Positions 1 through 64,000 of a stretch of DNA of 64,000 nucleotides are shown here, in pieces. Under the pieces are notes generated by a model that worked only from the letters and a program-made list of their open reading frames with translations, made no database searches and was not told the origin of the DNA. Source of the stretch: Haloferula sp. BvORR071 (lineage in GTDB: Bacteria; Verrucomicrobiota; Verrucomicrobiia; Verrucomicrobiales; Akkermansiaceae); the NCBI RefSeq assembly GCF_000739615.1, contig NZ_BATP01000030.1, positions 186,001-250,000 on the forward strand, given 5' to 3'. The translations under genes and the position numbers were made by a program. Every line of letters starts with the position of its first letter. The first letter of the stretch is position 1.

Positions 1-1
1 T

Positions 2-148
2 CCCACCATCGGCACCTGCTGGGATGCCGACCGGCTTGATCTCGGCCGCGTAGGATTGGTTCCCGATCCTGACTTCATGAGCACCGCCTTCGGAAAGGAG
101 ATCGCCTTGCAGGGCTCAGTCGAGAGCTTCTTATCCGCCCAAACCTGA
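2..148 (+). CDS. C-terminal end of an uncharacterized HD-like hydrolase-family protein (partial)
   Basis: An open frame runs in from the window edge and ends at TGA 146-148, nine bases before the rhomboid gene on the same strand. The 48 visible residues contain TCWDADRLDLGRVGLVPDP followed by MSTAFGKE. I associate this WDADRLDLGRVG pattern with the tail of a conserved uncharacterized family with HD-hydrolase-like features, but this is from memory and the catalytic part lies outside the window. The short spacing suggests cotranscription with the next gene. Confidence 0.5.
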   Translation, partial: PTIGTCWDADRLDLGRVGLVPDPDFMSTAFGKEIALQGSVESFLSAQT

Positions 149-156
149 GCACATCC

Positions 157-1056
157 ATGACCGAGGAGACCGACGCACCCGAGATCGGGCCAGCAGCCCA
201 GCGCCAGACCTGGATCACGCCGCTATTCGTGATGATCTGCGTGGGCATCCACATCGGCCTGCTGATGCGCGAGGACCGCTATACATGGGAAACGCTGGCG
301 AGATTCGGCCATCTCACCGCGGAGCGGATCTGGGGAGAAGGCGGCTACTGGGCCATTCTGACCACTACCTTCGTCCATCTGGAGATCTGGCACCTCGCCT
401 TCAACATGTACTGGCTGTGGGTGCTCGGCAGCAAGCTCGAGCTCGCGATCGGCTGGTGGCGATTCATGCTCTTCTATCTCGCCGCCGCCTTTATCGCTTC
501 GGCCTTCCAACTCGCTGTTTCGGATACCACCGGGATCGGCGCTTCCGGTGCGGTCTATGCCATCTTTGGCTTCATGTGGATCGCACGGGCCCGCTACCCG
601 GGCTTCGCCGAACTCATGAATGACAAGACGGTGAAGCTCTTCCTCGTATGGCTTGTGGTCTGCATCGTGATGACCCGGCTCAATCTCCTGCCGGTCGCGA
701 ATACCGCGCATTTCGCCGGCCTGCTCTTCGGTGCCGCTATCGCAGAGGCCACCGGGAAGCGACACCGCACGCTGGCATCGGTTGGATCGGTCGTGCTGGT
801 GATTCTCGCCATCGTCCCATTGTTCTGGTGCCCGTGGTCAGCCGCTTGGCTGAAAACGGAAGCTTACCGGGAGCACGCCGCACAGCACTACGAGAAGGCG
901 ATCGCGTTCTATGATCGCGTCCTCGAAAAGGAGCCGCAGAATTCCTGGGCTTATCAGAACCGTAGCTACGCCCACCAGAGCATTGGCGATATGAAGGGTG
1001 CGCGCGAGGACTTGGAAAAGGCGCGCGCGATCGATCCTTCCATCCCGTTGGAATAG
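157..1056 (+). CDS. Rhomboid-family intramembrane serine protease with C-terminal TPR
   Basis: Integral membrane protease that would cleave transmembrane substrates within the bilayer. The rhomboid core spans about residues 20-215. His79 and Asn83 lie in HLAFN, the nucleophile is Ser130 in GIGASGAVY, and the partner His185 is in NTAHFAGLLFG, so the Ser/His dyad is intact. After a last hydrophobic segment (about 208-228), residues 230-299 form about one and a half to two TPR units (YEKAIAFYDRVLEKEP, then SWAYQNRSYAHQ). Rhomboid plus TPR is a known bacterial variant, and the repeats probably bind a partner. Length of 299 residues is normal for that form. It ends one base before the convergent gene. 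Confidence 0.9.
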   Translation: MTEETDAPEIGPAAQRQTWITPLFVMICVGIHIGLLMREDRYTWETLARFGHLTAERIWGEGGYWAILTTTFVHLEIWHLAFNMYWLWVLGSKLELAIGWWRFMLFYLAAAFIASAFQLAVSDTTGIGASGAVYAIFGFMWIARARYPGFAELMNDKTVKLFLVWLVVCIVMTRLNLLPVANTAHFAGLLFGAAIAEATGKRHRTLASVGSVVLVILAIVPLFWCPWSAAWLKTEAYREHAAQHYEKAIAFYDRVLEKEPQNSWAYQNRSYAHQSIGDMKGAREDLEKARAIDPSIPLE

Positions 1057-1057
1057 C

Positions 1058-4000
1058 TCACTTCAGCTCCGCCGCGGTCCACGGTGCTTGGCGTGCCTTG
1101 CTCGCCTCGCGCAGCGGAGCCACGATCGACTCGTTCACCGGCGCCGCGTCATTCAACCAAGAATGGCGCACGAAGCTCAGAACGTCCGCAATCTCGGCAT
1201 CGCTGAGACCAAGCACGGGCGGCATGAGCGAATTGACCTGCAGCTTGCCGGGCACCTCGACCGGACCTGTTAGGCCGCTCAGCACGATCTTCACCAGGGT
1301 CTCGGGATTGCCGGCGATGCGGGCATTGCCATCGAGCGGCGGGAAGGCGCCATCGACGCCGGTGCCAGCGCTCTGGTGGCACGCGGCACAGGTGCGCGCA
1401 TAGACGGCTTCACCGCGGGTGAGTTGTTCAGCAGGGGGGGTGTGCTTCTTCTCGATCTTGTGCTCTTGCAATGCCTCCTTCATGGCCTTGCCCAGCGGTG
1501 AGTTGTTCTTCTCCAGCGCGGCCAGCACTTGCGGCGCGCGACCCTGCGCAAAAGCTTTGATGGCGGCCGGATAGATTCGCTCCTTCAGCACGGAGGGATC
1601 CGGCGGATTCTCCAGCGAAGCCAGCAGGAAGCCGACATAGTGGCGTGCGGCAGCCATGGCGTAGCAACGATCGAGCACCTCCCCTTGACGGAGCTTTTGC
1701 TGGTTGCGGTGCCAGTCGCGAAGCTTACGGCCCAGCGCTTCATCCGCGGGCATGCGGGCGGCGAGCAGGAGCCATTCGCGGATGACGAAGGGATCGGCTT
1801 CCCATTTCGGATCGAAGTCGCAGGGCGCCTCCGCTGGCCACAGCGCGTACGCGGCACGACGATCCTGAGTGGAGGCGTCGCGAACATCCTTGAGCACATC
1901 AAGGCACCCGGGTGCATCCTTCCTGAAGTAGCCGAGACCCGCCAAGGCGTAGAGGGAATGAACATTCCTGCCGTTGCGCGTGAGCTGGGGGATCAGTTCC
2001 TTGTGGCCGCCTTCCACAATCAGGCGCTGGGCATGCAAGCGGCGGACCAGCGACTGATCGAACAAGCCGTCGAGCAAGCTTTCAGGCTTCGCGGGATCGA
2101 GGGGCTTCAAGGTCGGTTCGACATCCGGTTTAGGCGGGCTCCAGGAGGTATCCAACTTCGGACGCACCCGGTAGATCCGCCCCATCGCCTTCTCGCGCAG
2201 CGGGGTGATGTAGGCCGCTCCCGCTCCACGCTCGACCTTGGTCTGCTCGAAGGGCGCGCCGGGACGATTGTGCTGCACGATGATGTTGTACCAATCCGCG
2301 ATCCACACCGCGCCATCCGGCCCGGTCTCCGCCGCCACCGGGGCCGACCAAGCATCGGAGCTGGCGTAAAGGTTGTCGCCCTCGAAGGACGCGAAGTAGT
2401 CCGCATTCTCCGTGCTCAGACGAGCCGCCGAGACCAAGTGTCCCGTGGGCTCGCAGACGAATGCCACCTTGTTCTGCCAATCCGAGCCGAAGCGCTTGGC
2501 GGTATAGACGCCGTGCCCCGCCCCCGCCGTGTAGTGGCGGCCCTTCGCGCGGATCTTGCCGTCGCCAAGCAGCTCCACCGGCGGGTCCCAGCCGTCGGAG
2601 CCCTGCACGTCCAGTGTTGTCGGATAGATGCGCGTGCCGCGGTCCGCGCGATGCACGTTGCCACCATCTCCAATCACCTGCCAGCTCGGCTGCCGGTTGG
2701 CGGTCGAGCCGAGGACATCGAACTGCTCAGTAAAGCCAAGGCCCCAGGTGTTGTTGGTGGTCTTGCCTAGGAACTCGATCTGCGAGCCATCCGGCAGGAA
2801 GCGGAACACGCCGGTGTCGAACTTCACTTGCTTGCCACCCACCACACCATCGAAGCCTGCATAACCGACCGTGCCGTAGATCCAGCCATCGAAGCCGTAG
2901 CGCAAGTTCGAGACGCCGGCGTGGGTGTCGTGCATCTTGAAGCCTTCGAAGAGCACCTTGCGCTCGTCCGCCTTGTCGTCGCCATCGGTGTCCTTGAGGA
3001 AGAGCACCTTTCCGCCCGAGGTCACGATCACGCCGCCATTCGCATGCACCGCGGAAGTCGCCAGCGCGAGATGGTCCGCGAATACGGTGAACTTGTCCGC
3101 GCGGCCATCGCCATCAGTGTCCTCGCAGATCTTGAGCCGGTCATTGCCGCGCTCACCGGTGGTCATGCCATTCGGGTAGTCCAGCGTCTCTACCACCCAC
3201 AGGCGGTCGCGATGGTCCCAGGTGATGGCAATGGGATGCTCGATGTCCGGCTCGGCGGCGAACAGCGAAAGCTCGAAACTCGCGGGCACTTGCGCCCGCT
3301 TCATCGACTCCTGCGGCGAAAGCGGCTCCTGGACCTTGGGTACCGGCACCTTCGCCTGATACTGCGGGGGCAGCATCGGCACGCGATACTCGAGCGGGGG
3401 CAAGTTCACGATCGAAACATTCTCTCCCGCGGCCCAGCGGATCCCGCGCTCTAACAGATCGTGGAAGCCCTCCTGCTGCCAGCAGCGCTCGTCGTGGCCG
3501 TGTGCGGTGTAAAAGACCCGGCCCTTGCCCTGCTTCCGGATCCAAGTCCACGGCTCCTCATCCCGGCGTTCCAGAATGGTGATGTCATTCGCGAGACGGT
3601 GATGGTGGTAGGTCTCGTCCCAAGTCTCAAAGGGCTGGTAGCCCTTCATGATCGGATTCTCCGGCTCCACCACCCGGGCGGTGAAGGTCCCCTCGCCATG
3701 ATTCTCGATCTGTCCGCCGACAAGGTCGACATAGCCGTCGGTCGACTTGAAGCAGGCCGAGCCGCAATGCACCGGCACGAAGCCGCCGCCATTCTCGACA
3801 AAGCCTCGCACCGCCGCGAGCTGCTCCGGCGTGATCACCTGGTGATTCGCGAAGACCAGCAGCACATCGTACTTCGCCAGATTCTCCGGCGTCAGCTCGG
3901 ACATGCGCTTCTCGTAGGTGAGGTTGATCCCCCGGTTGCCGCTGACCTCCTTGAAGATCCGGTACATGTCGAGGGGCCGGTGGTGCCCGTCATCGCCGAA

Positions 4001-4108
4001 GAACAGGACCTCCACCCGGCGCGGCTCGGGCTTGGCAGGCGGCTGCTGGGCCAGAAGGCCGAAGGCCCCTAGCAGGAGCAGCGGAAGGATCAGGCGGAGG
4101 ATTCGCAT
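1058..4108 (-). CDS. PVC-type dehydrogenase: ThuA domain, sugar-dehydrogenase-like propeller, helical repeats, cytochrome c
   Basis: Exported 1016-residue multidomain protein. An N-terminal signal peptide (MRILRLILPLLLLGAFGLLA) is followed by a ThuA-like domain (about 30-250; LLVFANHQVITPEQLAAVRG). Next comes a beta-propeller of the membrane-bound dehydrogenase type (about 275-640), then a helical, HEAT-like stretch. The C-terminal cytochrome c domain has the heme site CAACH with Cys907, Cys910 and His911, and a likely axial Met near 962 in NSLMPPV. This arrangement is a hallmark of Verrucomicrobia and Planctomycetes and is thought to oxidize carbohydrates in the periplasm. The substrate cannot be read from sequence. 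It ends one base after the convergent rhomboid gene. Confidence 0.85.
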   Translation of the reverse strand: MRILRLILPLLLLGAFGLLAQQPPAKPEPRRVEVLFFGDDGHHRPLDMYRIFKEVSGNRGINLTYEKRMSELTPENLAKYDVLLVFANHQVITPEQLAAVRGFVENGGGFVPVHCGSACFKSTDGYVDLVGGQIENHGEGTFTARVVEPENPIMKGYQPFETWDETYHHHRLANDITILERRDEEPWTWIRKQGKGRVFYTAHGHDERCWQQEGFHDLLERGIRWAAGENVSIVNLPPLEYRVPMLPPQYQAKVPVPKVQEPLSPQESMKRAQVPASFELSLFAAEPDIEHPIAITWDHRDRLWVVETLDYPNGMTTGERGNDRLKICEDTDGDGRADKFTVFADHLALATSAVHANGGVIVTSGGKVLFLKDTDGDDKADERKVLFEGFKMHDTHAGVSNLRYGFDGWIYGTVGYAGFDGVVGGKQVKFDTGVFRFLPDGSQIEFLGKTTNNTWGLGFTEQFDVLGSTANRQPSWQVIGDGGNVHRADRGTRIYPTTLDVQGSDGWDPPVELLGDGKIRAKGRHYTAGAGHGVYTAKRFGSDWQNKVAFVCEPTGHLVSAARLSTENADYFASFEGDNLYASSDAWSAPVAAETGPDGAVWIADWYNIIVQHNRPGAPFEQTKVERGAGAAYITPLREKAMGRIYRVRPKLDTSWSPPKPDVEPTLKPLDPAKPESLLDGLFDQSLVRRLHAQRLIVEGGHKELIPQLTRNGRNVHSLYALAGLGYFRKDAPGCLDVLKDVRDASTQDRRAAYALWPAEAPCDFDPKWEADPFVIREWLLLAARMPADEALGRKLRDWHRNQQKLRQGEVLDRCYAMAAARHYVGFLLASLENPPDPSVLKERIYPAAIKAFAQGRAPQVLAALEKNNSPLGKAMKEALQEHKIEKKHTPPAEQLTRGEAVYARTCAACHQSAGTGVDGAFPPLDGNARIAGNPETLVKIVLSGLTGPVEVPGKLQVNSLMPPVLGLSDAEIADVLSFVRHSWLNDAAPVNESIVAPLREASKARQAPWTAAELK

Positions 4109-4198
4109 GCGGTTGGCGCACTCATACGCGTTCCACTGGTCAAATCCGAAGGATTTTTGCGGCAGCCGCCCACCTCATACAATCCCGGGGATCTGCCG

Positions 4199-4243
4199 GA
4201 AAAAAGCGGAACAGGGCGTGGCGGACCTACTCGCCACACCCTG
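4199..4243 (-). terminator. Intrinsic terminator of the RCC1-repeat gene
   Basis: Reading the minus strand past the stop at 4289, arms 4232-4243 and 4212-4223 form a 12-pair stem with one wobble position and an 8-base loop. A run of T (complement of the A run at 4200-4205) follows after a short spacer. The distance and orientation fit the end of the 4289-7723 transcript. Confidence 0.7.
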
Positions 4244-4288
4244 CGTGGCATCATGGCCACCCTCAGCTTGGAAAATGTGAAGTCCCGG

Positions 4289-7200
4289 TTAGTTCCGAAA
4301 GGAAACCCGCAACCGTACGAAGCCCTTGGGCTGAGCTTCCGGATCGATCGGCTGGCGCACGATCGCTCGCTCCCAGAGTTCGTTGATCGGGAATACCTCC
4401 GGTGTTACGGGTAGCTCTTGGAAGATGGCTCCCAGGCTGGACGAGTGCTCCACATGGTAAAACACCCCGCCGGACTTCCGCCGCAGATACTCCACCCGCA
4501 AAAAGTGCTGGCCACCGCTCTGCTCGAGCGAGATGTGCGGCAGACCCGAGTTGCCAGTGCCAGGGGCGAGGACCCGGTAGTCCGCTTGGGATGGATCGAG
4601 GTTGAAGGCGAACTTCACCAAGTTGGGCAGGCCATCGGCAAAGTTAACAGCCTCCGAGTCCTGCCGGATACCGATCAAGCCCCCGGCGGTCGCCCATGCC
4701 TGATAATCCCCCGGTATGATGACCTCCGCCCGGAACTCAATCCGGACATTCCCCTCGTTGAGATCGTTCGAAAGGATCTGGACAAGTGCGGATGAGGCCC
4801 CCGCCGACTGCGGGACAAAGTTGACCTTGAAGGAGGTGCTTTGAGTCGGGCCGAGGCTGCTCTGCATGCCCGTGGTATCAACGCTGTAGCCGGGGCCGCC
4901 GGACGCCACGCCCACCGAGTTGACTTCAAGCGTCCGGTAGAGGGTCGGGCGCACCGTGATGGTGCGGCTCACGACGGCATCAAGCGGCACCTGGCCGAGA
5001 TCGATGACATAGGGCGGCGGAAGCATGGCTGCCGCCGAGCGGCCATTGCCTGCCGCCGCGACATTGGCGGCGGACACTTCCGCAGGAACCCCGCCGCCGG
5101 GGAGACCCGGATTGAGCACCGGGCCGCCCGGAGCAAAGCGCCCCCATGAGGCGAGCGGCCCCGCGGAGGTCCGCTGGCCGAGGTTATGATACCACCCGGC
5201 GGAGATGCTGCTGAAGGCTCCCGTGACAGTGGGGGCCGGACTCCCATCGCCCGTGCGACCCCAAGTCACCACGCTGCCGTCCGATTTCAGGGCAAGGCTG
5301 TGGTAGGGGCCGGCCGCGATGGCCACCACGCCACTGAGATTGGAGGGAACCGAGGTCTGGGATTCGGTGCTCCGGCCCCAGGCCACCACCGTGCCGTCGT
5401 TCTTGAGGGCCAGCGCGTGATAGGCGCCGCCGGCAATTGCCTTCACGTTGCTGAGGTTCGTCGGCGGGAAACTCACGAATTCTTCGCTTCCCGCCACTTG
5501 GACGGTGCCATTCGCCCTCAGGCCGAGACTGAAGTTCGCCCCGGCGACGACATCCACCATCCCGGTGAAGGAACTTACATTCAGGCCCGCGACATCCCGT
5601 CCCCACGCGACCACCTTGCCATCGGACTTGAGCGCCACCGTGTGATCCCAGCCACAGGCAATCTTGGTCACCGTCGCATCCCGCAGAGTCGTGGGGACCG
5701 TAAGCTGGCCGAGATCTGCCGCACCCCAACCTACCAGACTGCCATCATTCCGCAGCGCATAGCCATGATCCCGGCCGTAGGCGATCTGCTTGATTCCGGT
5801 CAGGTCCGTAGGAGCTTCATTCAGAAAGCCAGTCTCGTTCCACTCCATAAAGGTCGCGGGGCGGGTTGTTGCCATCCCCGGCGAAGACACTTGGATTCCC
5901 GGCACGGTGCGGTGGAGCACTTGAACCGTGAAGCTGCGCGTAACCGTCGCTCCACCGCTGTCGGTCCCTTTGACAGTAGCGGTGTAGCTTTCCGGGCCGA
6001 GGACAATGCCGCTGGTAAACGGCCTCCCGGCATAGGTCACCTCGGGCACGATCTCCCCATCCTCGAGGTCTCGAATCACCGGCGGGCGGAAATACACCGG
6101 AACCGGTGCTCCCCCGAGGGCGAAAACCGTAATGGTCTTTGGCAGGTAGGTGACGACCGGCGGGTCATTTACCGGGGTGACCTGCACCTTCACCGTCGCG
6201 GGCGAGCTGTCGCTGCCACCGTCAGTCACCCGATAGGTGAAGCTGGCCTCGCCGGAGAAATCCTTGGCAGGGGTGAAGACAGCCTGTCCTGTCGAGCCGT
6301 TGATCGTCACGCTACCCGCGCCTGCAGCAGGGGGCGACTCCAGTACGAAGAACAGCGGATCATTCTCTTCATCGCTTCCCGCCAGTTGGATATTGAGCGG
6401 CTTGTCCTCCGGCGTGGTGAGATCCAGGTGCGTGGCGCTCGGCTTGCCCGTGTAGCCATTGGCGGTCAGCACGATGTCCCACTCGGGGCGCTCCGGATCG
6501 CTGCTCCTGACCCGTACGGTCGCGCTCTTGCCTGCCGTGGACGTGGAGGCGAAGGACACGGTGAAAATGCCGATTCCCCCGGGGACCAGGCTTGCCGGGA
6601 GGGGCTGCGCGTGGAGTGAGAAACCGGAATCAGACCGCAGGAAAGAGATGCCCGTGACTTGGACGGTGGCCGTGCCGTTGTTCCGCAACACGAAAGTGTG
6701 GTGACTCTGGGAACCCGGTGCCACGTTTCCGAAATCGTCGAGGGCGGGAGTCTCCACGCTGGCAAAGGTCTCGCTGCCCGAAGCCGTCATCGCCACGACC
6801 TTCGGTGCCGGGAAAGACGGAATGTCGCCCCCCAGGACCTGCCGCTTCCCCCAGAAGATTGCGTGGCCCGCCGTAGTGACCGCGACCGAGTGGTAGTCGC
6901 CCGCATGGATCTCCCTCACGTCGCTGAGACCCACTGGAACGTTAGTCTGGCCCTGCGAGTTGTCCCCCCATGCCACCACCGTCCCGTCCTCCTTGAGCGC
7001 GAGCGAGTGGGCCAAGCCGCCGGCGATTGCCTTCACCCGGACTCCGGTCAGCGACGCCGGCACATTGCACTGGCTTCTGTCGTTGCGCCCCCAGGCCACC
7101 ACGCTGCCGTCCTGCTTGATGGCCATGCTGTGGTTGCCGCCCGCTGCAACGGCAATCGCGGTCCCGTTCAAGCCCGCCGGCACGTTCTTCTCGCCATAGC

Positions 7201-7723
7201 GATTGGCACCGAGCCAAGCGACGACATCCCCAGGCCCCTGCAGGGTCAACAAATGATCATACCCACCCTCCAAACCGTGGATGAAGGAGGTGCCAGGATT
7301 ATAATAGGTATAGGTCGGCGACTCCCAGAACCTCACCCATCCGTTCTCCTGGAGCGCGGCCGGGCCGTAGGAAGTGAAGGCGAGCTCCTTGGCATTGGTA
7401 ACCGCCTCCGGACTCGGTTCGGCGGAACTGCCGCTAAAGGTGACCACGGTGCCATCCCGCTTCATCGCCACTACGGCGGTGCGGCTGGCGGCCAGTTTCA
7501 CCACGCCGGTCAGATCTGCCGGGATTGGCCTGACGGCACCGGAAATTCCATCACTCCACCCAACCAAAGGGCTGGTTTTGTCGTAAGGTGCCTGTCCGTT
7601 GCGTTCGATCGAGAGATTGGGCCCCGACGTCACAGCTTCCAAGGTCCCGCCTGAGATAAGGAGAAAGCCCCCGAGCAGAAGGGCGAGTTGAAGAGAATAG
7701 CTTCGGAGGAGGGTGGGTCTCAC
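4289..7723 (-). CDS. Large secreted RCC1-repeat protein with cadherin-like and anchor domains
   Basis: Exported surface or extracellular protein of 1144 residues with GTG start and signal peptide (about 1-30). Two blocks of RCC1-type propeller repeats (about 40-320 and 630-860) are marked by recurring GTVVAWG, VVAWGRS and HSLALK motifs. Between them lie an ASPM/SPD2/Hydin-like choice-of-anchor domain (about 330-425) and tandem-95 or cadherin-like modules (about 430-600). A second anchor-type domain (about 905-1010) precedes a C-terminal domain common in verrucomicrobial secreted proteins. RCC1 propellers mediate protein binding, so adhesion or scaffolding is plausible. It has its own terminator and a palindrome just upstream of the start. 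Confidence 0.75.
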   Translation of the reverse strand: MRPTLLRSYSLQLALLLGGFLLISGGTLEAVTSGPNLSIERNGQAPYDKTSPLVGWSDGISGAVRPIPADLTGVVKLAASRTAVVAMKRDGTVVTFSGSSAEPSPEAVTNAKELAFTSYGPAALQENGWVRFWESPTYTYYNPGTSFIHGLEGGYDHLLTLQGPGDVVAWLGANRYGEKNVPAGLNGTAIAVAAGGNHSMAIKQDGSVVAWGRNDRSQCNVPASLTGVRVKAIAGGLAHSLALKEDGTVVAWGDNSQGQTNVPVGLSDVREIHAGDYHSVAVTTAGHAIFWGKRQVLGGDIPSFPAPKVVAMTASGSETFASVETPALDDFGNVAPGSQSHHTFVLRNNGTATVQVTGISFLRSDSGFSLHAQPLPASLVPGGIGIFTVSFASTSTAGKSATVRVRSSDPERPEWDIVLTANGYTGKPSATHLDLTTPEDKPLNIQLAGSDEENDPLFFVLESPPAAGAGSVTINGSTGQAVFTPAKDFSGEASFTYRVTDGGSDSSPATVKVQVTPVNDPPVVTYLPKTITVFALGGAPVPVYFRPPVIRDLEDGEIVPEVTYAGRPFTSGIVLGPESYTATVKGTDSGGATVTRSFTVQVLHRTVPGIQVSSPGMATTRPATFMEWNETGFLNEAPTDLTGIKQIAYGRDHGYALRNDGSLVGWGAADLGQLTVPTTLRDATVTKIACGWDHTVALKSDGKVVAWGRDVAGLNVSSFTGMVDVVAGANFSLGLRANGTVQVAGSEEFVSFPPTNLSNVKAIAGGAYHALALKNDGTVVAWGRSTESQTSVPSNLSGVVAIAAGPYHSLALKSDGSVVTWGRTGDGSPAPTVTGAFSSISAGWYHNLGQRTSAGPLASWGRFAPGGPVLNPGLPGGGVPAEVSAANVAAAGNGRSAAAMLPPPYVIDLGQVPLDAVVSRTITVRPTLYRTLEVNSVGVASGGPGYSVDTTGMQSSLGPTQSTSFKVNFVPQSAGASSALVQILSNDLNEGNVRIEFRAEVIIPGDYQAWATAGGLIGIRQDSEAVNFADGLPNLVKFAFNLDPSQADYRVLAPGTGNSGLPHISLEQSGGQHFLRVEYLRRKSGGVFYHVEHSSSLGAIFQELPVTPEVFPINELWERAIVRQPIDPEAQPKGFVRLRVSFRN

Positions 7724-7729
7724 GTGATA

Positions 7730-7747
7730 ACCATGTAATTACATGGT
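7730..7747. promoter_or_regulatory. 18-bp perfect palindrome just upstream of the RCC1 gene
   Basis: The sequence accatgtaattacatggt is its own reverse complement over 18 bases. It starts 7 bases before the GTG start of the minus-strand RCC1 gene. It is AT-rich in a GC-rich genome and could be an operator or a 5' UTR hairpin covering the ribosome-binding region. No regulator is identified. Confidence 0.5.
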
Positions 7748-8014
7748 AATTTTAGTAAACAACTTTTGTGTGAAAAACGCAGAATCAGTGCGGGAACCTT
7801 TGTGCCAGTGGTATTCCGAACACTCCTCTTGGAACCACAACACCTTGAGAATGAATGTCACTTCTGTTAGGAGATCGAGATAGGAAGAGAGGCATCTTGG
7901 TGTCATCTTCCCCGCGCTTTGATGTAGGAAGTGGAAGAATTCCGGACCAGCTTCGCAGCTGACGCGCCGTGTTTCCCCTCGACAGGCCGCGGGTGCCGCG
8001 CCAGCGTGGCCGCC
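7748..8014. other. Divergent intergenic region between the RCC1 gene and leuA leader
   Basis: Non-coding by my reading. It is AT-richer near 7748-7790 and 7840-7870, which would suit promoters for both directions, but I cannot define boxes with confidence. Open frames on the minus strand across it have shadow-like composition. Confidence 0.4.
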
Positions 8015-8080
8015 GTGACGACGAATCTCCGCGGGCTTCTTGAGCTGCGGCCGCTCCTTCTAGGGCTGGCCACCCGCTGA
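8015..8080 (+). CDS. Candidate leucine-rich leader peptide of leuA (leuL-like)
   Basis: A short frame, GTG 8015 to TGA 8078-8080, encodes 21 residues of which 8 are Leu, including the cluster LRGLLELRPLLLGL. It uses CTC, CTT, CTG and the otherwise rare CTA. It lies 93 bases before the leuA start on the same strand. Leu-rich leader peptides whose ribosome stalling senses charged tRNA-Leu are established controls of leucine biosynthesis. The exact start is uncertain, since in-frame GTGs also occur at 8006 and 7931, and I see no strong ribosome-binding site. Confidence 0.5.
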   Translation: MTTNLRGLLELRPLLLGLATR

Positions 8081-8113
8081 GCATTTCTTTTTCCTACCGT
8101 CGTTTCACCGGCT

Positions 8114-8132
8114 GCCGCAATTTTCCTGCGGC
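8114..8132 (+). promoter_or_regulatory. Candidate attenuator stem between leader peptide and leuA
   Basis: GCCGCA (8114-8119) can pair with TGCGGC (8127-8132) across a 7-base loop. The same TGCGGC also occurs inside the leader coding region at 8046-8051, so GCCGCA has two mutually exclusive partners, as expected of an attenuator. There is no clean U-run directly after the stem, so the mechanism could be termination or translation control. Confidence 0.35.
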
Positions 8133-8173
8133 GACCAACCCTTTTAAGGTTTTCCCATTTTTCTTTTGATCCC

Positions 8174-9856
8174 GTGAACTCTGCTTCGATTACGAAATAC
8201 CGGCCCTTCCCGCCGGTGCAACTGCCGGACCGCACTTGGCCGGACCAGACCATCACCACCGCACCCATCTGGTGCTCGGTGGACCTCCGCGACGGCAATC
8301 AGGCGCTACCGCAGCCGATGTCCGTGGAGGAGAAGCTGGAGTTCTTCGATCTCCTCTGCCGGGTCGGCTTCAAGCAGATCGAGGTGGGTTTCCCTTCCGC
8401 CGCGGACACCGAGTTCATCTTCTGCCGCCGCCTGATCGAGGAAAACCGCATCCCCGATGACGTGACGATCCAGGTGCTGGTGCAGACCCGCGAGCACCTG
8501 ATCCGCCGTAGCTTCGAGGCCATCGACGGCGCGAAGCGGGCGATCGTCCACATCTACAACTCCACCTCGCCGCTACAGCGCCGGGTGACCTTCGGCGATG
8601 CAACGCGCGAGCAGATCCGCGACCTCGCGATCGATGGCGCGAAGCTGGTGAAGGAATTGGTTCCGACCATCCCCAATACCGAGGTGATCCTGCAGTACTC
8701 GCCGGAGTCCTTCTCGGACACGGAGCTGGATTTCGCGCTGGAGTGCTGCAACGGCGTGATCGGGGTCTGGGAGCCGACGCCAGAGAAGAAGATGATCGTC
8801 AACCTGCCGGACACCGTCCAGTGGACCACGCCGAACATCCACGCCGACATGATCGAGTGGATGTGCCGCCACCTGGACCGCCGCGATTCGCTTATCGTCT
8901 CGCTGCATACCCACAACGACCGCGGCACCGGCACCGCTGCCACCGAGCTGGGCCTGATGGCCGGCGCGGACCGCGTGGAGGGCACGCTCTTCGGCAACGG
9001 CGAGCGCACCGGCAACCTGGACATCGTGAACGTGGCGCTGAACATGAACAGCCACGGCATTCCGACCGGTCTGGACTTCTCCGACCTGACCCGCCTGCGC
9101 GAGGTTTACGAACGTGTGACCCGCATGACCGTGGGCGAGCGCCATCCCTACGCCGGCGAGCTGGTCTTCACCGCCTTCTCCGGCTCGCACCAAGACGCGA
9201 TCAAGAAGGGCCTCGACCGCCGCGACAAGGAGATCCAAGCCGACCCCAACACCCCTTGGGGTGTGCCCTACCTGACCATCGATCCCCAGGATATCGGCCG
9301 CTCCTACGAAGCGATCATCCGCATCAACTCGCAGTCCGGTAAGGGCGGCATTGCCTACATCCTCGACCGCGAGCACGGCTTGGACTTGCCCAAGACCATG
9401 CACCCGCAAGTCGGCAAGCGTATCTACGATCTGGCGGACGAACTCGGCAAGGAGCTCTCCGCCGACGAGATCCGCGATGCCTTCTACCGGCTCTTCGCCA
9501 ACGTCGAGCTGCCGCTAGCGGTGAAGGACTACGAACTCATCCACCATACCGCCGAGCGCGGCCAGGTGGCTTGTACGGCGACCATCGTACTTTACGGCGA
9601 GGAGCGGAAGATCCACGGCCTCGGCAACGGCCCGATCAACTCCTTCGTCCACGCCATGGAAAGCGCCGGCATGAAGGACTTCAAAGTGACCGACTACCGC
9701 TCACACGCCGTGCGCGGCGGCTCTGACGCCAGCGCCGCCGCCTACGTCCAGGTGCAGCACGAAGACGGCCGCATTCTCTGGGGCTGCGGCATCGATCCCT
9801 CGATCGAGATGGCCGGCCTCAAGGCCCTGGTCACCGCGTGGAATTTGCTGCGCTGA
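8174..9856 (+). CDS. leuA: 2-isopropylmalate synthase
   Basis: Condenses acetyl-CoA with 2-oxoisovalerate, the first committed step of leucine synthesis, in the cytoplasm. The 560-residue length fits the longer LeuA type with a C-terminal regulatory domain. The catalytic barrel shows CSVDLRDGNQAL near residue 37 and the metal-binding SLHTHNDRGTG followed by LFGNGERTGN. The C-terminal part (about 430-560; LGNGPINSFVHAM, YVQV) matches the LeuA dimer domain that binds leucine in feedback inhibition. Start is GTG, with no obvious Shine-Dalgarno. The leucine-rich leader upstream suggests attenuation control. The other leu genes are not in the window. Confidence 0.95.
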   Translation: MNSASITKYRPFPPVQLPDRTWPDQTITTAPIWCSVDLRDGNQALPQPMSVEEKLEFFDLLCRVGFKQIEVGFPSAADTEFIFCRRLIEENRIPDDVTIQVLVQTREHLIRRSFEAIDGAKRAIVHIYNSTSPLQRRVTFGDATREQIRDLAIDGAKLVKELVPTIPNTEVILQYSPESFSDTELDFALECCNGVIGVWEPTPEKKMIVNLPDTVQWTTPNIHADMIEWMCRHLDRRDSLIVSLHTHNDRGTGTAATELGLMAGADRVEGTLFGNGERTGNLDIVNVALNMNSHGIPTGLDFSDLTRLREVYERVTRMTVGERHPYAGELVFTAFSGSHQDAIKKGLDRRDKEIQADPNTPWGVPYLTIDPQDIGRSYEAIIRINSQSGKGGIAYILDREHGLDLPKTMHPQVGKRIYDLADELGKELSADEIRDAFYRLFANVELPLAVKDYELIHHTAERGQVACTATIVLYGEERKIHGLGNGPINSFVHAMESAGMKDFKVTDYRSHAVRGGSDASAAAYVQVQHEDGRILWGCGIDPSIEMAGLKALVTAWNLLR

Positions 9857-9878
9857 GGAAGGCAAGAAATTCAGAAAA

Positions 9879-9912
9879 ACCGGTTGCGCGGACCGAAATC
9901 CGCGCGACCGGT
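9879..9912 (+). terminator. Strong hairpin after leuA
   Basis: Arms 9879-9892 and 9899-9912 pair over 14 positions (one G-T wobble) around the loop ccgaaa, starting 23 bases after the leuA stop. There is no U-run. It may protect the 3' end or act as a weak terminator. Its right arm overlaps the conserved 5' end of the structured element that follows. Confidence 0.5.
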
Positions 9913-10005
9913 AATCCAGAGCCGGACGATTCCCCGTCAATTGATTCGCAAAGCCCGAAGCGAGGCAGAGCGAGGACAGGGAAACTCGCCCGGCTCAGTT
10001 TTTTT
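9904..10005 (+). ncRNA. Structured intergenic element, copy A (candidate ncRNA or riboregulator)
   Basis: One of two same-strand copies in this window. A closing stem pairs gagccgg (9919-9925) with ccggctc (9990-9996) and is followed by ag and seven T. Inside it, ttccc...gtc (from 9930) pairs with gac...gggaa (ending 9983). Copy B at 10801-10901 shares the 5' block gcgaccRgt, the block gagccggacgRttcc and the 3' block tcgcccggctcagttttt at the same spacing, while the inner stem has a different sequence that still pairs. It lies 91 bases before the nitroreductase gene. I do not recognise a known RNA family. Confidence 0.5.
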
Positions 10006-10096
10006 GTCCGGAAGAGGGGAAAGCGATTTTTCTGCATGCTCAGCCTGCGGATACGGCATTGGGCGGGGGTGCCGAGACCTGCCTAAGCTGCCGCCG

Positions 10097-10747
10097 ATGA
10101 AAACGATCGAGCCACAGCAACTTCTGGAGCAACTCAACTGGCGCTACGCCACCAAGCAATTCGACGCCGGCCGCAAGATCCCGGCCGACCAATGGGCGGC
10201 CATTGAGGAGGCGCTAGTGCTTTCGCCATCCAGCCTTGGCCTGCAAGCCTGGGCCTTCGTGGTGGTGCAGGATCCCGCCGTGCGTGAAGAGCTGAAGGCT
10301 GCCTCCTACGGCCAATCCCAGATCACGGACGCCTCGCACTTGGTCGTCTTCACGGCCCGCACCGACGTCACTCCTTCTGACGTCGATCAATACATGGACC
10401 GCATCGCCAAGGTCCGCGGCGTCTCTCCGGATAGCCTCGCCGGTTTCCGCGGTATGATCGAAGGCAGCGTACTGCAAGCCCGCGACACCGCTGGCCGCGC
10501 CGCTTGGACCTCGCGGCAGGTCTACATCCCGCTCGGAGTACTGCTGACCAGCGCCGCGCTCATGGGTCTGGATGCCTGCCCGATGGAGGGCTTCGACCCC
10601 GCCGCCTACGACCGCATCCTCGGTCTAGCTGAGAAGGGCCTGACCGCCGTGGCGGTCGCAACAGTGGGGTATCGCTCCACCGAGGATGGTTATGCCGCCT
10701 TGCCGAAGGTGCGCTACGCGAAGCAAGACGTGGTGCTCCACGTCTGA
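10097..10747 (+). CDS. Nitroreductase-family NAD(P)H-dependent FMN oxidoreductase
   Basis: Predicted cytoplasmic FMN enzyme that reduces nitro compounds or quinones with NAD(P)H. The 216 residues show the NfsB-like pattern: the N-terminal WRYATKQFD phosphate-binding segment, SPSSLGLQAWAFVVV around residues 40-54, and DACPMEGFDP with GLTAVAVATVGYRS near the C terminus. The start at ATG 10097 gives the standard family N-terminus. An in-frame start 71 codons earlier would run through the structured element and is rejected. It is flanked on both sides by the paired intergenic elements, the only visible hint of shared regulation. Confidence 0.88.
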   Translation: MKTIEPQQLLEQLNWRYATKQFDAGRKIPADQWAAIEEALVLSPSSLGLQAWAFVVVQDPAVREELKAASYGQSQITDASHLVVFTARTDVTPSDVDQYMDRIAKVRGVSPDSLAGFRGMIEGSVLQARDTAGRAAWTSRQVYIPLGVLLTSAALMGLDACPMEGFDPAAYDRILGLAEKGLTAVAVATVGYRSTEDGYAALPKVRYAKQDVVLHV

Positions 10748-10800
10748 GACAAGCTCGCGGAAAAATCTGAGAAGAAGCCCTTGCGTGCTTCGGGTTCAGT

Positions 10801-10901
10801 GCGACCAGTCTTATAGAGCCGGACGGTTCCAAGTCATAAAAACTCGCGACGCCTAAGTGAAGGCCTAGCGATGACTTGGATAATCGCCCGGCTCAGTTTT
10901 T
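10801..10901 (+). ncRNA. Structured intergenic element, copy B (candidate ncRNA or riboregulator)
   Basis: Partner of copy A with nearly the same length. The closing stem is gagccgg (10816-10822) with ccggctc (10888-10894), followed by ag and five T. The inner stem TCCAAGTCAT pairs perfectly with ATGACTTGGA (10 pairs), and an apical GCCT/AGGC hairpin is possible. The flanking blocks match copy A while the inner stem does not, so pairing rather than sequence is kept there. It sits 154 bases upstream of the YbaK-like gene. Confidence 0.5.
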
Positions 10902-11055
10902 GTACGCATTCCGACCCGGTAATTTGACCCGCCCTGACGGCAGGCTTACCTGTGAACACGGCGGCAAATGAACGGCTCCGCGGTCTTTTTCCGCTGCAAC
11001 CACCGCCGGGACAAGCCTCCCGGTTCCGGCCCAAACGGAAAGCGAGGGTAACCCG

Positions 11056-11517
11056 ATGCTTGCGAGAAAACTCAAAGACTACCTCGACCGGAAGCAGGTC
11101 AAATACGTCACCATCACCCACTCACGGGCCTACACGGCCGGCGAAGTGGCCCAAGCGGCCCACATCCCCGGCCGCATGCTCGCCAAGACCGTCATCGTCC
11201 TCATCGACGGCGAAATGGCCATGGCCGTGCTGCCATCCAATCATCGCGTCCTGATCGGCGACCTGCGCGAAATGGTCCAATCCGACGACGTGCGCTTGGC
11301 GTATGAGAACGAATTCGAGGTACTCTTCCCGGATTGCGAACCGGGCGCGGTGCCTCCCTTCGGCAACCTCTACAACATGCCCGTCTACGTGGCTCCGGAC
11401 ATGGCACGGGAAGGCGAGATCGCCTTCAACGCAGGCTCCCACACCGAGATCATCAAGATGACCTGGCACGACTTCGAAGAACTCGTGAAGCCCCGCATCG
11501 CGAGCTTCACCACCTGA
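11056..11517 (+). CDS. YbaK/EbsC-family aminoacyl-tRNA deacylase-like protein
   Basis: Single-domain relative of the bacterial prolyl-tRNA synthetase editing domain, expected to hydrolyse misacylated tRNA (substrate not assignable). The 153 residues cover the whole fold. Lys44 in MLAKTVIVLIDG is the conserved lysine of the family. GAVPPFG at 97-103 is the signature loop, and HTEIIKMTWHDF closes the domain. A weak gaggg ribosome-binding site precedes the ATG. It is preceded by structured element B and ends 12 bases before convergent recJ. Confidence 0.85.
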   Translation: MLARKLKDYLDRKQVKYVTITHSRAYTAGEVAQAAHIPGRMLAKTVIVLIDGEMAMAVLPSNHRVLIGDLREMVQSDDVRLAYENEFEVLFPDCEPGAVPPFGNLYNMPVYVAPDMAREGEIAFNAGSHTEIIKMTWHDFEELVKPRIASFTT

Positions 11518-11529
11518 CAAGCAAGCCGC

Positions 11530-13227
11530 TCACTGCGAGGCCCGCACGTCCTGCAGGATGATCTGCAGGCTGGTCCGGCCGCGGAAGCAATTCCGGTCGA
11601 TCGTGAAGGCGATGTCCCAAGGCGGATCCGGCAAAGCCAGCTCCCCGCCGCCGAAGAATACGGCGTCCTGCTCGTGATAGCCCTGGCGGAGGTTCAGCCG
11701 CAGGTGCTGGTTCTTCATGTGCACCGGCGGGCGGCTGAGATGGACGCTGCGCGCCATGAAGATCGGCTGCGGGTTGCCGTTGCCGAAGGGTTGCAGCAAT
11801 TCATAGTCCGCGAGGAATTCCAGCGAGAGCTGGTCGAAGGTGATTTCGGCATCCACGCGCAGCTTCGGCTGGCGCTGCTCGGGGATGGTGTTTTGGAGCA
11901 CAAAAGCAGCAAAATCACTGCGGAAGGCGTCCATGCGGTCCTCTTCGATCGAGAGACCCGCCGCCATGTCGTGGCCGCCGCCGGCGAGGAGATGGCCGCG
12001 GCAGGCATTGATCGCCTGCACCAGGGATACGCCCTCGATGCTCCGGCCGCTGCCCTTGCCGACGCCGCCATCATCAATGGCGACGACGAAGGTCGGTTTG
12101 TGGAACTGCCGCATGAGGCGAGAGGCGACGATTCCTACCACGCCGGGGTGCCAGGTCCGTGAGCCCAGCACGATCACCGGATCGCGGGCTGGGTCGAAGC
12201 TGCGGGCCAGCATCTCCATCGCTTCGCGGCGGATCTGGTTCTCGTGGCCTTGGCGGCGCTTGTTGTATTCGTCGAGCTTCTCGGCGAGACGTCTCGCAAG
12301 TCGCTTACAATCAGTCAGCAATGTCGCCAAGGCGTCTTCCGGAACGTCCATCCGGCCAGCGGCATTCAGGCGCGGGCCGATCCGGAAGCCAACGTCCATG
12401 GAGGTCGGCTTGCCGTTCATGCCAGAGACCTCTTGGAGGGCTTGGAGGCCCGGATTCAGGGTCAGGGGCAGGCGTTTCAGGCCATGGCGGACCATGATCC
12501 GGTTTTCGCCGACCATCGGCACGATGTCGGCGATCGTCGCGACCGCCACCAGTTCAAGCAACTCCTTGAGGTCGAAAGACTCAATCGGCCGCTCCTTGAG
12601 CATCGCATGGGCGAGCTTGAAGCAGACGCCAGCGGCGCAGAGGTAGGTGGGGCCGCCGCCGCACTTCGGGTTCACCAGCGCCACCACATCCGGTCGGCCG
12701 CGCGGGCTCGGCTCGTGGTGGTCGACCACGATGACATCCACCCCGTCCGCCCGCAGGGCGGCGATCTCATCGATCGAGACGGTGCCGCAATCGACTGCGA
12801 TCAGCAGGTCAGGCTTGGGGCCCTCCACCATGCAGCGGGCGAGGGCGGCGCAGCTCAGGCCGTAGCCCTCACTGCTGCGGCGCGGGATGAAATGGCGCGG
12901 CTCCAGGCCGTAGGCATGCAGGATCCGCCGAACCACAGCAATCGAGGTCACCCCGTCCACGTCATAGTCGCCGTAGATGCAGACTTTCTCGCCGCGGTCG
13001 ATCGCTCGGAAAACCCGCATCACCGCCTCGCGCATCTCCGGGATCTCGAACGGATCGCTCAGGTCGCGCAGCTTCGGGCGCAGGAAAGTTTCCAGATGCT
13101 CGCCGCTGGGCAGGCCGCGCTGGCGGATCAAATGCTCCAAAATCGCCGGAAAGGCGTGTCCGCGGCCATTTCCGTTGGAATGGAAAGGGTCGCCGCGAAG
13201 GATCCAATCGGCGGGAGGCGGACGCAT
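11530..13227 (-). CDS. recJ: Single-stranded-DNA-specific 5'-3' exonuclease RecJ
   Basis: Degrades single-stranded DNA 5' to 3' in recombination and repair. With the ATG at 13227 the protein has 565 residues, standard for RecJ. The DHH-family metal sites are present: GDYDVDG with Asp87, Asp89 and Asp91, LIAVDCGT, and VDHHEPS with DHH at 169-171. A DHHA1 domain (GSGRSIEGVSLV, GGGHDMAAG) and a C-terminal OB-like part follow. The open frame extends 35 codons further upstream and would overlap the Nudix gene, but that stretch lacks RecJ character, so the internal ATG before RPPPADWIL is chosen. Confidence 0.95.
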   Translation of the reverse strand: MRPPPADWILRGDPFHSNGNGRGHAFPAILEHLIRQRGLPSGEHLETFLRPKLRDLSDPFEIPEMREAVMRVFRAIDRGEKVCIYGDYDVDGVTSIAVVRRILHAYGLEPRHFIPRRSSEGYGLSCAALARCMVEGPKPDLLIAVDCGTVSIDEIAALRADGVDVIVVDHHEPSPRGRPDVVALVNPKCGGGPTYLCAAGVCFKLAHAMLKERPIESFDLKELLELVAVATIADIVPMVGENRIMVRHGLKRLPLTLNPGLQALQEVSGMNGKPTSMDVGFRIGPRLNAAGRMDVPEDALATLLTDCKRLARRLAEKLDEYNKRRQGHENQIRREAMEMLARSFDPARDPVIVLGSRTWHPGVVGIVASRLMRQFHKPTFVVAIDDGGVGKGSGRSIEGVSLVQAINACRGHLLAGGGHDMAAGLSIEEDRMDAFRSDFAAFVLQNTIPEQRQPKLRVDAEITFDQLSLEFLADYELLQPFGNGNPQPIFMARSVHLSRPPVHMKNQHLRLNLRQGYHEQDAVFFGGGELALPDPPWDIAFTIDRNCFRGRTSLQIILQDVRASQ

Positions 13228-13282
13228 CTCGGTGCGAAGAGAGTAGGCTGCGGCAAGCGTGCCACTCAAGCCTGCATCACTT

Positions 13283-13885
13283 TCAGTCGAACAATGTCGG
13301 TAAATCCCTGTTGCACCAATGCTCAAACGCAAGTTTCACATAATGAGGAGCATTCCGAAACGGGCATAATGCGGGGAGCGCGTCCGGCTCGAAGTAGTCC
13401 ACGCCGTCGGTTTCGTGGGATTGGGCCAGCTCGCCGCCGGTCGGGCGGCAAAGGAAGACCAGCTTGTAGACATGCTCCGGTTGGCGGGGGTGGCCCTGCT
13501 TGTCCTTGTCCCAACAGGCGATCAGCTTGAGGACCTCGACCTCGATCCCCGCCTCCTCGTGGACTTCCTTGGCGGCATTCTCGGCCGGACTTTCGTTCAG
13601 ATCCGCCCAGCCGCCGGGCAGGGACCAAGTGCCGGTCCCGGCCTCGCGGACCAGCAGGATCTTGCCCTCCGGATTGATCACCGCCGCGCGGATATCCACC
13701 TTCGGCGTGGCGTAGCCGATTTCCACCGGCCAGCGGAAGTCCTTCGCCTCCGCCGCCAGGATCTCGGTGGCGATCTCGTGGAGGCGGCGGTAGCGCTCGA
13801 GGTCGTAGGGGCCGGTGGAGTAGCGCAAGCCGGCCTCGGCCATGGATTTGAGTTCCCGGGAGACGGCGAGCAGGTCGGTCGGCAT
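13283..13885 (-). CDS. Nudix hydrolase with N-terminal helical domain
   Basis: Predicted Mg-dependent pyrophosphohydrolase of nucleotide-type substrates. Residues 1-60 (LLAVSRELKSMAEAGLRYST) match the N-terminal helical domain of a Nudix subgroup usually annotated as ADP-ribose pyrophosphatase. The Nudix box runs from PGGWADLNESPAENAA to KEVHEEAGIEVEV, with Lys in place of the usual Arg before E. The open frame continues 54 codons upstream but with low-complexity basic sequence, so ATG 13885 (200 residues) is chosen. It lies 55 bases upstream of recJ on the same strand and may share its transcript. Confidence 0.85.
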   Translation of the reverse strand: MPTDLLAVSRELKSMAEAGLRYSTGPYDLERYRRLHEIATEILAAEAKDFRWPVEIGYATPKVDIRAAVINPEGKILLVREAGTGTWSLPGGWADLNESPAENAAKEVHEEAGIEVEVLKLIACWDKDKQGHPRQPEHVYKLVFLCRPTGGELAQSHETDGVDYFEPDALPALCPFRNAPHYVKLAFEHWCNRDLPTLFD

Positions 13886-14026
13886 GGCGGGGGAATGAGG
13901 ATGCGGGAGGCGGGAATGTCGAATTTGTTCTCGGGGAGGCGGGAATCTGCGGGGCTTGCCGCGGATAAGGAGCGGGGAGGAATGGCGCGCAGTTAAGACC
14001 GGTCTACGACTACCGCGAGCGGTATG

Positions 14027-14207
14027 TGGAGTGCGGTGGCACGACACCGCTTTGAACTCCCGGGTTGGTGATGTTACGGCAACCGGCTCCGGATTGTCCG
14101 GGAAAGAGCCTGGCGGTGGGCGCTTCGTTCACACTGCGGGAAAGGGCTACGAATTGAAGAATGCCAGCGCCCCCGCAGCCAAAGCGGTGTCGTGCCACCG
14201 CACTCCA
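14027..14207. repeat. 27-bp perfect inverted repeat pair in a gene-free gap
   Basis: Bases 14027-14053 are the exact reverse complement of 14181-14207, separated by 127 bases. Each arm contains the self-complementary-looking core gcggtggcacgacaccgc. The arms bound no credible gene. This looks like a non-autonomous or REP/BIME-type intergenic element. Confidence 0.75.
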
Positions 14208-14209
14208 TA

Positions 14210-14374
14210 GGACGCTCCCTGGATTCGGCATCTGCTGGAGCGTCCGGCCACGAAAACGGCCTTAACCAAGCGGCATTCGGGCGGGGACCTTGCTGTCCCC
14301 GGAGCGGTCCCTGAGAGCTGGTTCGCCGGGACAGTGCCAGCGACAGTAAGGTCGCTGCTCCTCATGGGACCGCT
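14210..14374. repeat. Cluster of hairpin-forming inverted repeats
   Basis: Directly after the 27-bp pair, several short perfect inverted repeats follow: ggacgctcc (14210-14218) with 14237-14245, ggggac (14283-14288) with 14295-14300, and agcggtccc (14303-14311) with 14366-14374, the last enclosing a small gcgac/gtcgc hairpin. No ORF here is convincing. The rest of the 13886-14421 gap shows only GC-rich sequence with a short repeated aggcgggaat. Confidence 0.6.
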
Positions 14375-14421
14375 GGGGCTCGACCGGCCTCCCCCGGGAG
14401 CCTTAAAAGCCTTGCGGCGCC

Positions 14422-14820
14422 ATGACCTCCACCCTCCCCCGCAGCCGCCCGCTCTACGTCCTGTGGATCGCGCTGACCATCGGGGCCGGGCTGCTCCTGC
14501 GCTCGCGCTTCGTCTCCCTGCCGGAGCCGGTGGAGAAATATGGCGGTGATCTGCTCTGGGCGCTGATGGCCTTCTTCGGTTTCGGCCTGCTGTTTCACCG
14601 CAGCTCCACCCGGCGGTTCGGGCTGATCTCGCTGGGCTTTGCCTGGGGCATCGAATTCCTGCAGCTCTACCACGCGCCGTGGATTGATGGGATCCGGGCG
14701 ACGCGGATTGGGCACTTGATCCTGGGTTCTACCTTCAATCCCCCGGACCTGCTGGCCTATGCGGCAGGGATTGCGCTCGGGGTGGCCTTGGAGGGTTTCC
14801 GGCGGCGGCCGCCCGTTTGA
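14422..14820 (+). CDS. DUF2809-family membrane protein
   Basis: Small integral membrane protein of 132 residues and unknown function. It matches the DUF2809 pattern: RPLYVLWIALTIGAGLLLR as first membrane segment, then LPEPVEKYGGDLLWALMAFFG, GFAWGIEFLQLYHAPWID, GHLILGSTFNPPDLLAY and a final hydrophobic helix. About four membrane segments are predicted. The ATG start puts the first helix at residues 9-28. The next gene starts 67 bases downstream on the same strand. Confidence 0.8.
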   Translation: MTSTLPRSRPLYVLWIALTIGAGLLLRSRFVSLPEPVEKYGGDLLWALMAFFGFGLLFHRSSTRRFGLISLGFAWGIEFLQLYHAPWIDGIRATRIGHLILGSTFNPPDLLAYAAGIALGVALEGFRRRPPV

Positions 14821-14887
14821 AGCTGAAATTCCGGGTCTTGGATTTCTCCATTTCCCATTTCCCGGCGGCTGGCCTAGGAGATGGCGC

Positions 14888-17038
<2,151 letters not shown>

Positions 17039-17106
17039 GCGACGCAAACGCGAATCGGGATTGCCTTTTTACTCCGCATTCCCCACTCCGCGTTCCGCAC
17101 TTCCCC

Positions 17107-17703
17107 ATGTCGCGCACCGGCATTCTCTTCCTCGTCTCCGGCCCCTCGGGTTCGGGGAAGTCCACGCTCTGCCGTCGTCTCGCCTCAGAGAAGGAAGCGG
17201 AGTTCTCCGTGTCCTGCACCACCCGCCAACCGCGCTTCGGCGAGACCCATGGGCGGGAGTACTTTTTTCTAACAGAGGAGGAGTTCGCCGCGAAGGTTGC
17301 TGCCGGGGATTTCCTGGAGCATGCCTTGGTGCATGGCAATCACTACGGCACGCTGCGCAGCGAAGTACTCAGCCGTCTTGCTGATGGGATTGATGTGGTG
17401 ATGGACATCGACGTGCAGGGCGCGGCGCAGGTCCGCTCCTGCGATGACGAATCGATCCGCCTCGCGCTGGTGGATCTGTTCGTGATGCCGCCGGATGAGG
17501 CGGAGCTTGCCCGGCGTCTGAATGGGCGCGGGACGGACAGTGCTGAGGTGATTGAATTGCGCCTGCGGAATGCGATCGATGAGATGCGGCATTGGCCGGA
17601 GTATACTTACCGTTTGCTCTCCGGGGCACCGGAGGATGACTACGCGAGGTTCAAGTCGCTGTTGATTGGGGAGAGGTTAAGGGTGGCGAGGCTGAGGCGC
17701 TAG
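17107..17703 (+). CDS. gmk: Guanylate kinase
   Basis: Phosphorylates GMP to GDP with ATP. The 198-residue protein begins directly with the P-loop GPSGSGKST at residues 12-20, followed by VSCTTRQPRFGETHGREYFF for GMP binding and VVMDIDVQGAAQVR in the core, with the lid-region Arg residues further on. The open frame extends 104 codons upstream across the M3 gene end, but the family N-terminus corresponds to ATG 17107. It lies downstream of the M3 peptidase on the same strand and just before the transposase element. Confidence 0.95.
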   Translation: MSRTGILFLVSGPSGSGKSTLCRRLASEKEAEFSVSCTTRQPRFGETHGREYFFLTEEEFAAKVAAGDFLEHALVHGNHYGTLRSEVLSRLADGIDVVMDIDVQGAAQVRSCDDESIRLALVDLFVMPPDEAELARRLNGRGTDSAEVIELRLRNAIDEMRHWPEYTYRLLSGAPEDDYARFKSLLIGERLRVARLRR

Positions 17704-17727
17704 GTTGCCAACGGTGTTTGACGCTCC

Positions 17728-17873
17728 AAGAACGGCAAAGCCGTTCCCTCTTATAGCCCAAGGTTGGGCCGATTCGTCCTTTGCAGCCTGAAGGGCGAAG
17801 AAGGACGAATCGGACCTACCTTGGGAAAGCGCCGCGGCATTCATCAACCTCAACGAGGTTGCCTCGGTGCGCC
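17728..17873. repeat. Left palindromic flank of the RAYT element
   Basis: Successive hairpins: gaacggc/gccgttc at 17730-17745, gcccaa/ttgggc near 17755-17768, ccgattcgtcctt (17769-17781) with aaggacgaatcgg (17801-17813), and caacctc/gaggttg at 17846-17862. The order is mirrored in the right flank. Confidence 0.75.
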
Positions 17874-18329
17874 CTAGTCCCAGAGATACCTTTCGTCGTA
17901 GGCTATCCCGTATTTGGTGAGAAACGCTCGATACTCGTCTTGGAAACTCCGCTTGCGATGATGCTCCTCTTGCTTGGCGATGTACTCGCGGACCATTTCC
18001 ACCTCGCCTTGGCCGACAGAGAATGCCCCATAGCCGCCCTGCCAGGAAAAGTCTTTCAATAACACGTCACGCTGTTTGATCCAAAGGCTGGAGGAACGCT
18101 TCAGCTCCCGTACCAGATCTGATACGGACATGATCTTTGGAAGCACCAAGAGCTGATGAACGTGATCAGCCACGCCTCCCACGATAATAGATCTCCCACC
18201 ATGTTCATTCACCACGCCACCGAGATAGTGGTGCAGTTCCATTCGCAGTTCGGGATTGCTTAGAAACGGTTCGCGGTCCTTCGTCGAATAAATCAGGTGG
18301 ACGAGAAGGTTCGTCAACGATTGGGGCAT
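17874..18329 (-). CDS. REP-associated tyrosine transposase (IS200-like Y1 HUH enzyme)
   Basis: Single-strand DNA transposase of the TnpA-REP class. The 151 residues carry the HUH metal motif as HVH at 56-58 in GGVADHVHQLLVLPK and the catalytic Tyr116 in MVREYIAKQEEHH. The N-terminal SLTNLLVHLIYSTKDREPFL is typical of Y1 transposases. The frame is intact and no substitutions in key residues are seen, so it may be active. It is surrounded by mirrored palindromic flanks, the arrangement expected for domesticated RAYT enzymes that spread REP sequences. Confidence 0.9.
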   Translation of the reverse strand: MPQSLTNLLVHLIYSTKDREPFLSNPELRMELHHYLGGVVNEHGGRSIIVGGVADHVHQLLVLPKIMSVSDLVRELKRSSSLWIKQRDVLLKDFSWQGGYGAFSVGQGEVEMVREYIAKQEEHHRKRSFQDEYRAFLTKYGIAYDERYLWD

Positions 18330-18355
18330 TGAGCGGAACTACACCAGAAGACCAC

Positions 18356-18499
18356 ACCGAGGCAACCTCTTCGAGGTTGATAGATGCGGTGTCCGGTTCC
18401 CAAGGTAGCCGCTCCTACGTCCTTCTTCGCCCCCCGGGCTTCGAAGGACTCGTCGCGGCAACCTTGGGCTATAGGAGGGAACGGCGTTGCCGTTCTTTG
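18356..18499. repeat. Right palindromic flank of the RAYT element
   Basis: Mirror of the left flank: caacctc/gaggttg hairpin at 18363-18379, a degenerate middle hairpin, and the outer arm ending in ggaacggcgttgccgttc. The middle hairpin has diverged more than the two ends. Confidence 0.75.
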
Positions 18500-18605
18500 A
18501 GGCTTCGGTCGCGAGGCGTTCCCTAGCGCCTCAACCCCGCTTCCTTCCGCAACTCCCGTAATTTCGAGCCTGCAAAACCATCGAGTTGCCGTCAGTATCC
18601 ACACC

Positions 18606-21278
18606 ATGCGCATCCTGGCATCCGCCTTTCTCGCTTCATCCCTCTGCGCCTCCGCTGCCGAACCAATCTGGATCGAGGGCGAGGCCGCGACCGAATCCAA
18701 GGTCGCGAAGCACCCGTGGTATCACGGCGAGGTGAAGAAGGACGAGCTCTCCGGCGGGGACTTCATCTCGCACTTCTCCAAGGAGTATCCGGGCACCGCC
18801 AGCTATGACTTCGAGGCTGCGGAAGCCGGCGACTACGATTTCTGGGTCCGCGCGAATCCGGTCCAGAGCCAGCTCTCCTATCAGCTCGACGGCGGCGCTT
18901 CCCAGGCGATCGACATGTCGAAGCGCCAGACCGGCAACGTGAACATCGCCAGCAACGACAAGCCGGACCTGCGCTTCGTGGCCTGGGCGCAGGTGGGCAC
19001 GCTGAAGCTGAGCAAGGGCAAGCACCGTGTCTCCTTCCGCTTCGACAGCCCGAACGAGAACCATGGCAGCCTCGATTGCTTCGTGCTCGCGTCGGCTGCC
19101 GCGGCCTTCGTGCCGATGGGCATCCTCAAGCCCGCGGAGATCGCGGCGCAGCGCGACAAGCTGGCGAAGGAGAACGAGGGCTGGGTACCGTGGATGCCGC
19201 CGAAGGATTCCTTCAAGGATGCGCTGTTAGATCTACGATCGCTGAATGAGAAGTTCGCGGGCGAGAAGGGTGGGATCGGCACCAAGGGCGCTGACTTCGT
19301 TTACAAGAGCACGGGCGAGAAGGTCCGCTTCTGGGCGGTCAATGGCCCGCCACCGGAGCTTCAGGGCGAGGACCTGGCCGAGTGCGCGCGGATGCTGGCG
19401 AAGCACGGCGTGAACCTGGTCCGCATTCATGGCGCGGTCTTCGATGGCAAGACCGGCACGCTCGACCCCAAGAAGATCGACCACATCCGCGAGGTAGTGG
19501 CCGCGATGAAGAAGGAGGGCATCTACTCGCACCTCTCGATCTACTTCCCGCTGTGGATGACACCCGAGGCTGGACCCGGCTGGCGCGAGGGCTACGACGG
19601 CAAGTCGCATCCCTTCGCCCTGCTCTACTTCGAGCCGGAGTTCCAAAAGCTCTACCGCTCGTGGATGGAAGCGCTGCTCACCAAGCCCGGCAGCGATGGC
19701 AAGAAGCTCGCCGATGAGCCCGCAGTGATGAACGTGGAACTCATCAACGAGGACTCCTTCTTTTTCTGGACCTTCGACGAGAAGAACATCCCCGCGCCGC
19801 AGCTCCGGAAGCTGGAGGCGCTCTTCGCGAAGTGGGCTGCCAAAAAATACGGCTCCACGGAGAAGGCGCTGGAAGCATGGAAGCTCCCCCACCCGCACGA
19901 TGCTTCGGACCGCCTTGGCTTCCGCCCGCTCTACCAGATCTTCACCGACAAGAAGCTCCGCGATCAGGACACCGCGGCCTTCCTGCTAGAGACGCAGTCG
20001 CATTTCTACGGTGATACCGCGAAGTTCCTGCATGGGCTCGGCTACAAGGGCATGGTCACCGCCTCGAACTGGACGACGGCCAACAACGACATTCTCGGGC
20101 CGCTAGAGAAATACAGCTACATGCCCGGCGACTTCATCGACCGCCACGGCTATTTTTCCTGCCTGCACAAGGGCGAGGCCGCCGAGTGGTCGATCCGCGA
20201 GGGGCATACCTACCGCGACCGCAGTGCGCTGCGCTTCGAGCCGGAGGAGGCCAATCGCCGCCTCGATTTCTCGAACCCGGCGGCCGACCCGATGTTCAAC
20301 AACCGGCCCTCGATGATCTCCGAGACGACCTGGAACCGGCCAAACCGCTATCGTGGCGAGGCCCCGCTCTTTTACGCGGCGTACGGGGCCCTGCAGGGCA
20401 GCGATGCGGTGGTTCACTTCGCGCTCGATTCGAAGGATTGGTCGGTGAAGCCCGGCTACTTCATGCAGCCCTGGACCCTGATGTCGCCCACCCAGATGGG
20501 GCAATTCCCCGCCGCCGCCGCGATCTTCCGCCTCGGCTTGGTGCGAGAGGGGGAGGTGTTGGCGGATGTCTCGCTGTCGATGGATGACGCTTTCGCCCTG
20601 AAAGGCAGCCCTCTTGCCCCGGCGGCGAATCTCGACGCCCTGCGCCAGGCCGATACGCCCGGCAGCAAACGCAGCAGCGGGGGTGGCTCAATCGATCCGC
20701 TGATCCACTATGCGGGCCGTACTTCGGTGCGGATCGGTGATGCCTCATCCCCACCGCTCAAGCTCGGGGATATCAACAGCTACATCGACCGCGCCAACAA
20801 ACAGGTCCGCGCCACCAACGGCGACACCCTGCTCGACTACGGCGCGGGTCTGCTGACCCTGCGCGCGCCTGCTGCCCAGGGTGCCATCGGCAATCTCAGC
20901 GAGGCCGGCACCATCACCCTCCCCAATCTCGAAATCCAATCATTCATGGAACTCGGCGAGATCGTTGCCGTGGCCCTGGATGGCAAACCTCTCGCCACCT
21001 CCAACAAGATCCTCCTGCAGGTCATGAGCGAGGAGAAGGCCAGCGGCTTTGCCACCACCGAAGCGGCGGGCGGGATCCACAAGATCACCAACATCGGCAG
21101 CGATCCCTGGCTGGTGAAGAAGTTCGAAGGCGAAGTGCGACTGAAGCGTCCCGATGCCGCGAAGCTGAAGGTCACGGCCCTGGATGCAAACGGCCAGAGC
21201 GTCGCCGCCGCCGGCAATGCGAACCGCATCACCCTACGGCCGGATACTGCCTACTATCTGATCGGCCCTGCGTCCTGA
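18606..21278 (+). CDS. Secreted clan GH-A-type glycoside hydrolase
   Basis: Exported 890-residue protein likely to act on polysaccharide. A signal peptide (MRILASAFLASSLCASAAEP) is followed by a beta-rich carbohydrate-binding-like module (about 20-165). A TIM-barrel-like region (about 215-600) shows GVNLVRIHGAVFDG and the candidate acid/base Glu382 after Asn381 in NVELINEDSFFFW. The candidate nucleophile is Glu573 in MISETTWNRP. Beta-rich C-terminal modules follow. I cannot place it in a numbered GH family; GH5-like enzymes or agarases are possible. The upstream gap holds the transposase flank, so it probably has its own promoter. Confidence 0.7.
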   Translation: MRILASAFLASSLCASAAEPIWIEGEAATESKVAKHPWYHGEVKKDELSGGDFISHFSKEYPGTASYDFEAAEAGDYDFWVRANPVQSQLSYQLDGGASQAIDMSKRQTGNVNIASNDKPDLRFVAWAQVGTLKLSKGKHRVSFRFDSPNENHGSLDCFVLASAAAAFVPMGILKPAEIAAQRDKLAKENEGWVPWMPPKDSFKDALLDLRSLNEKFAGEKGGIGTKGADFVYKSTGEKVRFWAVNGPPPELQGEDLAECARMLAKHGVNLVRIHGAVFDGKTGTLDPKKIDHIREVVAAMKKEGIYSHLSIYFPLWMTPEAGPGWREGYDGKSHPFALLYFEPEFQKLYRSWMEALLTKPGSDGKKLADEPAVMNVELINEDSFFFWTFDEKNIPAPQLRKLEALFAKWAAKKYGSTEKALEAWKLPHPHDASDRLGFRPLYQIFTDKKLRDQDTAAFLLETQSHFYGDTAKFLHGLGYKGMVTASNWTTANNDILGPLEKYSYMPGDFIDRHGYFSCLHKGEAAEWSIREGHTYRDRSALRFEPEEANRRLDFSNPAADPMFNNRPSMISETTWNRPNRYRGEAPLFYAAYGALQGSDAVVHFALDSKDWSVKPGYFMQPWTLMSPTQMGQFPAAAAIFRLGLVREGEVLADVSLSMDDAFALKGSPLAPAANLDALRQADTPGSKRSSGGGSIDPLIHYAGRTSVRIGDASSPPLKLGDINSYIDRANKQVRATNGDTLLDYGAGLLTLRAPAAQGAIGNLSEAGTITLPNLEIQSFMELGEIVAVALDGKPLATSNKILLQVMSEEKASGFATTEAAGGIHKITNIGSDPWLVKKFEGEVRLKRPDAAKLKVTALDANGQSVAAAGNANRITLRPDTAYYLIGPAS

Positions 21279-21331
21279 GGGCTCACGATATTCCGCATTG
21301 GCCCCGCGCCATCCCGCGCTATTTATCCCCC

Positions 21332-21856
21332 ATGAACATCGTCCTCGGCATCACCGGCTCGATCGCCGCCTACAAGGCGGCCGACATCGCCTCGCAGCTG
21401 GTCAAGGCCGGCCACGAGGTCCATGCCGTGATGACCAAGGCCGCCACCGAGTTCATCACCCCGCTCACCTTGCAGGTCCTCACCCGCCAGCCGGTGCTGG
21501 TCACGCTGGAGGACGAGAAGCAGAGCTGGAAGCCCGGCCACATCGAGCTGGCTGACAATGCGAATCTCTTCCTCGTCGCCCCGGCCAGCGCCGACGTGAT
21601 CGGAAATTTCGCCAATGGCCTTGCGCCGGATCCGCTGTCCTCGATCTACCTCGCCCTGCCCCGCAGCACCCGCGTGCTGATCGCGCCGGCGATGAATGGC
21701 AAGATGTGGCTGCACCCGGCAGTGCAGCGGAATGTGGCGAAGCTGATAGAAGACGGCTGCCACTTCATCGACCCCGCGACGGGTGACCTCGCCTGCGGCT
21801 ATCAAGGCGTGGGCCGCATGGCCGCAGTGGAGGATATCCTGACGGCAATCGCTTGA
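21332..21856 (+). CDS. coaC: Flavoprotein, CoaC-type phosphopantothenoylcysteine decarboxylase
   Basis: Decarboxylates phosphopantothenoylcysteine during coenzyme A synthesis using FMN. The 174 residues cover only the CoaC half of the usual bifunctional CoaBC. Key residues are present: N-terminal GITGSIAAYKAADIAS, the active His70 in KPGHIELA, PAMNGKMW at 119-126 and Cys155 in LACGYQGVGRM. No CoaB synthetase domain follows, so it must be encoded elsewhere. A related flavin decarboxylase of another pathway is an alternative. It starts 53 bases after the glycosidase gene. Confidence 0.85.
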   Translation: MNIVLGITGSIAAYKAADIASQLVKAGHEVHAVMTKAATEFITPLTLQVLTRQPVLVTLEDEKQSWKPGHIELADNANLFLVAPASADVIGNFANGLAPDPLSSIYLALPRSTRVLIAPAMNGKMWLHPAVQRNVAKLIEDGCHFIDPATGDLACGYQGVGRMAAVEDILTAIA

Positions 21857-22102
21857 TTCCCAATCGGCGGAGAGGAGCCCCCTTGCGCGGCGGGGATTCC
21901 GCGATATTTTGGGTGATTGGAGGGCAGCTTTCCCCTCCCCGATACAGGCGTTCCTTGGTCTGGCTGCCCGCCAGGGGACGCCTCATTTATCATACAGGTC
22001 CGGGATCTTGCGTAGAACCTTGAGGCTGACGTTTGAAGGACTAGCCAACTGTTCTAATTTTTGGCAGGTTGGCGATGTTTCAAAAACCCCAATCCTTCCC
22101 TA

Positions 22103-23617
22103 ATGATCGAAAACGTAATCGTTCTCGGTGCCGGCAGTGCTGGCCTGATTGCAGCCCTTTCCCTGAAGCGCAAGATCCCGCAGTTGCGGGTCCGCGTCGT
22201 CCGCAGCCCCGATATTGGCGTCATCGGTGTGGGCGAAGGAACCACCCCGAATTTCCCGCGCCACATCTTCGACTACCTGGGCATTCCCCGGAAGCGCTTC
22301 TATGAGCTGGCCGAGCCGACCTGGAAGCTGGGCATCCGCTTCCTGTGGGGTGAGCGCGGGCGCTTCGACTACACCTTCGCGCCGCAGCTCGACTCCCACT
22401 GGTCCGACCTGCCGCGCCCGAATGGCTACTACTGCGACGACGACTTCGCGAATGTGGACATCACCTCCGCGCTGATGCGCGAGGGCAAGGTCTTCCAGCG
22501 CCAGGCGAATGGCGCGCCGGATGTGCAGCCCTGGCACGCCTTCCACGTGGAGAACAAGCTCTTCGTGGACATGCTCGAGACCATCGCGCGTGAGGCCGGG
22601 GTGCAGATCGTGGACGGACGCGTGATCGGTTCCGACCGCGGCGACAAGGGCATTACCGCGATCCATTTGGAAGACGGGCAGCGCCTGGAGGCGGACTTCT
22701 TCATCGATGCCAGCGGTTTCCGCAGCGAGCTGCTAGGCAAGGCTTTCAACGAGCCCTTCAACGACTTCGGGAATACCCTCTTCTGTGACCGCGCTGTAAT
22801 CGGCGGCTGGGATCGCACCAATGAGCCGATCCTGCCCTACACCACCGCCGAGCAGATGGACGCGGGCTGGGCCTGGCAGATCGAGCACGAGCGCCACATC
22901 AACCGTGGCTATGTCTTCAGCTCGCAGTTCCTCACCGATGACCAGGCGGCGGAGGAGTTCAAGCGCAAGAACCCGAAGGCCCCGGAAGCGCCGCGGGTGG
23001 TGAAATTCCGCAGCGGCGCCTACAAGCGCATGTGGGTGGACAACGTGGTGGCCATCGGCAATGCCGGTGGCTTCGTCGAGCCGCTCGAGGCCACCGCGCT
23101 GATGATCGTCTGCTCGCACTGCCAGACTCTGGTGGACTTCTTGCTGCACTCGGAGCTCAGTCCCACCGATTCCTTCCGCGATCTCTACAACGAGCTCACC
23201 GACCGGACCTGGGGTGACATCCGGGACTTCCTGGGCCTGCACTACAAGGGCAACACCGCGATGGACACACCCTTCTGGCAGCACTGCCGCGCGGATACAG
23301 ACCTCTCGGGGATCCAGGGGCTCATCGACTTCTACGAGGAGAACGGTCCCACCGGCTTCTGCCGCTACCGGATCCCAAGCACGCAAAACGACTTCGGCAT
23401 CGAGGGCTACTTCGTCATGCTCGTCGGCAACCGCTGGCCGTACAAGAAGCGCCACAAGGCTGGCGCCGGTGAGAAGGCCACCTGGGAGAAGCACCGCTCC
23501 GGGAACATCGCGATGGCCAAGCGCGGCATCGATGTGCGCGAGGCGCTTTCCTACGTCCGCCACCCCGGCTGGCAGTGGAATGCCGACGTGCCGCAACGGC
23601 AGCTGGCGGGGGTCTAA
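22103..23617 (+). CDS. FAD-dependent tryptophan halogenase-family protein
   Basis: Flavin-dependent monooxygenase-fold protein of 504 residues, close to the usual family length. The FAD-binding GAGSAG is at residues 9-14 in VIVLGAGSAGLIAAL. The halogenase-like signatures are GVGEGTTPNFP, TWKLGIRF (position of the catalytic Lys) and GWAWQIEHERHINRGYVFSS, where canonical enzymes have WxWxIP; here E replaces P after I. The departure makes chlorination or bromination uncertain. The start at ATG 22103 removes 14 upstream codons that do not fit the family. No natural-product cluster surrounds it. The stop codon lies inside an octamer that recurs through the window. Confidence 0.75.
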   Translation: MIENVIVLGAGSAGLIAALSLKRKIPQLRVRVVRSPDIGVIGVGEGTTPNFPRHIFDYLGIPRKRFYELAEPTWKLGIRFLWGERGRFDYTFAPQLDSHWSDLPRPNGYYCDDDFANVDITSALMREGKVFQRQANGAPDVQPWHAFHVENKLFVDMLETIAREAGVQIVDGRVIGSDRGDKGITAIHLEDGQRLEADFFIDASGFRSELLGKAFNEPFNDFGNTLFCDRAVIGGWDRTNEPILPYTTAEQMDAGWAWQIEHERHINRGYVFSSQFLTDDQAAEEFKRKNPKAPEAPRVVKFRSGAYKRMWVDNVVAIGNAGGFVEPLEATALMIVCSHCQTLVDFLLHSELSPTDSFRDLYNELTDRTWGDIRDFLGLHYKGNTAMDTPFWQHCRADTDLSGIQGLIDFYEENGPTGFCRYRIPSTQNDFGIEGYFVMLVGNRWPYKKRHKAGAGEKATWEKHRSGNIAMAKRGIDVREALSYVRHPGWQWNADVPQRQLAGV

Positions 23618-23624
23618 CAGCAGC

Positions 23625-23679
23625 GCCGTTCCGTCTTTCAAGCCCAGGGTTGGCCGCAAGGCCTACCCTGGGTTTTTTT
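23625..23679 (+). terminator. Terminator after the halogenase gene, derived from a REP-like unit
   Basis: CCCAGGGT (23643-23650) pairs with ACCCTGGG (23665-23672), with an inner GGCC stem and GCAA tetraloop, followed by seven T. Bases 23625-23656 resemble the left end of the RAYT element, for example gccgttcc followed by agccca-ggttgg. It also ends the convergent region before the response regulator. Confidence 0.8.
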
Positions 23680-23686
23680 GCATCAA

Positions 23687-24313
23687 CTATGCCCTCCCGC
23701 TCAGCACCTCCACGGCCTTGAGGCAAGCCGCTGTCCGCGTCTCCACTTCCAGCTTGGAGAAGATCTCCAGCACGTGCTTCTTCACGGTCGCCTCGCTGAT
23801 GCCGAGGATGATCGCGATCTCGCCATTGGTCTTGCCTTGCGACAGCCACAGCAGCGTCTCCGCCACTCGCGGAGTCAGGTGAAAATCTTCCTCCAGCTTC
23901 TTCGGCGTGCTGAAGTCCGGCTTGAACTCCGGCACCGCCGCTTGCCGCGCGCGCTCCAGCCGGGTCTTGATCGCAGACAGCAGGTCGGTCTTCGCCACCG
24001 GCTTGGTGAGATAGTCATCGGCACCCAGATTCATCCCCGAGCGGATGTCCGGCTTCTCGCCCTTCGCGGTCAGGAAGATGAAGGGCGTTGCCTCCGTCGC
24101 TGGCAGCGAGCGTACTTCCTTCAGCACGCCATAGCCATCCAGCTCCGGCATCATCACATCGCAGAGGATGATGTCCGGCGTCTGGCTCTTCAGCATCTCG
24201 ATCCCGACCTGGCCGTTTTCCGCGGTCAGCGTGTTGTATTGCTCGAGGCGCAGGATCGTCGCCAGATTGCGGCGCATCTCGGGCTCGTCTTCAATGATCA
24301 GGATCGTCTTCAT
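23687..24313 (-). CDS. Two-component response regulator, REC plus LuxR-type HTH
   Basis: DNA-binding regulator of 208 residues. The receiver domain has the acidic pair in IIEDEPE, phosphoacceptor Asp52 in LCDVMMPELDG, Thr82 and Lys104. The C-terminal LuxR-type HTH (about 145-205) has FHLTPRVAETLLWLSQGKTNGEI and ATVKKHVLEIFSKL. Its start codon overlaps the stop of the upstream histidine kinase (ATGA at 24310-24313), so the two are translationally coupled and very likely a cognate pair. Target genes are unknown. Confidence 0.93.
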   Translation of the reverse strand: MKTILIIEDEPEMRRNLATILRLEQYNTLTAENGQVGIEMLKSQTPDIILCDVMMPELDGYGVLKEVRSLPATEATPFIFLTAKGEKPDIRSGMNLGADDYLTKPVAKTDLLSAIKTRLERARQAAVPEFKPDFSTPKKLEEDFHLTPRVAETLLWLSQGKTNGEIAIILGISEATVKKHVLEIFSKLEVETRTAACLKAVEVLSGRA

Positions 24314-27039
24314 GTTGGCTTGATTGAAAGTGGGATGGCGACCTCCACCGCGGTGCCCGCGCCGACGTGGCTTTCGACATCGATGGTGCCGCCGTGGAGC
24401 TCGACGCTTTGCTTCACGATGACCAAGCCCAGGCCGGTACCCGGGCGCTGCCCGACATTCGAGCCGCGCTGGAAGGCGTCGAACAGCCGCTCCCGGTCCT
24501 CCGCCGGGATGCCGATGCCGCGGTCGCGGATGTGGAAGCGCAGTTCCTTCTCGGTGCCGATCGCCTGGAAGACGACGGCCTCGCCTTCCTCCGAGTACTT
24601 CACCGCATTGCTCAGCAAGTTGATCAGGATGTGCCGCAGCAGGTGCTCGTCCGCCTGGATCTCATCCGGCAGCCCGGCAGTGAAGAAGCGGATCCGGCAA
24701 CGCGCGGAGCTGGTGGAATTCACCTCATCCACGATCCGCCGGCACAGCGCCGCCGCATCCAAGCGCCCGGCGCGGAAGACCATGCGCCCGGCATCCAGGC
24801 GGCCGAGCAGCAGGACGTCTTCCATCAGTCCCGCCATGCGGCGCGAGTTCTTGATGATGGATTGGAGCTGCTCCTGGCGCTCCGCGGCATCCAGCCGCTC
24901 CAGATAGTCCGCGAGGATTTCCGCGGACGACTGGATGATCCCCAGCGGCGTGCGGAACTCGTGGGAGACCATCGAGACGAAGTTGTTCTTGAGCTGGTTC
25001 AGCTCGCGTTCGCGCTCCAGCGCCCGCTTCAGCTCCATCTCCGCTCGCTTGCGTTCGGAGATGTCAGTCACCACTGCTTGGATCAGGCCGTTCCGGCCGC
25101 CTTCGATGCAGGTGAGGGTCACCTCCATCATCACCTCGTGGCCATCGCGATGGAGTTGCGCCCATTCGAAGCGGGTGGTGCCGTGCTCCATGCATTCTTC
25201 CAAGCGCCGCTGGGCCGCCAGTGCCGAGGGCTGGCCGTCCGGCTGGAACTCCGGCGCGAAGTCCTTCGGGTGCATGCCCACGAGTTGTTCCGGCTCCAGG
25301 CCAAAGATCCGCGCCGCCGCCGGGTTCACCGCGGAGAAGAGCTGGTTCTCGTGGAGCATCACCCCCTGCGCGGAGGTCTCGAACAAGGCGCGGAACTTGC
25401 GCTCTGATTCCTTCAAGGCCAGCTCGGCCCGCGTTCGCTCGGTGGTATCCACCGCGATACCCCACAACTGGTCCTCGCCGTCCGGCGAGCGGATCAGCAT
25501 TCCGCTCAAGTTGATCGGCACCAGATGACCGTCGCGGTGAATGTATTCCTTCTCGAAGGGGCCAAAGGTCCCGTGCGCCCTCACGATTTCCAGGATCTTG
25601 GCCTCCTGCTCCTCGTACTTGCGCGGGGTCACATCCCAATAGGTCAGATCGTAGATTTCCTCGGCCGTGTAGCCGATCATGTCGGCGAAGGATTGGTTCA
25701 CCTGGAGGAACTTCCCGTCCCAGCTCACGCGCGCCATGCCCAGCGGCGAGAACTCGAAGAGCGCCTTGAACTTCTCCTCGGAATCCCGCAATGCCCGCTC
25801 CGCCTTTTTCCGAGCACTGATGTCTTGGGCGATCCCCCAGATCTGCACCTCGCCGGTGGAGGAGATCACCCGCATGCCGTGCAGCAGTACCGGCACGGCG
25901 CTACCGTCCTTGCAGATGTATTCCTTGTCGAAGGGGCCGAAGCGCCCGGTGCCCTGCAGCTTGTCGAAGAAGGTCCGCTCGCCGGGGAAGTGCTTCACCC
26001 GGTTGATGTCCCAGTAGTTCATCTCCAGCAGCTCGTCGTGCGTGTAGCCGAGCATCTCGGCAAAGGCCGAGTTGGTTTCCTGGAAGTGCCCGTGCTCATC
26101 CACCAGCGCGATCCCCAGCGGCGAGAACTCGAAGAGCCGCTTGAACCGCTCCTCGGAAATCCGCAGCTCCGCGGTGCGTTCGGCGATGATCCGCTCCTGC
26201 GACTGGGTCATCTCCCGGACTTCCGCTTCCGCATCGATGCGTGCGGTGTCGTCGCGGTGGATGCAGACCACCTCGATCAGCTTGCCGCGTAAATCGAGCA
26301 CCGGAAACATCGTCGAGCCGATCCAGCGCAGACCGCGGGCCCGTTGCTCCGGGCTGGCCCGCAGCTCGAAGGGCAGCGGCGGGATAGTCACCACCTCGCC
26401 TTGGAAAGCCCGCTCGATCAAGGGCAGCACGCCAGCCATGGCAAGCTGCTCATCCTTGCGGATGCTGTGTCCCTTCAGGTCCTCCAAGGTGAGCTGGAAG
26501 AGTTCTCCGTAGGCCTTGTTCACCTGTAGCGTGGAGCCGTCCGGCGCGAAGACCTGCATGCTCACCGGGCTCTGCTCGAAGGCCCGCAGCCAGCGGCTGC
26601 CGGAGAGCCGCAGCTCGTCCTCGGTGCGCTTGTGCTCCGCGATGTCCCGGGCCGTGGCGAGGATCAGGGTCCGGCCTTCCGCGGGGATGGCAGTCGCCAC
26701 CACGTCGTGATAGGTCACCGAGCCGCCCGGCGCGAGCACTTGCCACTCGAAGCGCTGGCTACCGGTCTCCACCGTCCGCCGGAGGACCTCCCGCATCATC
26801 TCACCGGAGCGGCGGCCGTCCGGCTGGAACTCCGGGGCGTGATCTCCCGCAAAGGCTCCGATCATCGCTTCCGGGCTGGGGTAGCCGACGGAGCGGGCCG
26901 CAGCCTCGTTCGCCACCACCACCTCGCCGGTGCTCGCATCCACCAATGCCATCGCGTCGACGCTGCGCGCGAAGGCAGTCCGGAACCACCCCGTGGTGTC
27001 CGGCTCGGCCGTCGCAGCGCTGCCTTTCTCGCTTGGCAT
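24310..27039 (-). CDS. Soluble multi-PAS sensor histidine kinase
   Basis: A 909-residue kinase without membrane segments, so it senses an intracellular signal. Five PAS domains run from about residue 20 to 665, each followed by a PAC segment ending in variants of ERKRAE. The third and fourth are near copies (FEFSPLG, GY-T-E, YWD), suggesting a recent internal duplication. The first and fifth share the segment APEFQPDG. The HisKA phosphoacceptor is His693 in SHEFRTPLG. The ATPase domain shows LINLLSNAVKYS, DRGIGIPAEDR and GTGLGLVIVKQ. It forms an overlapping operon with the LuxR-type regulator downstream. Confidence 0.93.
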   Translation of the reverse strand: MPSEKGSAATAEPDTTGWFRTAFARSVDAMALVDASTGEVVVANEAAARSVGYPSPEAMIGAFAGDHAPEFQPDGRRSGEMMREVLRRTVETGSQRFEWQVLAPGGSVTYHDVVATAIPAEGRTLILATARDIAEHKRTEDELRLSGSRWLRAFEQSPVSMQVFAPDGSTLQVNKAYGELFQLTLEDLKGHSIRKDEQLAMAGVLPLIERAFQGEVVTIPPLPFELRASPEQRARGLRWIGSTMFPVLDLRGKLIEVVCIHRDDTARIDAEAEVREMTQSQERIIAERTAELRISEERFKRLFEFSPLGIALVDEHGHFQETNSAFAEMLGYTHDELLEMNYWDINRVKHFPGERTFFDKLQGTGRFGPFDKEYICKDGSAVPVLLHGMRVISSTGEVQIWGIAQDISARKKAERALRDSEEKFKALFEFSPLGMARVSWDGKFLQVNQSFADMIGYTAEEIYDLTYWDVTPRKYEEQEAKILEIVRAHGTFGPFEKEYIHRDGHLVPINLSGMLIRSPDGEDQLWGIAVDTTERTRAELALKESERKFRALFETSAQGVMLHENQLFSAVNPAAARIFGLEPEQLVGMHPKDFAPEFQPDGQPSALAAQRRLEECMEHGTTRFEWAQLHRDGHEVMMEVTLTCIEGGRNGLIQAVVTDISERKRAEMELKRALERERELNQLKNNFVSMVSHEFRTPLGIIQSSAEILADYLERLDAAERQEQLQSIIKNSRRMAGLMEDVLLLGRLDAGRMVFRAGRLDAAALCRRIVDEVNSTSSARCRIRFFTAGLPDEIQADEHLLRHILINLLSNAVKYSEEGEAVVFQAIGTEKELRFHIRDRGIGIPAEDRERLFDAFQRGSNVGQRPGTGLGLVIVKQSVELHGGTIDVESHVGAGTAVEVAIPLSIKPT

Positions 27040-27194
27040 ACCGGTTTATGCAGGATTCCCGCGATTCTGGAAAGAGAGCGTCATTACACCTTTCGTTCCA
27101 TTTACCTTCCCGCCCCATCGGGCCAGCATTCGCCCAAGTCCCCCCGGACCTATCCCCCCTCGCAAGAAACAGAAACTAAGCGCAGGCCTCCCCT

Positions 27195-27244
27195 ATCAGC
27201 CCGTGGTCGACTCCTCCGACTCATCACGGGCTGATCGCTTTTTT
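27195..27244 (+). terminator. Terminator-like hairpin upstream of the PNPOx-family gene
   Basis: Arms atcagcccgtg (27195-27205) and cacgggctgat (27225-27235) pair over 11 bases, with an inner GTCG/CGAC, followed by cgc and six T. It lies 60 bases before the start of 27304 and on its strand. Since the gene behind it is divergent, it cannot end a plus-strand gene; a premature terminator or small RNA is possible. Confidence 0.5.
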
Positions 27245-27303
27245 GGGGGGGCAGGCAAACTTCCTTTTGACTCGGTTCCCGGCCCGGCGAGCGTGTTAGT
27301 GCC

Positions 27304-27810
27304 ATGGGAACCACTCAAAATCTTGTCGCCAACGAGGCCCTCGAAAAACTGCGCGAGCTGGTGGACGAATCTCCCACCTGCATGTTCGCCAGCAACATCG
27401 CCCAGGTCCCGCCCCACCTCTGTCCGATGCAGGTTCAGGACGTGGACGTCGAGGGCTGCCTTTGGTTCTTCAGCGGCGCGGACAGCATCCACAACGCCCA
27501 GATCCTCGTCGACTCTCGCGTGCAGCTCATCTTCTGCAACAACAGCAAGCACGAGTATCTGGCCGTCTACGGCCGGGCCGAAATCACTACTGACATCCAC
27601 AAGGTGGACGAGCTCTGGACCAACATGGTCAAAACTTGGTTCCCACAAGGTAAGGATGACCCCAACCTTACCCTGATCTGCGTTTGCCCGGAGAAAGTCC
27701 ACTACTGGGACGTGAAGGACGGCAAGCTCGTCGCCATGGCGAAGATCCTGCTCGGCGCCGTCACCGGACATCCGAAGGACATCGGGATCGAGGGGGACTT
27801 GAATCCCTGA
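27304..27810 (+). CDS. Pyridoxamine 5'-phosphate oxidase-fold flavin-binding protein (general stress protein 26-like)
   Basis: Small split-barrel protein of 168 residues likely to bind FMN or a related cofactor. The pattern fits the general stress protein 26 group: LRELVDESPTCMFASN, MQVQDVDVEGCLWFFSGADS, ALILVDSR-like VQLIFCNNSKHEYLAVYG, then WTNMVKTWFPQGKDDPNL and VHYWD. The biochemical role of this group is mostly unknown. It is preceded by a terminator-like hairpin and followed by a bidirectional terminator, so it appears to be a single-gene unit. Confidence 0.85.
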   Translation: MGTTQNLVANEALEKLRELVDESPTCMFASNIAQVPPHLCPMQVQDVDVEGCLWFFSGADSIHNAQILVDSRVQLIFCNNSKHEYLAVYGRAEITTDIHKVDELWTNMVKTWFPQGKDDPNLTLICVCPEKVHYWDVKDGKLVAMAKILLGAVTGHPKDIGIEGDLNP

Positions 27811-27828
27811 TTCCAATTGAAGAAGTTC

Positions 27829-27915
27829 AACCGCGAAAAGACGCGAAATTTAAAAGGCAGGAACAGCCGGCACTCCGGCTGTTAGATTTCGCGGAGTTTC
27901 GCGTTTTTCGCGGTT
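27829..27915. terminator. Bidirectional terminator between convergent genes
   Basis: Three nested stems: aaccgcgaaaa (27829-27839) with ttttcgcggtt (27905-27915), cgcgaaa (27842-27848) with tttcgcg (27897-27903), and aacagccgg (27862-27870) with ccggctgtt (27875-27883) around cact. It fills the gap between the PNPOx gene and the end of the permease operon. Confidence 0.7.
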
Positions 27916-27918
27916 CAA

Positions 27919-28734
27919 TCAAAACTTCCCCCGAGTGAACGACTCCTCCGGCGGAGCAGTGCCCTCTTCCGAGTGATCCACCTCTAAAACGGGAATCGGG
28001 CCTTCGCCTTCATCCGGGAAGCGCATGGTTCCGGAGAGCTTCATCCAAGCTCCTTCCTTCACCTCCGGCACGCCGTCCTTGAAGCGAACGATGATCGGAA
28101 TCGCTTGGCTGTCCGCCGCGCAGCAGGTGATGAACAATCGGTAAATCCGCCGCTGCTTTGCACCACCCTCGGGGTCCTTCACCATCCGCCCCTCGGTCTC
28201 CACCGCCATGCCCTCCACCAAGCCCCGCATCTCCGGGTCGCCATTGCTGAAGAACAGCTCCATCAGGCTGAACTCATGGAAGCCGGCGCTATTCTTGGGA
28301 TGCTGCTTCTCGATGATCTCGCGGGTCAGCGTCGGAAGCATCGCTTCCAGCGCCGGTGTGCGGCTTTCCGAAGGTGCATCGTAGAGACCCTTGGCGGCCA
28401 GGGCTCCGGTGGAGAAGGCATCCTTGGTATTCATCACGCTGAAGCCCAGAGGCAGCAGCAGGATTGCCAGCGCCGCGATGGGATTCAGGTCCAGGCTCTC
28501 GTGATCGTGTGAATCCTCCGGCCCATGGTCATGACCGCAGGAGGCCGCTTGGGTCGCAGTGAGAAGGTTGAACAGGCCCACCACAATCAGTCCCAAACCA
28601 CCACCCAGGACCAGCGGATGGAAGTCCGCTGCGAGGTACTTCACGATCCGGCCGCTGGCATAGAAGTAGACCAGCACGCCGCCCCAGGTGGTGAGGGCGA
28701 CCGACGAGAGCAGGCGCTGAAACTTGGGATTCAT
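27919..28734 (-). CDS. TIGR03943/DUF1980 (YcgQ-like) permease-associated subunit
   Basis: Membrane-anchored partner of the permease encoded just upstream. The 271 residues start with two membrane helices (about 8-25 and 38-58), then a short His-rich stretch CGHDHGPEDSHDHES, another helix (about 85-101), and a soluble C-terminal domain with RRIYRLFITCCAADSQ and WMKLSGTM typical of the family. Its ATG overlaps the permease stop by four bases. A longer in-frame start lies inside the permease gene and is rejected. Function of such pairs is not established; metal or small-ion transport is suspected. Confidence 0.85.
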   Translation of the reverse strand: MNPKFQRLLSSVALTTWGGVLVYFYASGRIVKYLAADFHPLVLGGGLGLIVVGLFNLLTATQAASCGHDHGPEDSHDHESLDLNPIAALAILLLPLGFSVMNTKDAFSTGALAAKGLYDAPSESRTPALEAMLPTLTREIIEKQHPKNSAGFHEFSLMELFFSNGDPEMRGLVEGMAVETEGRMVKDPEGGAKQRRIYRLFITCCAADSQAIPIIVRFKDGVPEVKEGAWMKLSGTMRFPDEGEGPIPVLEVDHSEEGTAPPEESFTRGKF

Positions 28735-29816
28735 CGATTCGCGAGGTGGAAGATGATGGCCTGCCAGCCGATGGTCAGGGCGCCGATGCCGATGAAGAGG
28801 CCGATGGCCAGCCACAGGATGAAGCGGCGCTTGAGCACCGTTTGATAGAGGAAGAGTAGCTTGACGTCGAGCATCGGCCCGAAGACCAGGAAGGCCAGCT
28901 TCGCGCCGTAGGTGAACTTGGCCAGGGTCGCCGCGATGAAGGCGTCCGAGGTGCTGCAAAGGCTCAGCACAAAGGCGAGGACCATCAATGCTGCAGGGGC
29001 TGCCGTTTGATTGTCGGCCAGAGTGCCCAGCCACTTCGCACCCGGCGCGATGCCGGTGTTGAAGAGCGCGGTGATCGCCACGCCGATCGAGAAGTAAACG
29101 CCGACATCGACGAAATCCCGCATCGCCGAACGGAAGGCCGCCACCAGGCGATTGTCCCCGTGATCATGGTCGTGTCCGCAACCGTGGCCATGATCATGGC
29201 CGCAGCAGCCGTGTCCGTGCTTGTGATCATGATCATGCTCGCAGTGCTTGTGGGCGGCGGCAGGCTCCTCCTTCTCCAGGCTATCGAGCAGGCGCTGCCG
29301 CAGCACATGCCGGAGTGGGATCCGCAGCACGATCAGGCCGACCGCCACTGCAACCAGGAAGCCGAGGCCAAGCCGCGACCCGGCCATCACCCAACTGGTG
29401 GAGTAGGCTTGCCCGCCTAGGACCATCGTTCCGCTGAAGGCCTTCCAGGTGCTGAAAGCCGTGATCGGATTCACGATCGGCGCGGCCAGCATGTAGGTCA
29501 GCGCGCAGGAGACCGGCAGGCCCTTCTTCACCAGCCGCCGGATCACCGGCACCACCGCGCATTCGCAGACCGGCAGGATGATCCCCAGCAGACCGCAGAC
29601 GAGGATTGCCGGGAACTTCTTCTTCGGCAGCAGCCGGTCCATGGTCCCGGCCGGCAGATAGATATCGATGAAGCCGCTGATCAGCGTGCCCAACAGGATG
29701 AAGGGCGCGCCCTCAAAGAGGATGCTCAGGAAAGCAAAGGCGAAGTCCTGCTTTTGATCGGGCGACACCCCGGGAGGAAAGGTTTCCCCGCCGGGCCTGT
29801 CAAACCCGCTCGCCAT
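28731..29816 (-). CDS. DUF318/YcgR-like permease with histidine-rich loop
   Basis: Integral membrane protein of 361 residues from ATG 29816 (an alternative start is 29861). About eight to ten membrane segments are visible. The family motif is GIILPVCECAVVPVIRRLVKKG near residues 75-100, followed by AAPIVNPITAFSTW. The central cytoplasmic or periplasmic loop is extremely rich in His and Cys (HCEHDHDHKHGHG, CCGHDHGHGCG, HDHDHGDN), which suggests divalent metal binding. It overlaps the DCC gene upstream by 17 bases and the YcgQ-like gene downstream by 4, so the three form one operon. Confidence 0.87.
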   Translation of the reverse strand: MASGFDRPGGETFPPGVSPDQKQDFAFAFLSILFEGAPFILLGTLISGFIDIYLPAGTMDRLLPKKKFPAILVCGLLGIILPVCECAVVPVIRRLVKKGLPVSCALTYMLAAPIVNPITAFSTWKAFSGTMVLGGQAYSTSWVMAGSRLGLGFLVAVAVGLIVLRIPLRHVLRQRLLDSLEKEEPAAAHKHCEHDHDHKHGHGCCGHDHGHGCGHDHDHGDNRLVAAFRSAMRDFVDVGVYFSIGVAITALFNTGIAPGAKWLGTLADNQTAAPAALMVLAFVLSLCSTSDAFIAATLAKFTYGAKLAFLVFGPMLDVKLLFLYQTVLKRRFILWLAIGLFIGIGALTIGWQAIIFHLANR

Positions 29817-30216
29817 CCAGCAAGCGCTCGCGCAAGGCGGGGCTCGGCAACGAGCAAACATCGGCTTTGCCGAACCAGCGGTAGCGGTGGGCCGCGATGT
29901 AATCGTAAGCCCAATCGCGCAAGCCTCTCGGTATCAAGCGGCCGACCTCCGCGAGCAGAGCCCAGACTCCGCCCAAGGCACGCATGATCCGCAGCGCGCC
30001 CTCGGAGCGGTTGTAGGCACCCGTCCCATCCCGAATCACCACCGAGCTGAGTTTGGCGCTACCCGCTTGCTCCTCAATCTCGCGCCCCAGCGGCGTCTGC
30101 AAGGGCACGAAGCTCAGCCGCTTGTGCCGGTCGTGCTCGGCCAGGAAGCGGATGCTGCGGCTGCAGAACATGCACTCGCCGTCATAGGCTATCGTGATCG
30201 TTTCGCCCTCCGCCAT
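29800..30216 (-). CDS. DCC1-like thiol-disulfide oxidoreductase family protein (DUF393)
   Basis: Small thioredoxin-like protein of 138 residues. The family motif is YDGECMFCSRS with Cys15 and Cys18, followed by LSFVPLQTPLGREI, SVVIRDGTGAYNRSEGAL and AYDYIAAHRYRWFGKAD. The redox partner is unknown. It is the first gene of the minus-strand operon with the His-rich permease, and its stop lies inside the permease start region. A thiol protein beside a metal-binding permease is consistent with metal handling, but that is inference. Confidence 0.88.
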   Translation of the reverse strand: MAEGETITIAYDGECMFCSRSIRFLAEHDRHKRLSFVPLQTPLGREIEEQAGSAKLSSVVIRDGTGAYNRSEGALRIMRALGGVWALLAEVGRLIPRGLRDWAYDYIAAHRYRWFGKADVCSLPSPALRERLLDGERV

Positions 30217-30301
30217 GCGGCTACCCTAGCACACCCAAGTCCCGACGGGAAGCCCGTCACTCCCACCTAATAAATCCAAAGCCCGCCCCGTTCCCCCGAT
30301 T

Positions 30302-30760
30302 ATGAGGAAAAAATCCCCGCTCCGCCATCGCCGTGCTTCCAGCTCCGAAGTGAACCTCGGCTTCCAGATCGCCCCGATGATCGACGTGGTCTTCGTGATC
30401 CTGCTCTTCTTCATGGTCAAGGCCGCCTCCGTCCAAGAAGAGAAGGCCCACGTCACCAAGCTGCCCGGAATCGTCCCTTCCGTAGCTCCCATGCCCGACG
30501 AGATCGCGATCGCGGTCGGCGATGACGGTCAGGTTTATCTCAACGAAGATCCATCCGACGCCCCGGATTCCCGGAACCTGCCTCAACTTGCCGCCAATCT
30601 GGTCACGCTCAGGCAAGCGGCGGACGCGACCCAGAACAAGGTCCTGGTCACCATCTATGCGGATGAGATGGCCGAATACCAACGCGTGGTCGACGTCCTC
30701 GACGCCTTGACCCGGGCCAAGATCAGCGACGTCAGCTTCCAGATCGCTTCTGCCGACTGA
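30302..30760 (+). CDS. exbD: ExbD/TolR-family biopolymer transport protein
   Basis: Inner-membrane component of a proton-driven TonB-type motor. The 152 residues contain a basic N-terminal tail, one membrane helix (about 24-42) with the essential Asp28 in FQIAPMIDVVFVILLFFMVK, and a periplasmic domain. No ExbB/TolQ or TonB gene lies next to it, so the partner must be elsewhere. It is divergent from the DCC gene (85-base gap), and the LysR-type gene follows 40 bases downstream. Confidence 0.9.
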   Translation: MRKKSPLRHRRASSSEVNLGFQIAPMIDVVFVILLFFMVKAASVQEEKAHVTKLPGIVPSVAPMPDEIAIAVGDDGQVYLNEDPSDAPDSRNLPQLAANLVTLRQAADATQNKVLVTIYADEMAEYQRVVDVLDALTRAKISDVSFQIASAD

Positions 30761-30800
30761 AGTTAGGTTTTTGCGTGCCACTTCGCCGTGGCAGGCTTGA

Positions 30801-31679
30801 ATGCGGCGTGTGACGCCCAACCTGCATCATCTCGAGCTCTTCTATCATGTCGCACGCCACGGCGGCATCACCGCGGCCGCGCGCAGCATGCCGTATGGCA
30901 TCCAGCAGCCGGCAATCAGCGGCCAGATCGCAATCCTCGAGACCCAGCTCGGTGTCCGGCTTTTCCAGCGCCGCCCCTTCAAGCTAACTCCGGCTGGCCA
31001 CGATCTTTACGATTTCCTCTCCCCCTTCTTCGCCGCGCTGCCGGAGGTCTCCGCCCGGATCGCCGGCAAAGCTTCCCGCCGCCTGCGCCTCGCCGCACCG
31101 GCGACCATCATCCGCCGCCACATGCCCGATGTGCTGGCCGCGATGCGCAAGGAGAAGCCCGACCTTGAACTCAGCCTCGTCGATACTGACCAACGCGGTG
31201 CCTTCGACCTGTTGGAGCGCGAGGAAGTCGATTTCGCCGTCTGTGAGCTGGAATCCCGGCCACCCGCGGGCATCCGCACGGAGATCCTGATCTCCATGCC
31301 GCTGGTCCTGCTGGTGCCCAGCGGCTACAAGGTCGCGCGCTCCGGGATCCATGGGATGGCGGTGGATTTCCCGCTGATCCGCCCCTCCTCCGACACAGCC
31401 CTCGCCCGGATCTTCGCCAAGGGCTTGGCCAAGGCGCGTCTCGATTGGGCACCCCGGATCGAGGTCAACTCGCTGGAACTCGTGCACGCCTACGTCGCCG
31501 GCGGCTTCGGCGCCGGGCTCAGCGTCAAGGCCCCCGGGATCACCTTCCCCAAAGGTACCCAAGCATGGGAGATTCCCGACTGCCCCGAGCTCATCATCGC
31601 CGCCGCCTGGCGCGGCAAGATCGCGCCGCTTGCGGAGAAGGTGCTCGATGGGCTGCGAAAGCGGGCGAAGATGGGGTGA
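30801..31679 (+). CDS. LysR-family transcriptional regulator
   Basis: DNA-binding regulator of 292 residues. The winged HTH (about 6-65) reads LHHLELFYHVARHGGITAAAR, then QPAISGQIAILETQLGVRLFQRRPFKLT. The effector domain (about 90-290) has the usual substrate-binding-protein fold with LVLLVPSGYKV and VNSLELVHAYVAGGFG. No divergently transcribed target is adjacent, so the regulated genes are not evident. It is followed by a gene-free palindromic element. Confidence 0.9.
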   Translation: MRRVTPNLHHLELFYHVARHGGITAAARSMPYGIQQPAISGQIAILETQLGVRLFQRRPFKLTPAGHDLYDFLSPFFAALPEVSARIAGKASRRLRLAAPATIIRRHMPDVLAAMRKEKPDLELSLVDTDQRGAFDLLEREEVDFAVCELESRPPAGIRTEILISMPLVLLVPSGYKVARSGIHGMAVDFPLIRPSSDTALARIFAKGLAKARLDWAPRIEVNSLELVHAYVAGGFGAGLSVKAPGITFPKGTQAWEIPDCPELIIAAAWRGKIAPLAEKVLDGLRKRAKMG

Positions 31680-31697
31680 GGGGCATCATGATCCAGG

Positions 31698-31916
31698 AGC
31701 CCCAAAGGGGCGGCAAGGAGACAGCAAGCGCAGCCTTGGGTTCGTGCCCAAGCGGATGGCCCCCTGAAGTGGCGGCGCGGAGATCGAGGATAACAACATC
31801 CAGTGGAGTCACCACGCTCCTGGCCCCCAATTCAGGGGGCGTGAATTGCCGACGGCTTGACCCAGGGCTGCGCTAGCGCTTGCCCTGGGCTGTCTCCTTG
31901 CCGCCCCTTGGGGGCT
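31698..31916. repeat. Nested palindromic intergenic element without a gene
   Basis: Outer arms 31698-31724 and 31890-31916 match at 26 of 27 bases when one is reverse complemented. Inside are cttggg/cccaag (31735-31752), gccccctgaa (31759-31768) with ttcagggggc (31831-31840), and cccagggc/gccctggg (31861-31889). It fills the gap between the LysR gene and apbE and contains no credible ORF. It resembles a BIME or MITE. Confidence 0.75.
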
Positions 31917-31949
31917 TTTGATCGCATGCCGCCTCGCCAGCAGTGGAGA

Positions 31950-32882
31950 TCACTTCCTCACCACCACCCGCGTCGCGCCGAACTTAAGGCCCATGGCTTC
32001 AGCCTTGTCGGCGCCTACGACGCAGCCCGCAGTGTCCAAGGCATCGGCGATCGTGCCGCTCGGCGCGATCACACTGACCGCGACGTGCTCGGTCATGCCG
32101 AGGCCGGTCTTGGGATCGATGATGTGGGAGTAGCGCTTGCCCTCGATTTCGACGAACTGATGGAGATCGCCGGAGGTCGAAACCGCGCAGTTCGCCAGCT
32201 CCACCACTTCCTCCGGCTTCTCCAGATCAAAGGTTTGCAAGCCGACCCGCCATGCCGTCCTGCCCGGTGGCGGATCTCCCATCCGGAGGTCCCCGCCCGC
32301 GGCGACGCAGGTCTTCGGGAAGCCGCCCTTCTTCATCGCCTCGAACATCTTGTCGGCAGTGAAGCCCTTGGCGATGGCCCCGAGGTCGAGCTGCATGCCG
32401 GGCTTCTTGAGCAGGATCGTGCTGGTCTCGCGGTTCCACTCCGCATCCTGCCAGCCACAGGCGGCGCGCGCTTTTGCGAGCACTTCCGGATCCGGGAGCT
32501 TGCGGGTCTTGCGGGTCTCCCGCCAGAGCTTGGTGAGAGGGCCCAGGGTCGGATCAAAGGCACCCTCCGTCTCGCGGGCCTTGGTGAAGGAAGCGTCCAG
32601 CAGTTCCGCGAAGAGTGGTGAGACTTTTGTCGGATCGCCCGGCTTGAGCTTCATCAACTCGCTGTCCGCCAGATAGTCGGAGGCTATCTTGTTGATCTCC
32701 TCTCCCACTCCGAAAGCTTCCTCCGAAGCTTTCTTTGCGGCTTCCGGGTCCTCCCCGTAGCAGGTGATCTGGAAGAGCGTGCCCATGAGGGGGCGCTCGA
32801 AATGGAAGCGCTGTTCCTCGGCTTGAGCAGTAGCCGCGAAGAGGAGAAGCCCCAGAATCAATGTCCCGAATCCCTTCATCAT
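31950..32882 (-). CDS. apbE: Exported FAD:protein FMN transferase (ApbE family)
   Basis: Attaches FMN covalently to threonine of target flavoproteins outside the cytoplasm. The 310 residues begin with a signal peptide (MMKGFGTLILGLLLFAATAQA). Family motifs follow: RPLMGTLFQITCYG, LDLGAIAKGFTADKM, CVAAGGDLRMGD and the metal-binding IADALDTAGCVVG. Typical targets such as Nqr or Rnf subunits are not in the window. It starts immediately after the stop of the macro-domain gene (TGAATG), so the two are cotranscribed. Confidence 0.93.
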   Translation of the reverse strand: MMKGFGTLILGLLLFAATAQAEEQRFHFERPLMGTLFQITCYGEDPEAAKKASEEAFGVGEEINKIASDYLADSELMKLKPGDPTKVSPLFAELLDASFTKARETEGAFDPTLGPLTKLWRETRKTRKLPDPEVLAKARAACGWQDAEWNRETSTILLKKPGMQLDLGAIAKGFTADKMFEAMKKGGFPKTCVAAGGDLRMGDPPPGRTAWRVGLQTFDLEKPEEVVELANCAVSTSGDLHQFVEIEGKRYSHIIDPKTGLGMTEHVAVSVIAPSGTIADALDTAGCVVGADKAEAMGLKFGATRVVVRK

Positions 32883-33482
32883 TCAGTCGTAGAGCATTGC
32901 GGTGCGGTTGAGCTCACAGTGCATCCGCTGGGCCTCATTGAAGCTCCCCGGATAGCGATGCTCATCCAGCATCACCTCGCGGTAGGCTTTCGCCATCTGG
33001 GCTGCGGAAACTTCCGGCGCAAGGTGTCCAACGCCGGTGCCAAGCCCCGGAACTGCCACATGCTCAATGGCGATCTCTTCGCAGTGGGACTTCGCCGCAA
33101 TCAGGATCGCCTTCATCGCGAGGTAGGCATTCACGCTGGTCGTGATCCGCATCGGCACCCGCATCGTGGGCGCACAGATCAACCACGGCACGCGGACATC
33201 CTCGGTCGGGATGACCATTGCTTCACCCACTAGGAGTTCGCGCAGGGGGCGGGCTTGGATCGCCTTTTGGACCCGGGTCTGCAGATCCCAGCCGAAGCGG
33301 TCGGACAGCATATGATCGAGACCGCCATCCATGAAGCCGAAGGAATTCGCCGGGCTGACGATCGCATCGCAGGGCAGATGACAGATATCGGAACTGGCGA
33401 TCGCTACCCCGGGCAGGCCCTCGAAGGCATGCCGCCAAGCGTCGATCAGTCGGTCTTGCCGATCACAGAGCGTGATTTTCAC
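32883..33482 (-). CDS. Macro-domain (ADP-ribose-binding) protein
   Basis: Predicted to bind or hydrolyse ADP-ribose derivatives. The 199 residues show the macro-fold elements: AIVSPANSFGFMDGGLDHML for the ribose pocket, then AVPGLGTGVGHLAPEVSAAQM for phosphate binding. The start is taken as GTG 33482 because GAGGA lies 8 bases upstream and the protein then begins at the fold's first strand. The open frame continues to 33575 with unlikely sequence. Its stop abuts the start of apbE. Why these two are paired is not clear. Confidence 0.8.
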   Translation of the reverse strand: MKITLCDRQDRLIDAWRHAFEGLPGVAIASSDICHLPCDAIVSPANSFGFMDGGLDHMLSDRFGWDLQTRVQKAIQARPLRELLVGEAMVIPTEDVRVPWLICAPTMRVPMRITTSVNAYLAMKAILIAAKSHCEEIAIEHVAVPGLGTGVGHLAPEVSAAQMAKAYREVMLDEHRYPGSFNEAQRMHCELNRTAMLYD

Positions 33483-33688
33483 CGGGCCATCCTCAGGGCC
33501 GTGCCCGGGCCTTCCAAGCCCGGTTTTGCGCAAAAACCACGCAGAGGCGGCGGGCAGGGATCGGGAATCACGCATTAGTGAGGAAAGCCGTCAGATTCCG
33601 GCTTCGCGTCCCGTTGTCCCCGATCTTGGGAATTGCAGAAATTTCCATTGTGAACATCTTGTCACGCTTCGCACCCGGCCCACCCCTG

Positions 33689-36600
33689 ATGCAAAAACCC
33701 CTGCGCCTTCTCGGCCTGCCCTTACTGCTGCTCCTGCCTGCCGCCGCCAATCCGGTGATCACGGAGTTCATGGCCAGCAACCAAGCCACCATCGCCGATG
33801 AGGATGGTACCTTCGCGGACTGGATCGAGGTCCACAATCCGGACCCCACGCCGGTGTCGCTGGACCAGTGGTGCCTGACCGACAACGCGGCAGTTCCTAA
33901 CAAGTGGGTCTTCCCGGCCGTCACTCTTGCCCCCGGCGAGTTCAAGATCGTGTGGGCTTCCAGCAAGAACCGGCGGGTGCCCTCCGCGCCCTTGCACACG
34001 AATTTCTCGCTCTCGGCCGATGGCGAGTACCTCGCGCTGGTGCGGCCGGATGGCACGGTGGAGCAGAGCTTCGGTCCCGCCTTCCCGGCGCAAAGAGGAG
34101 ACGAGTCTTACGGCGCTCAATTCAATCGCACGACCTTGCTCGCGCCGGGGGTGCCCTTCCGCTACCAGGCACCGGCAAGCGCGGAGATTCCGGGGGCTGC
34201 CTGGAACCAGCCTGGTTTCGCGGACAGCGGCTGGTCACTTGGCAATTCCGGCTTCGGCCACGGGATCACTGTGCCGGGAATCACCGTCCGCCAGGTTTTC
34301 AGATCCAGCTTCTTCAACACTCTGGCGGACGCGGACGCGCTGCTCGCCCTGCCAGCCGGTAATCCCGCAATTCTCTCGGACACGACGGTGACCGCGGAGG
34401 TGGCGAACTATCTCGGTGAAGGGGGCGACGGCCACTTCGGCGAGAACAGCTCGCCGCCCGGCGGGTCGGGCGATGCCTATGCGATCAAGCTCACCGGCTT
34501 CGTCGAGATCCCCACCGCCGGCGTTTATACCTTCGGGACCAACACGGACGACGGGGTGCGCATCCGCATCGATGGCAGCAATCTCGTGGTCGACGACTCG
34601 AACCATGGTCCCCTGGACATGATGGGCAGCCGCAGCTTGAGCGCGGGGCCGCACAGCTTCGAGGTGGTGATGTTCCAAGGCAACGGCGGAAGCTGCCTCG
34701 AGTTCTTCGCCGCAGCGGGCAGCTACACCGCATTCAATGCCAACTTCCGCCTGGTGGGTGACACTGCGAATGGCGGCTTGGCCGCGACCACACTGCCGCA
34801 GGGCGCGGGCGGTCTGATCGGCACGAACACGCAATCGCTGTTCAGCGGCCGGGCGGACGCCTACTTCCGCGGTAGCTTCAACGCGACGGGACCGGGAAGC
34901 TTCAGCGCGCTATCGCTGGTCACGCACCACAACGACGGCTTTGTCGCTTGGCTGAACGGCACCCAGGTCGCCAGCCACAATGCGCCCGCCAATCCGGCCT
35001 TCGACTCCGTGGCGCTGTCGTCGCGGACGAATGAAGAGAGCCTGCGGCCGGTCGCCTTCAATCTAACATCACAACTGCCCGCACTGATCAATGGCGGCAA
35101 CCTGCTGGCGATCCAGGGGATAAAGAGCAGCATCGCTGACAGCAGCTTCCTGCTGACACCGGAGCTCTATGCCGGCTCGCTGATCCCTGGCTCCGCTTTC
35201 GCCTTCTACCGCGAGGGCAAGCCGACGCCGGGCTGGATCAATGGCACGCCGAGTTCGCTCGGCAAGATCCAGAACCTCAGCTTCAGCGCGGGCCGCGGTT
35301 TCTACACCGCGCCGGTGGCGGTGACCCTCAGCAGCGCCACGCCAGGAGTCACGATCCGCTACACCACCGATGGTTCCACGCCTTCCGCCACGACCGGCTT
35401 CGTCTACGGCGCCCCGCTCAATATCTCGGCCACGACCACCCTGCGGGCGATCGCGGTGAAGACCGGCTGGGAGAGCACGGAAATCGGCACGCAGACGTAC
35501 TTGTTCCTCAATGATGTGATCACCCAGCCGGCAGCCCCGGCGGGCTGGCCGACCACCAGCGGTACTTCGCAGGTGCTGAACTACGGCATGGATCCGGATA
35601 TCGTGAACAACGGGAATCCGGACATCGGCGGCGCGGCTTCCACCAAGGCGGCGCTCGCGGCGCTGCCATCCGTATCGATCGTCACCGACCTGCCGAATCT
35701 TTTCAACATCAACGGCTCGCAGGGCATCTACTCGAACCCTAACAGCCGCGGCTTCGCCTGGGAACGTCCGGCCTCGCTGGAATGGATCAGCCCGCCGGAT
35801 GCCCAGCATCCGAATGGCAAGAGCGAGTTCCAGATCAATGCGGGCCTGCGCCTGCGCGGCGGTTACTCGCGCTCGACCGACAATCCGAAGCATTCCTTCC
35901 GCTTCTTCTTCCGCAGCGATTATGGCGACGGGAAGCTGACCTACCCGCTCTTCGGCCACCACGGGGCGCAGGAGTTCGACAAAATCGATTTCCGCACCGC
36001 ACAGAACTACTCGTGGTCCTTCGGCGGGGATGACCGCAATACCTTCCTGCGCGAGGAGTCGACCCGCCAGACCCAGCTCGACATGGGCCAGCCGGGTTCG
36101 CATGTCCGCTACTTCCACCTCTATCTGAACGGCCAGTACTGGGGTCTCTACGATCTCGACGAGCGGACAGAAGCGGCCTTCGCCGAGACCTACATGGGCG
36201 GCGACAAGGACAAGTGGGACGTGATGAAGGCCGAGCAGGAGGCCGACTACGTGCTGGGTGCCACCGACGGTACCTTCGACGCCTGGCAAGACCTCTGGAA
36301 CAAGACCAAGGCCCATCGCGCCTCGCCGACGAATGCCAACTACTTCCGCCTGATGGGCAAGGCCGCCGACGGCGTGACGCCGAACGGCGAGCCGGTGCTG
36401 TTAGACACCGACAACCTGATCGACTACCTGATGCTGACCTTCTGGAGCGGCAATCTGGATGGCTGCACCTCCGAGTTCCTGGGCAACAACAAGGCGAACA
36501 ACTGGTTCGCCAGCCGGCGCCGCGTGGGCAACCCGGGTGAAGGCTTCCGCTTCTTTGCGCACGACTTCGAGCACACGTTCCTGGATGTGAATACGGACCG

Positions 36601-38698
36601 CACCGGGCCGTACAATTTCCCGAGCGACGAGGCGAACTTCGCGCGCTCCAACCCGCTCTACTTCCATCAGGATCTCACCGCCAACGCCGAGTACCGGATG
36701 CGCTGGGCCGACCGGATCCAAAAGCACATGTTCAATGGCGGTGCCCTGGAGCCCGCCTCTTGGTCCAACCGGGTGAACAAGCTCGCGGCGGACGTCGATG
36801 CCTCGATCATCGCGGAAAGCGCCCGCTGGGGTGATGCCTCGTCCGCAGCTCCGAAGACCCGGCAGACCTGGATCAATGCTCAGAACTCGCTGCTGGCCTT
36901 CCACCAGCCGCGGGCGGCAGTGGTGCTCAACCAGCTCCGCAACGACGGCCTCTATCCCACGCTCGACGCGCCGACGATCGCACCCTTCGGCGGCTATCAG
37001 GCCAGCGGTGTGGAAGCAGTGATCGGTGCGCCCGGCGGTGGCACACTTTATTACATGCCGGACGGCAGCGACCCCCGCGCAGTGGGTGGCGCGGTGAGAG
37101 GTGGCGCGCAGATCTATACTCCGGCGGTGACGACCCAGAACTTGGTGCCCTGGTCCGCAAGCGGCTGGCGCTATCTGGCCAACGGGCAGGACCAAGGGGT
37201 ATCATGGCGCACTCCGGCTTTCAACGATGCCGGGTGGGCCACGGGCATTGCGGAGCTGGGCTATGGCGATGGCGATGAGGCGACGGTCATTCCAATCGTC
37301 TTCGCCTCCGCGGGACAGAAGGTGGCAACCGGCTACTTCCGCAAGAGCTTCACGGTGGCAGACCTTGCGGGAATCACCTCGCTGTCGCTGAACGTCGAAT
37401 ATGACGATGCCTATGCGGTGTATCTGAATGGCTCCCGGATCGCCGGTGACCTGCCGGTAGATCCCGCTTACAACTACTACTCCGGCAACGCGATCGAGGA
37501 CCAGACGACCGGGCCGATCACGATCCCCAAGTCCTTCCTGTTAGAAGGGAACAATGTCCTCGCGGTGGAGATTCACCAGGCCAGCGGCGGCAGCAGCGAC
37601 ATGAGCATGAACTGCTCGCTGACGGCGACGCGCTCGGCGACGGTCTCGCCGCTGTTCGTGAGCGGTGGCGGCGAGCGGCCGTTGCGGGTGCGCGCGCTGT
37701 CCGGTGCCACCTGGAGCGCGATGACGGAGGCGCAATTCCTGCTCGATACCGATCCGGCATCGCCCGCCAACCTGGCAATCTCCGAGATTCTCTACCATCC
37801 GCTGGAGCCGACGAACGCCGAGACTGCCGCGGGCTTCGCCGATGCGGATGACTTCGAGTTCATCGAGTTGGTGAACACCAGCAGCCGCTATGTCGACCTG
37901 CAGGGCGTCTACTTTTACGGGGCGGTGAACTTCGAGTTCAGCAATGCCACGACCGGCCGGACCCTTGCGCCCGGAGCGCGAGTGCTGGTGGTGGGCAACA
38001 AGGATGCCTTCGCGATGCGCTATGGCAGCGGCAAGCCGGTGGCGGGAGCCTTCACCGGCAAACTCGACAATGCCGGCGAGAACCTGGTGCTCTACACGCC
38101 GGGTGAAGCGGTGCTGCGAAGCGTGAACTACGACGACGCACCACCGTGGCCGGTCGAGGCCGATGGCGAGGGCTACTCGCTGGTGCGCCGCCACCCGAAC
38201 GATCCGGCCAGCGACAGCAATGGAGACGAATGGGCAGCGAGCGGCAGCTTGGGCGGCAGTCCCGGTGAGGCCGACGTGCCCTCCGTCGGCAGCTTCAGTG
38301 CTTGGGCGGCGGCGAACTTCACTCCGGAAGAGCAGGCGAACGTGAGCATCTCCGCGGTGGCCGCCGATCCGGATGGCGATGGACGCCCCAACTTCGAGGA
38401 ATTCGCCTTCGCGACGAATCCGATGGTGAAGGATAAGCCGGCCACGGAGTTCGTGTGGCTCAGCTTCGGGCAGCAGCACCTGCCCGGCTTGAAGCTGCGC
38501 TGCCCGCAGGTGGCGCAGGGGATCCACTACGAGCTGCTCGCTTCGGATGATCTCGGTGCCACGTGGACGACGGTTGCCGAGCTTCCGGAGCTGACGGAAG
38601 GAATCGGCGGCGGACTGCAGATGGCAACCTACGCGGATCCGGCGGCGAATGGCGCGACGAAGAGGTTCCTGCGGATGCGCGCGACTTGGGGAGAGTAG
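33689..38698 (+). CDS. Giant secreted CotH-kinase and lamin-tail protein
   Basis: Exported 1669-residue multidomain protein. After a signal peptide (MQKPLRLLGLPLLLLLPAAA) comes a lamin-tail domain (VITEFMASNQATIADEDGTF), a PA14-like module (VYTFGTNTDDGVRIRIDGS) and a chitobiase-C-like beta module (VTIRYTTDGSTP). The CotH kinase-like domain in the middle contains FRFFFRSDYGDGK, YLNGQYWGLYDLDER and FFAHDFEHTF. A second lamin-tail domain (ISEILYHPLEP) and a C-terminal domain shared with other secreted proteins here follow. Spore CotH is an atypical protein kinase; activity here is inferred. Two membrane-anchored helical proteins follow on the same strand. Confidence 0.8.
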   Translation: MQKPLRLLGLPLLLLLPAAANPVITEFMASNQATIADEDGTFADWIEVHNPDPTPVSLDQWCLTDNAAVPNKWVFPAVTLAPGEFKIVWASSKNRRVPSAPLHTNFSLSADGEYLALVRPDGTVEQSFGPAFPAQRGDESYGAQFNRTTLLAPGVPFRYQAPASAEIPGAAWNQPGFADSGWSLGNSGFGHGITVPGITVRQVFRSSFFNTLADADALLALPAGNPAILSDTTVTAEVANYLGEGGDGHFGENSSPPGGSGDAYAIKLTGFVEIPTAGVYTFGTNTDDGVRIRIDGSNLVVDDSNHGPLDMMGSRSLSAGPHSFEVVMFQGNGGSCLEFFAAAGSYTAFNANFRLVGDTANGGLAATTLPQGAGGLIGTNTQSLFSGRADAYFRGSFNATGPGSFSALSLVTHHNDGFVAWLNGTQVASHNAPANPAFDSVALSSRTNEESLRPVAFNLTSQLPALINGGNLLAIQGIKSSIADSSFLLTPELYAGSLIPGSAFAFYREGKPTPGWINGTPSSLGKIQNLSFSAGRGFYTAPVAVTLSSATPGVTIRYTTDGSTPSATTGFVYGAPLNISATTTLRAIAVKTGWESTEIGTQTYLFLNDVITQPAAPAGWPTTSGTSQVLNYGMDPDIVNNGNPDIGGAASTKAALAALPSVSIVTDLPNLFNINGSQGIYSNPNSRGFAWERPASLEWISPPDAQHPNGKSEFQINAGLRLRGGYSRSTDNPKHSFRFFFRSDYGDGKLTYPLFGHHGAQEFDKIDFRTAQNYSWSFGGDDRNTFLREESTRQTQLDMGQPGSHVRYFHLYLNGQYWGLYDLDERTEAAFAETYMGGDKDKWDVMKAEQEADYVLGATDGTFDAWQDLWNKTKAHRASPTNANYFRLMGKAADGVTPNGEPVLLDTDNLIDYLMLTFWSGNLDGCTSEFLGNNKANNWFASRRRVGNPGEGFRFFAHDFEHTFLDVNTDRTGPYNFPSDEANFARSNPLYFHQDLTANAEYRMRWADRIQKHMFNGGALEPASWSNRVNKLAADVDASIIAESARWGDASSAAPKTRQTWINAQNSLLAFHQPRAAVVLNQLRNDGLYPTLDAPTIAPFGGYQASGVEAVIGAPGGGTLYYMPDGSDPRAVGGAVRGGAQIYTPAVTTQNLVPWSASGWRYLANGQDQGVSWRTPAFNDAGWATGIAELGYGDGDEATVIPIVFASAGQKVATGYFRKSFTVADLAGITSLSLNVEYDDAYAVYLNGSRIAGDLPVDPAYNYYSGNAIEDQTTGPITIPKSFLLEGNNVLAVEIHQASGGSSDMSMNCSLTATRSATVSPLFVSGGGERPLRVRALSGATWSAMTEAQFLLDTDPASPANLAISEILYHPLEPTNAETAAGFADADDFEFIELVNTSSRYVDLQGVYFYGAVNFEFSNATTGRTLAPGARVLVVGNKDAFAMRYGSGKPVAGAFTGKLDNAGENLVLYTPGEAVLRSVNYDDAPPWPVEADGEGYSLVRRHPNDPASDSNGDEWAASGSLGGSPGEADVPSVGSFSAWAAANFTPEEQANVSISAVAADPDGDGRPNFEEFAFATNPMVKDKPATEFVWLSFGQQHLPGLKLRCPQVAQGIHYELLASDDLGATWTTVAELPELTEGIGGGLQMATYADPAANGATKRFLRMRATWGE

Positions 38699-38774
38699 CC
38701 GGGGCGCTGGCAAGCGAGTTCGGGAATTTGACAGACAGATGTCATGCGCTGGTGCACTTGTCAGTGCATCCGCT

Positions 38775-40283
38775 ATGATGAATCGTCCACGTGGAGTCTT
38801 AATCGCTTGTCTGAGCCACGGCATGGCGCTGGCGGCGGGGTGGTGGGCTTGGAGTCAGTGGCAGAGGCCGGCCAATACTCATCCCGTGCTGAGTCAGCCC
38901 GCATCGAAGGCCGGGTCACCGGGGAAAGGCACGGAGCTTTCGGTCGAGGAGATTCTGGAAAGCTTGAAGGCGCCCGCGGGCAAGACCTTGCTGCAAGCTC
39001 AGGAGGAGAGGGAGAGGGAATTCGAGCGGGTGCTGGCGACGATGGAAGTGCCAGCGGATCTGGCCGGGGCGCTCAACAAGGAGATCGCGGAATGGCTCAA
39101 AGACGACCAGGACCACCGCAAACCTTCGCCCGTGATCGCCGCGCTGCTCTACCACTGGACGACCCGTGACGTGGCCGCGATGTTGAAGTGGGCGGAGACC
39201 GATGCAGCGACCCGGGATGCGATGATCTGGCATTGCAGTCAGGTCTACGCCAAGGCGATCAAGGACAAGGGGCCCGGTGTGCTCGCTGCCGGGCTTGCCG
39301 TTCCCTCCGGGGCTTTCTTTGTGGCCCATGAGCTGGCGGTAGGTCTGGGCCTGGGCGAAGATCCCGCGGCGCAGGCGCTGGCGCTGAAGGCGACGCTGCC
39401 GGAAGACCAGTGGCTACAGGTCCGCCGGTGGTTTCAGGAGAGATGGGGCTTCCAGCAGAAGGACATGTTGGCCAAAGTCGCCATCGCAGAGCAGCAGCCG
39501 GAAATGCTGCTGAACTTCGCGAAGAAGCAAGGCGCGGAGGGCATGAAATGGCTGCGCGGCTTGCTGGCGGATGATTCGCTGGACTCGGGCTTCCGCGAGC
39601 AAGTGAGCAACAGCGCGGCATGGAAGGACTATGTGAAGAACGATGCGACAATGCCGCTGGCGGAGCGGATGAAGTTGCTGGGCGGTGACGACGAAGCGAA
39701 GGCGGGCGCGCTGTACGAACAGCTCGTCACGAAGGACCTGAGCGCAATCCTGAAGAACGGGCGCGACTGGCGGAATGCCTTCCGGAACGGCGCAGCGAAT
39801 GCCGACGAGGTGCTGGCGGCGATGGAGAAGGAAATGCCGGAGCTCGCCAAGCAGGCGCCGGTTGCCTTAAGGGACCGGCTTTTCATGGAACTCGTCGAGG
39901 AGGATCCGGCGCGGGCGATGGAACTGTTAGACAAAGTGCCCGAAGCGGAGAAGGCGCAGATCGCGATGAAGGCCGCAGTGCAGGCCTTCGGGAACATCGA
40001 TCCCAATTTGTTCCTGGCGACGCTGGAGAAGATCCCGGCGGATACGCCGGAGCTGTGGGACCAGCGGCTGGAGGCGTGGGCCGGGAAGTCGCAGTCGAAT
40101 CATATGCGGCTCGAGGAGGATTACGTGACATGGGTTCGAGGATTGCCGCCTGGCTTGGACCGGGAGATGGCGCTGTATTCGCTGGCGAAGGCGGTGCAGG
40201 CGAAGGATGGCACGCTGGCGGCGGAGCTGCGCGGCGAACTCACGGATGCGAAGCTGAAACAGCGAATGGAGGAAGGCCGATGA
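38775..40283 (+). CDS. Membrane-anchored alpha-helical protein of unknown function
   Basis: Not recognised. From ATG 38775 (ATG 38778 is equally possible) it has 502 residues: a hydrophobic anchor (about 6-24, GVLIACLSHGMALAAGWWAW), a short Pro/Ser linker, and a long alpha-helical body rich in Ala, Leu, Glu and Lys that reads like helical repeats, for example DPARAMELLDKVPEAEKAQ. No catalytic motif is visible. The stop overlaps the start of the next gene by four bases (ATGA), so the two proteins are made together. Similar helical proteins accompany sigma factors in some Verrucomicrobia, but none is seen here. Confidence 0.7.
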   Translation: MMNRPRGVLIACLSHGMALAAGWWAWSQWQRPANTHPVLSQPASKAGSPGKGTELSVEEILESLKAPAGKTLLQAQEEREREFERVLATMEVPADLAGALNKEIAEWLKDDQDHRKPSPVIAALLYHWTTRDVAAMLKWAETDAATRDAMIWHCSQVYAKAIKDKGPGVLAAGLAVPSGAFFVAHELAVGLGLGEDPAAQALALKATLPEDQWLQVRRWFQERWGFQQKDMLAKVAIAEQQPEMLLNFAKKQGAEGMKWLRGLLADDSLDSGFREQVSNSAAWKDYVKNDATMPLAERMKLLGGDDEAKAGALYEQLVTKDLSAILKNGRDWRNAFRNGAANADEVLAAMEKEMPELAKQAPVALRDRLFMELVEEDPARAMELLDKVPEAEKAQIAMKAAVQAFGNIDPNLFLATLEKIPADTPELWDQRLEAWAGKSQSNHMRLEEDYVTWVRGLPPGLDREMALYSLAKAVQAKDGTLAAELRGELTDAKLKQRMEEGR

Positions 40284-41590
40284 AGACCAGCACACGCATC
40301 ATCACGCACGCCGCTGCGGTCGCGGTGGGGATCGCCCTCGCGGCGGCCATCGCCACCAAGCCGGCGGAGGCTTCCGGGAGCGCGGAGGCCTCTCTAACAG
40401 AACGTGCCACTGCATCCCGCGAATCGCAACCCGGCAGGACCGTGGCGGCACGGAAGCCGAAGGCGGAAGACTACCGGCGGGCATGGCAGGCGGTGGCGGC
40501 GAAGGAGCACAACATCCTCGACCGCCGCTCCCTTCAGCTGAGTTTGCTAGCGCGATGGGCCGAGGTCGATCTGCAAGGGGCGCTGGAGGCCGCCATGGCC
40601 GAAGCTTGGGACAACGACTACAACCCCGGTTTCGCGGTTTACGGGACGGCCGGCCACGTTTTGATCGACGCTTTTGGCAAGGCCTTCCAAGAACGGCCGC
40701 TTGAGGCCTGGGCGCTCATCAGCAGCGGCCGCTTCGGCGCGGGCAGCGCGATCCTCCGCGAGCAGTGGATCACGAGCTTGGCGAAGAGAGATGGCGGCTT
40801 GGTGCTCTCGATGCTGGGGGAGATGCCGCCGGGCAAACGGGAATTTGCCATCAACGCGGTGATGAACGAAGCCGAGACGAATCCAGCGAAGATGAAGGAG
40901 CTCCTCGCGAAGCTGGTGGCGAACGGCTCCGGTGCGCAAACAGAGGACTGGCTGAAGATCGCTGCGGCGCATCTGCCCGACGGCGGGGATCCGGCGGCCT
41001 TGCGCGAAGAATGGGCGGCGCTGCCGGAGGGTGCGCCGCGGACCCTGGCGCTGATGACCTGGGCGGCCAGCCTGAAGCGTGCGGATGCGGCGACGCTGCG
41101 CAGCGAGTGGGAGAGGATTCCTGAGGAGCAACGCGGGGAGGCGGCGAAGGCGATCTATCTGCCGATGAACGCGGGTTCGCCGGAGCTGATGACGGCGATG
41201 AGTCTGGTCATGCAGGCGGGAGAGTGGGATTTCCTGAAGGACAAGGCGACGGATGACTTCCGCTTTTATGCGATGCGCGCGGATCCGGTGAAGATGGCCG
41301 AGTGGGCACTGGATCTACCGGAGAGGCCGGAAACGGTGGAGTTCTTCCATCGCGCGGTGGACCGCTACATCGGCGATGACATGCCGCGGGCCAAGGACTG
41401 GCTGGAAGCGATGGAGCCGGGCGACTGGCACCGCGAGCGCGGGCTGGCGGAGTATTCGCAGCAGGCGCTGCGGCGGCACGACGATCCAGAGGGATCGCGC
41501 TGGGCCCTGGATCAGATCACGGATCCGGCTTTGAAGAAGATGGCGGAAGGCTGGCGGGGGGATTGGGAGAAGGAGAAGGGGACGCGGTGA
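40280..41590 (+). CDS. Second membrane-anchored alpha-helical protein
   Basis: Not recognised. The 436 residues from ATG 40280 begin with an anchor or signal segment (MKTSTRIITHAAAVAVGIAL), a low-complexity linker (about 28-60) and a helical body with recurring segments such as ALEAAMAEAW, RPLEAWALISSGRF and DPVKMAEWALDLPE. Its organisation parallels the preceding gene (anchor, linker, helical repeats), and the two may be distant paralogs. An upstream in-frame start inside the neighbour is rejected because the ATGA overlap and anchor position favour this one. Confidence 0.7.
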   Translation: MKTSTRIITHAAAVAVGIALAAAIATKPAEASGSAEASLTERATASRESQPGRTVAARKPKAEDYRRAWQAVAAKEHNILDRRSLQLSLLARWAEVDLQGALEAAMAEAWDNDYNPGFAVYGTAGHVLIDAFGKAFQERPLEAWALISSGRFGAGSAILREQWITSLAKRDGGLVLSMLGEMPPGKREFAINAVMNEAETNPAKMKELLAKLVANGSGAQTEDWLKIAAAHLPDGGDPAALREEWAALPEGAPRTLALMTWAASLKRADAATLRSEWERIPEEQRGEAAKAIYLPMNAGSPELMTAMSLVMQAGEWDFLKDKATDDFRFYAMRADPVKMAEWALDLPERPETVEFFHRAVDRYIGDDMPRAKDWLEAMEPGDWHRERGLAEYSQQALRRHDDPEGSRWALDQITDPALKKMAEGWRGDWEKEKGTR

Positions 41591-41741
41591 GGCGGACGGT
41601 TCTCGCAGCTCTTAAAGCCGCGCTCCCAAGAAGAGGAACGGCGTGGGACACGCTTTGCCCAGAAAATGGCGCTCACAGAGCGACACTTCACTCGCCAATG
41701 GAATGGCGTTGAGGGCAGGCGGAGTTCGCTGGTCTTCGAGA

Positions 41742-42266
41742 TCAGTCGCCGGGCTTTGCGGGATCGACGGAGACACCTTGCTCGACGGCTTGTTTCTTGG
41801 CGCGCTGGGCTAGTGCGAAAAGGGTGACGATGTCTTTTCTCTCCTCCAGCCCGTAGCCTCCCGAGGAGTCGCTGAGTCGCTCGACTTTCACGAGCTTGTC
41901 GGGTTCGAAATACTCCACCAGAAGTGAAACCTGGGTGGTCGAGCTCACATCCTTTGCGCCACGGTAGAAGCCTAGCAAGCGATCAAGGCCAGCGATCTCA
42001 GTTGCCGAGAGTTTGGTTTCCCCAATGAGCTTCTTCTCCAGAATCTTGGACGGGCTGGCTTTGCTCCAAGTGATCGCAAATTCACGGAACAGATGGGAGC
42101 CGTTCGCCTTCGTGACCTCGTAGTAGGACGTCGAATCATGGAAGCAGCCCGTGGAGTGTTCTGAAATTTCGATCCTGTCGCCGTCGTCCATCTGAGAAAA
42201 TCCAAGATTGCCGGCGAGAGCTGCGGCAGCGGAGAGCAGGTAGGAAAGAAGGAGTGCCATCTTCAT
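41742..42266 (-). CDS. Small exported protein of unknown function
   Basis: Not recognised. The 174 residues start with a signal peptide (MKMALLLSYLLSAAAALAG) followed by a mixed alpha/beta domain containing DRIEISEHSTGCFHDSTSYYEV and a C-terminal helical end (LFALAQRAKKQAV). Codon use is slightly less GC-rich than its neighbours. It is convergent with the helical-protein operon; the 150-base gap between them shows no clear terminator. Confidence 0.65.
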   Translation of the reverse strand: MKMALLLSYLLSAAAALAGNLGFSQMDDGDRIEISEHSTGCFHDSTSYYEVTKANGSHLFREFAITWSKASPSKILEKKLIGETKLSATEIAGLDRLLGFYRGAKDVSSTTQVSLLVEYFEPDKLVKVERLSDSSGGYGLEERKDIVTLFALAQRAKKQAVEQGVSVDPAKPGD

Positions 42267-42756
42267 CTGTTGCCGGAGGTTCGGGATGAGACGCGGTGGA
42301 GTTGGGCCGCTGGAGTGCTCGACGCTTTATCAGATCGGCAGGTCCATCAAATGGGAATCTGGCGGGTTTGGCCCGGATGAAACGAGCGGCAGCGATAAGA
42401 GCAGAACGGCTTTGACTGCTGAAGAACGTCGCGCCCGGTGTCCGTGGGTTGTTGGGCGGCGCGGGAGATGGTTGCGAGCCGTAGGGGTGGGCTCGGGGAG
42501 GATCTCCAGTGAATGGGAGTCTCCTAGTGCTTCACGGCAACGGGGTTGCACGCAGTCCAAGGCGGGACCGCGAAGGATGGACCCATTCTCCTGCAGACAT
42601 GCGAAATTTCCGGATATCCTTGGTATAGAAAATAACTACCCGCCTAGGGGATAGACAGGCGGAGAAATTTGGCGTAAATGTCACATTGTTGCCGGTAAAA
42701 TCATTTTATTACTGATTTCCAGCGCAACAAACCGCGAATTCGCCCTTTAAAACCCC
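42267..42756. other. Gene-free upstream region of the second CotH protein
   Basis: No credible gene. The last 120 bases before 42757 are AT-rich and probably hold the promoter and 5' UTR. A small hairpin pairs ccgcct (42640-42645) with aggcgg (42657-42662). I could not assign a riboswitch or clear promoter boxes. Confidence 0.5.
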
Positions 42757-45700
42757 ATGACCTTTTGCAAAAGCGTCGCGTCGCTCGCGTACGCCCTCGT
42801 GCTGCTGTCGCCGGTACTCGCCGCGCCTGTCACGATCGGCGACTTTTCCTTTGAAGGGAATACCCTGACCGCTGGCCAATTCAGCTACAACAAGGGGCCG
42901 GAGTGGCAGGAGACCAACGGGCCGAACAATGGGGCGGGCTTTGAAGAGTACATCGTCGGCTTCGCGGCGGATGGCACGGACCATCTGGGGATGGAACTGA
43001 ACCATAACGTGTGGCAGGACCTGGCGGTCACCTATCAAGCCAACACGCGCTACACCTTGACCATCGCGGCGGGCCGCCGCTCCGGGAACACCAATGCCGC
43101 GAACCAGACCCAGTACTTGCTCGCGGATAGTACGGGCACGGTTTACGCGACAGGGATTTACAATGCCAGTGCACTGCCGCTGCAGAGCTTCGGGGATGCC
43201 CCGGCGCTGGTATTCGACACGCCGAACAATCCCGCGGCGGTCGGTAAAACGGTGCGGATTCTTTTGCAGGCCCGCGGGGTCGGGCGCTCGCACTTCGACA
43301 ACATCCGCCTGGATGCGACCAGCCTGACGCCGGCGGGCACGGCGACGCTGGCCAACCAAGCACCGAGCGCAGTGACGGCGACCACGGCGACGCTGAACGG
43401 GCAGGTCACGGTGATCGGCAATTCGGTGCCTTCCATCACGCTGTTCTGGGGGCCGAGCGATGGCGGGCCCTCGGCCGCGGGCTGGGCGAATTCGCTGGCG
43501 CTGCCGGGAACCTACAGCGGCAGCTATTCGGGCGGGATCACCGGGCTGACACCGGGCGCGACCTGCTTCTTCACCGCACGGGCCACGAACAGTGCGGGAG
43601 ATTCCTGGGCCCCGCTGAGCTCCAGCTTCGAGGCCCAGCCGCTGGCTCCGACCGTGGCAAACATCTCGGCCTCGGGCATCGTGCCGAAGGCGGCCACCGT
43701 CGGCGCGCAGGTGAACTCCACCGGCGGCGAAGCGCCGACGATCACGATTTATTACGGGACCGCGGATGGCGGGACCAATGCGGGTGCCTGGACTTCCTCG
43801 GTCGCCTTGGGCGAGGTGGCGACTTCGGCGACCACCACGCTAGGCAGCCTGACGCCGGGCAGCACTTACTACTTCCGGGCACTGGCGACGAATGGCGGCG
43901 GCTCGGCATGGGCTCCATCCACGGCCAGCTTCGCGACACCGGCGGTGGCACTGCCGGGCGTGCAGAACCGGGCGGCGGACGGGATCACCAGCACTACCGG
44001 TACCTTGCGCGGCGAGGTGACGCAGACAGGCGGTGATGCACCGGCAGTGACGATCTACTACGGGACTGCGGATGGCGGGACCAATCCGGCGGCATGGGCG
44101 TCGTCGACCAGCATGGGCCCGCAGAGCGGGAACTTCAGCGTCTTCGCTGCCGGGCTCAGCCCGCAGACGACCTACTATTTCCGCAGTAAGGCGAGCAATG
44201 CGGCCGGCACGGTATGGGCGCCTGACACGGCCTCCTTCAGCACCACGGCCCCGACGGTGGATACGGTGGTGATCAACGAGATCCACTTCAAGCCCGCGGA
44301 CAAGACGAGCCTGGAGGAATTCATCGAGCTCCACAATCCGGGCGGGGCGGCGGTGAACCTCTCGGGCTGGACGCTTTCCGACGCGGTGACCTTCACCATC
44401 CCCGGTGGCACCGTGCTGCCGGCCGGTGGCTATGCGATCGTGGCGGAGAATCCCGCGGTGATCCTTTCGAAGTATGGCAAGACGGCTCTGGGCCCGTGGA
44501 CCGGCAAGCTCAACTCGACCGGCGAGCAGATCGACCTGCGCGATGGCGGCGGAGTGCTGCGCGACCGCGTGGGCTATGGTGTGGGCTTCCCCTGGCCGAC
44601 CGGCGCGGATGGCAGCGGTGCCTCCGCGGAGTTGGTCAATCCGGCGCTGGACAACGACCTCGGCGGCTCGTGGCGCTCGTCCGGGACTGCGCTGGCAACG
44701 CCGGTGACCTACATCGCTTCGCAAGCGACGGGGTGGAAGTACAAGAAGGGTACCGCCGAGGCCTCCAACCCGGTGGAAGCCTGGCGGGCGACGGCCTACA
44801 ACGATTCGGCCTGGCTAACGGGGCAAGCGGGGATCGGCTATGGAGACGCCGGGATCAACACCACGCTCTCCGATATGCGGAACGCCTACAACAGCGTGTA
44901 CTTCCGCAAGAGCTTCACTGTCCCGGCCGATGCGATTCCCAAGCAGCTCAAGCTGCGTGTGCTGTTGGACGACGGCTGTGTGATCTGGATCAATGGCAGC
45001 CCGGTCCACAAGATCAATGTGGCGGAGGGCCAACTCGCCTACAACTACCTCGCGCCGCAGAACCACGAGGCGGTGTGGGAGGAAGTGACCCTCAACAACA
45101 CGGATGCCTATCTCCTCGGCGGGACCAACGTGATCGCGGTGCATGCCTTCAACACGAGTGCCGGCAGCAGCGACTTCAGCATGGACCTGGAGCTGAAGTC
45201 CGGTGGCAGCAGCGGCTCCGCGCCGACGCCGGGGGCCGCGAACACGGTGCTCACTCCCTTGACCAGCATTCCGCCGCAGATCCGCCAAGTGGAGCATCTG
45301 CCGGTGACACCGGCGGCGGGGCAGGCAGTGACCATCACCGCGCGCATCACCGATCCAGACGGCATGGGTGCCGTTTCGCTGGCCTACCAGACAGTGGATC
45401 CGGGGGCCTACATCCGGCTCACGGATGCGGCCTACACGACAAGCTGGACCACGGTGCCGATGTACGACAACGGCAGCAACGGTGACGCGACCGCGAATGA
45501 CTCGATCTATACCGCAGTGCTGCCCGCCGCGGTCCAGACCAACCGCCGCCTGGTGCGCTACCGGGTCAACTTCGCGGACGCCCAGGGCAACAGCGCGACT
45601 GTGCCCTACGCCGACGACGAGCAACCGAACTTCGCCTACTATGTGTACAACGGCCTGCCGGCATGGCAGGGTGCCTTCCGCCCGGGAACGACGCCGCTGC

Positions 45701-48411
45701 AGACTTTCGAACCCTCGATGCTGGATGACCTGCCGGTGTATACGCTGATCGCGAATGGCACGGACGTGATCAATTCGCAGTACAACGGCGGCTCGGACGC
45801 GGTGCGTTTCCGCGCGACCTTTGTCTATAACGGGGTGGTCTACGACCACATCGAATTCAAGAACCGCGGCGAGGCCTCGACCTACGTGTCGGGCAAGAAC
45901 AAGTGGCGCTTCTTCTTCAACCGGGCGCGCGACTTGCCTGCCGCCAACAATCTGGGCGAGGACTACAAGGAAACCTGGGGTTCCTTCTCGGGCGATGCCT
46001 GTGCGAGTCCATGGGCAGCGCTGCACCGCGGCTGCGCGGGAATCGAAGAGGCCTCATCCTACAAGATCTTCCAGCTCGGTGGCCTGCCGTCTCCGAACAC
46101 GCACTATTATCAATTCCGGGTGGTGCGGGGTGCGACGGAGACACCGCCACCGGCATCGATCATCAACGACCCGATCGGCAATACCTACGGCCAGTACACC
46201 GGCGACTTCTGGGGGCTCTATCTCGCGGTCGAGCAGCCTGACGGCTCCTTCCTGGATGAGCGCGGGCTGCCGGATGGAAGCATTTACAAGATCGAGAACA
46301 ACGCGGGCGACAAGAAGAACCAAGGCATCACCCAACCGGTCGACTCCTCGGACTGGAACACCTTCCGCGATGCGCACGTGAACGCCGACCCGACGGAAGC
46401 GTGGTGGCGGGCGAACATGGACATGGAGAGCTACTACACTTTCCACGCGCTGAATCGTCTGACCGGCAACGTGGATGTGCGCGGCGGCTACAACCACTAC
46501 TTCTACCACCGCTCCTCCGACAACCGCTGGGTGCCGATGCCTTGGGACCTGGACATGATGTTCATCGCCAAGAGTCACCACGTGACCAGCGTGGCGGGCG
46601 GCAGCTACCCGGGCGTGATCCACGCTTACAAGTCGATCCTGCAGAACCCGGCGCTGGCGCTGGAGTACCGCAACCGGGCGCGTGAGATCGTGGACCTGCT
46701 GGCTTCCGATTCGACGACGAGCGGCGGGCAATTCGGGCAGTTGATCAATGAGTTCGCACAGATCGTGAACCCGACCGGCCAAGCGCTGACTTGGGCGGAT
46801 GCAGACGCGGCGATGTGGAATCTGCACCCACGGACGCAAGGGACGGATGGCAGCGCCGGCGGACAGACCGAGCACAAGGGGAACTTCTTCAAGACCAGCT
46901 TTGCGGACAGCCGGATCGGCGGCGGTTGGACCCGCTGGCTGCGCTCGCCGGCATCCTCCGGAACGATGGAGCACGAGGACCTAGTGGTGTATTTCCGTGA
47001 TTATGTGGCGAACACCTGGCCGGGCGGGACTTGGGCGGTGAACAATGGCAACCAGCTCGGCTACGGCTACCAGTATGTGGCCAACGATGCCGCGGATCCC
47101 TTGATCCCCAGCAAGCCGGTCGCCACGGCCACGGGCGATCCTTCGTTCCCGGTGAACGATTTGGTCTTCACTTCCTCGGCCTTCGCCGATCCGCAGGGTG
47201 TGGGCACCTATGCCCGCACCAAGTGGCGGCTCGCGGAGATCTCGGCGCCGGGCGTGCCCGGCTACGTCGCGGGATCCCCGCTAAAGTACGAGATCGATAG
47301 TACGATCTGGACCTCGGAGTCGACCTCGTCCCCCGGCGCGGTTACGGTCCCCTTCGGGATCGCGCAGGTGGGCAAGACCTACCGGCTGCGGGTGCGGCAC
47401 CAGGACAGTAGCGGCCGCTGGAGCAGCTGGTCGGCCCCGGTGCAATTCACCGCGACGGCACCGCCGCCCGGCAAGCTGATGCACTACTGGAACTTCAATG
47501 AAGCGAATTACCTGGTGCCGACACAAACGATCGGTGGCGGGCAGCTCAGCAGCACCGTGAGCAATGGCGCGGAGGTGATCCAGCATGGCGCGCAGGACCA
47601 AGGCTTCGCAGGCCTGAATGCCCGCAATGGCGACGAGGTGGGCATGCACCTGCGGGTGAACAATCCGCTGGGTGCGACGCTGAACCTCGCGGTGCCGACG
47701 ACCGGCCACAACAACATCGTGATCCAGTACGAGACGCGGCGCTCCGGCCAAGGCGCGGGCACGCAGGTGATCAGCTACACGACGGACGGCAGCAGCTACC
47801 AGCCCTTCACCACGATCAACCCGGTCGACGGTGATCCGACGGTGCAGATCCTGGACTTCCGGTCGCTGACGGCGGTGAACGACAATCCGCTCTTCGCGGT
47901 GCGGATCGCATTCCAGCAGGGCAGCGGTGGCACCGGCGGGAACAACCGCTTCGACAACCTGACGGTGGAAGGCAATGAGCTGCCGACCGTGCCAGGCACC
48001 TATGCCAACTGGCGTGCGGAAGAATTCCCGAATCCCGCCGACCAAGCGAACGACGCGATCTCCGGACCCGAGGCGAATCCCTCCGGCGACGGTGTGCCGA
48101 ACCTGCTGCGCTATGCCATGGGCGTGGGTCCGTATGAGCCAGTGCAGCATCTGCTGCCGGTGCTGACGGGTGCCGCGGGCGGGCGTGAGTTCCGCTTCCG
48201 CTTCGATCCTTCTCTAACGGATCTGCGCTGGCGCGTGCTGGCCTCGAACGATCTGGGAGACTGGACGCACGTGCTGTTCGACTCGAACAGCAGCACGATC
48301 CCGCCGCTGGAAGATGGCTGGCTGCCGGTGGAAGTGCCGGCTTATCTCGGCATCGGTCCGGAGGCGGATGTGAAGATCTTCACACGCTTGAACGTGGAGC
48401 TGGTGCCCTGA
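42757..48411 (+). CDS. Giant secreted CotH-kinase protein with fibronectin-like repeats
   Basis: Exported 1884-residue protein. A signal peptide (about 1-23) is followed by a jelly-roll-like domain (VTIGDFSFEGNTLTAGQFSY to HFDNIRLD) and three Fn3-like repeats marked by ITIYYGTADGGTN and GSTYYFRALATNGGG. A lamin-tail domain (INEIHFKPADK), a galactose-binding-like module (LRVLLDDGCVIWINGS) and a CotH domain (WRFFFNRARD, GDFWGLYLAVEQPDG, PMPWDLDMMF) come next, then further beta modules and the same type of C-terminal domain as its neighbours. It shares the DDGC/LNG-type module and CotH core with 33689-38698. Surface or extracellular location is likely; substrate unknown. Confidence 0.8.
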   Translation: MTFCKSVASLAYALVLLSPVLAAPVTIGDFSFEGNTLTAGQFSYNKGPEWQETNGPNNGAGFEEYIVGFAADGTDHLGMELNHNVWQDLAVTYQANTRYTLTIAAGRRSGNTNAANQTQYLLADSTGTVYATGIYNASALPLQSFGDAPALVFDTPNNPAAVGKTVRILLQARGVGRSHFDNIRLDATSLTPAGTATLANQAPSAVTATTATLNGQVTVIGNSVPSITLFWGPSDGGPSAAGWANSLALPGTYSGSYSGGITGLTPGATCFFTARATNSAGDSWAPLSSSFEAQPLAPTVANISASGIVPKAATVGAQVNSTGGEAPTITIYYGTADGGTNAGAWTSSVALGEVATSATTTLGSLTPGSTYYFRALATNGGGSAWAPSTASFATPAVALPGVQNRAADGITSTTGTLRGEVTQTGGDAPAVTIYYGTADGGTNPAAWASSTSMGPQSGNFSVFAAGLSPQTTYYFRSKASNAAGTVWAPDTASFSTTAPTVDTVVINEIHFKPADKTSLEEFIELHNPGGAAVNLSGWTLSDAVTFTIPGGTVLPAGGYAIVAENPAVILSKYGKTALGPWTGKLNSTGEQIDLRDGGGVLRDRVGYGVGFPWPTGADGSGASAELVNPALDNDLGGSWRSSGTALATPVTYIASQATGWKYKKGTAEASNPVEAWRATAYNDSAWLTGQAGIGYGDAGINTTLSDMRNAYNSVYFRKSFTVPADAIPKQLKLRVLLDDGCVIWINGSPVHKINVAEGQLAYNYLAPQNHEAVWEEVTLNNTDAYLLGGTNVIAVHAFNTSAGSSDFSMDLELKSGGSSGSAPTPGAANTVLTPLTSIPPQIRQVEHLPVTPAAGQAVTITARITDPDGMGAVSLAYQTVDPGAYIRLTDAAYTTSWTTVPMYDNGSNGDATANDSIYTAVLPAAVQTNRRLVRYRVNFADAQGNSATVPYADDEQPNFAYYVYNGLPAWQGAFRPGTTPLQTFEPSMLDDLPVYTLIANGTDVINSQYNGGSDAVRFRATFVYNGVVYDHIEFKNRGEASTYVSGKNKWRFFFNRARDLPAANNLGEDYKETWGSFSGDACASPWAALHRGCAGIEEASSYKIFQLGGLPSPNTHYYQFRVVRGATETPPPASIINDPIGNTYGQYTGDFWGLYLAVEQPDGSFLDERGLPDGSIYKIENNAGDKKNQGITQPVDSSDWNTFRDAHVNADPTEAWWRANMDMESYYTFHALNRLTGNVDVRGGYNHYFYHRSSDNRWVPMPWDLDMMFIAKSHHVTSVAGGSYPGVIHAYKSILQNPALALEYRNRAREIVDLLASDSTTSGGQFGQLINEFAQIVNPTGQALTWADADAAMWNLHPRTQGTDGSAGGQTEHKGNFFKTSFADSRIGGGWTRWLRSPASSGTMEHEDLVVYFRDYVANTWPGGTWAVNNGNQLGYGYQYVANDAADPLIPSKPVATATGDPSFPVNDLVFTSSAFADPQGVGTYARTKWRLAEISAPGVPGYVAGSPLKYEIDSTIWTSESTSSPGAVTVPFGIAQVGKTYRLRVRHQDSSGRWSSWSAPVQFTATAPPPGKLMHYWNFNEANYLVPTQTIGGGQLSSTVSNGAEVIQHGAQDQGFAGLNARNGDEVGMHLRVNNPLGATLNLAVPTTGHNNIVIQYETRRSGQGAGTQVISYTTDGSSYQPFTTINPVDGDPTVQILDFRSLTAVNDNPLFAVRIAFQQGSGGTGGNNRFDNLTVEGNELPTVPGTYANWRAEEFPNPADQANDAISGPEANPSGDGVPNLLRYAMGVGPYEPVQHLLPVLTGAAGGREFRFRFDPSLTDLRWRVLASNDLGDWTHVLFDSNSSTIPPLEDGWLPVEVPAYLGIGPEADVKIFTRLNVELVP

Positions 48412-48421
48412 AGCGCGAGAC

Positions 48422-50485
48422 TCAGGGGTGATTCACCGCGGCAGCAAGCGCCGCGGGAGGATCACCCCAGGCACGGACGAGGACCGACTTGCCGGTGCCG
48501 TCCGTGCGCTCGGTGGCGAGGAGCAGGCGCGAGCCGTCCTTCTCGAGGTCCCAGCGATCGTTGGCACCGGCGGCTTGCCAGCCTTGTTCGAGAAGCATGG
48601 CGAGGAAGTCATCGCGGGTGCGGCCTTCCTGCGACCAGATCGAGAACTCACGATCAGGAGGCGGAGCGGCGGCATCGGCAAAGGATGGCTGCCCGCGCCA
48701 AGCATGGCAGCGATACAAAGAGCGAAGTCGCGGCTGGAGCCAGGAGACGAGAGCGAGCTGCGAGCGCGAGAGCAGGCTGTGGTAGCGGACATCGAGCGGC
48801 CGCAGGGGTTGCATGCGGTCGACGACTCCTTGATAGCCTGCAAGACCCATGGGGCCGTGATAGATGATGGCACCCGCCACCACGCGGACGGGGCCGCCGG
48901 AATAGACGAAGCCCTCCCAACGGGCATCGCCATTGGCAGTAAAGCGTGCGGGATGCTTGGCAATGAGCAGGGCCTCCGCCTTGCCGTAGCCAATCTGCTG
49001 GCGGAGGTAAGTGCGCAGCGAAGGCCGGCGGTGGTGCCAAACGAAGGCTGTGGGTGCGAAGCCGAGGCGATAGCCTTTCTCACGCAGACGCCAGCAGAAG
49101 TCCACGTCATCGCCCGCGGTGCGGAAGATCGGATCGAAGCCACCGATCTCGAAGTACGCCGTGCGTCGTACCGCGATGTTGCAGCCGGGAAGGTGCTCGG
49201 CCTCCTCGTCATCCAGCATGACATGACTGGGAGCACCGGGCGCGGCGGCAACCACGGCTTGGATCGCATCGTGCGGCGGCGGTGGCAGATTGGGGCCACC
49301 GGCGGCATCCCAGCCGTGGGCGAAGCATTCGGCTAGGCCCGCGAGCCAATCGGGGTCGGGCTCGCAGTCGTCATCGGTGAAGGCAACGAACTCGCCGGTG
49401 GCGGCTTCCGCGCCGGCATTGCGGGCGGCGCTGAGGCCGCCGGGCTCAAGGCGGAGCAAGAGGATCAAGGGAAAGCCGCGCTCGACAAGGTCGGCGGTGC
49501 CATCGGTGGAGCCATCATCGACAACGATGACCTCACGGGCAGGCAGCGTTTGCTTTTCCAAGGCGCGCAGGCAGGCGGCGATGCGCGGGCTACCATTGCG
49601 GGTGCAAACAATCACCGAGATGCTGGCAGCGGGTGGAGACGGCGGCGCTTTGGCGAAAGCTGCGGTGACGGCCTCCAGCGCGGGCTTGGGATGGCCGCCG
49701 CGATCGATGAGGCCGAAGTCCCAGTCGAGCACCTCCATGCCGGCATTCCACCAGCGGTCGCTCCAGGCATAGACGGTCATGCCGGCGGCACCCTCCTCAC
49801 GCGCGGCGCGGATCGCCCAAGCCAGGATCTCGGCTTGGCGGGCGGGGCTATTGCGACTCGAATCGAGCCCGAACTCCGAGATCAGCAGCGGGCGGTCGCC
49901 GGCGATATGATGGAGGCGGCGAAGGTATTTGCGAAAAGAGGCTTCGTCCTCAAGATAGACATTGAAGGCCGTGAAGTCGGCATTCGCGGGCTCGAGATAC
50001 TCGGTGCTGGGGTAGTTGCCGTAGCACCAGAGGAGGTCCGGGCGGATCTCCTTGCCGGCGGCGATGAGATCCTCGAGGGCTTCGCGGACGGCCACCGGGC
50101 CCATCCAGCGCACAAGGTCGGCGGGGACTTCATTAGCGATGAAGATACCTGCCAAAGAAGGGTGGCGTTCCACAGCGCGCAGGCCCTCGGCCAGTGCCAC
50201 GCGGGCGGAAGAGAGAATGCGGCCGTCCTTCAGGAAGTCCACGGCCTGGGGCCAGCGCAAGCCGCCAAAGACCCGCAGGCCCGCGGCAAGCGCAGCATCG
50301 AGCAGGGCGGGCGAGGGCATCTCATAGAGCCGCAAGGCATTGAAGCCGGCGACCCGGATGCGGGCGAAATCCGGGCTGAAATCCTCCGGGAAGCCACCCG
50401 GGAAGGGCCCGTAGGTGACGGCACGCACGGCGATGCGCGATTCTCCCGAACGGAAGAATTTCCCATCAACGCGCAGTGGCTCCAT
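48422..50485 (-). CDS. Fusion of a glycosidase-like barrel and a family 2 glycosyltransferase
   Basis: A 687-residue protein with no signal peptide. Residues 1-280 form a TIM-barrel domain like clan GH-A enzymes, with Asn118-Glu119 in IFIANEVPADL as acid/base and Glu204 in LLISEFGLDSS as nucleophile. Residues 287-560 are a GT2 domain: ISVIVCTRNG, DDGSTDGT at 323-330, the DDD at 371-373 and GGFDPIFRTAGDDVDFCWRL. A C-terminal tail of about 120 residues follows. Hydrolase and transferase in one chain suggest synthesis and trimming of one glycan, perhaps at the cytoplasmic face, but the substrate is unknown. Divergent from gdhA. Confidence 0.75.
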   Translation of the reverse strand: MEPLRVDGKFFRSGESRIAVRAVTYGPFPGGFPEDFSPDFARIRVAGFNALRLYEMPSPALLDAALAAGLRVFGGLRWPQAVDFLKDGRILSSARVALAEGLRAVERHPSLAGIFIANEVPADLVRWMGPVAVREALEDLIAAGKEIRPDLLWCYGNYPSTEYLEPANADFTAFNVYLEDEASFRKYLRRLHHIAGDRPLLISEFGLDSSRNSPARQAEILAWAIRAAREEGAAGMTVYAWSDRWWNAGMEVLDWDFGLIDRGGHPKPALEAVTAAFAKAPPSPPAASISVIVCTRNGSPRIAACLRALEKQTLPAREVIVVDDGSTDGTADLVERGFPLILLLRLEPGGLSAARNAGAEAATGEFVAFTDDDCEPDPDWLAGLAECFAHGWDAAGGPNLPPPPHDAIQAVVAAAPGAPSHVMLDDEEAEHLPGCNIAVRRTAYFEIGGFDPIFRTAGDDVDFCWRLREKGYRLGFAPTAFVWHHRRPSLRTYLRQQIGYGKAEALLIAKHPARFTANGDARWEGFVYSGGPVRVVAGAIIYHGPMGLAGYQGVVDRMQPLRPLDVRYHSLLSRSQLALVSWLQPRLRSLYRCHAWRGQPSFADAAAPPPDREFSIWSQEGRTRDDFLAMLLEQGWQAAGANDRWDLEKDGSRLLLATERTDGTGKSVLVRAWGDPPAALAAAVNHP

Positions 50486-50593
50486 CGGGGCGAGACCCTA
50501 GGGGACGGGGCGGAAGTTCCAAGTCCCAAGCGTGGGCGCTGTTTGGTTGAAACGATTCGTTGGCATCAGGCCGATCCCGGTTAGAAAGGTCCC

Positions 50594-51856
50594 ATGCGTG
50601 AAGATCTTCTCAGAAACCCGGTGTTCGCGATGGCGGCGACGCAATTCGACCTGGTGGCGGACTTTTTGGGGCTCAACGACGAGCTGCGGCAGCGGACGAA
50701 ATGGCCGAAGCGGCTGATCACGGTGACGGTGCCGATCCGCCACGACGACGGCTCGACGAAGGTGTATTTCGGCCACCGGGTGCAGCACCACCTGACGCGC
50801 GGGCCGGTGAAGGGGGGGCTGCGCTACCACCCAGCCGTGGATCTGGGGGAAGTGGCGGCGCTGGCGATGTGGATGAACTGGAAGTGCGCGCTGATGGACC
50901 TGCCCTTCGGCGGAGGCAAAGGCGGGATCACCTGTGACCCACGGAGCATGAGCATGGGGGAACTGGAGCGTCTGACGCGACGCTACACGATGGAGATGAT
51001 TCCCTTCATCGGTGAGGACATCGACATCATGGCCCCCGACATGGGGACCAATGAGCAGACGATGGCGTGGATGCTGGATACCTACTCGACGCATGCCGGG
51101 CGCCTGGTCCCGGGAATCGTGACGGGCAAGCCATTGGGCTTGCAGGGCTCCGCGGGGCGTAGCCAAGCGACCGGACATGGGGTGGCCTTCCTGGCCTGCC
51201 GGGCGCTAAACAAACTGGGGATCAAGCTGACGGATGCGACGGCAGTGGTGCAGGGATTCGGCAATGTGGGCTCGCACGCGGCCTACGGGCTGGCGAATTC
51301 CGGGGTGAAGATCACGGGCATCTCCGATGTGACCGGGGCGATCTGGAATGCGGGAGGGATTGATACGCGGAAGCTGCGCGATCACGTGGCGGCGCGCGGC
51401 AGCATCATGGGTTTCCCCGGAGCCGAGCCGATCGATCCGGCGGCGCTATTGTGCCAACCCTGTGACATTCTGGTGCCAGCGGCAACGGACATGGTGATCA
51501 CGGGGGAGAATGCACCGAAGTTGAAGTGCCGGATTCTGGCGGAGGGTGCCAACGGCCCGACGACGCCGGATGCGGACAAGGTGATCGATGCCCGCGGTGA
51601 CATCTTTTTGATCCCGGACATCCTCTGCAATGCGGGGGGCGTGACGGTCTCTTACTTCGAATGGGTGCAGAATTTGCAGCGCTTCCAGTGGAGCGAACGC
51701 GAGGTGCTGACAAAACTGGAGACGATGCTGGAGAGCGCCTTCTCGCGGGTGCTGGTCTTCGCCGACCGCAACAAGCTCTCGCACCGGATGGCGGCCCAGG
51801 CGCTGGCGGTGAAGATCGTGGCGGATGTGAAGGCGCAGCGGGGCTTGTTCCCGTGA
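50594..51856 (+). CDS. gdhA: Glu/Leu/Phe/Val-family dehydrogenase (glutamate dehydrogenase)
   Basis: Interconverts glutamate and 2-oxoglutarate plus ammonia with NAD(P). The 420 residues match the hexameric enzyme. Substrate-binding motifs are GPVKGGLRYHP, Lys97 in MNWKCALMDLPFGGGKGG and APDMGTNEQTMAWM. The Rossmann domain has VVQGFGNVGSHAAYGLA. Near the C terminus, CNAGGVTVSYFEWVQNLQ is characteristic. It shares a 108-base divergent intergenic region with the glycosidase-glycosyltransferase gene. Cofactor preference cannot be decided by eye. Confidence 0.93.
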   Translation: MREDLLRNPVFAMAATQFDLVADFLGLNDELRQRTKWPKRLITVTVPIRHDDGSTKVYFGHRVQHHLTRGPVKGGLRYHPAVDLGEVAALAMWMNWKCALMDLPFGGGKGGITCDPRSMSMGELERLTRRYTMEMIPFIGEDIDIMAPDMGTNEQTMAWMLDTYSTHAGRLVPGIVTGKPLGLQGSAGRSQATGHGVAFLACRALNKLGIKLTDATAVVQGFGNVGSHAAYGLANSGVKITGISDVTGAIWNAGGIDTRKLRDHVAARGSIMGFPGAEPIDPAALLCQPCDILVPAATDMVITGENAPKLKCRILAEGANGPTTPDADKVIDARGDIFLIPDILCNAGGVTVSYFEWVQNLQRFQWSEREVLTKLETMLESAFSRVLVFADRNKLSHRMAAQALAVKIVADVKAQRGLFP

Positions 51857-51893
51857 ACTTGCGGGGCTCGGGATTCCTTGCTAGGGTGGGATT

Positions 51894-52424
51894 GTGAGCT
51901 TGGCGATCCAACTGCCACCGCGGGACGACCAGATGGAGTTCAATCTCCGGATCTGGGAGGAGGTGCTTGCCGATCCGGATCTCGCGAAGGTTGAAGGCCG
52001 GATCGAAACGGACCGGCATGGATGTATTATTATGACTCCTCCCCCAGGATCTGCACACGGGAGCCGACAAGCTGAGATCGCTTTCCAGCTTCGGGTTTTG
52101 CTCGGCGGCAAGACTGTAACGGAGTGTCCAATCTCAACCTCGGATGGCGTCAGGGCAGCCGATGTCGGGTGGTTCTCGGATGTCCGGTACAGCCGGGCAT
52201 TTGACCGACGCTGTTTCCTTGAAGCTCCCGAGATCTGCGTGGAGGTCATTTCGCCGAGAAACACCGATGCGGAGATGGATGAGAAAATGGCGCTCTACTT
52301 TGATGCAGGAGCCAGTGAGGTCTGGTTCTGCGACGAGGATGGGAGGATGCGCCACTTCGGAAGCGAGGGAAGGCTTGAGAAATCTTTGCTCTGCCCGGAT
52401 TTCCCGGCGATGATCGCGCTGTGA
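51894..52424 (+). CDS. Uma2-family (DUF820) PD-(D/E)XK nuclease-like protein
   Basis: A 176-residue protein of the Uma2 group, which has a restriction-endonuclease fold and is common in cyanobacteria and Verrucomicrobia, with unclear role. The putative catalytic elements are VRAADVGWFSD and PEICVEVISPRNTDAEMDEKM, giving the Asp and the Glu-X-Ile/Lys arrangement, followed by FDAGASEVWFCDEDG. Start is GTG 51894 with ggtgg upstream. Its stop overlaps the start of the MDR gene (TGATG), so they are cotranscribed. Confidence 0.85.
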   Translation: MSLAIQLPPRDDQMEFNLRIWEEVLADPDLAKVEGRIETDRHGCIIMTPPPGSAHGSRQAEIAFQLRVLLGGKTVTECPISTSDGVRAADVGWFSDVRYSRAFDRRCFLEAPEICVEVISPRNTDAEMDEKMALYFDAGASEVWFCDEDGRMRHFGSEGRLEKSLLCPDFPAMIAL

Positions 52425-53389
52425 TGCAGGCACTGCGATTTCACGAGTTTGGGAAGCCCTTGGAGGTGCTGCGGTTGGAAGAGCTGGAGCTGCCGTCCTT
52501 GGATGACGGTGAGGTGCGGCTGAAGATGCTGGCGGCTCCGGTGAATCCGGCGGACCTCAATTTGATCGAGGGCACCTATGGTGTGAAGCCGCCGCTGCCA
52601 GCCGTCCCGGGAATCGAGGGCTGTGGCGAGGTGGTGGAGAGCCGCTCGCCGGACTTCGTGGCCGGGGATCGGGCGATTATTTTGAGGCGAGCGGGGAGTT
52701 GGGCGAGCCATGTGCAAATCTCGGCGGAGCATCTTTTCAAGCTGCCTGCGGGGATGGATGTCCAGCAGGCGGCAATGCTGAAGGTGAATCCGGCGACGGC
52801 TTGGCGTTTACTGACGGGATTCGAGAGACCGGCGGCTGGATCGTGGATCGTCCAGAACGCGGCGAACTCGGCGGTGGGACGCTGTGTGATCGCGGTGGCG
52901 AAGAGTCTGGGGATTCGTACGATGAATCTCGTACGTCGCGAAGAGCTGCGCGATGAATTGCTGGCGCTGGGTGCGGATGAGGTGCTGCTGGACGATGACG
53001 CGGCGGTGGAATCTGCCAAGCAGCGGGAGATCCGGCCGGTGCTGGGCTTCAACTGCGTGGGCGGAGAAAGCGCCCTGCGGGTGATGAACCTGCTCGCGCC
53101 GGGAGCCACACATGTGACCTATGGTGCGATGGCGCGACGGCCGTTGACCGTGCCCAACGGGCTGCTGATCTTCAAAGACCTGAAATTCCGGGGCTTGTGG
53201 ATCACGAAGTGGATCGAGGGCGCGCCGAAGGAGGAAGTGCGTGAGGTTTACGGAGAGCTCGCCAAAATGATTGTGAGAGGTGAGCTGACCATGCCGGTCG
53301 ACCGGATTTTCCCCTTGGCTGAGTTTGCGGGGGCGATCGAGGCCTTGGCCGCCCCGGAGCGGAACGGGAAGGTGCTGTTGGCGCCGTGA
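52424..53389 (+). CDS. MDR-superfamily zinc-independent NAD(P)H oxidoreductase (enoyl reductase-like)
   Basis: Medium-chain reductase of 321 residues. It resembles the 2-enoyl thioester reductase branch: N-terminal RFHEFGKPLEVLRLEELELP, then APVNPADLNLIEGTYG, PAVPGIEGCGEVVE and the nucleotide-binding segment IVQNAANSAVGRCVIAVAK with the AxxSxxG form typical of MECR-like enzymes. FKDLKFRGLWITKW is also characteristic. No structural zinc cysteines are seen. The start is ATG 52424, overlapping the Uma2 stop; a GTG at 52421 is less likely. It converges on the SLOG-SLATT gene with a 41-base gap. Confidence 0.87.
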   Translation: MQALRFHEFGKPLEVLRLEELELPSLDDGEVRLKMLAAPVNPADLNLIEGTYGVKPPLPAVPGIEGCGEVVESRSPDFVAGDRAIILRRAGSWASHVQISAEHLFKLPAGMDVQQAAMLKVNPATAWRLLTGFERPAAGSWIVQNAANSAVGRCVIAVAKSLGIRTMNLVRREELRDELLALGADEVLLDDDAAVESAKQREIRPVLGFNCVGGESALRVMNLLAPGATHVTYGAMARRPLTVPNGLLIFKDLKFRGLWITKWIEGAPKEEVREVYGELAKMIVRGELTMPVDRIFPLAEFAGAIEALAAPERNGKVLLAP

Positions 53390-53430
53390 GCGCTTTCCCG
53401 ATGGCGTCCACGCCTACGGAAAGACCGCGC

Positions 53431-54846
53431 TTAACGGCTGCGCTTGCCACCCCACTCCCAGAGTTCGCTGAGGAGCAGGCGCTCGCAGGAGCCGACGACG
53501 ATGGCAGCGGTGGTGAAGCATTTGGCGGCCAGCAACTCGGTTCGCTTCTCTTCGAGTTCTTCGAGGACTTGCAGGTAGAGCTTGGCGCGGCGCTTGTATT
53601 CGAAGAGTGCGATCATCGCGAGGCACCACGCGGCAACGGCGGGCAAAATGCTGGGCAAGAAGGTAAGCCAGACGTTCTTCACCGATTCCGATACCTGCAG
53701 ACTTCCCAAGCCCACGAGGATGGCAAGGGATCCCAAGGCAACTGCTCCAAGACTGGCGACGCGGAAGACAAGGTTCAGCGTCGAGAAGCGCTTGGCAGCG
53801 AGCTTGCCGTGCTTGTCGAAGTACTTGATCTGGCTGTCCAAGCGCTCCGTGACGTAGCGGGCCCGTGCCGCAGCCCAGTCTTCCCGCTGCGGGACCAAAA
53901 GCCAACCGGCCGTGCGCAGAAGCGGTGCTTGCCGGCCGAAAAGATCCGCAGCGAAGGCGCGGAAAGGCGGCGCGAATGAATGCGCGAAGAGGATGGAGCG
54001 GAGCAACTCGGCCCGCAAACGGTCCTCCATCCATACATTGCTGATGCGCAAACGCGAGCCGAGCCAAGGCAAGCAACCCGCGGCCACGGCCATCAAGAAT
54101 TTCACTGCCGGGGCCAGGTCCTGCTTCAACTGCAGAACGATCAGCACCGCCGAAGTGACCGTAGCCATCTGGTTGAAAGTGACGGAGCCTGCGGCAAACC
54201 AACGGGCGCGCGGGGCGGCACCGGCGGCCTTCTTGTCGAGCGCTTCGAAGAGCCCGGCAACCGAGCGGGCGGACGGCAGGCCCGCAAAGGAATCCAATGT
54301 CTCCGCGGAAGGCTTTCCCTCAACGAGCGGACCCAAGGCCGCACTGGAGGCGTCGATCATGCGGTGCGGCAGGCGGCGCTCCTGGGCCTCCGATACGGTC
54401 TCTCCCGTACCACCGATGCCGCGCGGCGCTTGGCCATCCCAGACGAAGAGCATGGCATCGGCTGCAGCGAGAATTTCACGCGAGGCCAGATGGTAAGCGG
54501 CAGGAGCTTCCTCATCGCCCGGCACCAGCTCTACATGGGCGGCCGAGGCCATGAGCTCCTTGGCGCGAAGCCACGCATCGGGATCTTCCTCGAAGTCTTT
54601 CTGAAAGCGGTCCTCCGGGAAGGGGAGCACGATGCTGTAGTCGATTCCCAGCCCGCGGCAGGCTTCCAGGAAAAGCAGATCGGCACCAGCCGCAGCGCTG
54701 GCCCTGCCGATGCAGGGGCTCGTCGCGGCATCGCGGAATTCGCGCAGGGCGGTCACGATGGACGCCTTGATCGCCACCGGATCCGGAAGCTTGCGATGAC
54801 CGGCGAAGCCGATCACCCGGACGCGTTGGAATCCTCCCTCAGACAT
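53431..54846 (-). CDS. SLOG-domain protein with four membrane segments (SLATT-like effector)
   Basis: A 471-residue fusion. Residues 8-165 have the SLOG (LOG/DprA-like Rossmann) pattern: VRVIGFAGHRKLPDP, then AAAGADLLFLEACRGLGIDYSIVLPF and a late AADAMLFVWDGQ strand. SLOG domains bind or process nucleotide-type signals. Two hydrophobic hairpins follow (about 224-262 and 356-416), separated by an amphipathic stretch with YVTERLDSQIKYFDKHGKLA, which resembles SLATT/DUF4231 two-membrane effectors; a long helix follows the second. Such proteins are predicted to form pores when a nucleotide ligand binds. Its start overlaps the patatin stop by 8 bases. It is the last gene of the cluster. Confidence 0.75.
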   Translation of the reverse strand: MSEGGFQRVRVIGFAGHRKLPDPVAIKASIVTALREFRDAATSPCIGRASAAAGADLLFLEACRGLGIDYSIVLPFPEDRFQKDFEEDPDAWLRAKELMASAAHVELVPGDEEAPAAYHLASREILAAADAMLFVWDGQAPRGIGGTGETVSEAQERRLPHRMIDASSAALGPLVEGKPSAETLDSFAGLPSARSVAGLFEALDKKAAGAAPRARWFAAGSVTFNQMATVTSAVLIVLQLKQDLAPAVKFLMAVAAGCLPWLGSRLRISNVWMEDRLRAELLRSILFAHSFAPPFRAFAADLFGRQAPLLRTAGWLLVPQREDWAAARARYVTERLDSQIKYFDKHGKLAAKRFSTLNLVFRVASLGAVALGSLAILVGLGSLQVSESVKNVWLTFLPSILPAVAAWCLAMIALFEYKRRAKLYLQVLEELEEKRTELLAAKCFTTAAIVVGSCERLLLSELWEWGGKRSR

Positions 54847-55954
54847 CGTCGAAATGCTCCAGTTTCACATGCTGCTCCGCGTACTCCGTACCCATGTCGG
54901 AGAGGAAGCCCATGAGCTCAATGTTATCGAGGCTGAAGCCCCGCTTGCTCACCTTCAGCGCCGCCTGCATCTCCGCTTCGCCGATCGAGCGATCGTAGCG
55001 GGCATAGCGGAAGGCCGCGCGTGGATTGGGCCGGATCAGGTCACCAATCTCACCATCAAGCGGCTCGCCGTGGCGGCACTCGCCCTGCTGCCGGCAGATC
55101 AGATCCTGCAACCACTGGGCGGATCCGATCAGAGCAGTCGGCAGCGACTTGGCGTGGCCTAACAGGTTTTGCACAAGGTGTTGACCGCGCCCGGTCTTGA
55201 CGCGCCCGGTGCCGACCGAGACCAGGCTCATGCGGTCCGCGCCATCCGGCCAGCCCAAGCGATACTCCGGCAAGGTGGCCATGGTGTAGAGCAGGTGGGC
55301 CGGATTATTGAAGGGAGTAACGCCACCATCCTCGAAGGCGAAGATGTGCTTCTTGGCTTCGCCGCTCTGCTGGTCGGCGATTTCGATGACCTCCGGCGGG
55401 AAGAAAGTCGGCGCGGCCGTACTGGCGCGGACGATCTGCCACAGGGGGAGGTCGAGGTTGCAGCCCGGCTTGCTGCGGTCGTTGTAGAGTGCGTGAGGAT
55501 TGTTCGACATCGGCCATGGCGAACCGGTCGAGGCATTGCGGGTGACCACCAGCAGCAGCGTGCGAAGCCGATCCGTGCCCAGCGTGGCGGGCGAGCCATC
55601 GCTCTCGACGAAGAAATTGCGGAGGAAATCGGAGATCGGCTTGCCGGCGAAGCGGTTCTTGAAGAAGGCCCCCCAGCCGGCGCGGGTAAACATCACCTTC
55701 GAGTTCTCGCGGTAGAGGCGGATGACCTCCTCCACCGGCACTCCCCAAGATAGAAAGGTGGCGATAATCGCGCCGGTGCTGGTACCCCCGATGTAGTGGA
55801 AGTGATCCGCCAGTACCATGTCCGGCCGGCCGTGCTTTTCGCGCAGCAGCGTTTCGAGGCGCTTGGCGATCTCCAGCGAGAACAGGCCGCGGATGCCGCC
55901 GCCATCGAAGGCAAGCAGCCGCGTGCGGCCAGAGGGGGGAGCCGTGATGTCCAT
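54839..55954 (-). CDS. Patatin-like phospholipase
   Basis: Predicted lipid acyl hydrolase of 371 residues. The oxyanion-hole motif DGGGIRG is at 17-23, the nucleophile is Ser59 in GGTSTGAIIA, and the dyad Asp209 is in FEDGGVTPFNNPA, so the active site is complete. The segment NLDLPLWQIVRASTAAPTFFPP is typical of the bacterial CapV-like and related patatins. No signal peptide, so it would attack the cell's own membrane from inside. It lies 70 bases after the STAND gene and overlaps the SLOG-SLATT gene, consistent with an effector role, which is inferred. Confidence 0.9.
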   Translation of the reverse strand: MDITAPPSGRTRLLAFDGGGIRGLFSLEIAKRLETLLREKHGRPDMVLADHFHYIGGTSTGAIIATFLSWGVPVEEVIRLYRENSKVMFTRAGWGAFFKNRFAGKPISDFLRNFFVESDGSPATLGTDRLRTLLLVVTRNASTGSPWPMSNNPHALYNDRSKPGCNLDLPLWQIVRASTAAPTFFPPEVIEIADQQSGEAKKHIFAFEDGGVTPFNNPAHLLYTMATLPEYRLGWPDGADRMSLVSVGTGRVKTGRGQHLVQNLLGHAKSLPTALIGSAQWLQDLICRQQGECRHGEPLDGEIGDLIRPNPRAAFRYARYDRSIGEAEMQAALKVSKRGFSLDNIELMGFLSDMGTEYAEQHVKLEHFDDV

Positions 55955-56024
55955 GCGTGCCGCCTTCTAACGATTCAACGGCGGCAAGGCCAGAAGGGAA
56001 CGCGCGCGCACCCCATCATGTCCC

Positions 56025-59000
56025 TCATTTCTTGGCCTTGCGCTTGGGCGGCGGAGCGGGCTCCGGTTCCGGCTCAGGCTCCGGCCGGTTCCTTTTGGCC
56101 ACGGCGAGAAGCGATTGCTTGAGCGCTTCCGGCCAATCGAGGCTCTTGAGGTATTCATCCGTCCCCCAGTCGGGGCTGAGGGCTAACAAATCGGCGAGCG
56201 CTTGATCGGCCCGCTCCTTGCGCTCGGTCTCCTCGGCGGCGCAGACCAGCATGGCGAGGGCGGTCTGCTGGAGCTCTGGCGCGAAAGGAATCGCGAAGCC
56301 ATGCTCCAGGAAGACGCCCGAGTCTTCCGGTTGGGCGTTGCTGAGAAGCAGCCACGCCGCATCGAGGGCGAAGTCCGGATCGGCGGGGAAGCGCTTCTTG
56401 CCACGATTGAGCAGCTCGACAGCAGCGGCCACTTGCATGTCCTCAATGACGCAGCGGGCGGCGTCGGTATAGTCCGAGGCAAGGATCTCGCCCTCTTCCG
56501 ATTCGATCACCTGGAGCCAGCGGGAGTATGCTGCAGTGAATTCACCGGCAGCCATGAAGACGCGGGCCTCGATCCGCAAGCACTCAACATGCGGAGCACC
56601 CGCAAGGCGGGCGTGCTCGATCATCTTGTTCACCAATTCGCCCGACTGCCTGTCGTCAGCGAGATTGGTGGCACAGGCGACCATCGCATCGCGGATCCTC
56701 TTTGCTCCGAAGGTTGTCGCGGTCTCCGGGTCAAGCAAACGGGTGGCCAAGGCGCGGTAATCCTCGACCGTGGCTTCCGGCCCAAGCTGGAGCTTGGCAA
56801 GCTCCTCCCCCATCGTCTTGAAGAGGTCTTCCTCTCCGGCAGCGGGCAGGGCGAGTTCCCAGCCGTGCCAATCGCGGAGCTCCGGTTCATTGGCGAAGTC
56901 TTCCGGGAAACCGCCGGGCCAGAGTGCGAAGGCACCGGCTTTCTTGCCTTCCGCCCAGAGTGCGGATCCGGCGACATAGGCCTTGAGCGCATCCGGTAGA
57001 GACTTCGCCGCTTGCAGGCAGGCGGCAATCGCAGTGGCATCCTTACGCTCCAAGGAGATCTTGAGGGCCTCGACCGCAGCCGGGCCGGTGCCACCGACAG
57101 CGTCCATCGCGCGCTGGACCAGCGGGGTGAGCTCGGCATCGCCGCTCGATCGAACACGCAGCCACTGCTGCCAGAGCCAAGGCGATTTGAGCTCCGGCAG
57201 GGCTCGTTCCAGGGCTTCACGCACCGGTACTTCCAGACCGGCGGAGAGCAGGAAGTGAGCTTGCTCCAGCGTGAGCACGCTATCCCCGGGAACCTTGCCC
57301 GCCAGGAATTCCCCGGCCGCCTGCGTTTCGCCACGGAGAGCAAGCGCGCGGGCGTGATCGAGGGCATGCTCAGCCGAGGGCGCGGCTTCCTGCTCCTTGA
57401 GCGTGGCGGCCACCTGCGCATCTAACAGGGCAAGCGCGGCTTCGCGGCGGGCGTATTCGTCCAGCCATTCCAGACGCTCGTTCTCCGGACTGTTCGAGAC
57501 CAACTCCGCGCGCATTTGCGCGATGGAATCTGGTTCGAGAGCCTGGAGTTTCGTGGCATTTACCTCGGGGAGATTCTCGAGGAAATCGGGATCGGCGAGC
57601 ATCTTTCCTAGGCGCTTCGGCAGGGTGCGGGCAGCCAGCCAAGATGCCTCCTTGAGTTTGCGGACGCTCTCATCGTCGCCCGCGAATTCGTGGAGCGCCG
57701 CGATCTCTCCGCCATCCGGCATCCATGACGAGCCATCGTCCTTCTTCGGCGGCACCTCGCCATGCCAGAAGTCGAAAAGCTGCTGGTCCGATGCCGCGAT
57801 CCTACCCAGCAAAAACTGCCGCCGCCATGGGGTTTGGCCCAAGTCAGCACTCCATTGCGCAAGGCGAAAGGGATCCTCCAGCTTGCCGCTGGCCGCCAGC
57901 CGATCCCACAAGGGCTGCCACGCCTGGGGGCTGGATTCGACGAGGCCCAGAGCCAAGGCAAGGTCGCGGATCGAGGCTGGATCCGCGGCTGGGAACAGGG
58001 CCGGCAAGGACTGCTGGTCCTTCCCGAGCGCCTCGCGACGTTGCTCACGCGAAAGGCGGACGATCGAACTGCTGTCCGCATCGAACTTGGTTCCGGCGAG
58101 TCCCTGCGAGAAGCTCCGCAGGGCGTTCAGCTCATCGGCTGTCAGGCCACCGCTTTTCGCCAGCGGGATGAACCCGGTGTTCACGCCTTCCAACTTGAGG
58201 CCGCGGAATCCCGCTTGATCCGCGAAGCTCATGCGCTGCGGGCCAGCAGCCAAGGGGAGATTCGACAGCAGGGTGCGAGCGGCCGAAGTGGACCACACCG
58301 TGAGCGAGCCTTTCGGCGCAAAGGCCAACCAGCCGTTGCGCTCATCTTCCGCCCAAGGATTTTCAAGCGTCGGCCGGTCACCGACTTCCGCCGGCTGTTC
58401 CAGAGGAAGGGCGGCCACTTGGGAGAAGTCCGTGGTTGAGTGAAGGGTGACTTGGGTCGCGGTGGCGATGGCCAAGAGCTTCGCGTGGGAAAGCGGGAAG
58501 AAATCGACGGCATTTACTACGGGGATCGTAGCAAGCTTCTTGAGCGTGGTGGCCCCCACTTCGAAAATCGCGACCTCCGGTCCACCGATCACCGCGATGC
58601 GGTGACCATCCTGGAGGAACTCCACCCGCATCGCCCCTTCCACCGCTTCCAGCCCGGAAAGGATGCGGCCGCTCTTTGCATCGGAAAGCACAACGCCGGG
58701 CGAGCGGTTGCCGCCGGTGGAGAAACCGTAACCCGCCTGCACGGCCCGCATGCCATCGGGAGAAAGCGCCACATCCATGGCCGAGGTCCACGCCTTGGGT
58801 TTTTCGAGGATAACGGGAGCCTCACCCTCGTGGACCAGTCGCATCACGTTGCCCCGGTTCTCCAGGCTATAGCCGGACTGCAGCAGCTTCTTGAGGCCCC
58901 AGCCCTCTTGCTCTTCTTCCGCAGGAGCTTCCTTCGCAGCCAAGGCGTGATCCATGCGCGGCAGCATTTCATCAATCTCCAGTTCGCCGGAGGTGGTACC

Positions 59001-62000
59001 GGTGGCCACACGATTGCCGCTGAAGCTCGCAGCGGTCGCCTGCGCATCGAGGCGGAACGGTGCCACCGGGAAGGTGCGGCTTCCGATCACATCCGCGAGA
59101 TGAACGGTAGAGCCTTCAACCATGAGAGGCACCGGTAGAGTGATATCCGCTCCCTTGAGTGGAAGGTTTTCACCCGCCCGCTTGGCGGCGAGTAACTTGC
59201 TCCACAAAGTCGCTGTCGTGGTATTCCAGCCGGCTTGGGATTTCAATGGAGCGGAGTCCAACCAGCGGCGGTGCTCCGGGGTATCGGCGGGCCCGAATTG
59301 GAGCTCCTTGGTCGCCTCGTCATCCTTGATGTAGTAGAAAGTCAGCTCCGCTCCATTCAGGCTGGTCGGTTCCTGGGCCAGCAGGAGCTTGCCATCCGGG
59401 CTGAAGATCGCTTGCGAGAATCGCGTGTTGGTCGCAGGTCGCGCCCGGCGCATCGGCAGGGCCGGAGACAGCGGCAGCTCGATCAAGGTGCCATCGCCGT
59501 GAATTGCGCGCAGCCGCTCGCGATCGATCTGCACGCTCCGCGGTTCGTCAAGATCCAGGCGCTCGGACTGGCGGATGATATCGCCGGTATTGGCATCCGC
59601 GATGACCCATGCGAGGCCGCCTTCAAAGGAGGTGGGATAAGCCAGCAGAGCGCCCTCCGCCGACCAGGCAAAGCAGCCGCCGGGGACCCCCACATACATC
59701 GGGATCGTATGCAGCGGCTCCATCGTCTCTGCATCGCAAAGGAAATTCGAATCCGGCCCACGATAACCGCGCTGGACGATCAGTCGCCGCCCTCCCGGCG
59801 CGACGGAGAGTTCCTCGGTGCTCTCCGTGGTGGAGGGCAGCAACAAGGATGGGATCGAGGGGCCCGCGAGATCCCAGCGCAAGGTGGTATTGAAGCTCTC
59901 AGTGGTGGTGCCGCCATCGATCGACGCAAAGAGCGTCTTGTCATCCGGGCCGAAGGCAATCTGCATCACCGGCAGGGGATGATGGAGCCGGGCCACCGGG
60001 AAATGCCATGCCGTGCGCCGCAGCGTGGTGAGCAGCAGCGCCTGGGCATCAAGCTGCTGGCGATCGCTTTCGAGCGCGGCGATCAGGTAAGGTAGGGCTT
60101 CATCCGGCGCGCCGGATTCGACGCGGGCGGCACCGGCATCGAAGTTCGCCTTCGCCAAGGAACGGCGGGTCTCCGCATCCGAAAGCTCGGCCTTGCCCTT
60201 GGCGGTATCGGCCTCCTGCTTCTTTTGTTGGGCGATCAGTCCAAGCACGCCAGCTCCGATCGCAAGACCGGCGAAGACCACGGTGGCACCTTGGAAGAGC
60301 CGCAGCTTGCGTTGGGCACGCTTCTTCGACAGTGCCACCAGCTCAGTTTCATCCGCGGAGAGATGGAAGACGCCGCTGGATGAAACTCGCTCCGCTTCGG
60401 ACAGCCGGCCTTCTGTTAGAAGGAACTTTGCAGACTTGCCGCCAGTGGTCCACTGTCGGGTGGCATCCTCCAAACGCCGGCGCGCGAGCAGCAAATCCCG
60501 GTGATCCTCGATCCACTGTTTGAGCACCGGCCAGTGGGTGATCAGCGCTTCATGGGCAAGGCCGACAACGGCGCTACCGTTTTCCTCACCCGTCACCAGC
60601 AGCTTGGAATCGACAAAAGCATCAATGAAGCCGGGCGCGCCTGGATGGGCGGCTTGGAGGATTTCCTTGCGCGCACGACGGCGGGTGGCCGGGCCTTCAT
60701 TGCTGGCATCCAGCGTGACCAGCTCGCCGAAGATGTGGCTCGCGGCCTCGCGCCGGGTCTCAGATGGCAGAGCATCGTAAGTCTCTTGGGCACGGCTGGC
60801 GATGGCACCGGCGAGACCGCCGAGCTCCTCGTAGGCGGCCCAAGTCAGCAGGTTCTCGCGGCGGCGCTGGTAGAGTTCCTCCAGGGTGAACTCTAACAGA
60901 GGCAAGGCATCGTGGGCATCCGCGGCATCCTGATAGATCTGCTCGGAGAGATCGCGGCCCGTTTCCGGATGACGCTCGAATTGCAGGCCGGCAGAAAGCG
61001 CGGGATAGCGGATGATCTGGTGCAACTCCGGCAGCTCGGGCGGGCTGAGGATGTAGCCGCCACCGTGGCGCACCAATTGGAAGAGATCGCGCTGCTCCGG
61101 GACGCGCGGGAAGAACTCACTGCGCATGGTGGCGACCACCCACACTCGACGCGACATCGCCAATGCGGCGAGCACGTGAAACCACTCGTCGCGCATCTCA
61201 TCCGTGATGCCGCGGGCGGTGAAGATTTCCTCCAACTGATCCACCAGAATCAGAAGTTGGGCCGGCTTGCCCGCGCTCATGCGGTCCAGGGCGGCGATGA
61301 TCGCGGCAATGGCGAGGCTGAGATCCTCGGTCTTACCCATCATGCGGGCGAGGCGGGCGCTGTCCCAGACCGGTGCCGCGGACTGGGCGGCGGGCTTGCG
61401 CGAGTGTTGCTGCTGGTGCTTCTTGCCGCGCTTGCCGCCCTTCGGCTGAGAGGGTGGCGGAGCTTGCGGTACGGGTGCCGAGGTGTCGCGGAGCTTCGCG
61501 AGATCCGGCAAGGCATCCACCAAGGCGCGAGCCAAAGTTTCCATGGGTGGCGAGTCGCCTTCCACGGGACGAAAGCCGGTGCCGCACCAAGCGCCAACGG
61601 TGGGCAGGTAACCCTCTGCCATCAGGCGCGGCGCGAGGCCTGCCTTCATCAGCGAAGACTTCCCGTAGCCGGAGCCGCCGTAGATCAGGAGGAAGGCATG
61701 CCCCGCCACTTGGTTCTCCTTGAGCTTGGCCAGTGCCTCGGCGATCGGCCGGTTGCGACCGAAGAAGAGCGGCGCATCCTCGAAGTCGAAGGCGCCGAGG
61801 CCCTTGAAAGGCGAGCCGACCAAGGGCAGCGGGCGGACGGCATCCTGCGCGAGCCCGCGCTGCAACTGGATGTGGCGCAGCAGGAGTTTTTCGAGGTGCT
61901 GCTCGAAGAGAGTGGTGAACTCGTCCACCGACTCGTAGGGCGAGAAGGCGCGGCGGATGGTCTTGTCCTTGTTGAAGAAGAAGCGCTCGCAGAAGGCATC

Positions 62001-62444
62001 CAGCTTCTTGCGCTGCTCGCGGCGTGGATTTTCCTGCGAAGGATCACCCGCGGGCGGCTCGCTCGTGCGGCGATAGACGAGGATGTCCGGCTTGGCCTTG
62101 GCGGGATCCTTCTTGGCGCGTTCCTCGAAGGCATCGGTGGCCTCTTCCAGCTCCCACTCGGTGCCGGAGTCGAAGCGGGTGCCGTCCTTGCGGTTGAACT
62201 GGGAGGGCAGCGGCGAGCCGAGGCGCGACCAGAGGATGCAGACGAAGAGATCGCAGTCCGAGGGGCGGATCAGCTCCTCATTGAAATGCGCGGTGGCGCG
62301 GAGCGGCTCCTTTTCCCAGAGCACGGGCTCCAGGCGGATGAAGTTCCAGTAGCGGGCCTGCAGCCGCTCCACGATCCTCCCGACGGCCTGCCGTTCATCG
62401 CGAACGTCGCCGGGGGAGCTGACAAAGAGGGTAAGGACCTGCAT
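56025..62444 (-). CDS. Very large DUF4062-like, nSTAND1-type NTPase with WD40-like and TPR-like regions
   Basis: A 2139-residue STAND-class signalling protein. Residues 1-195 resemble a DUF4062/TIR-like domain (LTLFVSSPGDVRDERQAV, then SDCDLFVCILWSRLG). The nSTAND1 NTPase starts at PFKGLGAFDFEDAPLFFGR (212-230), with Walker A GGSGYGKSS at 256-264, a Pro/Lys/Gln-rich insertion (about 320-355), Walker B LLILVDQLEEIF at 397-408 and the winged-helix mark LAHEALITHWPVLKQWI. A membrane-like helix (about 716-738) precedes a beta-propeller-like region (about 800-1440) and a helical, TPR-like end to about 2110, then a Pro/Glu and Lys-rich tail. Such proteins oligomerise after sensing a trigger. It heads the cluster with the patatin and SLOG-SLATT genes. 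Confidence 0.85.
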   Translation of the reverse strand: MQVLTLFVSSPGDVRDERQAVGRIVERLQARYWNFIRLEPVLWEKEPLRATAHFNEELIRPSDCDLFVCILWSRLGSPLPSQFNRKDGTRFDSGTEWELEEATDAFEERAKKDPAKAKPDILVYRRTSEPPAGDPSQENPRREQRKKLDAFCERFFFNKDKTIRRAFSPYESVDEFTTLFEQHLEKLLLRHIQLQRGLAQDAVRPLPLVGSPFKGLGAFDFEDAPLFFGRNRPIAEALAKLKENQVAGHAFLLIYGGSGYGKSSLMKAGLAPRLMAEGYLPTVGAWCGTGFRPVEGDSPPMETLARALVDALPDLAKLRDTSAPVPQAPPPSQPKGGKRGKKHQQQHSRKPAAQSAAPVWDSARLARMMGKTEDLSLAIAAIIAALDRMSAGKPAQLLILVDQLEEIFTARGITDEMRDEWFHVLAALAMSRRVWVVATMRSEFFPRVPEQRDLFQLVRHGGGYILSPPELPELHQIIRYPALSAGLQFERHPETGRDLSEQIYQDAADAHDALPLLEFTLEELYQRRRENLLTWAAYEELGGLAGAIASRAQETYDALPSETRREAASHIFGELVTLDASNEGPATRRRARKEILQAAHPGAPGFIDAFVDSKLLVTGEENGSAVVGLAHEALITHWPVLKQWIEDHRDLLLARRRLEDATRQWTTGGKSAKFLLTEGRLSEAERVSSSGVFHLSADETELVALSKKRAQRKLRLFQGATVVFAGLAIGAGVLGLIAQQKKQEADTAKGKAELSDAETRRSLAKANFDAGAARVESGAPDEALPYLIAALESDRQQLDAQALLLTTLRRTAWHFPVARLHHPLPVMQIAFGPDDKTLFASIDGGTTTESFNTTLRWDLAGPSIPSLLLPSTTESTEELSVAPGGRRLIVQRGYRGPDSNFLCDAETMEPLHTIPMYVGVPGGCFAWSAEGALLAYPTSFEGGLAWVIADANTGDIIRQSERLDLDEPRSVQIDRERLRAIHGDGTLIELPLSPALPMRRARPATNTRFSQAIFSPDGKLLLAQEPTSLNGAELTFYYIKDDEATKELQFGPADTPEHRRWLDSAPLKSQAGWNTTTATLWSKLLAAKRAGENLPLKGADITLPVPLMVEGSTVHLADVIGSRTFPVAPFRLDAQATAASFSGNRVATGTTSGELEIDEMLPRMDHALAAKEAPAEEEQEGWGLKKLLQSGYSLENRGNVMRLVHEGEAPVILEKPKAWTSAMDVALSPDGMRAVQAGYGFSTGGNRSPGVVLSDAKSGRILSGLEAVEGAMRVEFLQDGHRIAVIGGPEVAIFEVGATTLKKLATIPVVNAVDFFPLSHAKLLAIATATQVTLHSTTDFSQVAALPLEQPAEVGDRPTLENPWAEDERNGWLAFAPKGSLTVWSTSAARTLLSNLPLAAGPQRMSFADQAGFRGLKLEGVNTGFIPLAKSGGLTADELNALRSFSQGLAGTKFDADSSSIVRLSREQRREALGKDQQSLPALFPAADPASIRDLALALGLVESSPQAWQPLWDRLAASGKLEDPFRLAQWSADLGQTPWRRQFLLGRIAASDQQLFDFWHGEVPPKKDDGSSWMPDGGEIAALHEFAGDDESVRKLKEASWLAARTLPKRLGKMLADPDFLENLPEVNATKLQALEPDSIAQMRAELVSNSPENERLEWLDEYARREAALALLDAQVAATLKEQEAAPSAEHALDHARALALRGETQAAGEFLAGKVPGDSVLTLEQAHFLLSAGLEVPVREALERALPELKSPWLWQQWLRVRSSGDAELTPLVQRAMDAVGGTGPAAVEALKISLERKDATAIAACLQAAKSLPDALKAYVAGSALWAEGKKAGAFALWPGGFPEDFANEPELRDWHGWELALPAAGEEDLFKTMGEELAKLQLGPEATVEDYRALATRLLDPETATTFGAKRIRDAMVACATNLADDRQSGELVNKMIEHARLAGAPHVECLRIEARVFMAAGEFTAAYSRWLQVIESEEGEILASDYTDAARCVIEDMQVAAAVELLNRGKKRFPADPDFALDAAWLLLSNAQPEDSGVFLEHGFAIPFAPELQQTALAMLVCAAEETERKERADQALADLLALSPDWGTDEYLKSLDWPEALKQSLLAVAKRNRPEPEPEPEPAPPPKRKAKK

Positions 62445-62543
62445 CCGTCCGCGGAGTAAAAGCCGCCGGGGGCCGGAATGCTAAGTGGGAATCGCGGAAT
62501 TTTCATTCGCCCGCCTGAAAAGCCCCGCCATCATCCCCGGCGT

Positions 62544-63302
62544 ATGGCTCCCACGGCTTCCCGGCTCCTGATCCCCTTCATGTTTCTGGCCGCCCTCGCC
62601 TCGTGCAAGGAGGAGCCGAAGGAGAACAACGCGGTCATCCCGGTCCCGAAGCTGGAAAATGATTGCTACGATTGGTGGCAGCGCCACGAGGCGGTCTTGG
62701 CGGCAAAAGGGAAAATCGATCCGGAGATCGTACTGATCGGGGACTCGATCACGCATTATTGGGGCGGCGAGCCCCAATCGCCGGGCGCGCCGCGTCGCGG
62801 ACCGAAGTCATGGGAGGATGTCTTCGGAGGAAAAAAGGTGCTCAATCTCGGCTTCGGCTGGGATCGCACCCAGAACGTCCTATGGCGTCTGGGCAACGGC
62901 GAGATCGACGGCCTGGAGCCGAAGTGGATCGTCCTCAACATCGGGACCAACAACTCCACCGGCACCCAGAACGCCCGGGAAAATACTCCGGCCGAGACCG
63001 CTGCGGGCGTGGAGGCGATCCTGACCCTGCTGAAGGAGAAGACCCCTGATTCCAAAGTGATCCTGATGGGCGTCTTTCCCCGGGGCACGAAAGCAAACGA
63101 CCCGGCGCGCGCCTTCATTTCCGAACTCAACAGCCTGCTCGCGAAGATCGCGCAAGCCCACCAGCTTACCTTCATCGATCTCCGGGAAAAATTTCTCGAT
63201 GGTGACGGGAAGCTCCGTTCCGAGTTGATGGCAGACGTCGTCCACCCCGCCGAGAGCGGTTATGCGGTTTGGGCGGAGGCCCTGAAGGCCGAAATCAAGT
63301 GA
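62544..63302 (+). CDS. SGNH/GDSL-family hydrolase lipoprotein
   Basis: Exported esterase-like lipoprotein of 252 residues. The signal peptide ends in the lipobox LASC, so the mature protein is lipid-anchored. The SGNH motifs are IVLIGDSITHYWGG with the nucleophile Ser, NLGFGWDRTQNVLWRL, LNIGTNNSTG and ADVVHPAESGY with Asp and His. It is close to the platelet-activating-factor acetylhydrolase beta/gamma-like group found in PVC bacteria, which often remove acetyl groups from glycans. The in-frame start 22 codons earlier is rejected. It is divergent from the STAND gene with a 99-base gap. Confidence 0.88.
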   Translation: MAPTASRLLIPFMFLAALASCKEEPKENNAVIPVPKLENDCYDWWQRHEAVLAAKGKIDPEIVLIGDSITHYWGGEPQSPGAPRRGPKSWEDVFGGKKVLNLGFGWDRTQNVLWRLGNGEIDGLEPKWIVLNIGTNNSTGTQNARENTPAETAAGVEAILTLLKEKTPDSKVILMGVFPRGTKANDPARAFISELNSLLAKIAQAHQLTFIDLREKFLDGDGKLRSELMADVVHPAESGYAVWAEALKAEIK

Positions 63303-63466
63303 GGCGGGGCTGGGGATTCCCGATTTGACACCCTTCCGGGATAGGGCAGCTTCCCGGGCGTCTCCATGAAGCCGTTCCGCACTCCCGCAGCACTCGTCGA
63401 CATTGTCGGCGCACGCGGGGGCATGGCGTAACGAATCGGAATTGCGATCGATTGCCGCTTGTCCCC

Positions 63467-63495
63467 GCCCGCCTGGTAGCCCCGGCGGGCTTTTT
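63467..63495 (+). terminator. Intrinsic terminator before the MATE gene
   Basis: gcccgcc (63467-63473) pairs with ggcgggc (63484-63490) around a 10-base loop, followed directly by five T. It would end the SGNH transcript or a small independent transcript starting near the TTGACA at 63325-63330. Confidence 0.75.
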
Positions 63496-63534
63496 GTCGC
63501 CCCGAATGTCCACCGTCTCGCTTTCCGATTTCCC

Positions 63535-64000
63535 ATGTCTCTTTCCGTTTCCTCAATTCTGGATCAAAGCCGGACCACCATCCGGCTGGCGATCCCGCTG
63601 ATCATCGGCCAGCTCGGCCAAATGCTGATCAGCCTATCCGACACCCTGATGCTCGGCCGGCTGGGGGTCACGCCGCTCGCGGCCTGTTCCTTCGCCAATA
63701 CCCTGATCTACCTGCCGATGATGTTCGGGATCGGGATGTCGATGGCGGTCTCGATCCGGGTCTCCCAAGCGCGTGGGGCGAATGACCCGGCAGCCGCCCG
63801 GGCGGCCCTGCGCCACGGTCTGTATGTCACGCTCACACTCGGGGTGCTGACCGTGCTGGCGGCGCTGGCGATCCGGCCCTTCATGGGGATTTTCCAGCAG
63901 GATCCGCAAGTGATTGCGATTGTGCCGAACTTCCTGCTGATCCTGGCCGCTTCGATGATCCCGGCGATGGGCTCGATGGCAGTGAAGAATCACTCCGACG
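63535..64000 (+). CDS. MATE-family efflux transporter (N-terminal part)
   Basis: The gene starts at ATG 63535 and runs off the window; 155 codons are visible. The first membrane helices read TIRLAIPLIIGQLGQMLISL followed by SDTLMLGRLGVTPLAACSFA and MFGIGMSMAVSIRVSQARGA, which is the NorM-type MATE pattern. These proteins export drugs or metabolites using a sodium or proton gradient. The substrate cannot be read from sequence. A terminator just upstream separates it from the SGNH gene. Confidence 0.9.
   Translation, partial: MSLSVSSILDQSRTTIRLAIPLIIGQLGQMLISLSDTLMLGRLGVTPLAACSFANTLIYLPMMFGIGMSMAVSIRVSQARGANDPAAARAALRHGLYVTLTLGVLTVLAALAIRPFMGIFQQDPQVIAIVPNFLLILAASMIPAMGSMAVKNHSD

Follow-up and report, generated by a model that had tools for sequence, protein, structure and literature searches.

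A candidate lineage-restricted family of small-RNA genes with a promoter-like upstream module in the Akkermansiaceae

The window, a stretch of 64,000 nucleotides from Haloferula sp. BvORR071, carries two copies of a short intergenic element in the order leuA, copy A, a nitroreductase-family gene, copy B, a YbaK-like gene and recJ (Table 1). Copy A begins just downstream of leuA, and the YbaK-like gene follows copy B after about 153 nt. On rechecking the sequence, both copies were found where an earlier note had placed them (9904-10005 and 10801-10901), with the three sequence blocks that it had reported as shared. The two resemble each other well past chance (blastn E 6.1e-9), and the best relative of copy A lies in a genome of the same genus, G003 (E 1.0e-17). 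Across the 7.8-Mb genome, with matches listed fewest mismatches first, GAGCCGGACGNTTCC occurs without mismatch in copies A and B only.

Table 1. Positions of the genes, promoter-like modules and predicted RNAs in the window
Feature	Coordinates	Strand	Parts	Evidence
leuA, 2-isopropylmalate synthase	8174..9856	+		NCBIfam NF002991 794.4 bits, TIGR00970 719.9 bits, both over cut-off
Promoter-like module, copy A	9877..9912	+	A-tract; TTGC 9884-9887; CGAC 9905-9908; block 1 of the earlier note is its 3' part	Pattern match with 0 mismatches; weight score 42.5 (training member); constant spacing
Copy A RNA, predicted	9918..10005	+	Predicted start A9918/G9919; basal stem 9919-9929 with 9986-9996; variable upper stem; U-rich tail to 10005	Model R2 85.8 bits (training member); fold
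Nitroreductase-family gene, between the copies	10097..10747	+		Pfam PF00881 over cut-off; NCBIfam NF008275 148.8 bits, below cut-off 227
Promoter-like module, copy B	10774..10809	+	TTGC 10781-10784; CGAC 10802-10805	Pattern match with 1 mismatch; weight score 32.1 (training member)
Copy B RNA, predicted	10815..10903	+	Predicted start A10815/G10816; basal stem 10816-10826 with 10884-10894; upper stem; U-rich tail to about 10901	Model R2 94.0 bits (training member); fold z -5.43
Aminoacyl-tRNA editing (YbaK-like) gene	11056..11517	+		Pfam PF04073 over cut-off; TIGR00011 33.4 bits, below cut-off 153

The family had not been recognised when the element was first noticed, and no Rfam 15 family accounts for it: at gathering scores there were no matches in the whole window, and a relaxed search of 9700-11100 returned nothing credible, the best match reaching 22.1 bits (E 0.61) where the cut-off is 90. 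The portions available to us of the literature on Verrucomicrobia sRNAs, RNA motifs, candidate structured RNAs and ECF promoters do not describe the element.

Two covariance models were used for the family search: R1, built from 17 copies, and R2, which represents the transcript part alone. With R2 we find 26 copies, one of them tentative, spread over 11 of the 260 Akkermansiaceae genomes searched, all within two of the 16 genera. Carriers have one to six copies: six in G009, four each in G007 and G264, two each in the window's genome (G000), G003, G010 and G221, and one each in G012, G013, G323 and G320. The G320 copy is weak with R1 and reaches E 1.1e-6 with R2; it is listed as tentative, since the upstream module described below was not seen there in the part of the sequence inspected. 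Firm R1 matches (E below 1e-15) are present in seven of 18 genomes of the window's own genus, where blastn against 57 relatives also placed its strong matches; eight stretches with weak blastn matches (L103-L110) contain no element. The order, g13-genus and class sets were samples, searched with R1 under stricter filters, and the 288 order and 384 class genomes yielded no firm member outside the Akkermansiaceae. Weak additional R1 matches in the genus, order, g13-genus and class searches (E 0.006 to 1) were left uncounted, and two such rows (G000:C61 and G007:C1) are promoter-like sites without a hairpin. One further weak match, in a genome from another family of the order (L154, G160:C96:85244-85331; E 0.0056), has both arms of the basal stem and a short core, and may be due to chance.

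An exact pattern for the outer stem was found in at least 119 stretches of genome contigs and in five of viral contigs. When R1 was run on these 124 stretches, the sole strong match was L257, on a contig of G323 (56.6 bits), with the rest at 24.7 bits or less; most of the others match R1 over the outer stem only, while L253 (23.9 bits, E 0.00027), L214 and L196 span the whole model. All but L257 were provisionally taken as chance occurrences in GC-rich DNA. The sRNA-like family is real, of restricted range and apparently undescribed, and covariance-model searching, the check proposed at the outset, has produced further copies with covarying stems in related genomes.

The RNA is predicted to be a rod of about 85 nt that starts at AGAGCC, with a basal stem that hardly varies, an upper stem whose sequence drifts, and a tail rich in U. 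In order along the rod, the basal stem H1 is followed by H2, a bulge on the 5' side that is often rich in A, H3, a small internal loop and H4. H1 is made up of ten standard pairs and an A-C mismatch in 25 of 25 copies, with seven of the ten pairs invariant. Identity between copies is 96.5% in the H1 columns and 43.9% in those of the core, which ranges from 49 to 73 nt in length; four copies (G264c, G007d, G009f and that of G323) form a simpler upper hairpin, a region in which their alignment is poor. No conserved single-stranded segment was noticed in the copies. Relative to dinucleotide shuffles, the fold has a z-score of -2.99 for copy A (9904-10007) and -5.43 for copy B (10801-10902), and the inner pairing proposed for copy B, TCCAAGTCAT with ATGACTTGGA, is present in its minimum-energy fold.

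The earlier note had read the differences between the inner stems of A and B as covariation, and this holds across relatives. In the R2 alignment of 25 copies from 17 sources, 17 of 26 base pairs have changed on both sides, against a shuffle mean of 11.4, and 89.1% of paired cells can pair, against 77.1% in shuffles. None of 500 shuffles reached any of the five observed covariation values, and sliding the partners by one to three columns leaves eight to ten both-side-changed pairs and pairing of at most 48.5%. As the alignment was fitted to its own structure, the variable core was also tested free of alignment: its folding energy is below the mean of its own shuffles in all 25 copies, with p of 0.05 or less in 16 and not in the other nine, and a combined Fisher p of 3e-16 that comes from related, and hence not independent, copies. 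Conserved secondary structure with compensatory change, a criterion for a small-RNA gene, is therefore found here. The variable helices contain 29 G-U and 26 A-C combinations, a balance that does not tell the strand.

In the 25 copies the G+C-rich basal stem is followed by three to seven T within the next ten bases, the run being weak (three or four T) in G009e, G007c, G009c and G010b. The closing stem and U-run pointed out previously are thus present, and it is plausible to call them a terminator. A simple terminator scan, whose loop limit of 8 excludes this hairpin, makes no call on it. GTAC lies within a few bases after the U-run in 12 of the 25 copies (in the window, at 10902-10906). A small-protein gene was considered and rejected: the longest frames extend over 4-30 codons in the 25 copies, mostly differ, and include no conserved reading frame, while a shared frame tail such as ARLSF is the translation of the invariant 3' arm.

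Upstream of 25 copies lies a compact promoter-like module in which TTG, C16 and CGA are invariant (25/25), while the information at positions 7-13 after the first T is 0.03-0.16 bits. The analysis of the 25 modules required a fixed distance from TTG to CGA, and every copy fitted at the expected place; an unforced alignment of 17 copies has no gap between TTG and CGA. CGA starts 13-15 nt ahead of the G in GAGCC, the place where one would look for a transcription start. We read the module, TTGC and CGAC separated by 17 nt, as a probable promoter for an alternative sigma factor; the sigma-70 consensus has no match in 9700-11200.

Similar modules occur without a hairpin ahead of a few coding genes, as judged by promoter weights derived from those 25 copies, which themselves scored 19.1-44.8. 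In the window's genome, one scoring 26.6 occupies the stretch from 112 to 75 bases upstream of the clpB start (L356, G000:C61). The clpB upstream regions were read in 11 of 19 genomes (13 rows, two of which are false starts inside the clpB of G013), and this was the only high score; the ten others had no strong match, the best being 7.9, at the homologous place in G003, and the rest 0.0 or below. At that place several relatives have TTTGAATAAA and TGCTATG, with CATAGCAA upstream, a possible operator dyad. Two more modules, in G007 (32.2) and G009 (26.7), end nine bases upstream of a small-protein gene that looks common to both genomes (L158 near 5005, L403 near 2349). The small protein behind these modules contains ELRRKG, and a protein sharing ELRRKGVHC, in a by-eye translation, adjoins the RNA copy at L100. 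A stricter pattern for the module gave 48 matches in eight genomes, 19 of them RNA genes, leaving 29 others compared with 15 for a reversed-pattern control; a looser pattern gave 33 matches in ten genomes, 13 of them RNA genes, leaving 20 compared with 20.

Could this upstream block instead belong to the RNA, which would then be about 125 nt long, as a hairpin, or act as a repressor operator? TTGC is complementary to GCGA, the fold of copy A has nine pairs there (about 13 by eye), and in some copies (A and G003b) the module doubles as a long dyad with the potential for a hairpin or operator. However, when TTGC and CGAC were treated as a stem in the 25 copies, no pair exceeded its shuffles and there was no covariation. 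Because the spacing is constant, covariation is lacking and the module recurs without the hairpin before those few coding genes, block 1 (gcgaccRgt) probably lies outside the RNA, and we regard the hairpin or operator reading as unlikely. Of the suggestion that the three blocks form a single RNA element, the structured RNA is supported and the inclusion of block 1 is not.

The window also invited a reading of the element as a cis-acting leader or attenuator, with a hairpin-terminator that controls the next gene. Each copy does precede a same-strand gene in the window, and a YbaK-like gene lies about 153-326 nt downstream of six of the 25 copies, in five genomes; the arrangement recurs in G007, G009 and G013, and in G010 two RNA-YbaK units follow a nitroreductase gene (L102:7951-9184), a duplication of the unit. 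This is not constant in the family, however, and copy A adjoins leuA as well. G003 keeps leuA, both copies and recJ, but between leuA and recJ neither a nitroreductase nor a YbaK match is present, and in five of the six copies that precede YbaK a second strong, terminator-like hairpin separates the RNA from the gene. By open reading frames, the copies at L093 and L100 each lie downstream of a divergent gene and face into a convergent one. For L100 the convergent neighbour is a 4-alpha-glucanotransferase gene (Pfam PF02446); the L100 divergent neighbour and both L093 neighbours rest on open reading frames, as the family libraries gave no name to their proteins. No constant downstream gene type, such as would be expected of a cis-regulatory leader, was found across the copy loci. 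Since the neighbours vary and at least two copies appear between genes that face otherwise, a leader of the nitroreductase or YbaK-like gene is improbable.

A terminator or 3'-UTR-derived RNA of leuA that was duplicated later is a still less probable origin. A copy directly follows leuA in the window's genome, G003, G264 and G221, and tandem arrays are found there in G264 (four copies with diverged upper stems in about 670 bases, L151:6853-7521) and G221 (two), some of them carrying, by eye, remnants of the leuA 3' end. Yet most copies lie elsewhere: the site after leuA holds none in the 12 of 15 other genomes in which it was read (in G320 over 124 bases only), and R1 and R2 detected none in any of these 15 leuA loci. 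Such an origin would also leave the upstream module unexplained, and a plain terminator has no need of a conserved basal-stem sequence.

A non-autonomous mobile element (MITE, REP/RAYT-like or attC-like) or DNA-level palindrome, which would fit the several unrelated loci, tandem arrays and palindromic layout, is very improbable given at most six copies per genome, positions common to several species (for example RNA-YbaK-recJ), inner helices that covary, and no match of copy B in phage and plasmid collections. An integron attC site, marked by R and L boxes, was provisionally set aside with reference to the attC motif. Leader, leuA terminator and mobile repeat are each disfavoured because each fails on several points. 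The earlier note had offered riboregulators or small RNAs, and would have taken a match to a known transposon-derived repeat as a refutation; the few copies, shared positions and covariation favour a small RNA over the repeat, and the retention of both copies in G003 speaks against a riboregulator acting in cis on the next gene.

We therefore consider it likely that the elements constitute a new family of small-RNA genes, restricted to one lineage, that are autonomous and act in trans. Such genes would explain the promoter-like block, the hairpin with its U-rich tail, the variable gene neighbourhood and the preservation of structure. Each copy would be a gene of its own, expressed from an alternative-sigma-type promoter (TTGC, 17 nt, CGAC; an ECF-like geometry) that starts transcription at AGAGCC. 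The resulting RNA of about 85 nt would fold as one rod, with the ten pairs and constant A-C mismatch of its basal stem nearly invariant and an upper stem that keeps its shape as its sequence drifts, and the U-rich 3' end would terminate transcription. Acting in trans, the RNA would most likely work as a sequestering or chaperoned regulator, bound through its basal stem by a protein, within a stress-type regulon. We favour a protein that recognises the stem over classic seed pairing because no conserved unpaired segment was noticed and H1 is invariant. A more specific version is speculative and, in our estimate, has only a small chance of being right: that these are decoy RNAs of an Akkermansiaceae stress regulon, in which a protein recognises the invariant stem with its A-C mismatch, the upper rod contributes shape only, and the same alternative sigma factor drives clpB in the window's organism.

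A 2022 review based on Rfam annotations lists eight distinct sRNAs for the entire Planctomycetes-Verrucomicrobia-Chlamydiae group, compared with 345 for Proteobacteria (PMC9029176). A covarying family with a promoter-like module offers a concrete sRNA to test in this group, and the module itself is a handle on a candidate alternative-sigma regulon. In addition, an invariant stem below a drifting rod is an unusual pattern of conservation for an sRNA that would act by base pairing.

Among known systems, the elements can be compared with trans-encoded bacterial sRNAs that have their own alternative-sigma promoter, such as GsrN of Caulobacter. They share the short intergenic gene, the compact promoter-like module and the U-rich 3' end; in contrast to GsrN-type sRNAs, no conserved single-stranded seed was noticed here, the conserved part is the paired basal stem, and there is no Rfam match. 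ECF-sigma promoters, for example those of Bacillus SigX, have a CGAC -10 and usually a -35 core of the AAC type. Judged against this consensus, the module is similar in its CGAC -10-like core and 17-nt spacer, but its -35 core is TTGC rather than the usual AAC type. In overall form, the predicted RNA resembles protein-binding rod RNAs such as 6S RNA, which, like the rod described here, consist of a single long hairpin that is imperfectly paired and has internal loops; the new family differs in being about half as long, in matching no Rfam family, and in occurring in one to six copies in two genera only.
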